Positions 1 through 36,858 of a stretch of 36,858 bases of DNA are shown piece after piece. This DNA comes from Ottowia thiooxydans DSM 14619. GTDB lineage: Bacteria; Pseudomonadota; Gammaproteobacteria; Burkholderiales; Burkholderiaceae_C. Positions within the stretch are counted from its first letter, which is position 1, and the number at the start of each line of letters is the position of its first letter. A program made the translations under genes and the position numbers. The notes under the pieces were generated by a model. That model was not told the DNA's origin. It searched no databases and was given only the letters and a program-made list of their open reading frames with translations. The DNA lies in the NCBI RefSeq assembly GCF_000422885.1, contig NZ_AUGX01000045.1:1-36858 (forward strand). The letters run 5' to 3'.

Positions 1-552
<552 letters not shown>

Positions 553-867
553 TCAGCTAGTCAGCTTCAACCCCAGAATACCCGCCACGATCAACCCCAC
601 GCAAATCAACCGCCCAGCATTGGCCGGATCACCAAACAGCACAATGCCCAGAATAACGGTACCCACCGCGCCCACGCCAGTCCACACCGCATAAGCTGTA
701 CCCACCGGGAGGTCACGCATGGCCACTCCCAGGAGTCCGATACTGATGACCATGGCGGTCACAGTGCCCACCGTAGGCCACAGACGCGTAAAGCCTTGCG
801 TGTACTTCAGGCCAATGGCCCAGCCGATTTCGAAGAGGCCAGCGATGACAAGAATAATCCAGGACAT
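553..867 (-). CDS. sugE: SMR-family guanidinium exporter (SugE/Gdx type)
   Basis: The product is 104 residues with four hydrophobic segments, the normal size for the small multidrug resistance family, which acts as an antiparallel dimer in the inner membrane. The essential glutamate of TM1 is E13 in [20 protein letters not shown], and the SugE/Gdx signature [15 protein letters not shown] is present. The SugE/Gdx branch exports guanidinium in exchange for protons; EmrE-type members export aromatic cations instead. The guanidine-II riboswitch at 889-935 on the same strand strongly supports the guanidinium assignment. A plausible Shine-Dalgarno GGAA (874-877) lies 6 nt before the ATG. What I infer rather than see is substrate specificity. 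Confidence 0.9.
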
Positions 868-888
868 ATATTTTTCCGTTATGGGAGT

Positions 889-935
889 GCGGGGTCGTCC
901 CCACAGGAAAAAATAACTCGCCGGGTCGTCCTGGC
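889..935 (-). promoter_or_regulatory. Guanidine-II (mini-ykkC) riboswitch
   Basis: On the reverse strand two small hairpins, each capped by the tetraloop ACGA, occur 15 nt apart. The 5' hairpin at 935-920 reads GCCAGG-ACGA-CCCGGC (one A-C mismatch). The 3' hairpin at 904-889 reads GTGGGG-ACGA-CCCCGC (six pairs including one G-U). Two stem-loops with ACGR loops are the defining consensus of mini-ykkC RNAs, which bind guanidine cooperatively as a loop-loop dimer and switch on export or breakdown genes. The 3' hairpin ends 21 nt before the start codon of the SugE-type gene, so control at ribosome access is the likely mode. Confidence 0.92.
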
Positions 936-1049
936 GGTGCTCAGCCTATTGGCAATGCCCTTGTGCTGATGACTGAATTCTATGGAATCCGGGGCTTCCT
1001 GGCGACTGTTGCTAGCCAACCACCCATGCATCACCGTACTATTTTCTCT

Positions 1050-1072
1050 GCCAGCGCTTCCGAAGCGTAGGC
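1050..1072 (-). terminator. Possible hairpin terminator after the MFS gene
   Basis: On the reverse strand, 11 nt past the stop of the MFS gene, arms GCC..CGCTT and AAGCG..GGC flank a CGG loop. There is no following run of T, so it is at best a weak intrinsic terminator or an RNA 3'-end stabiliser. Confidence 0.3.
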
Positions 1073-1083
1073 AGCGTCTCGGA

Positions 1084-2298
1084 TTAACCGATTTCTGGGT
1101 AGCGCTTATGCAGCCACAACCAGGCCACTAAGCCCACTGCCAGGAAAGCACCGGATGTGAGTGCCAGACCCATCGCTGAGTGCATGACCAGGGGCGCTGC
1201 CACCCCCGCAACAATCCCGTTGGCGGTGGAGCCGACCACTGCTTGCAGCGAGGAAGCCATGCCCCGCCGCTCAGGATGCAGATCGAGTACCAGCAAGGTG
1301 ACTACAGGCACCATCAAAGCCCAGCCGAAGGCAAATAGGGCAATGGGCCAGAGTGACCATAGCGCGTGCGGAGCGAACAGGGCGTTGGCGATGATGTTCA
1401 CCACAGACACCGCCAACATGATGCGAAAGCCTTGCATGATCTGGTTTTTGGGCGCGACCTTGCCGGCCTTGCGACCGGACAGCCAAGAACCCGCCATGAT
1501 GCCGGCGATGCTCAGGACGAAGAACCAGAAAAACTGCGTAGGCCGTAGTTGGAGCACGTCACCCAGAAAGGCCGGTGCCGAGAGCACGTAGAGAAACATG
1601 CCGTTAAATGGCACGCCAGACGCCAGGGCCAGAAGCAGAAACCGTACGTCGCTGAGTAGCAGCCAATAACCGCGCATCAGATTGCCGAACTGCATGGGCT
1701 GTCTGTCGTCTTTGTGCAGCGTCTCAGGCAGCATGCGCCAGTTGAGAGCCAACAACACCACGCCCACACCCACCAGAAACCAGAACACGGCGTGCCAGTT
1801 CACCATCTCTGCGAGCACGCCACCCACCACGGGCGCCAATGCGGGCGCTACGCCGAAGAAGATCGTCACCTGGCTCATGACGCGCTGAGCATCGCTGGGA
1901 GGGAACATATCTCTGATCACAGCGCGTGAAACCACAATGCCGGCGCCAGTGGAAAGCCCTTGCAGTGCGCGAAAGAAGATCAACTGACCGACTGTTTCAG
2001 AAAGCGCACAACCGATGGAGGCCAGCGTAAAAACGGCCAAGCCCCACAGAATCACCGGCCGCCGCCCAAAGCTGTCTGACAGTGCGCCATGGAACAGATT
2101 CATGAACGCGAATCCGAACAGGTAGGCCGAGAGCGTTTGCTGCATCTCCACCGGAGTGGCATTCAGCGACTTGGCAATGGCTGAAAAGGCAGGAATGTAG
2201 GTGTCGATCGAGAACGGCCCCAACATACCCAGTACCGCGAGCAGTACTGCGAGGGCCCAGCGTGGGCCTTTCCAAAGGGTTGAGGCGTCCGGATTCAT
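1084..2298 (-). CDS. Bcr/CflA-family MFS drug exporter
   Basis: The product is 404 residues with about twelve hydrophobic segments, typical for the Bcr/CflA (DHA1) branch of the major facilitator superfamily, inner-membrane proton antiporters for drugs such as bicyclomycin or chloramphenicol. Visible hallmarks are the N-terminal LGPFSIDTYIPAF of TM1, loop 2-3 motif A as GALSDSFGRRPVILWG (about residues 92-107), and RALQGLSTGAGIVVSRAVIRDMF in TM4-5, the GxxxG-containing region typical of antiporters. The gene sits between rpoD and the SMR exporter on the same strand. The terminator at 2311-2354 separates it from rpoD, so it needs its own promoter, which must overlap or follow that terminator. 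Substrate cannot be told from the sequence. Confidence 0.88.
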   Translation of the reverse strand: MNPDASTLWKGPRWALAVLLAVLGMLGPFSIDTYIPAFSAIAKSLNATPVEMQQTLSAYLFGFAFMNLFHGALSDSFGRRPVILWGLAVFTLASIGCALSETVGQLIFFRALQGLSTGAGIVVSRAVIRDMFPPSDAQRVMSQVTIFFGVAPALAPVVGGVLAEMVNWHAVFWFLVGVGVVLLALNWRMLPETLHKDDRQPMQFGNLMRGYWLLLSDVRFLLLALASGVPFNGMFLYVLSAPAFLGDVLQLRPTQFFWFFVLSIAGIMAGSWLSGRKAGKVAPKNQIMQGFRIMLAVSVVNIIANALFAPHALWSLWPIALFAFGWALMVPVVTLLVLDLHPERRGMASSLQAVVGSTANGIVAGVAAPLVMHSAMGLALTSGAFLAVGLVAWLWLHKRYPEIG

Positions 2299-2310
2299 GA
2301 CAACTATTTA

Positions 2311-2354
2311 CCAAAAAAAGAAGCTGGCCGCGATAGGTAAACGCAAGCCAGCTT
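2311..2354 (-). terminator. Rho-independent terminator of rpoD
   Basis: Read on the reverse strand, AAGCTGGC (2354-2347) pairs with GCCAGCTT (2328-2321), extended inward by a GCG/CGC pairing, and is followed by C and seven T (2319-2313). This is a textbook intrinsic terminator 32 nt beyond the rpoD stop. A smaller GGGGC/GCCCC hairpin lies at 2357-2375. Confidence 0.9.
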
Positions 2355-2386
2355 GATGGGGCAACAATGCGCCCCGTTAGGGATGA

Positions 2387-4600
2387 TTACAGAGAATCGA
2401 TAAAGCTGCGCAGCTTGTCTGAGCGGCTTGGGTGCTTGAGTTTGCGCAGCGCCTTGGCTTCTATTTGGCGGATGCGCTCACGCGTGACGTCGAACTGCTT
2501 GCCCACTTCTTCCAGCGTGTGGTCAGTGCTCATCTCGATGCCGAACCGCATGCGCAGCACTTTGGCTTCGCGTGGAGTCAAGCTATCAAGAATGTCTTTC
2601 ACCACATCGCGCAGACCTGCTTGCATAGCGGCATCCACAGGGGCGGTGTTGTTCTGGTCTTCGATGAAGTCGCCCAGGTGGCTGTCGTCGTCGTCCCCGA
2701 TCGGTGTCTCCATGGAGATCGGCTCTTTGGCGATCTTCATGATCTTGCGGATCTTGTCTTCTGGGATTTCCATCTTCTCGGCCAGGATGCCAGCATCCGG
2801 CTCGAAGCCGAATTCCTGCAAATGCTGACGCGAGATGCGGTTCATCTTGTTGATGGTCTCGATCATGTGCACCGGAATACGGATGGTGCGCGCTTGGTCA
2901 GCGATCGAACGCGTAATGGCCTGGCGGATCCACCATGTGGCGTACGTGGAGAACTTGTAGCCGCGGCGGTATTCGAACTTGTCGACAGCCTTCATCAGAC
3001 CAATGTTGCCTTCCTGGATCAGATCGAGGAACTGCAGACCACGGTTGGTGTATTTTTTGGCAATGGAGATCACCAGGCGCAAGTTGGCCTCGATCATCTC
3101 TTTCTTGGCATCACGGCTGGCGGCTTCGCCTTCGTTCATGCGCTTGTTGATGTCTTTCAGTTCATCAAGCGGCACCACTACACGGGATTGCAAGTCTGTG
3201 AGCTTTTGTTGCAAATCCTGGATTGGCGGAATGTTCCGTTCCATGATCGCGCTCCAGGGCTTGCCTGCGGTGGATTGCGTCTCGACCCATTTCAGATCCA
3301 GCAAGTGCGAAGGGGCTTTGTTGCCCGCACGATCGCGTCCTGAGAAATCAGCGATGAAGAGTTCCTGCGGGTAGCCGCACTTGTCTACGATGATGCGGCG
3401 CAGTTCGCGCTCTTTCTTGCGAACGTCGTCCACCTGGCCGCGCACCATGTCGCACAGCTTTTCAATGGTCTTGGCCGTGAAGCGAATCGTCATCAGCTCT
3501 GTGGAAAGAGCGTGCTGGGACTTCACGTAGGAAGGCGATCCCCAACCTTCCTTGTCGTAGATGCGGTGCACCTTCTCGAACAATTGGGCAATACGGTCAA
3601 AGCGCTCAAGCGCTTGGTTCTTCAGCTCTTCCAGCTTCTTGGTGAGTGCCTTGGAGCCGCCTTTGCCATCGTCGTCGTCGTCTTCGTCGTATTCGTCGAA
3701 GTCTTCCTCGGCGACGTAGTCGTCGTTTTCATTCAGATCGGAGAAGCCGTCCACGATGGTGGAGATAACGACTTTGCCTTCGCGGATATCGGTCGCCATC
3801 AACAAGATTTCAGCGATCGTGGCGGGGCTGGCGCTGATGGCTTCCATCATGCCCATCAAGCCGCCTTCGATGCGCTTGGCAATCTCGATCTCGCCCTCAC
3901 GCGTCAGCAGCTCTACCGTACCCATTTCGCGCATGTACATGCGTACGGGATCGGTGGTGCGGCCGAATTCGCTGTCTACGGTGGAGAGCGCGGCTTCAGC
4001 GGCTTCCTCAGCTTCTTCTTCGCTGGAGCCAGTGGGCGCGTTGTCCGTGATGATCAGCGTTTCGGCATCCGGGGTTTGCTCGTAAACCGCCACGCCCAGA
4101 TCGTTCAGGGTCGCGATCACGGCCTCAAGGGTCTCGGCATCGAACAGCTTGTCAGGCAAGTGATCGGAAATTTCCACGTGGGTCAGGTAGCCACGCGTCT
4201 TGCCCAGTTTCAGCAGCGTCTTCAGGTTGGAGCGGCGCTTGAGCATCTCCTCTTCGGTGAGGACGGTTTCATCCAGGCCGAATTCCTTCATCAAGGCGCG
4301 TTCTTTCGCCTTGCTGATTTTCATGCGAAGAGGCTTGACCTTCTCAACAGCCGCGGTGGTCACGGGCTCGACCACAGGTTCGCCTTCCAGATCAGATTCG
4401 ATGTCTGAAAGATCTGCTTCGTCTTTTACTTCCTTGGCTGCACTTGGGCGGCCGCGCTTGGCGGGCGCGGCTTTTGCGCTGGCAGCCGGACGGCCGGGCT
4501 TTTTCAGCGCTGCATCATCGACTTCGAGCCCAGCGTCTTTGGCTTTGGCTACTTTGGCCGGTTTTGCGGCGGGCTTGGCGGATGTTTTTTGAGTGGGCAT
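2387..4600 (-). CDS. rpoD: Primary sigma factor RpoD (sigma-70)
   Basis: The 737-residue product directs RNA polymerase to housekeeping promoters. The order is an Ala/Lys/Pro-rich N-terminal extension (1-65), region 1.1 (about 80-170), region 1.2 ([21 protein letters not shown]), the non-conserved region with an acidic run ([18 protein letters not shown]), region 2 ([57 protein letters not shown], which includes the -10 recognition and melting residues), region 3, and region 4.2 helix-turn-helix ([33 protein letters not shown]). Length is larger than E. coli RpoD (613) because of the basic N-terminal tail, as is usual in Burkholderiales. GAGG upstream of the ATG supports the start. It follows dnaG on the same strand as in the classical macromolecular synthesis operon. 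Confidence 0.98.
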
Positions 4601-4891
4601 AGACGTACCTCGTTAGGCTGTGTGCATCAAATCAGTAACAGAGAAGCATGGCGGGGCGTAAGGCTCTTTGCCCAGGGCCCAACCAAGCCTTACCAGCTTG
4701 CGCGCGTGGCACCAGCAAGGCGTTTTTTCTCTGCCAAGGCAAGATGTAGGGCGATCATTTGGTGTGCAGCCCTTGCGGTATGTTGGCCACCCTACGCTAG
4801 GGTGCGCATGAAATTGCGCTAGGCCGGTCCGGAGGTACTGCTGTCGCTCTTGCCGTCAGTTAGCCTTTAATTATAGCGTCCATCTTTGATT
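4601..4891. other. dnaG-rpoD intergenic leader
   Basis: This 291-bp gap has no convincing gene. On the reverse strand a TATAAT hexamer at 4875-4870 could be an rpoD -10 element. TTGAAA overlaps the dnaG stop, but only 14 bp separate the two, so the -35 assignment is weak. A perfect 6-bp hairpin with a 3-nt loop, ACCCTA-CGC-TAGGGT, lies at 4789-4803 in the presumed rpoD leader. A long leader in front of rpoD suggests separate transcription in addition to read-through from dnaG. Confidence 0.4.
4870..4875 (-). promoter_or_regulatory. Candidate -10 element for rpoD
   Basis: A perfect TATAAT lies on the reverse strand, 17 bp downstream of the dnaG stop and about 270 bp before the rpoD start. Upstream TTGAAA is spaced at 14 bp, shorter than the optimal 17, so promoter activity is only a suggestion. 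Confidence 0.35.
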
Positions 4892-6808
4892 TCAAGAGCC
4901 TTCCGGCGGGTTTCCGTCTGTTTTTCCGGCTTTTCTGCGCAATAGGCGCTGATAAGCTTCCATATCGCCTGTTTCTGCCGCCAGTTGCATGGCTGCAGCA
5001 TCTCGCGCTCTCTGTTCAAGTTTCACTATGTTACGAAGCTCTTCAGGGTCACTTTCGATCTCCGGCGGCATTCTGTCGATCTCGGTGATGGCAGCGGTTT
5101 CCAGTTCGTGCCCGCGCAAGGCTTCACGCAGGGCGCTCCAGGGTTGTGGTCCGTAGTCATGAAATTGGCCATCCAGCCAGGTAAACAGGGCTCCATGCGG
5201 TTTCGGAAAATCACACAGCATCTGGTGCTCGGTCGCACTCAGGGCATCCCACGCGGTGGGGTCGGTCAGCACGATTTGCAGTGCCCGGCCGGCTCGGCTG
5301 GCGGGCAGGGTGCGGCGTCCACTGGCTGTCATGGGCTCGGTGGGCGGACCGAAGTCTTTCTTGAACCGGCCTCTGCCTTCTTCCCATTGTCCCTGGCGAA
5401 AGCCTTGCCTTGGGCCCTGACGTGGCCCTTGCCCGTGGTTCTGGCCTTGTCCTTGCTGAGGCGAATATGGGCTCTGTGCTTCGCGGTTTTGCCGGGGCGC
5501 TTTGGCGGGCCGCATACCCCAGAGAACTTGCAACTCCGGCGCACCAAGCTGCACTTGTGCAGCAATGTCGAGCAGAATTTGCTGACCTAGCGCGCCCGCA
5601 GGCAGCAACTGCCAAAGTGGCTTGGCTTTGGCCGCAAAATGGGCACGGCCCTCGGCGCTGGTCAGTTCAAGGTCTTCGGACGCCACTTCCAGCAAAAACC
5701 GAGACAAAGGCACGGCCTGCTTGACCGCCTGCGCGAAAGCCTCAGGCCCTTCAGCGCGGATGAAGCTGTCTGGATCGTGCTCAGGCGGCAGGAACAGGAA
5801 CTTGATGGAGCGCGTGTCGGTGGCAAAGGGCAGGGTGGCTTCCAGCGCCTTGTGCGCGGCGCGCCGCCCCGCAGCATCGCCGTCAAAGCTGAACACCACA
5901 CTGTCCGTAAAGCGCAAGAGCTTTTGTACATGGTCTGGCGTGCAGGCTGTGCCCAGCGTGGCGACGGCGTTGGCAAACCCCAGCTGAGCCAGTGCCACAA
6001 CGTCCATGTAGCCTTCTGTGACCAGCGCGTAGCCGTGTTCGCGCAAGGCTTGGCGGGATTCAAACAGGCCGTAGAGCTCCCGGCCCTTATGAAACACAGG
6101 GGTTTCCGGTGAATTGAGGTACTTGGGTTTTTCATCACCCAGCACTCGGCCGCCAAAGCCAATGACCTCGCCTTTCACGCTCCGGATGGGGAACATGATG
6201 CGATCACGGAAACGGTCGTAGCGTTTGTTCTCGTCTTCTTCGGAGACGATCACAAGGCCTGATTCATGCAGCAGCGGGTCGGTGTAGTCTGGGAAAACGC
6301 TGGCTAGTGTGCGCCAACCCTCAGGGGCGAAACCTAGCCCGAAGTCGCGAGCAATCTGGCCCGACAGCCCGCGGTTTTTCAAGTAATCAATGGCGCGCTG
6401 AGAATGCCGCAGGTGGTTCCGGTAAGCCTCGGAAGCTTTGGCTAACACGTCGCTCAGGGTGGCTCTTTTTTCAGATTCCTGTGAGGCTTTCTCACGCTCG
6501 GCAGGGCTGCGCTCGTCTTCCGGCACCGGCATGCCGTATTCCTGGGCCAGGTCGTGCACGACCTCTACAAACCCGCCGCCGGTGTGGTCCATCAGGAAGC
6601 CGATGGCGTTGCCATTCTTGCCGCAGCCAAAGCAGTGATAGAACTGTTTGGAGGGGCTCACGGTGAAGGACGGCGATTTTTCACCGTGAAACGGGCAAAG
6701 GCCGGAGAAGTTCGCTCCCGTTTTCCGAAGCTGCACGTAACGCCCGACGATCTCCACCACGTCCGCGCGCGCCAAAAGCTCCTGAATGAAATGCTGGGGA
6801 ATGGACAC
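4892..6808 (-). CDS. dnaG: DNA primase DnaG
   Basis: The 638-residue product makes RNA primers at the replication fork. The N-terminal CHC2 zinc-binding module is intact: C38-P-F-H41 and C59-F-G-C62 in CPFHGEKSPSFTVSPSKQFYHCFGCG. The catalytic core follows (about 120-260, with RFRDRIMFPI and GFGGR), then the TOPRIM fold with E265 in TEGYMDV and D309/D311 in FDGDAAG, which bind the catalytic metals. A low-complexity Gln/Gly/Arg-rich linker at about 440-480 leads to the C-terminal helicase-interaction domain. The start MSIPQHFIQELLARADVVEIV is the family start. rpoD lies downstream. The usual rpsU and gatB/yqeY upstream partners are absent; a divergent acyl-CoA synthetase is there instead. Confidence 0.98.
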   Translation of the reverse strand: MSIPQHFIQELLARADVVEIVGRYVQLRKTGANFSGLCPFHGEKSPSFTVSPSKQFYHCFGCGKNGNAIGFLMDHTGGGFVEVVHDLAQEYGMPVPEDERSPAEREKASQESEKRATLSDVLAKASEAYRNHLRHSQRAIDYLKNRGLSGQIARDFGLGFAPEGWRTLASVFPDYTDPLLHESGLVIVSEEDENKRYDRFRDRIMFPIRSVKGEVIGFGGRVLGDEKPKYLNSPETPVFHKGRELYGLFESRQALREHGYALVTEGYMDVVALAQLGFANAVATLGTACTPDHVQKLLRFTDSVVFSFDGDAAGRRAAHKALEATLPFATDTRSIKFLFLPPEHDPDSFIRAEGPEAFAQAVKQAVPLSRFLLEVASEDLELTSAEGRAHFAAKAKPLWQLLPAGALGQQILLDIAAQVQLGAPELQVLWGMRPAKAPRQNREAQSPYSPQQGQGQNHGQGPRQGPRQGFRQGQWEEGRGRFKKDFGPPTEPMTASGRRTLPASRAGRALQIVLTDPTAWDALSATEHQMLCDFPKPHGALFTWLDGQFHDYGPQPWSALREALRGHELETAAITEIDRMPPEIESDPEELRNIVKLEQRARDAAAMQLAAETGDMEAYQRLLRRKAGKTDGNPPEGS

Positions 6809-6932
6809 TGATGTCGTGTTTTATTAAGTTACTCGTTCTATGGCGTGGTTGCCTTAAACAATGGCTTTACTTCGCTGGCGCTCCGGGAGAGTCCATAGAA
6901 TAGCTCTAGAACAAACAGTTTAGGAGACGGGG
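6809..6932. promoter_or_regulatory. Divergent promoter region dnaG / acyl-CoA synthetase
   Basis: This is the 124 bp between the two start codons and must hold promoters for both. I see no strong sigma-70 pair. TAGGAGACGGGG at 6921-6932 provides the Shine-Dalgarno sequence for the forward gene. Confidence 0.45.
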
Positions 6933-8576
6933 ATGCCCAGCATTTTTGATACAGATTTGCCGCGCAACGAAGCGAACTTTGCGCCGCTCACGCCGCTGGC
7001 ATTTATACAGCGTACGGCGGAAGTGTATCCGGGCAAGCTCGCGATCGTGCATGGGGATTTGCGCCGCAACTGGTCCGAAACCTACGCGCGCTGCCGCCAG
7101 TTGGCCAGTGCTTTGCGGCAGGCCGGCATTGGGAAAAATGATGCTGTGGCTGTGATGTTGCCGAATACTCCGCCCATGGTGGAAGCTCATTTCGGAGTGC
7201 CCATGGCGGGCGCCGTACTGAACGCCCTCAATACGCGGCTTGATCCGGAGGCGGTGGCGTTCATGCTGGATCACGGACAAGCCAAGGTCTTGATTGTGGA
7301 TCCCGAGTTCAGTGGTGTCGTCAAGAAGGCGCTCGCCTTGCGCCAGTCTGATGCACCTTTGATGGTGATTGATGTAGAGGATGTGCTCTACGGCCCGGCA
7401 GAAAAGATAGGCAGCATCACCTACGACGCTTTTGTGGCGCAGGGTGATTCCGCATTTGAGTGGCAGTACCCAGTTGATGAATGGGATGCCATTGCGCTCA
7501 ACTACACGAGCGGAACCACTGGCAATCCGAAAGGCGTGGTCTATCACCATAGAGGCGCGGCGGCCAATGCCATCAGCAATATTCTTGAATGGGACATGCC
7601 CAAGCACGCGGTATATCTGTGGACACTGCCCATGTTTCACTGCAACGGCTGGTGTTTCCCATGGACAGTGGCAGCGCGGGCGGCGGTGAACGTCTGTCTC
7701 CGCAGGGTGGATGCCAAGGCGATCTTCGACGCCATCCGTAACCACGGCGTTACGCACTATTGCGGCGCGCCTATTGTTCATGGCCTTCTTGTCAACGCGC
7801 CTGAAGAGATGAAGCTTGGCGTGCCGAGAGGTGTCAAGGCGATGGTGGCAGGCGCTGCGCCGCCGGCTTCGATGATCGAGGGCATGGAGCACATGGGCTT
7901 CGATCTCACCCACGTTTACGGCCTGACCGAGGTCTACGGCCCGGCTACCGTCTGCGCCAAGCACGACGAATGGAATGCGCTGGACATTGGTGAGCGTGCG
8001 CGCCTGAATGCCCGTCAAGGCGTGCGCTACCACTTGCAGCGCGACGCCCGTGTCCTGGATCCCGAGACAATGCAACCCGTGCCCATGGACGGCGAGACCA
8101 TGGGTGAGATCATGTTCCGTGGCAACATTGCCATGAAGGGATATTTGAAAAACCCCCAGGCTACACAAGAAGCGTTTGCCGGTGGCTGGTTTCACTCAGG
8201 CGATCTGGCGGTGCAATACCCTGACGGCTACATCAAGATCAAGGACCGCAGCAAGGACATCATCATCTCGGGGGGCGAGAACATTTCATCCATCGAAGTG
8301 GAAGATGTGCTGTACCGCCACCCCGCCGTGCTGGCCGCGGCGGTGGTCGCCAAGCCAGATCCAAAATGGGGTGAAACCCCATGCGCCTTCGTGGAACTGA
8401 AGGCCGGCGCCGAGGTAACCCAGGCTGAGATCGTCGCCCATTGCAAAGCGCATTTGGCGGGCTTCAAGGTGCCGCGGGCCGTGGTGTTCGGTGAGCTACC
8501 CAAGACCAGCACCGGCAAGATCCAGAAATTCGAGCTGCGTAAACAGGCGGGGTCGGCTGGCGCTATTGATGTCTGA
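6933..8576 (+). CDS. AMP-binding acyl-CoA synthetase
   Basis: The 547-residue product belongs to the ANL superfamily and activates a carboxylic acid with ATP and CoA through an acyl-adenylate. The P-loop-like motif YTSGTTGNPKGVVYHHRG (residues 191-208), the adenine-binding YGLTEVYGP, the hinge region GWFHSGDLAVQYPDGYIKIKDRSKDIIISGGENI, and the C-terminal catalytic lysine K529 in TSTGKIQKFEL are all present. The overall sequence resembles medium/long-chain fatty-acyl and 3-methylmercaptopropionyl-CoA (DmdB-like) ligases; the acyl substrate cannot be assigned. It has a good ribosome site (GGAGACGGGG just before ATG) and stands alone, divergent from dnaG. Confidence 0.92.
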   Translation: MPSIFDTDLPRNEANFAPLTPLAFIQRTAEVYPGKLAIVHGDLRRNWSETYARCRQLASALRQAGIGKNDAVAVMLPNTPPMVEAHFGVPMAGAVLNALNTRLDPEAVAFMLDHGQAKVLIVDPEFSGVVKKALALRQSDAPLMVIDVEDVLYGPAEKIGSITYDAFVAQGDSAFEWQYPVDEWDAIALNYTSGTTGNPKGVVYHHRGAAANAISNILEWDMPKHAVYLWTLPMFHCNGWCFPWTVAARAAVNVCLRRVDAKAIFDAIRNHGVTHYCGAPIVHGLLVNAPEEMKLGVPRGVKAMVAGAAPPASMIEGMEHMGFDLTHVYGLTEVYGPATVCAKHDEWNALDIGERARLNARQGVRYHLQRDARVLDPETMQPVPMDGETMGEIMFRGNIAMKGYLKNPQATQEAFAGGWFHSGDLAVQYPDGYIKIKDRSKDIIISGGENISSIEVEDVLYRHPAVLAAAVVAKPDPKWGETPCAFVELKAGAEVTQAEIVAHCKAHLAGFKVPRAVVFGELPKTSTGKIQKFELRKQAGSAGAIDV

Positions 8577-8625
8577 TTGAAGGAGCCGTTTTTTTCGCCG
8601 AAATCCCATCGATTTGCTGGTAGCT

Positions 8626-8640
8626 CGGCACGAAGTGCCG
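8626..8640 (+). terminator. Hairpin after acyl-CoA synthetase
   Basis: CGGCAC-GAA-GTGCCG is a perfect 6-bp stem 50 nt beyond the stop. A second inverted repeat TCCTG-ACT-CAGGA follows near 8660 and is trailed by CTTTGTT. Neither has a long T run, so these are weak terminator candidates between two convergent units. Confidence 0.35.
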
Positions 8641-8665
8641 ATGAAAGATGGTTGCGAATCCTGAC

Positions 8666-9339
8666 TCAGGACTTTGTTAAGGGGTGCGGTCGACGATTGC
8701 GCGCCGCATAAATTCCAAACCCTGCAACTAAGGATCCGGTCAGGAGTAGTCCCCACTCACCCAATGAGGGGACCGCAGTCACTGTGGCTGCGACAGGCGC
8801 GGCTCGGACACGCCAGCGATTACCTGAAAATATATGGGTGCCAAACTCGGAACTACCATCGTCCCCAACGAGGCCAATGCAATTACCAGAAACTGCCGAG
8901 ACAACGCTGCATACACCGTTGCGCCGAATATTCACATCGCCAGTGGAGTAGGTGTACAAGCTGTCTAATCGTTGGCCGACGGAATGTGGACCCGGCGGAC
9001 GCATCACCCCACGCCTTCAACTGTGAGCACCGAACTTGCGTCCGTAGTGCCTTCTGCACGGTACAAGGAGGAGTTGGAAGAGGTAAAGGTGGTGATGCCG
9101 TCATTGAGACTCCAGTCTGTCGCGCGAGTCATCAAGTCGACGACGGCGTTGGGGGGCAAGCCGCTGGCGTTGACCACGACCCAACCCGACGTGACCATGC
9201 TTGCTGTATGCGGCGCGATGGCTTCACTGCCATAGGGATGCCCGGCGAAGTCGTACGTCACTTGTCCCCAAGCCGCGCCAGCCCAAAATGCCAAGGCCGC
9301 CACGAGCCCGTGACAGCTGTTTCTGATGACAGTGGTCAT
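8666..9339 (-). pseudogene. Frameshifted IPTL-CTERM exported protein (paralog 1)
   Basis: From ATG at 9339 the reverse strand encodes a signal peptide (MTTVIRNSCHGLVAALAFWAGAAWG) and a domain with TTYDF/DWSLNDGITTFT-like motifs, then meets TGA at about 9004. The homology continues in the next frame (VMRPPGPHSVGQRLDSLYTY...) to a C-terminal VPSLGEWGLLLTGSLVAGFGIYAARNRR, an IPTL-CTERM sorting signal (motif, hydrophobic helix, basic tail). The intact neighbour at 9765-10430 aligns across the break (SVSVMRPLRPHTSGQRIDS). The break lies at a run of four C at 9007-9010. Adding one base would restore a 224-residue protein, close to the neighbour's 221. The cause may be a true mutation or a homopolymer sequencing error. 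Confidence 0.8.
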
Positions 9340-9764
9340 GAATTCCCTCTTCAGAATAATTGCCGCGGCGCGGCACTGCATGAATTCTCCGGGGGAGACA
9401 GGGAACTTGACCACTCCCGATAGTGAGGTATGTAGGGAAAATCTTGCGGCAACGTCGAGTGCGGGTTGCCAGAGCCTCACCCTTTGGGCTGCAGCCGGCC
9501 GCGCCGAAGTCTGCCGGGCCATATTGCTTCGTGGCGCCTCTTGCCAAGGATCGCACCCTGGCGGCGAGATGCGCCTTGCACTACGGCCCAGAAGTCTCCG
9601 GCGCGGGGGGCATTTAGTGTGGATGCTCCCTAGTCACGCCGGAGGCGCGCAACACCAATTTTGCCACTTCAATTTTCGTGGCCCCATTGGCAACTCCATC
9701 CTCGACAACTTGCTTCCGTGGGGAAATGGCCTGGTTAGATCGCAGATCAGCGCGGTGTCCGGCT
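9340..9764. other. Gap between the two IPTL-CTERM paralogs
   Basis: The right-hand side (9340-9430) is the upstream region of paralog 1 and contains the CACT-N6-AGTG site at 9412-9425. The remaining 330 bp have open frames on both strands, but none has a convincing start, ribosome site or recognisable product. I see nothing coding in it that I can support. Confidence 0.4.
9412..9425. promoter_or_regulatory. CACT-N6-AGTG inverted repeat upstream of paralog 1
   Basis: CACT-CCCGAT-AGTG lies 73 bp upstream of the start at 9339. The same motif lies 72 bp upstream of the neighbouring paralog, in the same local context (TTGACCACTCCC). It is a candidate operator. Confidence 0.45.
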
Positions 9765-10430
9765 TTACCGTCTCCGGCTCGATGTTCGATAAGCGCCTAC
9801 CCCTGCTACCAGCAAGCCAGTAAGCAGCAGTCCCCACTCGCCCAAAGTGGGTACCGCAGTAGGCGTGGGAGTGGGAGTGACGACAGGGGTAGAACGAATT
9901 CGCCATAGGTTGCCGGGGTATGCATACGTTGCAAAAATGGCTGATTCATCGTCGCCACTGAGGCTTCCGCAGAGGGTGGTGCTCGGGTCGACGCCGGAGC
10001 AGAAACCGTTGTAGCGCACATTCACATCGCCACCCTCAAAAATGTGCACGCTGTCTATGCGCTGGCCAGAAGTGTGCGGCCTCAGCGGCCGCATCACCGA
10101 CACACTGAAACCGGCGATCGCTGAACTGGCATTCGTATAGCCATACGCGTGGAATATTTCAGAATTGGCGGGCGTGAAGGTAATGACGCCGTCACTGAGG
10201 CTCCAATCTGTCAGCAGCGTGCGTATATCCATGCCGGTGTTGGCGGGCAACCCGCTGTCGTTCAGACGGACCCAGCCTGAAGTATTCATGGCCGCCGTGT
10301 AAGGCGCGATGGCGCCTGCACCGTAGACTGGCCCGTTGTAATCGTAGGTCGTTTGTCCCCAGGCGGCGCTTGCGCAAAGAGCCAAGGCCGCCGCGACCGC
10401 GCGGCAGGTGGATTTAAATGCTGTTGTCAT
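9765..10430 (-). CDS. IPTL-CTERM exported protein (paralog 2, intact)
   Basis: The product is 221 residues from ATG at 10430. A longer in-frame start at 10472 is rejected because it would put 14 polar residues before a classical signal peptide (MTTAFKSTCRAVAAALALCASAAWG, cleavage probably after AWG or SAAWG). The mature part is rich in Thr, Ser and Gly and has no known enzymatic motif. The C-terminus reads a short Thr-Pro repeat (VVTPTPTPTAVP), then VPTLGEWGLLLTGLLVAGVGAY and an Arg-rich tail. This is the IPTL-CTERM signal, which in known systems is recognised by exosortase XrtH after export. No exosortase gene is in the window. The gene is adjacent to a LuxR-type regulator and preceded by the CACT-N6-AGTG site. 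Function is unknown; a surface or matrix role is inferred. Confidence 0.8.
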   Translation of the reverse strand: MTTAFKSTCRAVAAALALCASAAWGQTTYDYNGPVYGAGAIAPYTAAMNTSGWVRLNDSGLPANTGMDIRTLLTDWSLSDGVITFTPANSEIFHAYGYTNASSAIAGFSVSVMRPLRPHTSGQRIDSVHIFEGGDVNVRYNGFCSGVDPSTTLCGSLSGDDESAIFATYAYPGNLWRIRSTPVVTPTPTPTAVPTLGEWGLLLTGLLVAGVGAYRTSSRRR

Positions 10431-10501
10431 GGAGTGCCTCTTCGGAAAAGGCGCCGCGGTGCGGTGCTGCACGAATTCTTGCGGAAGACCCGGAATTTGA
10501 C

Positions 10502-10515
10502 CACTCCCTAAAGTG
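10502..10515. promoter_or_regulatory. CACT-N6-AGTG inverted repeat upstream of paralog 2
   Basis: CACT-CCCTAA-AGTG, 72 bp upstream of the ATG at 10430. The 11-mer CCCTAAAGTGA at 10506-10516 recurs exactly at 11268-11278, upstream of the regulator gene. Confidence 0.5.
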
Positions 10516-10538
10516 AGGGGTGACGGGTAGTGGCGCTA

Positions 10539-11150
10539 TTAGCCTCGGCGGTGAAGCAGCAACGCCAACTGAGTTCGGTTGGTCACTCCGAGGGAGCGGA
10601 AAATATCCTTGAGGTATTGTTTGACGGTACCTTCTGATAGGCCAAGTGCATCCGCAATCTGCTGGTTACTGAATCCTTGGGCGACGGCCTGGGCCACTTG
10701 CGCCAGGCGTGGCGAAAGGGCGCTTAGCGCATCGGCGTCGCCCCATGGCCCCGGCAATGGCGGGGGCGCGGCAGGCGCGCGAGCCAGGGCCAGGTCGACG
10801 GCGGCTCTCAGTTGCGACATGGGACTGGACTTGTGAATGATGGCACGCACGCTAGGCCAGCACTGCCACTCTCCTGCATGCGGAAGCGTGGCGGCACCGC
10901 TGAGGATGATGAGGGGCAGCGCGGGGTAAGCGCTACACAGTGCAGCCAGGCCCTGGCCGCCGTCCATCCCCGGCATATGCACATCCACCACTGCCAGGTC
11001 ACAGCCGGGTGGCGCGGCGGCAGCCAGCAGGGTGGCCAGGCTCCAGGCGTGAACGATCTCGAAGTCACCGAGCATTCGCAAGTGTGCAGCCAGGCCGTCT
11101 CGCACGATCTCGTGGTCGTCGGCCAGAAGAATGCGAGCGGGTGTGTTCAT
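10539..11150 (-). CDS. LuxR/NarL-type two-component response regulator
   Basis: The product is 203 residues. The receiver domain (1-120) has acidic pair D11/D12 in LLADDHE, phosphoacceptor D56 in VVDVHMPGMDG, and K107 in HKSS. After a Pro/Ala-rich linker (124-140) comes a LuxR-type helix-turn-helix (145-203: LSPRLAQVAQAVAQGFSNQQIADALGLSEGTVKQYLKDIFRSLGVTNRTQL). Phosphorylation would promote dimer binding to inverted repeats. The gene lies directly downstream of the hybrid kinase gene (120-bp gap) on the same strand, so the kinase is its likely partner. The target may be the CACT-N6-AGTG repeats upstream of the neighbouring exported-protein genes and of its own gene. That link is inferred from position and motif only. 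Confidence 0.9.
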   Translation of the reverse strand: MNTPARILLADDHEIVRDGLAAHLRMLGDFEIVHAWSLATLLAAAAPPGCDLAVVDVHMPGMDGGQGLAALCSAYPALPLIILSGAATLPHAGEWQCWPSVRAIIHKSSPMSQLRAAVDLALARAPAAPPPLPGPWGDADALSALSPRLAQVAQAVAQGFSNQQIADALGLSEGTVKQYLKDIFRSLGVTNRTQLALLLHRRG

Positions 11151-11263
11151 GCGAGTAGTTCTAGCTCATCAGTCAGAGTGATCGTAACCGCTGTGTTCTG
11201 GATGATTGTCCTTGCAGCTAGCGATCAAGCAGGATCATGATTTCACGGCCCCACCAGCTGCGG

Positions 11264-11277
11264 TATTCCCTAAAGTG
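11264..11277. promoter_or_regulatory. Half-conserved CACT-N6-AGTG site upstream of the regulator
   Basis: TATT-CCCTAA-AGTG keeps the centre and right half of the motif (identical 11-mer CCCTAAAGTGA at 11268-11278). It overlaps the kinase stop codon and lies about 114 bp upstream of the regulator start, where autoregulation would be expected. It may be chance, because part of it is coding sequence. Confidence 0.3.
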
Positions 11278-13159
11278 AAGGTGTCTTTTCTTCTGCCGGT
11301 AATGGCCCCAGTACCAGCCAATCGCGCAGCGCGTGAGGCCGCACAGGCTTGGGCAAAAAGGTGACGCTGCTTTGTGCCAGCGCAACTGCTTCTTCCGCGC
11401 TGGCACCACCGCTCACTACCGCCACACGCAGTCCCGGGGCATGAGGGCGCACGGCATCCAGCACGTCGTGCGAGAGCGCACCTCCGGCCAGCCAATGGTC
11501 GGTAATGAGAACCTGTAAAGGCTCGCCTGCATCTGCGGTCGAGCGGGCTACTTGGGTTGCGCTGGCTGGATCGGGCGCGGTGTGAACCTGAGCGCCCCAG
11601 CCTTGCAACAGCGCTTGCAAAGCGTGGCACGCTGCGGGGTCGTCGTCAACCACCAGGACACGCAAGCCGTGAAGCTTGGGCGGCTGTACAGGGAGGCGGG
11701 CCTGGGTGGGCGACTGGAAAGTAGGTGCCGCGGGTACGGCGGCTGTCGCTCCTGACGGAGCAGCCACCAGGGTGATGGAAAACACGGAGCCAGTTCCCAA
11801 CGCGCTGGCTGGATGAAGGCGCACGTCGGTCCCCATGAGGCGGGCCATGCGCCGTGCTACTGCCAGGCCCAGTCCATGGCCTTCGCCGCCGGAGCGGCTG
11901 CGGTGTGCATCGTGAGCCTGGTAGAACTCATCGAAGATGGCGTCGCGATGGAGCTCGGGAATGCCCGGGCCACTGTCTCGCACTTCAAAGCGCCATGCAG
12001 GTTGACCGTGGACTCGAGCCCGGCGGATGGCCAGCATGACTCCACCGGTTGGTGTGTAGCGGACCGCGTTGGCCACCAGGTTGCCCACCACTCTCCAAAG
12101 CAGTGCGGCGTCTGCCAACACGCTGAGTTCTCCGCCTTTGGCAGGAGGGCGCAGCCAGAAAGCAAGGCCTCGCGCTGCAGCGCTGGGGCGGAAGCTGGCC
12201 TCAGCGCGTGCCAGCAAGGCGTGAGCAGAGGCAGGGGCTATGTGCGCGTGCACGGCTCCGGCATCCATGCGGGCCAGATCCAGTACTTCATCCACCAATT
12301 CGGAGAAGTTGTCTACGCCAGCGACCATCTGCTGCATCAACGGCGCTTGTGGGGTATCCCTTAGTTGTTCGCGGAGCGCTTCGCCCAGCAGCGACATCGC
12401 GTGCACGGGCTGGCGCAGGTCGTGGCTGGCAGCCGCCAGAAATCGCGATTTGGCTGCACTGGCCTCTTCGGCCTGGCGGCGCTTTTCGTCGACCTCGTCC
12501 ATCAGCTCCTCATTGCGCAGACGGGTGCGTAGCTCACGCTGAATGCTTGCAGCGAATCTTTGGGTTGATGCCAACAGCATTCCCCATAGCACCAGCAGGA
12601 ATACTCCGCCAGCCAGGCGTCCGTCGTCATGTGCGTCTTCTACGGTCCATAACTGCCAGGCCAGCCCCCAGAGCAGGGGGCTGATGTAGGCCCACACGGC
12701 GGCGGGCCACACGCACAGTTGCGTCATGGCATTGGTAGCAACCATGAGCGCAATGGAAAACATGTAGATCGCAGCCATGAACTCAGGTGACTGCATGGAT
12801 GGATAATTCCAGCCATTGAAGAGCAAACCCACCAGAAGGCAGCGCCAGACAATTCCGTGAGCCCAGCGGCGCGGATCGATGGCGCCGAGAGCCTTGGCGC
12901 GCTCAAGGCGATGCAAAAAATAGCTACGCTCAGCCGTGGCCAGCAGCATCAACGCGGCAGTTCCCCAGGCCCATGCCGCGCCTATGAATCCTTGGAGCAG
13001 CCACGCCGCCAGCGGAACGCCCAGCGCCGAACTGATACCCATGGCGCGGGCACCCTTGGTCAGCAGCGTGAGCGCCTCATGCTCCAATTGCAATTGCCGC
13101 GCGGGTGTGTCGCCAATGGCTGTGGGACCACCTCGTAAAAAGGTCAGTCGATCGGTCAT
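11270..13159 (-). CDS. Hybrid sensor histidine kinase with C-terminal receiver
   Basis: The product is 629 residues from ATG at 13159, chosen because GGAG lies 8 nt upstream. An in-frame ATG at 13270 would add 37 residues with no family character. About six membrane segments fill residues 40-200, without a recognised extracellular sensor, so the membrane part itself may sense. A short coiled coil leads to HisKA with H246 in AAASHDLRQPVHAMSLL. HATPase motifs follow: N box LWRVVGNLVANAVRYT, G1 DSGPGIP, G2 GHGLGLAVARRM. The receiver (about 498-620) has VVDDDP, phosphoacceptor D554 in LITDHWLAGG and K604 in LPKPV. The adjacent LuxR-type regulator is the likely output. The signal is unknown. Confidence 0.9.
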   Translation of the reverse strand: MTDRLTFLRGGPTAIGDTPARQLQLEHEALTLLTKGARAMGISSALGVPLAAWLLQGFIGAAWAWGTAALMLLATAERSYFLHRLERAKALGAIDPRRWAHGIVWRCLLVGLLFNGWNYPSMQSPEFMAAIYMFSIALMVATNAMTQLCVWPAAVWAYISPLLWGLAWQLWTVEDAHDDGRLAGGVFLLVLWGMLLASTQRFAASIQRELRTRLRNEELMDEVDEKRRQAEEASAAKSRFLAAASHDLRQPVHAMSLLGEALREQLRDTPQAPLMQQMVAGVDNFSELVDEVLDLARMDAGAVHAHIAPASAHALLARAEASFRPSAAARGLAFWLRPPAKGGELSVLADAALLWRVVGNLVANAVRYTPTGGVMLAIRRARVHGQPAWRFEVRDSGPGIPELHRDAIFDEFYQAHDAHRSRSGGEGHGLGLAVARRMARLMGTDVRLHPASALGTGSVFSITLVAAPSGATAAVPAAPTFQSPTQARLPVQPPKLHGLRVLVVDDDPAACHALQALLQGWGAQVHTAPDPASATQVARSTADAGEPLQVLITDHWLAGGALSHDVLDAVRPHAPGLRVAVVSGGASAEEAVALAQSSVTFLPKPVRPHALRDWLVLGPLPAEEKTPSL

Positions 13160-13385
13160 TCGTGCTCCGGCCTGCCTGTAAGCTTGATGGGACAGTATAA
13201 GTTTGGGTGCGTGATCAAATCTGTCTGGGCGACAAACAACCTGGGATTCGCGGCGCTGTTTACCCTTCAAACGGGCGCCTCCTGCGATTCAGCAGGAACC
13301 TATTGGGCTTTACTCAGTCAATCAAATGACGCTGCCCTCGCAGGGCATTTTTCTTTCAATCCCTCGCCCGTTCGCGGCGACCGTT

Positions 13386-13422
13386 GGCCCGAAACACATT
13401 TTCACGTGTTGCGAACCGGGCC
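13386..13422 (+). promoter_or_regulatory. Stable leader hairpin upstream of ybdG-like gene
   Basis: GGCCCG (13386-13391) pairs with CGGGCC (13417-13422), and inside it AACAC (13393-13397) pairs with GTGTT (13406-13410). It sits 36 nt before the start codon, just upstream of the ribosome site. It could be a leader structure of this gene or a protein site in the divergent promoter region. Nothing in it matches an RNA class I know. Confidence 0.35.
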
Positions 13423-13457
13423 TTAGAACGGGTTCATGATTCAACCAAGGAGCTACA

Positions 13458-14768
13458 TTGAACTGGCAAGAGCTATCCTTTTCCGACCCCTGGATTCAAA
13501 CCCTGGCGAGCATTGTGGCGCTGGTGCTGGGGTGTGTTGTGGCGCAATGGCTTGCACGGCATGTGATTGTGAGAGCCTTGGCGGGCTTGCGCGGGGCCAC
13601 GCGTAGCGGCCCCATCGCCGTGCTTCTGCACCCGGATGTCTTGACACGGGTGGCGCAGATTGTCCCCACACTGGTGGTTCAGGTCGGTATCCGCTTTGTA
13701 CCGAACCTGCCGGAAAAGCTCGCTACAGTTACAGAGAACGTGGCTGCTGCGCTGAGCGTGCTTTTCGCAGCTCGTGCACTGTTCAAGGCATTGGAGGTGG
13801 CGCTTGGCGTCTATGAGCAGCGAGCCGCTGAAAAGCAGGAGTTGCGCTCACACTCGATCAAATCGTATGTACAGCTAGGTCAGATTCTGGTGGGCATTGC
13901 CGCAGTCGTGGTGATGATCGCCGCATTGGCAGACAAGTCGCCGCTCATTGTGCTTTCAGGCTTTGGTGCGATGTCGGCCGTGCTCATGCTGATTTTTCAA
14001 GACACCATCAAATCCTTTACGGCCGGCATGCAGATAGAGGGCAACGACATGCTGCGGGTGGGCGACTGGATAGAGATGCCCCAAGCCGGCGCCGACGGCG
14101 ATGTGATCGACATCGCGCTCAACACCGTCAAGGTTCAGAACTGGGATAAAACCATTGTCACCATTCCCACCTGGAAGCTGATGAGCGAAAGCTTCAAGAA
14201 TTGGCGCGGCATGAGTGAAGCGGGAGGCCGCCGCATCAAGCGTACGCTGATGCTGGACGCCGGCACCATTCACTTCCTGCAGGATGAGGAAATCGAGCGC
14301 TTGGGGCAGATTGAGATCATTGCAGAGTACGTCCAGGAAAAGGCCAGAGCAGTCAAGGTTTCACGCGGCATGCGGGCGCGAGAGTTGGGCGAGGCCCTGG
14401 CTCAGGTGCCAGCCAACCAGCGGCGACTGACCAACATCGGCACCTTCCGTGCATACGTTCTGGCATATCTGAAAGCCAATGCGGATATCCGCAAGGACAT
14501 GACTATCATGGTCCGCTTGATGCAGCCCACACCTGAAGGTGTACCGCTGGAGATTTACTGCTTCACCAACACCACCGCATGGGTGGCCTACGAGGCCATT
14601 CAGGGTGATATCTTTGACCACCTGCTGGCCATCCTGCCTGAGTTTGCACTGGGCAGTTTCCAGTCGCCCGGTGGAGGTGATTTTCGAGCGCTACTCGAAG
14701 AGGAGGGGAGTCCGGCACGCTTGCCAAGACAGTCTTACCCTAACGTGCCGCGGCCTCGTCCAGTCTGA
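13458..14768 (+). CDS. ybdG: YbdG-type mechanosensitive channel (MscS superfamily)
   Basis: The product is 436 residues. The start codon is TTG, supported by AAGGAG 6 nt upstream; no ATG fits the family N-terminus. Hydrophobic segments at about 12-35, 70-90, 100-115 and 140-185 are followed by the pore-lining and beta-domain stretch GFGAMSAVLMLIFQDTIKSFTAGMQIEGNDMLRVGDWIEMPQAGADGDVIDIALNTVKVQNWDKTIVTIPTWKLMSESFKNWRGMSEAGGRRIKR. That stretch is the hallmark of E. coli YbdG (miniconductance channel MscM), as are TNIGTFRAYVLAYLKANADIRKDMTIMVR and the C-terminal AYEAIQGDIFDHLLAILPEF. The protein would release small solutes on membrane tension or osmotic downshock. Confidence 0.93.
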   Translation: MNWQELSFSDPWIQTLASIVALVLGCVVAQWLARHVIVRALAGLRGATRSGPIAVLLHPDVLTRVAQIVPTLVVQVGIRFVPNLPEKLATVTENVAAALSVLFAARALFKALEVALGVYEQRAAEKQELRSHSIKSYVQLGQILVGIAAVVVMIAALADKSPLIVLSGFGAMSAVLMLIFQDTIKSFTAGMQIEGNDMLRVGDWIEMPQAGADGDVIDIALNTVKVQNWDKTIVTIPTWKLMSESFKNWRGMSEAGGRRIKRTLMLDAGTIHFLQDEEIERLGQIEIIAEYVQEKARAVKVSRGMRARELGEALAQVPANQRRLTNIGTFRAYVLAYLKANADIRKDMTIMVRLMQPTPEGVPLEIYCFTNTTAWVAYEAIQGDIFDHLLAILPEFALGSFQSPGGGDFRALLEEEGSPARLPRQSYPNVPRPRPV

Positions 14769-14855
14769 CAAAGGCGTGACACACGGTGGCTAGACCGCGT
14801 CGTGAAACGTCAGTAACCTGAGAGGGAAACAGGTTCTGGTCACAATGGTGGCCTC

Positions 14856-15491
14856 ATGCTGGTAGATCCTCTCATTATTGTTGCGTGCGTCTTGTTGGTG
14901 GCGCTCGCCATCCGCCCGTGGCGCCTCTTGGCTAATGGCGGGCTGATATCCCCGCTTCTGGCGGCTCTGGTCATCACGCCCTGGTTTTGGGCTTTGCCGT
15001 GGCTGCACCGCATGCCGGTGCATTTGCAGCTGTCCGGTGCCTGTTTGATTACCCTGGCGCTGGGCTGGCCGCTCGCGGTGCCGGTTTTGTGTGTGGTGGC
15101 CATACTGGCTGGGTTGATCGCGCCCATCAGTTGGGATCAGCAGGTGGATATGGCTCTCTGGCTGGGGATCGTGCCCGCCACACTGGCATTCGGTATGGGT
15201 ATGGCAATCCGGCGCTGGATATCCAAAAATCTGTTTGTCTATATTCTGGGCCGGGCTTTCCTGGGCACCGTGTTGTGCATGTTCATCGCAGGCGCGTTGG
15301 CTCAATGGACGGGGCATTCGTTAAGCGCTACGGTGGAGCCTGAGCTGGCCATGGTGGCGCGCTGGCTGCTGGCCTGGGGCGATGGGTTTCTCACCGGTAT
15401 GGTGGCTGCCATAGGCGTGGCCTTCAGGCCGCAATGGCTGGCGACGTGGTCGGATCAGCTCTATTTAAGACAACCTCCTACAGCAAAATGA
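14856..15491 (+). CDS. Small integral membrane protein, COG3235/CbiM-like
   Basis: The product is 211 residues and almost wholly hydrophobic, with about six membrane segments. The C-terminal stretch LLAWGDGFLTGMVAAIGVAFRPQWLATWSDQLYL resembles the end of the COG3235 predicted membrane proteins annotated as energy-coupling-factor permease-like. No ATPase or T-component partner lies nearby, so transport activity is unproven. It follows the YbdG gene by 87 bp, and its stop codon lies within ATGA, where a possible upstream start of the next gene overlaps it. The two downstream genes may therefore be translationally coupled. Confidence 0.6.
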   Translation: MLVDPLIIVACVLLVALAIRPWRLLANGGLISPLLAALVITPWFWALPWLHRMPVHLQLSGACLITLALGWPLAVPVLCVVAILAGLIAPISWDQQVDMALWLGIVPATLAFGMGMAIRRWISKNLFVYILGRAFLGTVLCMFIAGALAQWTGHSLSATVEPELAMVARWLLAWGDGFLTGMVAAIGVAFRPQWLATWSDQLYLRQPPTAK

Positions 15492-15517
15492 ATGCTTGGA
15501 ACTTAAATTCAATCCTC

Positions 15518-16480
15518 ATGAAATCACCCATCCTTCTCAGCCTTTTGGTGCTCTCATTTGCCACACACGCTTTTGACCTGCAAGGTCACCGCGGAGCTCG
15601 GGGCCTGGCACCTGAAAACACCATGGCGGCGTTTGACAAAGCGATGGCTGTTGGCGTGACCACGTTAGAGCTTGATGTTGGCCTGACGGCTGATGGCATG
15701 GTGGTGATCTCACATGACGCTCACCTGGCGCACGATATGGCGCGAGATGCTGCCGGTGCTTGGCTTGGAACACAGGCTCCTTTAATTCACAGAAAAACGT
15801 TCGCGGAACTGCAGTCCTACGACATAGGGCGCGCAAAGGATGGCAGCACCACAGCACGCAATTTCCCAGGCCAAAGAGCGAGTGACGGTGAGCTTTTACC
15901 CACGCTCACCGCGCTTTTTGAACGCGTTCAAGCCGCAGGGGCGGATCAGATGCGGTTCAATATAGAAACCAAACTCAACCCGGCCAAACCTAATGAGACG
16001 GCCTCCCCGGAAGAGTTTGTTAACGCTACCCTGGCGGTGATTGAAAAAGCTGGCATGGCCGGGCGCGTGAGTATCCAGAGCTTCGATTGGCGCACTCTCA
16101 AGCTGGTGCAGCAGCAGGCTCCAAGCATTCCTACCGTATACCTCACTATTAAAACGAGAAATACTGACAACGCAGCAGATCCCGCATGGACTGGTGGCTT
16201 GCGTTTGGCCGACTATCCTTCAGTGGCGCACATGGTCAAAGCTGCAGGTGGCGCCGTGTGGGCGCCAAATTTCGGTGCCTTGGATGAGGCCGCCGTCAAA
16301 TCCGCGCAGGCTTTGGGTTTGAAGGTCATTCCCTGGACAGTGAATGAGCCCGCCGACATGCAACGCTTGATTGGTTGGAAGGTGGACGGGATCATTTCAG
16401 ACTACCCGGATCGCCTGCGCTCCGCCATGCAATCCGCTGGTATGCCGGTACCTGAGATGATCGGTGCGCAACGCCGATGA
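15518..16480 (+). CDS. Secreted glycerophosphodiester phosphodiesterase
   Basis: From ATG at 15518 the product is 320 residues, starting with signal peptide MKSPILLSLLVLSFATHA. A start at 15488 overlapping the previous stop would add ten residues. The mature part begins with the GDPD catalytic signature GHRGARGLAPENTMAAFDKA (catalytic His and the acid/base Glu region), then LELDVGLTADGMVVISHDAHL with metal ligands and the second His, and MRFNIETKLNP with the third acidic ligand. The C-terminal VIPWTVNEPADMQRLIGWKVDGIISDYPDRL is typical of the family. It hydrolyses glycerophosphodiesters to sn-glycerol-3-phosphate and an alcohol in the periplasm. It resembles GlpQ in fold, though the sequence is nearer to the widespread GDPD family with an Asn/Glu-rich insertion. 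Confidence 0.9.
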   Translation: MKSPILLSLLVLSFATHAFDLQGHRGARGLAPENTMAAFDKAMAVGVTTLELDVGLTADGMVVISHDAHLAHDMARDAAGAWLGTQAPLIHRKTFAELQSYDIGRAKDGSTTARNFPGQRASDGELLPTLTALFERVQAAGADQMRFNIETKLNPAKPNETASPEEFVNATLAVIEKAGMAGRVSIQSFDWRTLKLVQQQAPSIPTVYLTIKTRNTDNAADPAWTGGLRLADYPSVAHMVKAAGGAVWAPNFGALDEAAVKSAQALGLKVIPWTVNEPADMQRLIGWKVDGIISDYPDRLRSAMQSAGMPVPEMIGAQRR

Positions 16481-16492
16481 AGCAGCGTTGCG
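16467..16492 (+). terminator. Hairpin at the end of the GDPD gene
   Basis: CGCAACGC (16467-16474) pairs with GCGTTGCG (16485-16492) around the stop codon. There is no T run. It lies between convergent genes separated by only 21 bp and may limit read-through. Confidence 0.35.
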
Positions 16493-16501
16493 TCCGGGCC
16501 T

Positions 16502-17932
16502 TTATCTACGCCGGTGACTGAGCATCCGGCCACCAAAGGCGGCGAGCAACATTCCCAACAAACCAAGTCCCCAAAGCGGTAAGACTGGAACCGGGGCTGG
16601 CGGGCCGGGCAGTACAGTCAATTCGAAGGCCGCGCTATTCGGCGCGCTCAGCGTGGTCGCGAGGACCGTCACCACGCCAGGTTGAACTCCTGCCGTGACA
16701 GCCGGAGACACGGCTCTACCGTCTGATCCGGTGGTGCTGGTGGCGGTCAACCCGCCATCGGCGAACTGCGTACCACGGCCGCTGGCGGGGATGGTGAATG
16801 TCACCTCTGCCCCTACCACTGGCAGGTTGTTGTCATCCCTGACTATGGCTTGCAAGGGGAGGGCAAAGGGATTCGCAGCAGGGGCAGCCTGGGGGGTGCC
16901 GCCCGCACCGGAGATCGTTGGCGTACCAACCGCCACATTCGTCAGCGAGAAGTTCGCAGTCATCAGACCGGTACGTGCCACGACGGTGTATGACCCCACG
17001 GTGCCATTCGAGGTGAACGTAGGAGCTGTAGCGATTCCACTGGAGTTGGTAAGCACCGTGGCATTGCCGGCGAATGTTCCAGATGGCCCTGAACTCGGTG
17101 CAGTGAATGTGACCGGCTGCCCAGACACAGGTGCTCCGCTGGAGGTCAACTGCACTGATAGTGCCACGGGAAAGGGTTGATTCACCTGATTGGTCTGGGG
17201 TGAGCCGCTCGCAGAGGCCAATACCGTCTGTATCAGCGCCGCATCGGTTAGAACGCTGACACCGTCTACTCCTACGTTCAAGCCCTGCTGGTTGTTGGCT
17301 ACTGCGATTCGCAGGCGAACGGTGCGGCCAGCAAGCGATGAGAGGTTGGCACTCAGGTTGGTATAGCCGCTACTGATCTGCGGCGTAGCGCTGCTGGAGG
17401 CATAGAGAGGTCGAATTACGCCAGAGCCGACATCGAACAGGTTGGCGGCGGGATCCATCACGTCTACGCGTACCTGCTGGTTAGGTACGACACTGAAGTC
17501 CAGGGTGGGCGGCGAGTGAAACTCAGCATTTCTGTTTTGCACGTACAGAAGAAGTGACAGCATCGCAGGCTGTCCACTGGGCAGCGCGATGTCCTGGTAC
17601 ATCACCAGGCTCCCTGGGCCAGTTTGATCGCTCATGGCAGCGAAGGTGCCCAGCGGGGGAGTTGGCACTGCCACTGAGGTCAGCGGCCCTACTACCCCTG
17701 TCTGTGCGTAGAAGCTACCGGCGGAACCGGGTTGGGTGGCGATGGTCCAGTTGGTGAATCCAGGTTGTGCGGCGCCGTTGTTGGCCTCGAAACTGCCGTT
17801 GGCAGCAAGTTGTGCGGCGAAGGAGGAGGTGGGCAGCACAACGAAAAGTGCCAGCCAGAATACTGCGGCCCAGAATTTCAAGGGCATCCACCTAGCCAGC
17901 CGGAGCCGGCTTAGGGTCAGGTTCGCGTTCAT
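16502..17932 (-). CDS. Exported Ig-like surface protein with C-terminal anchor signal
   Basis: The product is 476 residues. A long signal peptide (about 1-39, ending LPTSSFA-AQ) is followed by a jelly-roll-like N-terminal module (NGSFEANNGAAQPGFTNWTIATQPG, about 44-230), as in extracellular carbohydrate-binding-type domains. Two bacterial Ig-like (Big_1, invasin-type) repeats follow, about 230-330 (PFPVALSVQLTSSGAPVSGQPVTFTAP) and 340-440 (PFALPLQAIVRDDNNLPVVGAEVTFTIP). The end is PVPVLPLWGLGLLGMLLAAFGGRMLSHRRR, a motif-helix-basic-tail signal resembling exosortase substrates; it is not a clear IPTL match. It lies 16 bp downstream of the beta-helix gene on the same strand, probably one operon. 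A 14-bp palindrome overlaps its ribosome site. Function is unknown; adhesion is a guess from domains. Confidence 0.75.
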   Translation of the reverse strand: MNANLTLSRLRLARWMPLKFWAAVFWLALFVVLPTSSFAAQLAANGSFEANNGAAQPGFTNWTIATQPGSAGSFYAQTGVVGPLTSVAVPTPPLGTFAAMSDQTGPGSLVMYQDIALPSGQPAMLSLLLYVQNRNAEFHSPPTLDFSVVPNQQVRVDVMDPAANLFDVGSGVIRPLYASSSATPQISSGYTNLSANLSSLAGRTVRLRIAVANNQQGLNVGVDGVSVLTDAALIQTVLASASGSPQTNQVNQPFPVALSVQLTSSGAPVSGQPVTFTAPSSGPSGTFAGNATVLTNSSGIATAPTFTSNGTVGSYTVVARTGLMTANFSLTNVAVGTPTISGAGGTPQAAPAANPFALPLQAIVRDDNNLPVVGAEVTFTIPASGRGTQFADGGLTATSTTGSDGRAVSPAVTAGVQPGVVTVLATTLSAPNSAAFELTVLPGPPAPVPVLPLWGLGLLGMLLAAFGGRMLSHRRR

Positions 17933-17946
17933 GCGGAGCGCTCCGC
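17933..17946 (-). promoter_or_regulatory. Palindrome enclosing the Shine-Dalgarno site
   Basis: GCGGAGCGCTCCGC is a perfect 14-bp palindrome that ends at the base immediately before the ATG at 17932 and starts 2 bp after the upstream stop codon. It can fold as GCGGA-GCGC-TCCGC, hiding GGAG, the only visible ribosome site of the Ig-like gene. Translation arriving from the upstream beta-helix gene could open it, giving translational coupling. Confidence 0.5.
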
Positions 17947-17948
17947 TT

Positions 17949-18668
17949 TCAGCGTGGGTAGACGGTCAGTGTCGGCGCGCCATCGGTGGTGTTGCCCAAC
18001 AGCCTGTTGTTGTTATAGGAGATGATGCTTGCGCCCAAGGTGGCAGCTAATCCCGTGGCGTTTTGCGTGACCGTGCTATCAGAGATTCGCAACACAGCCT
18101 TGGCCGTATTGGTTTTTATGCCCACCGTGTTGTTCATAATCCGGCTGTTGTCCACCATGACGTTAATGGTGGGACCGGCGGCTGCCGGTTCAAGCTCGAT
18201 TCCTGTTGCGAAGCCCTGGATGCGCACATTATCCAGATGCACTTTTTCCGCCGCCAGAATCTTCACGCCAGATAAGCCATTGATAGAAGCACCGCTGCCG
18301 CTGCCATTGAGCTGGATATTGCGGAGGATCACCGTACCGCCAGCGGTTCCTATATTCACAATAATGGCATTTTGAGCAGGGGCATTTATGCTGGCAACCT
18401 GACCACCACCATCTATGGTGATCGATTTTGTGATGGTAACGGCGCCAAATCCACCCGGGTCAAGAACACTGATTTCTCCGCCAGTTCCTGTTTTGCTGAT
18501 AGCGCCCGCAAATGTCTTGCAGGGTGCCGTACGTGAACAGGGGTTGACATCATCGCCCACCCCTGAGACCCAGGTGCGGTTAGCCTGCGCAAGGGCCGCT
18601 TGCGAAAAACCGAATAAGCAAAGCAAACCAATGCTCAGCCGAAAAAAGGCCAGGAAATTCGCACGCAT
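17949..18668 (-). CDS. Secreted right-handed beta-helix protein
   Basis: The product is 239 residues. A signal peptide (MRANFLAFFRLSIGLLCLFGFSQAALA) is followed by the common start of this family, NRTWVSGVGDDVNPCSRTAPCKTFAGAISKTGTGGEISVLDPGGFGAVTITKSITIDGGG, with a cysteine pair at about 43 and 50. The rest consists of irregular 20-24 residue repeats rich in Asn, Gly and Ile (VILRNIQLNGSGSGASINGLSGVKILAAEKVHLDNVRIQGFATGIEL) expected of a parallel beta-helix. There is no catalytic set recognisable for a pectate lyase and no C-terminal anchor. AGGTTGCC before the ATG serves as ribosome site. It is probably the first gene of a two-gene operon with the Ig-like protein. Function is unknown. Confidence 0.8.
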   Translation of the reverse strand: MRANFLAFFRLSIGLLCLFGFSQAALAQANRTWVSGVGDDVNPCSRTAPCKTFAGAISKTGTGGEISVLDPGGFGAVTITKSITIDGGGQVASINAPAQNAIIVNIGTAGGTVILRNIQLNGSGSGASINGLSGVKILAAEKVHLDNVRIQGFATGIELEPAAAGPTINVMVDNSRIMNNTVGIKTNTAKAVLRISDSTVTQNATGLAATLGASIISYNNNRLLGNTTDGAPTLTVYPR

Positions 18669-18795
18669 GGCAACCTTTCGAAGGTGTCTGACGGCGCGAG
18701 TTTAGTCCTTTGCGTTTGATTCTGTAAACTTATTTTTATTTAAGTAACGCTTTGGTTTGGTAGTGGTCTTTCGCGCGAGCTTTGAGCCCGCAGGC

Positions 18796-20857
<2,062 letters not shown>

Positions 20858-21331
20858 ACCAGTGTCGTGAGTTAGAAGAGGGAATGGTAGCAGCCAGAGG
20901 CTTACCCGAGAGCCCGGCATTTGAGTCACGGGCGCTTGTGCATAGGTATCTACACATCTCTTTCGCCGTCATTCCCGCGCAGGCGGGGATCCAGGGTTAA
21001 TAAGCACCGCGCTCGCAGATCGCTGAGCCAATTAGTGATAAGTCTAAGAAATTCGGGTTGGCGAGCGTGTGGTTTAGGGCAAGTCGCGTCAGGTAATCCT
21101 GGATCCCCGCCTGCGCCAGAATGACGGAGAAGAGCAATGGAAGATCTATGCCCCTGGGGCCTGGGAGTGGGCTTGGCCCTAAATATAAAGTGCCCATGAA
21201 TTGTCCGGTTCTGACGAATCCCCCGGCGTTGAGATAATCGGCCCTATCAACTGAAGTGCTGAAATGGGTTTGGGGTATTCCCTTTTTCCCGTTTCCGTGT
21301 TCGCTGAGCACGTACTACCCCACATCCATCT
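20858..21331. other. Gene-free gap upstream of nadE
   Basis: This gap is 474 bp. It contains the nadE promoter region on the right side of that gene and the inverted-repeat element 20966-21128. The stretch 21129-21331 is non-repetitive and shows no gene I can support. Confidence 0.45.
20966..21128. repeat. MITE-like element with 30-bp terminal inverted repeats
   Basis: The left arm at 20966-20995 starts CCGTCATTCCCGCGCAGGCG; the right arm at 21099-21128 is its reverse complement with two mismatches. They enclose about 103 bp with no open frame of interest. The arm sequence belongs to the widespread TCATTCCCGCG...GGCGGGGATCCAG family of intergenic repeats. Transcribed, the unit would form a long hairpin. 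Confidence 0.65.
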
Positions 21332-22600
21332 TTGGCTCGCCCCTTGCCCCACCGATCGCGCTTTCGTACCCAACTCATCGATGAGCCCTCCGGCGTGAAC
21401 GGCCAGGAATGGGATGCGCTGTTGGCGCGCCAAGCCATGCCAACACCTTTCATGCGGCACGCTTATCTGAGTGCCCTTCATGAGAGTGATAGCGCAGTCC
21501 CCCGTACGGGATGGGCTCTGCGCTTCATGCTGCTGTGGGATGGTGATGAACTGGCCGCCGCCTGTCCGCTCTACGCCAAATCTCATTCTTACGGGGAATA
21601 TGTGTTCGATTGGGCTTGGGCCAATGCTTACGCAGAGCACGGGTTGAACTACTACCCGAAGGCGCTGATCGCCGTTCCTTTCACGCCTGTGCCCGGTTCT
21701 CGGCTGTTGGCCAGAGATGCCCAAGCTCGGGAGGCGCTGGTGAGAGCGGTGATCGCCTGGTGCGGTGAGCATGAGCTTTCTTCCCTGCATGTGTTGTTCG
21801 GTGACGAGGCCGATCGCGCCGCCTGCGACGCCGCGGGATTGCTGCAGCGCCATCAGGTGCAGTTTCATTGGAAAAATCTGGCTCCAGCGTCCACATCGGG
21901 GCCGGTACTCGCAGAGGCCTCCACTTCCGCCCTTGTTTCGCCAGAAGCTCGTCAATTCAGAGACTTCGATGATTTTCTGAGCAGCCTGACGCAGGAAAAG
22001 CGCAAGAAAATTCGCCAGGAGCGGCGCAAGGTTCGCGAGGCGGGTGTGCATTTTCGCTGGGCACGTGGAGCGGATATTTCAGAGGCTGATTGGGCGTTTT
22101 TCTATAGCTGCTACGAGCGAACCTATCTTGAGCATGGCAATCCGCCTTACCTAGCACCTGAGTTTTTCTCTGCGATGGCCAGCTCCATGCCTGAGCACTG
22201 GGTGCTCTTCGTGGCTGAGCGCGACGGCCAGCCTATGGCGACCAGCCTGATCGCTGTGAGCACCGGAGATGCCCGGGTGTTGGGCGAGGCCGGCTCTCCT
22301 GCGGTGGCTTACGGCCGATATTGGGGTGCACTGGAACGGGTAGACAGCCTGCATTTCGAGGCGTGCTACTACCAGCCCATCGAGTGGTGTATTGCTCACG
22401 GAGTCGAGAGCTTCGAGGGTGGCGCGCAAGGTGAACACAAAATGGCCCGCGCCCTGATGCCGGTTCGCACCCATAGCGCACATTGGCTGGCTCACCCGGC
22501 TTTTTCCGACGCGGTGGAGCGTTTCCTGGAGCGTGAGGGCGAGGGTGTTGAAAACTATATGGAAAACCTGCAGGAGCGCTCGCCGTTTCGGCGTACCTGA
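21332..22600 (+). CDS. FemAB-like GNAT-fold acyltransferase (COG3146/DUF482)
   Basis: The product is about 422 residues if the TTG at 21332 is the start. There is no clear ribosome site, so the start is uncertain and may be further downstream. Recognised stretches of the FemAB-like (PF04339) family are PFMRHAYLSALHESDSAVPRTGW, YGEYVFDWAWANAYAEHGLNYYPKALIAVPFTPVPGSRLLA, the basic segment TQEKRKKIRQERRKVREAGVHFRW, and YGRYWGALERVDSLHFEACYYQPIEWCIAHGVESFEGGAQGEHKMARALMPV. The family is annotated as related to peptidoglycan cross-bridge transferases, but its substrate in Gram-negatives is not established. The thioesterase gene follows by 18 bp from the chosen ATG, so they may be cotranscribed. 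Confidence 0.85.
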   Translation: MARPLPHRSRFRTQLIDEPSGVNGQEWDALLARQAMPTPFMRHAYLSALHESDSAVPRTGWALRFMLLWDGDELAAACPLYAKSHSYGEYVFDWAWANAYAEHGLNYYPKALIAVPFTPVPGSRLLARDAQAREALVRAVIAWCGEHELSSLHVLFGDEADRAACDAAGLLQRHQVQFHWKNLAPASTSGPVLAEASTSALVSPEARQFRDFDDFLSSLTQEKRKKIRQERRKVREAGVHFRWARGADISEADWAFFYSCYERTYLEHGNPPYLAPEFFSAMASSMPEHWVLFVAERDGQPMATSLIAVSTGDARVLGEAGSPAVAYGRYWGALERVDSLHFEACYYQPIEWCIAHGVESFEGGAQGEHKMARALMPVRTHSAHWLAHPAFSDAVERFLEREGEGVENYMENLQERSPFRRT

Positions 22601-22618
22601 CATCCAATGGAGACGACC

Positions 22619-23086
22619 ATGAACATGCCCGCACACCAGCTTTCGATGACTGTTCTGATGACGCCTGATACGGCCAATTTTTCAGGCAATGTACATGGCG
22701 GCACCATCTTGAAGCTGCTCGACCAGGTGGCGTACGCTTGCGCCTCGCGTTACGCGGCTCGTTATGTCGTGACCATGTCGGTTGATCAGGTGGTTTTTCG
22801 GCAGCCCATTTACGTTGGTGAACTGGTGACGTTTTTGGCCTCTGTCAACCATACGGGGACGTCCTCCATGGAAATTGGCATCAAGGTGGTGGCTGAGAAC
22901 ATTCGTACTCAAGAAGCTCGGCATGTGAATTCGTGCTTTTTCACCATGGTCTCCGTGGATGAGAGCAACAAGCCCGTGCCCGTGACCCCGCTTCGGCCAT
23001 TCAGCTCTGATGAGAAGCGCCGTTTCAAGGAGGCGGTCGCCCGCAAGGAATTGCGCCGCGAGTTTGAAGCGCGTGCACGAGGTTAG
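22619..23086 (+). CDS. Acyl-CoA thioesterase, hotdog fold (YciA/ACOT type)
   Basis: The product is 155 residues from ATG at 22619, chosen over 22607 because GGAG lies 6 nt upstream. The single hotdog domain has the acyl-CoA hydrolase signature DTANFSGNVHGGTILKLLDQVAYACASRYA (catalytic acidic residue in LLDQ, HGG oxyanion turn) and VDQVVFRQPIYVGELVTFLASVNHTGTSSMEIGIKVVAEN. It hydrolyses acyl-CoA to free acid and CoA in the cytoplasm; chain-length preference is not visible. The C-terminus is a charged helix (SSDEKRRFKEAVARKELRREFEARARG). Confidence 0.92.
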   Translation: MNMPAHQLSMTVLMTPDTANFSGNVHGGTILKLLDQVAYACASRYAARYVVTMSVDQVVFRQPIYVGELVTFLASVNHTGTSSMEIGIKVVAENIRTQEARHVNSCFFTMVSVDESNKPVPVTPLRPFSSDEKRRFKEAVARKELRREFEARARG

Positions 23087-23175
23087 AAAGCTGCCGCGAT
23101 AGTTGCAGCTCACGATCTCGTGCTGCATGCCCTTTACCCGAGGTCCATTCGGCATTTGCGATAAGGTTACGTCCA

Positions 23176-25701
23176 ATGATGAATTCTTCCGCTTCCGCTC
23201 TGGGTTGGCGAACCCTTTGGCGTGATCTTCGCTCGGGCGAGTTACGCCTGCTCATGGTGGCCGTTACCCTGGCCGTCGCTGCGCTCACAGGCGTGGGCTT
23301 TTTCTCTGACAGGCTGCAATCCGGCCTGCAAAGGGATGCACGTCAGCTACTGGGTGGCGATGCGGTGGTGGTCAGCGACAATCCTCCTGCCGAAGCGTGG
23401 CAAAAGGAGGCCGAAAAGCTGGGCCTGCAGAGCGCGCTGACCCTTGGTTTTCCGACCATGGGCCGCGCGGGGGACGAGCAAGGTGGTGCTACTCGGCTTG
23501 TGGCGCTGAAAGCAGTCAGCCCGGGCTATCCCCTGCGAGGCAGCCTGCGGGTGGCGCAAACTTCACAAGATACGGTGGGAGCGACCACGCGTGAGATCCC
23601 GGCGCGCGGGGAAACCTGGGTCGAAGCGCCGCTGCTCGAGGCTCTGAACCTCAAGGTGGGCGATGCCTTGCTGCTGGGTGATGGCAGCCTGCGCATCACG
23701 CGGGTGATCACATTGGAGCCGGATCGGGGCGGCGGCTTTATGAGTTTCGCGCCGCGTGTGATGCTCAACGAGGCCGATCTGCCTGCGACCAATCTGGTGC
23801 AGCCGGCCAGCCGCATTACGTACCGGCTGGCACTAGCGGGTAACGATACAGCGGTTAAACGCTATCAAGACTGGGCTGATGCGCAGTTGAAAACCCCCGG
23901 CGTTCACGGGGTGCGGCTCGAATCCCTGGAGGGCGGGCGCCCGGAAATGCGCCAGACGCTCGACCGCGCTGAGAAATTCCTGAATCTCGTAGCACTCCTG
24001 GCAGCCTTGCTCTCTGCCGTGGCGGTGGCGTTGGCAGCGCGTGGTTTCGCTTCTCGGCATCTTAATGACTGCGCCATGCTGCGCGTGCTGGGTTTGCCTC
24101 AGCGCACGATTGCAGGCGCTTACACCATCGAATTCTTGCTCGCGGGGCTTGCCTCCAGCGCAGTAGGTGTCGCTCTGGGCTACGCGGTGCATTACGTATT
24201 CGTTTCCATGCTTTCGGGCCTGGTGGATGCGGCACTGCCGGCGGCGAGCTTCTGGCCGGCGGTTTTTGGGGTGGGTATTGGCTTGACGTTGCTGGTGGCG
24301 TTTGGTTTGCCGCCGGTACTTCAACTGGCGCAAGTACCGCCGTTGCGGGTGATCCGGCGCGATGTGGGCGCGCTGCGGCCGGCTTCACTGGCGGTGCTGG
24401 GGTTGGGCGTGGCGGGCTTCGCTGCGCTGCTTCTGGCGGTCAGCTCTGACTTACAGCTGGGGCTGATCGCGGTGGGTGGTTTCGCAGGTGCGGTGGCTGT
24501 GTTCGCACTCCTTTCCTGGGGCGCGGTCAAACTGCTGCGCCGTGTGGTGAACGAGGCTACGGCACCGCGCTGGTTGGTATTGGCCACTCGCCAGATTTCA
24601 GCCAGGCCAGCGTATGCCATGGTGCAGGTCAGCAGCCTGGCTGTGGGGCTGCTTGCCTTGGTGTTGCTGGTTTTGCTGCGCACAGACCTTGTGAGCAGTT
24701 GGCGCCAGGCCACACCAGCGGACGCGCCAAACCGTTTCGTGATCAACATCATGCCGGAGCAAGGTGACGCTTTTCGCGCCAACTTGAAAGGCGCGGGCGT
24801 GGAGACGCTCGATTGGTATCCCATGTTCCGCGGCAGGCTGATCGCCATCAACGGCAAAGATACATCGCCTGATAGCTTCACCGAAGACCGGGCCAAGCGG
24901 CTGGTCGATCGGGAATTCAATCTGTCGAACGCGCTCGAAAAACCAGTGCACAACGAGGTAACTGCCGGACGCTGGGTAGAGGGCGAAGCAGGCGCGATCA
25001 GCGTCGAGGAGGGCATTGCCGAGACCCTGGGCCTCAAGATGGGAGATAGCCTGCGGTTTGACATCGGCGGCATGCCTGTTGAAGCGCGCATTACATCGCT
25101 GCGTAAAGTGGACTGGAGCTCCATGCACGCCAATTTCTTCGTGATGTTCCCCGTGGCGCAACTGGCTGATTTACCCATCACGTACCTGGCGGCGTTCCGA
25201 GCCCCAGCGCAACAGGGCTTTGACAACGCGCTGGTCAGGCAGTTTCCCAACGTGACCAACGTAGATATGAGTGCGACCCTGGCTCAGGTACAGCGTGTAC
25301 TTGATCAGGTCATCCGCGCCGTGGAGTTTCTCTTTGGCTTCACGCTGGTGGCGGGCCTCATCGTGCTGTTTGCCGCCGTGACTGCGACACGTGAGGAGCG
25401 GGCGCGGGAGTTTGCCATCATGCGCGCCGTGGGTGCGAGCGGAAAGTTGCTTGGCGGCGTGCAACGTGCCGAATTGGTGGGCGTGGGCCTGCTCGCAGGG
25501 TTTCTGGCCAGCTCGGTAGCCATTGTGGTGGGCTGGGCGATGGCACGCTATGCCTTCGATTTCCAATGGACAGCCTCACCCTGGGTGCTGGTGGCTGGCA
25601 GCGTCGCAGGCGCCGTGCTGGCTCTGGCTGCTGGTTGGTGGGGGCTGCGTGAGGTGCTGCGCAGGCCCGTTGTTGAGACGCTGCGTGCGGCAGCCGAGTA
25701 G
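23176..25701 (+). CDS. ybbP: YbbP-like FtsX-family ABC permease
   Basis: The product is 841 residues. It is a duplicated FtsX/MacB-type permease of the COG3127 family: TM1 near residues 20-40, a large periplasmic domain (about 45-250), a first TM bundle (about 260-500), a second periplasmic domain (about 500-700), and a last TM bundle with the FtsX signature TREERAREFAIMRAVGASGKLLGGVQRAELVGVG and VLRRPVVETLRAAAE at the end. Such permeases are mechanotransmitters that pair with a LolD-type ATPase (YbbA). No ATPase gene is in the neighbourhood, in contrast to the usual ybbA-ybbP order. Substrate unknown; release of envelope lipids or hydrophobic molecules is the usual hypothesis. Confidence 0.9.
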   Translation: MMNSSASALGWRTLWRDLRSGELRLLMVAVTLAVAALTGVGFFSDRLQSGLQRDARQLLGGDAVVVSDNPPAEAWQKEAEKLGLQSALTLGFPTMGRAGDEQGGATRLVALKAVSPGYPLRGSLRVAQTSQDTVGATTREIPARGETWVEAPLLEALNLKVGDALLLGDGSLRITRVITLEPDRGGGFMSFAPRVMLNEADLPATNLVQPASRITYRLALAGNDTAVKRYQDWADAQLKTPGVHGVRLESLEGGRPEMRQTLDRAEKFLNLVALLAALLSAVAVALAARGFASRHLNDCAMLRVLGLPQRTIAGAYTIEFLLAGLASSAVGVALGYAVHYVFVSMLSGLVDAALPAASFWPAVFGVGIGLTLLVAFGLPPVLQLAQVPPLRVIRRDVGALRPASLAVLGLGVAGFAALLLAVSSDLQLGLIAVGGFAGAVAVFALLSWGAVKLLRRVVNEATAPRWLVLATRQISARPAYAMVQVSSLAVGLLALVLLVLLRTDLVSSWRQATPADAPNRFVINIMPEQGDAFRANLKGAGVETLDWYPMFRGRLIAINGKDTSPDSFTEDRAKRLVDREFNLSNALEKPVHNEVTAGRWVEGEAGAISVEEGIAETLGLKMGDSLRFDIGGMPVEARITSLRKVDWSSMHANFFVMFPVAQLADLPITYLAAFRAPAQQGFDNALVRQFPNVTNVDMSATLAQVQRVLDQVIRAVEFLFGFTLVAGLIVLFAAVTATREERAREFAIMRAVGASGKLLGGVQRAELVGVGLLAGFLASSVAIVVGWAMARYAFDFQWTASPWVLVAGSVAGAVLALAAGWWGLREVLRRPVVETLRAAAE

Positions 25702-25734
25702 ATTCGTTTTTATCTATAAATTGAGGAGCAAAAC

Positions 25735-26367
25735 ATGACTAAATCTGATACCACGCTGTACTTCGTACCCGGAACTTGCGCTCAGGCAGTGTTGATCGCC
25801 TTGTATGAAGCGGGCGCTGATTTCACGCTAAAAACGCTTAGCTTTGCCGCGAACGAGCAACGTAGCCCAGAGTACCTGGCCATCAATCCGAAAAGCCGCG
25901 TGCCGGCCTTAGTCACTCCCCAAGGTGTGCTGACCGAAGTCCCCGCCTTGCTGCTCTATGTGGCACAAACCCACCCGCAAGCCAACCTTGCGCCTCTGAA
26001 CGATCCGTTCGCCTTGGCGCATATGCAGGAATTCAACGCCTACCTGGCTTCTACTGTGCATATCTCTCATGCGCACAGGCCACGTGCTTCTCGCTGGGCA
26101 GACGACGAAGCCGCACAGGCCTCCATGCGCGCCAAGGTGCCTCAGAACATGCGCGAGTGCTTTACCGTGATCGAGACCCACTACCTTGGCGACAAGCCCT
26201 GGGTCATGGGTGATCAATTCACCGTGGCCGATGGTTACCTCTACACCATGGCGGGTTGGCTGGAAAGTGATGGCGTGGATATCGCCGAGTTTCCCCGTGT
26301 GGCGGCACATAGTGCTCGCGTACGCGCGCGCGCTTCTGCCAAAAAAGTGGCTGAGGCTGTGGCGTAG
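25735..26367 (+). CDS. Glutathione S-transferase-like protein
   Basis: The product is 210 residues, with GAGGAG 7 nt before the ATG. The N-terminal thioredoxin-like domain (1-80) carries the beta-class arrangement LYFVPGTCAQAVLIALYEAGADF (Cys15 near the catalytic position), INPKSRVPALVTPQGVLTEVPALLLYVAQ with the conserved cis-proline and SNAIL/TRAP-like segment (TEVPALLLYV). The helical C-terminal domain has GDQFTVADGYLYTMAGWL. It likely conjugates or binds glutathione; the substrate is unknown. Gap to the upstream permease is 33 bp, so it may be in the same operon. A strong terminator follows. Confidence 0.9.
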   Translation: MTKSDTTLYFVPGTCAQAVLIALYEAGADFTLKTLSFAANEQRSPEYLAINPKSRVPALVTPQGVLTEVPALLLYVAQTHPQANLAPLNDPFALAHMQEFNAYLASTVHISHAHRPRASRWADDEAAQASMRAKVPQNMRECFTVIETHYLGDKPWVMGDQFTVADGYLYTMAGWLESDGVDIAEFPRVAAHSARVRARASAKKVAEAVA

Positions 26368-26447
26368 CTTCGACTTGACTGGGCAGGGGCGAACTACGCC
26401 ATTTTGCTCGCGGTTAGCTGCCTCCTCAGGACGTGGTTTGGCTACGG

Positions 26448-26477
26448 AAGGTGCTTGCATTCAAGCACCTTTTTTTC
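26448..26477 (+). terminator. Rho-independent terminator after the GST gene
   Basis: AAGGTGCTTG (26448-26457), a CATT loop and CAAGCACCTT (26462-26471) form a 10-bp perfect stem, followed by a run of T to 26476. Confidence 0.92.
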
Positions 26478-26845
26478 CGTCTTTCGTTTTTGTCAGCTTT
26501 TTTGGGCACCTAGTGCTCGACTTTTGTTTGGTAAATTACAGAAACGTTTGGTAACTTGCTTTTTCTAAAACTCCAGGAAAAAAACTCTTAGATCGATTCG
26601 TAATTTCAAACGCACGCCGCTGCGAAAATTCAACGTCCAAATCGAATTTCAACAAACAGATAGTGAAAAAATGAAGTCTTTCATGCTAATGAAAATTGAT
26701 TTATTCTACAAATAGAAGTGTTTGGAATTATTGCTTGAGTCATTGGTTTATGGCTTCAGGTTGCACCTGCCCATTCGTTGATTTGCCAGCACGTCGTCTG
26801 CTTGCTTCGAAAATTCAGCTCTATGATCCTTGGTTAGGGTGATTT

Positions 26846-26863
26846 TGTCTCGTTATAGAGACA
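26846..26863. promoter_or_regulatory. Inverted repeat TGTCTC-N6-GAGACA
   Basis: A perfect 6-bp inverted repeat around GTTATA, about 90 bp before the start at 26954. It could be a protein-binding site or an RNA hairpin in the leader. No matching site was noticed elsewhere in the window. Confidence 0.3.
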
Positions 26864-26890
26864 TGTGTGCGAAATATGTGAACTAACTGG

Positions 26891-26904
26891 CACTCTCTAA
26901 AATG
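26891..26904. promoter_or_regulatory. Variant of the CACT-N6-AGTG motif
   Basis: CACT-CTCTAA-AATG differs at two positions from the site at 10502-10515. It lies 50 bp upstream of the start codon at 26954, more than 16 kb from the other copies. Confidence 0.3.
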
Positions 26905-26953
26905 GCCTGGAGAATAAAATGTAATTTTTTGCATGTCACACAGGAGTTGGGCA

Positions 26954-28294
26954 ATGAGACGCAATGGAATGGTTTCCCCGGAAGTGCTACGTCTTACACC
27001 GTCGCGTCTTGTGCATTGGTTGAGCCTCTGCGTGGTGGGCGGCTGCAGTTTGCTCGCCGCCAGCGCGGCGAACGCAGTGCCTCAGGTGCCTCAGGCTCCT
27101 ACGCTCATATTTTTTGAAGATTTTCAGAATATCGTGCCTCCCGCCAACGGTATGCTCCTGACCGGATATACAGGTGGGGGAGGAGAGACTTACAGTGCCG
27201 ACGCTGCGTGGCTGGCAGGTTGCAACGGCTTGATGTCCTCAGGCAATGAGGCTGCTGCTGGCTCATTTGGTCAGACCGCAGCTTGCAGCGGTCAGACAGA
27301 GTGGAATCAGACCCAGCAAATTGCATGGGCTCTGGGTCAGTTCAAGAACCCGACGACTGCGTGGGGCAATTACGCCGTGTCGGCCTACACATCCAATAGT
27401 CCTGCCGCCAACCTGATCGAGTTCCAGTCGAATAATCCTATTGCGCTACCCCATCCTGGTCGTTTCATCGCAGCCAGAATTGATGTGGGCGCACTGAACT
27501 GCGCGAGAGCCTCGGCTCCGTACCTTCAATTCCAGTTGCTGGATGGCGCTACGGTGCTCAATGCCGGTGCTGTGATCAACGGATGTACTGGTGCCAACGG
27601 ACCTAATAGCTATACGCTGATCGATACGCCTGCAATAGGTACAGCACCTGCTGGTGTTGGCGACATAGGCGAGACAGCTGGTGCCCGAGTTGATACATAT
27701 ACCAGCGGCGGCGTGATCATTACAGGCTCGTCCGCTGGTATTCGCATGCGCAATATAAATGGCGGCGGCGGTGGTAACGACCATGCCTTTGATAACGTTG
27801 AATTGTTGGACGTCAGTCCTGCGCTGGACAAGTCTTTCTCGCCGACTTCGGTGATGGTGAACGCTACGTCCACACTGACCTTTACAGTCACGAATACCAG
27901 CGAACTGGGGTCAAAACCTGGCTGGTCATTCACAGACACGCTTCCAGCAGGCTTGGTGGTGGCTACGCCTCCTGCGACATCGACTACTTGCGACAGTGGC
28001 TCTGTGACGGCTGTGGCCGGAGGCTCGACTGTTGCTGTGACCGGTAATTTGAACACTGGCTCCACCTACTGCACGATGACGGTAAATGTCACTTCAGCTA
28101 GCGCGGGATCCTATGTCAACGGCCCTGACAACATCGTTTCCCAAGGTCTGACGCCTCCTCAGCCCTCCACCGTGAGGTTTGGCGCACCTGCTCCAGTCGT
28201 GACTGCTGTTCCAGTCGGAACTCCTCTCATGCTGCTGCTGCTTTCCACCTTCCTGGCTGGTTTCGCGGGCCTGAGGTTGCGCGGCCGCAAGTGA
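26954..28294 (+). CDS. Exported DUF11-like protein with C-terminal membrane anchor
   Basis: The product is 446 residues from ATG at 26954, chosen because AGGAG lies 7 nt upstream; ATG at 26933 has none. The signal peptide is MRRNGMVSPEVLRLTPSRLVHWLSLCVVGGCSLLAASAANA. The N-terminal half (about 45-290) is a Gly/Ala/Asn-rich domain with four Cys and LIFFEDFQN and NDHAFDNVELLDV motifs, typical of jelly-roll extracellular domains. The second part is DUF11-like: LDKSFSPTSVMVNATSTLTFTVTNTSELGSKPGWSFTDTLPAGLVV. It ends PAPVVTAVPVGTPLMLLLLSTFLAGFAGLRLRGRK, a hydrophobic helix with a basic tail like exosortase substrates but without a clear IPTL motif. A terminator follows at 28380-28414. Function unknown. 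Confidence 0.8.
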   Translation: MRRNGMVSPEVLRLTPSRLVHWLSLCVVGGCSLLAASAANAVPQVPQAPTLIFFEDFQNIVPPANGMLLTGYTGGGGETYSADAAWLAGCNGLMSSGNEAAAGSFGQTAACSGQTEWNQTQQIAWALGQFKNPTTAWGNYAVSAYTSNSPAANLIEFQSNNPIALPHPGRFIAARIDVGALNCARASAPYLQFQLLDGATVLNAGAVINGCTGANGPNSYTLIDTPAIGTAPAGVGDIGETAGARVDTYTSGGVIITGSSAGIRMRNINGGGGGNDHAFDNVELLDVSPALDKSFSPTSVMVNATSTLTFTVTNTSELGSKPGWSFTDTLPAGLVVATPPATSTTCDSGSVTAVAGGSTVAVTGNLNTGSTYCTMTVNVTSASAGSYVNGPDNIVSQGLTPPQPSTVRFGAPAPVVTAVPVGTPLMLLLLSTFLAGFAGLRLRGRK

Positions 28295-28379
28295 TGGTGG
28301 TCGAGAGTTCATGTGACCATCGCACGTTGGAATGGTTGCATGAATTTTGAGTCTGAGGCAGTGAACAACTCCTTGTAAG

Positions 28380-28414
28380 CATTGCGCCAGCTCATACGCT
28401 GGCGCAATGTTTTT
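28380..28414 (+). terminator. Rho-independent terminator after the DUF11-like gene
   Basis: CATTGCGCCAGC (28380-28391) and GCTGGCGCAATG (28398-28409) form a perfect 12-bp stem with a TCATAC loop, followed by five T. Confidence 0.93.
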
Positions 28415-28509
28415 GGGGCATGCAGAGTGCACCACGCTGATTGTGTCCCTGAAGAGGCGAGGGCAAGCGTGCAGTTTCCCCTGGCATCACTTCTGGCGCC
28501 TGTCGACGC

Positions 28510-28526
28510 GGCGCTTGATAAGCGCC
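28510..28526 (-). terminator. Hairpin downstream of the aldehyde dehydrogenase
   Basis: GGCGCTT-ATC-AAGCGCC on the reverse strand, 7-bp stem 14 nt beyond the stop. No T run follows, so it is a weak terminator candidate. Confidence 0.35.
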
Positions 28527-28540
28527 AGCCATGCTGGACT

Positions 28541-29932
28541 TCAAGAGGCGAGAGCAGCCCAATAGGTTCTTATGTTGGAAAACTCCCGTACCCCGGCGGC
28601 GGCGAGCTCACGTCCATAACCGGACTTTTTCGTTCCTCCGAAGGGAACGCGTGCGTCTGAAGCCGTGATGGCATTGATGAACGCTGCCCCTGAAGTGATT
28701 TGCTTGGCTACTCGCACGCCGTGTTCCGCTGATGCGGTCCAGATGCTGAGCGAGAGGCCAAAGGCTGTGGCGTTGGCCAGTTCAATGGCGTGTCCGTCAT
28801 CACGCGCCACGGTAATGGCTGCCACTGGGCCAAATGTCTCTTCATCGAAAACGGCCATGCCGGGCTGTGCGTTAGCGATGATGGTGGGTTCGAAGTAAAA
28901 GCCATCTCCTTGGCGAGCGCGCCCTCCGATCAGAAGTTTTCCACCTGCCGCCACCGATTGGTCGATCTGCCGCTGCAGGGCGTCGCGCAGATCGGAGCGT
29001 GCCATGGGGCCCATTCGGGTCGACGCTGCGGTGGGGTCTCCTACCGAGAGTGCGCGAGTGCCTTCGACAAACCGTTGGGTGAACTCTGCCGCCACCTTCT
29101 CGGAAACGATGAACCGCTTGGCGCAGACGCAGCTTTGCCCCGCGTTCTGAAAACGCGCTTTGACAGCCGCTTCAGCGGCCGCAGGAACGTTAGCGTCATC
29201 GAGCACCACGAAGGCATCAGAGCCACCAAGCTCCAGAACGGACTTTTTAGATGCTCGGCCAGCGGCTGAACCTACGGCGGCGCCAGCGCGGTTGGACCCA
29301 GTGAGGGTCACGGCCGCGATACGGTCGTCAGCGATCAGGCGCTCGATCTCGGCGGGGACTTCAGATTCTGCGATCAGCAGCGTCGTCAGCAGGTGCTTGG
29401 GCAGGCCTGCTTCTTCGAAAAGTTGCTGCAAGGCAAGAGCGCATCCGGTCACATTGGGCGAATGCTTGAGCAAAATGCCGTTGCCCGACACGATGGCCGG
29501 GAGCGCGAAGCGCATGACCTGCCAAACGGGGAAATTCCAGGGCATCACGGCCAACACCAAGCCTATGGGTTCGTAGCTGACCCAGGCGGCTGCGCCCTCG
29601 ATATCCACTTTTTCGTCTGCCAGGAGATGAGGCGCATTGTCTGCGTAGTAGAGCGCGGTGACCGCGGACTTTTCCATCTCCCCCGCAGCTTCGCCCAGTG
29701 GCTTTCCCATCTCTGAAGTGATGAGGCGTGCGAAACGGTCTTTCTGGGCGCGCAAGTGTTCTGCCAGCCGCCGCGCCGCATTGGTGCGTACTTCCAAGGC
29801 TTGTTGGCCCCAGACTTTAGCGGCGGCGTGCGCAGCGTCCACCGCTTGGTTGATGCCGGTCTGATCCCAGCCTTCGTAGGTGGCCAGTGGCTGCCCGGTG
29901 GTGGGATCGATGGTCGTGATAGATCGTGTCAT
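28541..29932 (-). CDS. NAD(P)-dependent aldehyde dehydrogenase, succinate-semialdehyde type (Sad/YneI-like)
   Basis: The product is 463 residues, the length of the short SSADH branch (E. coli Sad/YneI). The cofactor and catalytic motifs are present: VMPWNFPVWQVMRFALPAI with the oxyanion Asn, TGSNRAGAAVGSAAG (Rossmann turn), the base Glu in SVLELGGSDAFVVLDDA, and the nucleophile in FQNAGQSCVCAKRF. DEETFGPVAAITV and the C-terminal VPFGGTKKSGYGRELAAAGVREF complete it. It oxidises a short semialdehyde to the acid. It lies on the same strand as the dehydrogenase, Bug and cupin genes but is separated by a 342-bp gap with a repeat, so it is either the last member of that cluster or its own unit. Confidence 0.92.
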   Translation of the reverse strand: MTRSITTIDPTTGQPLATYEGWDQTGINQAVDAAHAAAKVWGQQALEVRTNAARRLAEHLRAQKDRFARLITSEMGKPLGEAAGEMEKSAVTALYYADNAPHLLADEKVDIEGAAAWVSYEPIGLVLAVMPWNFPVWQVMRFALPAIVSGNGILLKHSPNVTGCALALQQLFEEAGLPKHLLTTLLIAESEVPAEIERLIADDRIAAVTLTGSNRAGAAVGSAAGRASKKSVLELGGSDAFVVLDDANVPAAAEAAVKARFQNAGQSCVCAKRFIVSEKVAAEFTQRFVEGTRALSVGDPTAASTRMGPMARSDLRDALQRQIDQSVAAGGKLLIGGRARQGDGFYFEPTIIANAQPGMAVFDEETFGPVAAITVARDDGHAIELANATAFGLSLSIWTASAEHGVRVAKQITSGAAFINAITASDARVPFGGTKKSGYGRELAAAGVREFSNIRTYWAALAS

Positions 29933-30274
29933 GTCAATATTTCTGCAAATAGGTTGCCTTGGGGCCGGTCGGACTTAGAGCGTCGGTAGCGCAACGGGGA
30001 ATTAGGGCCAATACCGTTCTACGGAGAGGCTTAAGCTAATTTGCCTTGAAAACCATAAACCGTTCACGCTGAGCTTGTCGAAGCGCCGCGCGAGACTTCG
30101 ACAAGCTCAGCCCGAACGGTGTTTATCGATTAAGCGCGATTCAGCATTCAATAGGACCAGCAGCTTGTGACGCCATTAATTTCCCTGCTATGCGAAGAGC
30201 CGGATCGAAAGAGTGTTGGCACTGCGGTCCATATATGGCCGGCTACTTCTATCGACGACAAGTTTCTGCTGCTC
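29933..30274. other. Gap with CTTCGACAAGCTCAG palindrome
   Basis: This gap is 342 bp. Its centre is the palindromic repeat at 30055-30125. The remainder shows no gene. A CTGCTGC/GCAGCAG hairpin (30266-30288) overlaps the stop of the neighbouring dehydrogenase on the reverse strand. Confidence 0.5.
30055..30125. repeat. Palindromic intergenic repeat (GAGCTTGTCGAAG family), copy 1
   Basis: The arm ATAAACCGTTCACGCTGAGC at 30055 onward, ending GAGCTTGTCGAAG at 30083, is mirrored by CTTCGACAAGCTCAG at 30096 onward, ending GGTGTTTAT near 30125. The loop is 12 bp. This is the common proteobacterial intergenic palindrome. A degenerate second copy is at 36484-36535. Confidence 0.75.
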
Positions 30275-31342
30275 TCAAAGTGCAGCAGCTACGCGCTCAC
30301 CGAACGCTTTGCACCCGAGCGTTCCGCCCAGGTCGGCGGTGCGATATGCAGGGTTTTCAAGCGTGGTATCCACTGCAGCTTCAATGGCTTTGGCCGCATT
30401 CATTAACGCATCAGAGTTGTGCCGCTCGCCGAGCCAGTGCGCCAGCATGGCGACCGAAAGAATCATGGACACCGGGTTGGCCTTGTCCTGCCCCTGGATA
30501 TCTGGTGCGGAGCCGTGCTGGGCTTGAGCGCAGCACAGGGCGTCGCCCGCCATGATCGAGCCGGCTAGCCCCAGGCTGCCGGATAGCTCGGAGGCGAGAT
30601 CCGACAGGATGTCCGCATAGAAGTTTTCGGCCACCAGCACGTCAAACCGTTCTGGGTTGCGCACCAAATACGCAGTTGAGGCGTCTACGAGCAGATCGTC
30701 GAGTTGGACCTCTGGGAACTCCTTGGCCACGGTTCTAACGGCTTCCAGGAAGAGGCCGTCGGTCATGTGAAAGCTGTTGGCTTTGTGAATGGCCGTGACC
30801 TTCTTGCTTCGCTTCATCGCGAGCTCAAAGGCACGGCGCGCGATGCGTTCGCTGCAGTGGCGAGTGATCTTGCGCACTGAAATGGCCATGTCGGGAGACG
30901 GCATCATTTCCCCCCAACCCATAGCCATGTTCCTGTCTGGGTAGAAGCCTTCCGTCGCCTCGCGCATGATCACGAGATCCATGGTTTTGCCGGCCTTCAT
31001 GTTGGAGGGCAGGAAAGGGCGGGTGCGCGCGGGCCGTACGTTGGCGTAGAGATCCAGCTTCACTCGAAAAGCGGACGATATATTGTGGCCGCCTTTTTCA
31101 GGACGTGGATAGTCTGCATGCGATTGGGTGCCAAGGATGATGCCGTCGTAGCTCCGAGCGTTTTGCAGGGTTTCGTCCCTGAGCGTGGTGCCGTGTTTGT
31201 CCAGCGAAGCAAAGCCAACTTCATCGTAGTCGTAATCGAAACCGAGCTTGAATTTGGCGTCTGCGGCCTTGAGCACTTGGACGGCGGCCGCGACTATTTC
31301 GGGGCCAATGCCGTCACCAGGGAGAACGAGCAATCTCATCAT
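30275..31342 (-). CDS. Isocitrate/isopropylmalate/tartrate dehydrogenase-family enzyme
   Basis: The product is 355 residues. It is a beta-decarboxylating dehydrogenase fold: N-terminal LLVLPGDGIGPEIVAAAVQVL, the substrate-binding segment FRVKLDLYANVRPARTRPFLP, the catalytic tyrosine/lysine region TEGFYPDRNMAM and KVTAIHKANSFHMTDGLF, and the metal-binding NFYADILSDLASELSGSLGLAGSIMAGD. It also has GSAPDIQGQDKANPVSMILSVAMLAHWLGE, which forms the NAD site. The DGIGPEIV start and the NIYANVRPAR-type motif are shared by LeuB and tartrate/malate dehydrogenases; because the gene is in a catabolic cluster and not with leuCD, I favour a tartrate/malate-type or other accessory role. Shine-Dalgarno GAAGGA lies just upstream. 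It is likely cotranscribed with the Bug and cupin genes. Confidence 0.9.
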   Translation of the reverse strand: MMRLLVLPGDGIGPEIVAAAVQVLKAADAKFKLGFDYDYDEVGFASLDKHGTTLRDETLQNARSYDGIILGTQSHADYPRPEKGGHNISSAFRVKLDLYANVRPARTRPFLPSNMKAGKTMDLVIMREATEGFYPDRNMAMGWGEMMPSPDMAISVRKITRHCSERIARRAFELAMKRSKKVTAIHKANSFHMTDGLFLEAVRTVAKEFPEVQLDDLLVDASTAYLVRNPERFDVLVAENFYADILSDLASELSGSLGLAGSIMAGDALCCAQAQHGSAPDIQGQDKANPVSMILSVAMLAHWLGERHNSDALMNAAKAIEAAVDTTLENPAYRTADLGGTLGCKAFGERVAAAL

Positions 31343-31398
31343 GAATCCTTCTAATTTCTTGATAATTTCTTGATAGCAACTTCACTGTGTCGCGGGGA

Positions 31399-32364
31399 CT
31401 ACTCAAGCTTGATGTTCGACTCTTTGATGACTCGGGCCCACCTTGCAGATTGCGCCTTCATGAACTCTCCCATTTGTTGGGGAGTGCCACCCACGCCGAT
31501 GGCGCCGATGCCGTCTAGCAGAGTGACGACCGCCGGGTCTTTCAGAACGGCGTTGACCTGGGTGTTGAGCCACTGAACCACAGGTGCTGGTGTGCCAGCT
31601 GGTGCCACAAAACCGTACCAGGCGGGTACGTCAAAGTCTTTCATACCTTGTTCAGCAAAAGTAGGTACATCCGGCAGCACCTTCAGGCGTTGATCTGCGG
31701 CCATGCCAATGGCGCGCACTTTTCCGCCTTTGACAAACGAAATCGCCGAAGTTGATGTGTCAAACATCATCTGTATCTGGCCACCGATGAGATCCGTCAT
31801 GGCCGGAGCACTGCCCTTGTAGGGAATGTGGGTCATGTCGGTTTGCGTGGTGAGCTTGAAGAGCTCTCCGGCCAAATGGACCGATGTACCCGAACCACCG
31901 GATCCATAGTTCAGTTTTCCAGGATTTGCTTTCGCCGAAGCCGTGAGACCCGCCACATCTTTAATGGGGGAGTTGCTTGGAACGATCAGTACCGTTGGCG
32001 CGTTGGCGATATGCACCACAGGCGCAAAGCCATCGGCCTTATAGCGCAGGTTGTTGTAGAGATGAGGGTTCACCGACAAGGTGAACTGGCCGAGCAGCAG
32101 GGTGTAACCATCAGGATTGGCCCGTGCTGCAGCCTCGTTTCCTATGTTGGTTCCACCACCGCCCCGGTTGTCGATGATGAACGTCTTGCCTGTCTTTTCC
32201 GTCAGCTTGGTGGCGATCAGGCGAGCGATGTTGTCGCTGCCGCCACCGGCTTGAAATGGCACGATGATCGTGACTGGTTTTTCAGGGTAGGTCTGTGCGC
32301 TGGCGATGAACGGTGAAGCGCAGAGCAGGGCGATGGCGCTGAGCGTGAGTTGACGGCGATGCAT
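31399..32364 (-). CDS. Bug/TctC-family tripartite tricarboxylate receptor
   Basis: The product is 321 residues. The signal peptide MHRRQLTLSAIALLCASPFIASA precedes the family hallmark YPEKPVTIIVPFQAGGGSDNIARLIATKLTEKTGKTFIIDNRGGGGTNIGNEAAARANPDGYTLLLG. NYGSGGSGTSVHLAGELFK and VPYKGSAPAMTDLIGGQIQMMFD-like motifs follow (here IPYKGSAPAM). Bug proteins are periplasmic binding proteins for carboxylates and related compounds and outnumber their TctAB transporters in Burkholderiales. No tctAB is in the window. The gene lies 57 bp from the dehydrogenase and 59 bp from the cupin on the same strand, probably one operon. Ligand is unknown, probably the substrate of the cluster. Confidence 0.93.
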   Translation of the reverse strand: MHRRQLTLSAIALLCASPFIASAQTYPEKPVTIIVPFQAGGGSDNIARLIATKLTEKTGKTFIIDNRGGGGTNIGNEAAARANPDGYTLLLGQFTLSVNPHLYNNLRYKADGFAPVVHIANAPTVLIVPSNSPIKDVAGLTASAKANPGKLNYGSGGSGTSVHLAGELFKLTTQTDMTHIPYKGSAPAMTDLIGGQIQMMFDTSTSAISFVKGGKVRAIGMAADQRLKVLPDVPTFAEQGMKDFDVPAWYGFVAPAGTPAPVVQWLNTQVNAVLKDPAVVTLLDGIGAIGVGGTPQQMGEFMKAQSARWARVIKESNIKLE

Positions 32365-32423
32365 GGATGTGTCCTCTTTATTTATTGAATATGAATGGCT
32401 GGAGCGATTTGCGCAGAGCGTTC

Positions 32424-32852
32424 CTAGGACTTTTTGCCGTGCTCTGCGGAAACGAAGTTCGTCTGTCCCGTTTCCTGGAGCGTGCGAGTGGCGTCGACTC
32501 GGGCGTAGATCCAGAGGATCTTCATCGGCTCGGTGTCTGAAAGATTGCGAAAGCGGTGCGGCAGGTTCGGTGGAAGCCAGGTTGTGTCCAGTGGTTGTAG
32601 CCGCACTGATTCCTGGCCTTCGATGTCCAACATGGCGTCACCCGCGAGAAGCATGACGCTCTCTTCGCAGTTGTGGCTGTGGAATGGAATCTTGGTACCT
32701 GGCGCGAACGAGGTAATGCCGTTGATGAATGACGACGCGCCGCAAGACGGGCCGACCAATGCAATGGTGCTGGCACCTCCGCCACGATCGTGATTGGGCA
32801 GGTCCGAAGGGCGCAGTACAGCAGCCCGGAGGGCTGGAGTGGAGGAGGTCAT
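32424..32852 (-). CDS. Single-domain cupin protein
   Basis: The product is 142 residues. A cupin-2 fold is visible: motif 1 FAPGTKIPFHSHNCEESVMLLAGDAMLDI (His-His-Glu metal ligands) and motif 2 TTWLPPNLPHRFRNLS (His). AGGAAAG upstream supports the start. Small cupins often bind or isomerise pathway intermediates or sense them; the role here cannot be assigned. It is the first gene of the reverse-strand cluster and divergent from the amidohydrolase gene, sharing a 224-bp regulatory region. Confidence 0.85.
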   Translation of the reverse strand: MTSSTPALRAAVLRPSDLPNHDRGGGASTIALVGPSCGASSFINGITSFAPGTKIPFHSHNCEESVMLLAGDAMLDIEGQESVRLQPLDTTWLPPNLPHRFRNLSDTEPMKILWIYARVDATRTLQETGQTNFVSAEHGKKS

Positions 32853-33076
32853 GAGCTTTCCTGTGGCTGAACGAGGTGGTTCTGTTCGCGGTGAATGGTT
32901 GGGTTTATGGAATCATAAAATACCATGATGACTATGTAAATACAGGGGTTTACCCTAGTTATAGGTGGATTTTATGGTTTTGTATGAATTTATAGATCCG
33001 GTGCCATCGTATGATTGCGCAAGGCCGTATGTCCCAAACTCCTGGGTTGCAGCCGACATTTCTGGAGAAAATTGCC
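32853..33076. promoter_or_regulatory. Divergent control region of the catabolic cluster
   Basis: This 224-bp region lies between the cupin start and the amidohydrolase start. It is AT-rich in the middle and carries an inverted repeat ATCAT-N8-ATGAT (32912-32929) and a small AGGGG-TTTA-CCCT repeat (32944-32956). These are candidate operators for the GntR-type regulator encoded downstream, whose family binds short inverted repeats. Confidence 0.5.
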
Positions 33077-34045
33077 ATGAATACAAGACTGTCGGGGGCG
33101 GACTCCCCGAGCGGTCAAGTGAAAGCCGGCGCCGCTTCAACCGTGCTTTCCGGTGTCACGATCGACCACATTCGACCCCCGGGCGCTGCGTTGCCGGCTG
33201 GCAGTTGCGATTGCCACGTGCACATATTCGATCCGGTGCGTTTTCCCTATGCGACCGAGCGAACCTACACCCCGGCAGCCGCAGTCACCGCTGATCTGTT
33301 GGCGTTTGAGCGTCGCCTTGGGATCGACCGAATCGTCTTGGTGCAGCCCAGCGGGTACGGAACTGATAACAGCTGCCTGTTGGATGCGCTGCGTCAGCTG
33401 AGCACCGCCCGTGCTCGGGGTGTCGCCGTGATTGATTTGCCGCGTATCACTGCCTCTGAAATCGATGGCTTGCATGCGGCGGGGGTCCGGTCTATCCGGC
33501 TGAATCTGGAGGTCAAGGGCGAGCAGAGCCCAGCCAAGGCAAAGGCTTTGCTTACTGAGGCGTTTCAGGTCGTGGAGTCACCCGGATGGTCTATCCAGAT
33601 CTATGCGGATGCCAGCGTCATCGCAAGCGTTGCAGACCTCATTGCACAGGCACATACGCCTGTGGTGTTGGATCACTTCGGTGGCATAAAGGCCGAAAGA
33701 GGCTTGGCGCAGCCGGGGTTTTCTTCCGTGCTTGAGCTTATCGCCAATGATCATGCCTACGTGAAGCTATCCGCTCCTTACCGCGCTTCCAAGCTGCCGG
33801 GTTACGAGGATCTGGCACCGTTCGCGCACAGATACATTGAGACAGCCCCCCACAATCTGGTGTGGGCATCGGATTGGCCGCACACCGGCAGCTCCACGAA
33901 TCGTGGTGGAGACTTAAGTCAGGTCGAGCCGTTCCGTCTGATTGATGACGGCGCTTCGCTTGATCTGCTGCGCACCTGGGCCGGAGATGCTGGAACATTC
34001 CAACGCATCCTGGTGGACAACGCTGCGCGCTTGTATGGTTTTTAA
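33077..34045 (+). CDS. LigI-like amidohydrolase/lactonase
   Basis: The product is 322 residues from ATG at 33077, supported by GGAG 9 nt upstream; a start at 33011 has none. It belongs to the amidohydrolase superfamily with a TIM barrel. Visible are H47-V-H49 in CDCHVHIFDP, the PSGYGTDNSCLLDAL strand region, IRLNLEVKGE, VVLDHFGGIK, and WASDWPHTGS with the catalytic Asp. It resembles 2-pyrone-4,6-dicarboxylate lactonase (LigI) and other dicarboxylic lactone or amide hydrolases; these act without or with a weakly bound metal. In its cluster it may open a lactone whose product is oxidised by the neighbours. Substrate is not visible. Confidence 0.85.
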   Translation: MNTRLSGADSPSGQVKAGAASTVLSGVTIDHIRPPGAALPAGSCDCHVHIFDPVRFPYATERTYTPAAAVTADLLAFERRLGIDRIVLVQPSGYGTDNSCLLDALRQLSTARARGVAVIDLPRITASEIDGLHAAGVRSIRLNLEVKGEQSPAKAKALLTEAFQVVESPGWSIQIYADASVIASVADLIAQAHTPVVLDHFGGIKAERGLAQPGFSSVLELIANDHAYVKLSAPYRASKLPGYEDLAPFAHRYIETAPHNLVWASDWPHTGSSTNRGGDLSQVEPFRLIDDGASLDLLRTWAGDAGTFQRILVDNAARLYGF

Positions 34046-34151
34046 GAACGCGTTCATGACGTGACTCGGGCCTTGCGCCCTCATGGCGAGAAACTGGCGA
34101 GCCACAGCTTGCGCGCTACCATTCATCTTTCTGTTGCACATCTCGTAAACA

Positions 34152-35042
34152 ATGAGCCGAGTCAGTCTCGCGGAACAGCTCGCTAACAACGCCGAACTCT
34201 GGCTCCGTCAGGACAACGTGGCAGAGGGCACGGCCTTGCCGGAGCGAAGCCTGGCAACCCGTTTTCGTGTCTCGCGCTCTCCTGTGCGCGAAGCCTTGCA
34301 GATCCTGGCGCAGCGTGGCGTGATCGTCGCTCGGCCTGAAGGTGGCTATGCGGTTTCGGCGGCGCGGGACAACGCTAACGAGCCCGCACTACCGCCAGCG
34401 GATGAGGACGAGCCCATCTATCTGAAGATCGCGGAAGACCGGCTTAGCGGCGCCTTGCCCGAGCGCGTCACTGAGAATGAATTGATGCGCCGCTACGGGC
34501 TCACCCGCAGCCAACTGGGAGATGTGCTGCGGCGCATCACTCAAGAGGGGTGGATTGAGCGCCTGCCTGGCCATGGTTGGCAGTTTCTCCCCATACTGAA
34601 TTCTTCAGCGGCCTATGACCAAGGCTATCGCATGCGTATCCTGCTGGAGCCCGCCGGGCTTCTGGAGCCCACTTACCGGCTTGACCGGGAAGGGCTCGTG
34701 AAATGCAGAGCTGAACAGCAAGCGCTTGTAGATGGCGCCGTGGAATGGGCTTCTCCGGCTCAGCTCTTTGACGCCAACACTCGTCTGCATGAAATCATTG
34801 CCACGTCTTCGGGCAATGTGTTCATCCTGGAGGCGTTGCGCCGTTTGAATCGTTTGCGCAGGCTGATGGAATACGGCAAGGCCGTGAACCGGTCCGCCGC
34901 TGCGCTGCGCTGCAAGGAACACCTGACCTTGATCGATCTTCTGCTGACCGACCAACGCGATGCCGCCGCCGATTTCATGCGCTTGCACCTTCGCGACGCA
35001 GCACGTGAGAAGTCGGCCAAGCAGTCAGGCCTTAGCGCGTAG
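34152..35042 (+). CDS. GntR-family regulator with two winged-helix domains
   Basis: The product is 296 residues, longer than usual FadR-like members (about 220-240). Residues 5-72 form a GntR winged helix (ALPERSLATRFRVSRSPVREALQILAQRGVIVARPEGGYAVS). Residues 84-148 form a second one with the same layout (LPERVTENELMRRYGLTRSQLGDVLRRITQEGWIERLPGHGWQFLP), preceded by EPIYLKIAEDRLSG. The rest (about 155-285) is an FCD-like helical effector domain with metal/ligand-type His in HEIIATSSGNVFILEAL and KEHLTLIDLL and HL. It likely senses a pathway acid and binds sites in the divergent cluster promoter. It lies 106 bp after the amidohydrolase, same strand. Whether both wings bind DNA is not known. Confidence 0.88.
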   Translation: MSRVSLAEQLANNAELWLRQDNVAEGTALPERSLATRFRVSRSPVREALQILAQRGVIVARPEGGYAVSAARDNANEPALPPADEDEPIYLKIAEDRLSGALPERVTENELMRRYGLTRSQLGDVLRRITQEGWIERLPGHGWQFLPILNSSAAYDQGYRMRILLEPAGLLEPTYRLDREGLVKCRAEQQALVDGAVEWASPAQLFDANTRLHEIIATSSGNVFILEALRRLNRLRRLMEYGKAVNRSAAALRCKEHLTLIDLLLTDQRDAAADFMRLHLRDAAREKSAKQSGLSA

Positions 35043-35139
35043 ATAAGCGTCGGCGCGGCTGCAAACCCTAGTCTTTAGCTGAGGCGGAGTAGGGAGCGCC
35101 CCCTAATTTTTGTCACCTGTCTGTGGTTCACTTGCAATC

Positions 35140-36375
35140 ATGGAAGAAAAAAAGCAGATCAATCTCGCATTGCAAGGCGGTGGTGCCCACGGTGCGTTTA
35201 CCTGGGGGGTGCTTGACGCCTTGCTTGCCGATGGCCGGCTGGCTATTGATGGCATCAGCGGCACCAGCGCCGGCGCGCTCAACGCCGTAGCCCTCGCTCA
35301 CGGGTGGGCCAGCGCGCAAGAGACCGGGGCCGATCCAGGCGAGGGCGCGCGAGCGTCCCTGGCCAACGTGTGGAACAAGGTCATGGTCATGGGCGAAATC
35401 AGCGAGGGCCCGGGCCGACTCGCCCGTTTGATGATGGGCGCGCTGCCCAGCGCTCTGGGGCGGGTGTCGCCTTATCAATCGAACCCGCTGGATTACAACC
35501 CGCTGCGAAAACTGATTGAATCCGCAATCGACTTTGAGTTGCTGGCGAGGCTGAAATCCCTTAAGGTTTTTGTGGGCGCGACAGATGTAGAAACCGGGCG
35601 CGCCGAAATCTTCACCGGCAAACGCTTGACGGCCCAGGCGGTGATGGCCTCAGCATGCCTGCCCATGATGTTCCAGGCGCCCGAGATAGACGGGCGGCAA
35701 TATTGGGATGGTGGCTATTCTGGCAACCCAGCTTTTGCTCCACTGATTGAGCAATGCGATACCAACGATGTACTGCTTGTGCAGATCAACCCGCTGCGCC
35801 AGCCTGGCCGTCCAACAACAGCGGCAGAGATCATTGATCGCGTGAACGACATCACCTTCAACGCCAGCTTGATTGCGCAGATGCGCACCATTGCCCTCAT
35901 CAATGACATGGTGGAGAAGGGTGTGGCGGATGAAGGGCTCAAGCAGATCCGGTTGCACCGCATTGATGGTGGCAAGGCCATGCTGGAGTTGCCGCCTGCC
36001 ACCAAAGTCTCGCCGCAACGTGCCACGGTGGAAAAGCTGTTTACATTGGGCTCGGAATCGGCACAGCGCTGGCTTAAGCGCAACCTCAGCGCCGTCGGCC
36101 AGAAAAGCAGTATTAATGTGCGGCGTGACTATGGAGACCCCTTGCGTCTGGATTTTGGCCAAGTGGACGCGGTGGACTCCGATGCTGAGCAGGAGGAACC
36201 GCCTGATCAGCCTGGCCCTGCGGCATTTACGCTTTGGTCAAAGGAAGAGCGTGAGCAGTCGGCCTTGAAGGCAGCCGAAGCCGTGGCCTCAGCCACCCAA
36301 GCCGCCTTAGGGCTGAGCGAGCGGCTCGACGAACCGGAAAAACCGGATTCGCCGAACTCTACGAGTGCTTATTGA
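35140..36375 (+). CDS. Patatin-like phospholipase (RssA-like family)
   Basis: The product is 411 residues from ATG at 35140; a TTG start at 35110 would add ten residues. The patatin catalytic elements are complete: oxyanion loop GGGAHG (13-18), nucleophile S43 in GTSAG, and D190 in WDGGYSGNPAF, forming a Ser-Asp dyad. Segment LKVFVGATDVETGRAEIFTG and MASACLPMMFQAPEIDGRQYWDGGY are typical of bacterial patatin-like proteins. The C-terminal 80 residues, rich in Glu and Pro, are outside the catalytic domain. It hydrolyses acyl ester bonds of lipids; the cellular role is unknown. It follows the GntR gene by 97 bp and is not obviously part of the catabolic cluster. Confidence 0.9.
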   Translation: MEEKKQINLALQGGGAHGAFTWGVLDALLADGRLAIDGISGTSAGALNAVALAHGWASAQETGADPGEGARASLANVWNKVMVMGEISEGPGRLARLMMGALPSALGRVSPYQSNPLDYNPLRKLIESAIDFELLARLKSLKVFVGATDVETGRAEIFTGKRLTAQAVMASACLPMMFQAPEIDGRQYWDGGYSGNPAFAPLIEQCDTNDVLLVQINPLRQPGRPTTAAEIIDRVNDITFNASLIAQMRTIALINDMVEKGVADEGLKQIRLHRIDGGKAMLELPPATKVSPQRATVEKLFTLGSESAQRWLKRNLSAVGQKSSINVRRDYGDPLRLDFGQVDAVDSDAEQEEPPDQPGPAAFTLWSKEEREQSALKAAEAVASATQAALGLSERLDEPEKPDSPNSTSAY

Positions 36376-36426
36376 TCCGGACCGGTGATGTATTTTCCGA
36401 TCACACCTTCTAAGGTTCTATAGTTT

Positions 36427-36462
36427 CGGTCAATCGGTCAATCGGTCAATCGGTCAATCGGT
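36427..36462. repeat. 8-bp tandem repeat (CGGTCAAT), 4.5 copies
   Basis: CGGTCAAT is repeated four times in full (36427-36458) and once in part (36459-36462). It lies 51 bp after the patatin-like gene. Such octanucleotide arrays can expand or contract during replication. Confidence 0.85.
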
Positions 36463-36483
36463 GAGTGGCGTTGAAAGATAAAC

Positions 36484-36535
36484 GCCGTTCGGGTTGAGCT
36501 TGTCGAAACCTTGCGCAACGCTTCGACAGGCTTGT
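36484..36535. repeat. Palindromic intergenic repeat (GAGCTTGTCGAAG family), copy 2
   Basis: Degenerate copy: CGTTCGGGTTGAGCTTGTCG, then after about 13 bp CTTCGACAGGCTTG. The right arm is cut short compared with copy 1 at 30055. It is next to the IS110-family element. Confidence 0.6.
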
Positions 36536-36776
36536 ATGGTTTGGTTTCCATCAACCAACCATGAAGAAAGGGCGAGGAGCCGGGATGGAGGGACATCGAC
36601 GGGCATCGGCCATTGCATTAGACCCAATGGACCGACTTACTGAGTCAGCACCCCATCCCTGCGCCGAGCGACGATAAGGAACCTGGCGACGTCACCTGCA
36701 CGATGCAGTCTCGATCTCCAATTCTTGCAAGCTCACGCCGACAGCAGGGCCCACCCCGGCACTCGTATTTTGTACG

Positions 36777-36858
36777 ATGAAGATCCAACAAGCTACCCAA
36801 TTTGTTGGCGTAGATGTAGCAAGCGCCCATCTGGATGTCGCTGTGCATGGGCAAACCA
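36777..36858 (+). CDS. IS110-family transposase, N-terminus only
   Basis: From ATG at 36777 the 27 visible residues read MKIQQATQFVGVDVASAHLD and then VAVHGQT, running off the window. VGVDVA(S)AHLDV is the start of the RuvC-like DEDD domain of IS110-family transposases, with the first catalytic Asp at D13. These enzymes recombine target and donor DNA guided by a bridge RNA. The rest of the gene lies beyond the right edge. Confidence 0.85.
   Translation, partial: MKIQQATQFVGVDVASAHLDVAVHGQT

Follow-up and report, generated by a model that had tools for sequence, protein, structure and literature searches.

A conserved dyad beside a LuxR/NarL-type response regulator as the likely operator of a small two-component regulon of exported proteins

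At every locus where we found a close ortholog of one LuxR/NarL-type response regulator (RR), an imperfect 14-bp dyad, approximately YTCACTTTRGGGAR, lies at a fixed spacing from a -10-like element. From sequence and its comparison among relatives, we consider the adjacent two-component system likely to use this motif as its operator, at which the RR would act as a class II activator of the neighboring exported-protein gene or genes and of its own gene. It appears to be a compact, specialized switch of a well-known sort rather than a control on surface proteins throughout the genome. The advance is modest: the operator and its regulon are new, and their kind is already known.

Locus and candidate operator sites

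The window, the whole stretch of 36,858 nucleotides analyzed here, is contig C37 of the 7.05-Mb genome of Ottowia thiooxydans DSM 14619 (G000). Its relevant features are as follows.

11270..13270, minus strand: hybrid histidine kinase with HisKA, HATPase_c and a C-terminal receiver
11260..11279, minus strand: putative operator in the kinase-RR gap, dyad TTCACTTTAGGGAA at 11279-11266, then TACCGC
11237..11242, minus strand: -10-like AATCAT, 17 bp after TACCGC
10539..11150, minus strand: LuxR/NarL-type RR (Response_reg plus GerE), the presumed binder
10498..10517, minus strand: putative operator and -35 of the first IPTL-CTERM gene, dyad CTCACTTTAGGGAG at 10517-10504, -35-like TGGTCA at 10503-10498
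10475..10480, minus strand: -10-like AAGAAT, 17 bp after TGGTCA
9765..10430, minus strand: candidate target gene 1, exported 221-aa protein with an IPTL-CTERM tail
9408..9427, minus strand: duplicated putative operator and -35 of the frame-split IPTL-CTERM copy, CTCACTATCGGGAG then TGGTCA
9384..9389, minus strand: -10-like GAGAAT, 18 bp after TGGTCA
8666..9340, minus strand: second IPTL-CTERM copy in two frames (9340 to ~9004; 9007 to 8666)
26891..26904, plus strand: CACTCTCTAAAATG before an exported DUF7933 gene, judged a chance match outside the system

The kinase is NahK/ErcS-like, with a score under the cut-off of that NCBIfam model, and its start probably lies near 13162. The RR passes the cut-offs of both Pfam PF00072 and PF00196, corresponding to a receiver and a C-terminal GerE helix-turn-helix. 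PF18203 is over its cut-off in the IPTL genes linked to the RR in G000 and in two relatives of the same genus (G010 and G020), as well as in a distal gene on contig C2 of G000; TIGR04174 (IPTL-CTERM) is over its cut-off in G000. The initial annotation had described two tandem IPTL-CTERM genes. The second of them, which matches the first at 52 to 55% identity in two pieces, is frame-split and looks like its duplicate; relative G010 has a single IPTL copy at the locus. The frame of the second gene changes near 9004-9025, through real decay or sequence error, while its promoter is kept. A GC-rich GCACCGCACCGCGGCG-like stretch was also seen in the leader, past the -10-like element and ahead of the start codon, at 9361-9375 on the minus strand of the window, with a matching stretch before 10430. 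This leader stretch is present in both window copies and in G010, is absent from the C2 gene, and is possibly a second control element.

As the initial annotation had reported, CACT-N6-AGTG occurs at 9412-9425 (CACTCCCGATAGTG) and 10502-10515 (CACTCCCTAAAGTG). These are the only exact occurrences in the window (2 observed versus a mean of 0.33 in 100 shuffles, 3 of which reach 2), and each is 71 bases from its minus-strand ATG (9340 and 10430, respectively). The reported recurrence of CCCTAAAGTGA at 11268-11278 is likewise exact; this third copy, which takes in the kinase stop codon (11270-11272), is 117 bases upstream of the RR start. Exact TCACTTTAGGGA is found twice in the 7.05-Mb genome, both times at this locus and 762 bp apart. 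The palindrome CACTN6AGTG alone is not special, since its 81 sites genome-wide are fewer than the 177 of a reversed control and show no enrichment.

Conservation of the site at orthologous loci

Close RR orthologs (≥61% identity) were found at six loci in all, with identities of 61 to 83%. Three are in the genus of G000, where 3 of 29 genomes carry a close RR (G000; G010, the Comamonadaceae MAG AER2_3, 83%; G020, 61%), and three are in the genus of G357 (3 of 9 genomes: G357; G422, 68%; G424, 70%). Sampling more widely, with at most seven first-look candidates scored per genome, we found a close RR among the candidates scored in 2 of 399 family genomes (G000; G357, 71%), nine others reaching no more than 43%. 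In an order-wide sample of 399, G000 alone passed E ≤ 1e-40 among the candidates scored.

The site is kept at all six loci. Using matrices trained without the tested genome (second-genus loci being scored with the first-genus-trained matrix only), the top-scoring position was such a site in 6/6 fetched RR loci. No equal score occurred per random megabase for the best site in five loci, and 10 per megabase occurred for that of G424. When the matrix was combined with a -10 rule (nAnnAT after 17 or 18 bp), the sites led every locus, with no equal random composite in 2 Mb, or 1 for G424. At G424, the matrix favors the orientation opposite to the gene (14.4 versus 10.6 bits, the latter being at chance level), and the -10 spacing is counted in the gene orientation, the weaker one for the matrix. 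The sample of orthologs is small (six, in two genera), and some sites are nonindependent, one pair being a duplicate.

Across the six loci, the site was located in the kinase-RR gap in three, before a neighboring exported-protein gene in five, and ahead of a LysE-kinase-RR row in one. In G000, sites stand at two IPTL promoters and in the kinase-RR gap. The 10498..10517 operator has a leave-one-out score of 22.9, with none equal per random megabase, and a counterpart in G010 at L048:6662. That at 9408..9427 scores 16.0 (5 equal per random megabase) and is not independent of it, because the frame-split gene that it precedes is a duplicate of the first. The kinase-RR gap operator has counterparts in G010 (L048:5855) and G020 (L128:5964), so that G010 has sites at one IPTL promoter and in the gap, and G020 has the gap site plus a more diverged second one. 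This second G020 site, ATCCCTTTCGGGAC-TGGTGC-N17-GAGCAT, was revealed by the composite scan and had not been used in making the -10 rule. It is separated by 61 bases from a downstream lipoprotein-like exported gene (L128:3121-4092), behind which an IPTL gene (L128:4278-4958) lies on the same strand. In both G357 and G424, the site precedes an exported FG-GAP repeat gene that has no IPTL tail and adjoins the RR. In G422, it precedes a LysE-type transporter gene, and not one for a surface protein, upstream of kinase and RR and on their strand. The G357 FG-GAP gene (L129:6687-8887) is interrupted: a 126-aa open reading frame (ORF) with a signal is followed by an FG-GAP-repeat ORF in another frame.

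Because the site accompanies the RR in 6/6 loci and lies beside the RR's own start in three of them, control by the adjacent kinase/regulator pair, as the initial annotation had proposed, is the best reading of these sequences. The cargo elsewhere is FG-GAP in two relatives, lipoprotein-like plus IPTL in one, and LysE in one, which argues that the site is tied to the regulator and not to the IPTL signal.

More distant RRs (~38 to 45% identity, 13 loci) gave matrix scores of at most 12.7 bits except at L140, where the 15.3-bit match at -226 was set aside as it seems to be inside the coding sequence of the preceding gene. Separately, 5 of these 13 loci (L130, L135, L137, L138, and L141; RR identity ~38 to 43%) show TGAC[CT]AA[GT][GT]TCA 102 to 111 bp upstream of where the RR match begins, with an equal match in 0, 0, 1, 21, and 35 of 300 shuffles. 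This dyad may serve as operator in a sister subfamily whose geometry is similar.

Dyad and promoter geometry

The motif is better described as the 14-bp dyad than as CACT-N6-AGTG, which is an off-centre reading; the two CACT-N6-AGTG sites and the third copy reported by the initial annotation are real and conserved, with the centre slightly off. Two-fold symmetry across nine sites peaks in YTCACTT|TRGGGAR (centre 6.5), two bases aside from CACT-N6-AGTG, with 4.8 of 8 pairs complementary per site at the new centre versus 3.1 at the old one; these counts use the motif-defining sites. By hand count on the same nine, the outer pair is complementary (C with G, or T with A) in 7/9 sites. The right half of the dyad varies among sites. 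The G424 site reads TTCAC-N4-GTGAA; TCCC-N4-GGGA is the reading of the second G020 site, which had no part in defining the motif.

In ten sites (nine locus sites plus the distal C2 site), the dyad is directly followed by a -35-like hexamer: TGGTCA, TAGTCA, TGGCGC, TGGCGA, TACCGC, or TGTCGG. The pattern nAnnAT then occurs at one fixed offset in eight of the ten and one base further in the other two, against 0.1 expected per offset; it was picked post hoc, and the second G020 site, discovered afterwards, conforms. With that site added, the spacing from the -35 to the -10-like element is 17 bp in 9/11 sites and 18 bp in 2/11. Matrix, dyad centre, and -10 pattern were all fitted to the same sites, again except the second G020 site. 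When four IPTL-type promoters were aligned, the main invariant blocks were the site, the GTCA of the -35, AGAAT, and a ribosome-binding-site-like end; in the kinase-RR gaps, the longest block common to three genomes is CTTTAGGGA. A consensus promoter scan called no promoters at the sites, both hexamers being weak.

In the mechanism that we favor, the NahK/ErcS-like hybrid kinase would, on a presumed signal, phosphorylate the LuxR/NarL-type RR. The phosphorylated RR would bind as a dimer to the dyad, which ends right before a poor -35 (TGGTCA, TGGCGC, or similar) 17 to 18 bp ahead of nAnnAT, and, working as a class II activator, would bring in sigma-70 RNA polymerase. The neighboring exported-protein gene or genes would be switched on in this way, as would the RR gene itself through the kinase-RR gap site. 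Since the dyad abuts the -35 and the -10-like hexamer lies 17 to 18 bp on, the dyad centre would fall near -42.5 if these elements are used as usual, which we take to be a class II activator position.

The same RR could instead bind and repress, or sterically block the -35, so that the signal would turn the exported gene off. A dimer on a dyad that abuts the -35 could indeed exclude polymerase; however, the dyad lies just upstream of the -35 and not over it, and both hexamers are poor, as is usual in activator-dependent promoters. In addition, activation in the related CrbR system requires the box at -52 to -36 (PMC5715377). Repression therefore appears improbable to us, and activation by the RR is the direction that we retain.

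Distribution of the motif over genomes

Allowing up to two mismatches, TCACTTTAGGGARTG has a single match in the 3.3-Mb G357 genome, the locus site. In G010 it has 10, of which the sole two with 0 or 1 mismatch are the locus sites. Totals against a reversed control are 19 versus 15 in G000 and 10 versus 12 in G010. Of 399 family genomes, 2 contain the strict 17-mer YTCACTTTDGGGARTGG, each at its RR locus; the reversed control matched once. In what is apparently the same draw of 399 genomes, these two were the only carriers of a close RR among the candidates scored. Because the pattern was derived from the carriers, only its absence from the other 397 is informative.

A further pattern, YTCACTTTDGRGARTGGYSM, was relaxed to take in the C2 site. 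Its zero-mismatch matches in G000 are the C2 site and 10498-10517, and the other two window sites are found at 2 mismatches. At 3 mismatches it gave 63 matches in the six genomes versus 77 for the reversed control, showing no excess. Seven non-locus matches were inspected (all four with 2 mismatches and three with 3): none was promoter-like, and all overlap an ORF of ≥200 aa.

These counts bear on whether another regulator in the genome binds the sites, with the neighboring RR a bystander. Linkage is not binding, and each of the six genomes holds two to five matches to the ErdR model, the RR included. Against this, the sites with 0 or 1 mismatch adjoin the RR or, in one case, the distal C2 gene, and YTCACTTTDGGGARTGG is absent from 397 of 399 family genomes. 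We regard a bystander RR as quite improbable and continue with the adjacent RR as the presumed binder.

IPTL-CTERM genes and the extent of the regulon

IPTL-CTERM matches number at least 43 in G000 (150 of 240 first-look candidates scored), 34 in G010, 6 in G020, and 4 in G357. At 7.05 Mb, G000 is also far larger than the 28 other genomes of its genus (1.3 to 4.5 Mb). We scanned 84 of the 87 IPTL regions; the other three, one per genome, belong to the RR loci of G000, G010, and G020. Contig ends shorten 6 of the 84 upstream. These regions (268,818 bases, four genomes) contained 20 sites above 12 bits, versus 16.8 expected. A comparable site in promoter position was found before 1 of 42 other IPTL genes examined in G000 and before none of 33 in G010, 4 in G357, and 5 in G020.

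The single positive case, on contig C2 of G000 (L218), has a complete promoter, CTCACTTTGGAGAG-TGGTCA-N17-AAGAAT, with 64 bases from the AGTG of the site to the ATG. The gene encodes a 980-aa DUF7948/choice-of-anchor-U/IPTL protein and, judged by this promoter, is probably also a target. Other candidates were discarded: L279 (20.8 bits) and L238 (16.2) are inside coding ORFs, and L225 has no -10 spacing.

The initial annotation had further listed a weaker copy at 26891. This site scores only 10.9 bits, whereas 269 kb should by expectation yield 53.8 sites over 10 bits, and its scoring orientation is opposite to its gene, so we rejected it as a regulon member at chance level. For the exported DUF7933 gene that it precedes (window 26954-28294, plus strand), a search of the other 28 genus genomes returned no homolog at E ≤ 1e-30. 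Of the two sites that the initial annotation set beyond explanation by duplication, the third copy stands, conserved in G010 and G020, and the fourth drops out.

The proposed regulon of sorted surface proteins fares no better: genome-wide motif matches do not clearly exceed the reversed control, and high matrix scores in the IPTL regions occur at roughly the random rate. A genome-wide IPTL-CTERM regulon, analogous to that of PrsK/PrsR for PEP-CTERM, would account for the complete promoter of the distal C2 gene, but the counts above (1/42, 0/33, 0/4, and 0/5) largely refute it, and we hold it to be very improbable. That the window sites reflect chance and duplication, i.e., two copies of a duplicated unit plus a chance 11-mer, is barely credible: copy 9412 does duplicate 10502 and CACTN6AGTG lacks genome-wide enrichment, but both positions have counterparts in G010, G020 has two sites, and three more genomes have one each.

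A wider reading of the small RR-linked regulon is offered tentatively. The module may be a portable, signal-controlled switch for surface display, with an operator previously undescribed, in which kinase, regulator, and operator-promoter are kept while the cargo varies between an IPTL-CTERM protein, a lipoprotein-like gene with an IPTL gene, an FG-GAP lipoprotein, and a LysE transporter; in this genome it would also have captured a distal repeat-rich IPTL gene.

Comparison with known systems

In the literature searched, we found no described regulon with this operator, and the string CACTTTAGGGA returned only papers unrelated by title. The accessible text of the AIDmut-Seq and P. putida ErdR papers prints no ErdR motif letters.

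The closest comparison is CrbS/CrbR (MxtR/ErdR) of Pseudomonas fluorescens SBW25, whose target promoters carry the ACTU motif, an imperfect inverted repeat that spans -52 to -36, directly ahead of the RpoD promoter, and is required for activation (PMC5715377). Both systems combine a hybrid kinase with a LuxR-family RR, and in both an imperfect inverted repeat stands right before a sigma-70-type promoter, so the geometry agrees. Of the ACTU sites listed there, the two best-scoring align in register with our dyad, e.g., TACGACTAAAGTCTAAA with TCCCTAAAGTGA, having CTAAAGT in common. However, the similarity of the five listed ACTU sites to our matrix is not significant (p 0.29), and we therefore rejected identity of the operator with the ACTU box. 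By our own count, the box here is also ~2 bp nearer the -35. The RR has ErdR as its best NCBIfam match, yet at 81.8 bits versus a cut-off of 390 (79.5 in the genome search), and none of the matches to this model across the six genomes attains that cut-off. The linked genes here encode exported proteins or a transporter, not acetate functions. With geometry in agreement and sequence similarity not significant, we propose a CrbR-type way of working and claim no membership in ErdR/CrbR. The module has an ErdR-like regulator, and its linked genes differ between genera.

PrsK/PrsR is thought to control PEP-CTERM genes, PrsR being described as an NtrC-like sigma-54 activator with a predicted site before 99 of 167 proteobacterial PEP-CTERM genes (PMC1569441, PMC9850573). 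That system resembles ours in joining a two-component system, C-terminally sorted exported proteins, and a common upstream motif. It differs in that the present RR is LuxR-type, the promoter sigma-70-like, and the regulon very small; among the Pfam matches of the RR, a sigma-54 activator domain is absent, and -35/-10-like spacing is found instead. This suggests that genes for sorted proteins need not be under control of the PrsR/sigma-54 type. In the literature searched, the IPTL-CTERM sorting signal is almost absent, a single paper containing the term, and the operator, its likely regulator, and the promoter model give a testable handle on when some IPTL-CTERM proteins are made.

NarL/FixJ (LuxR-type) response regulators are known as class II activators. 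The system described here is like that class in its Response_reg plus GerE architecture and in an inverted repeat adjoining the -35.
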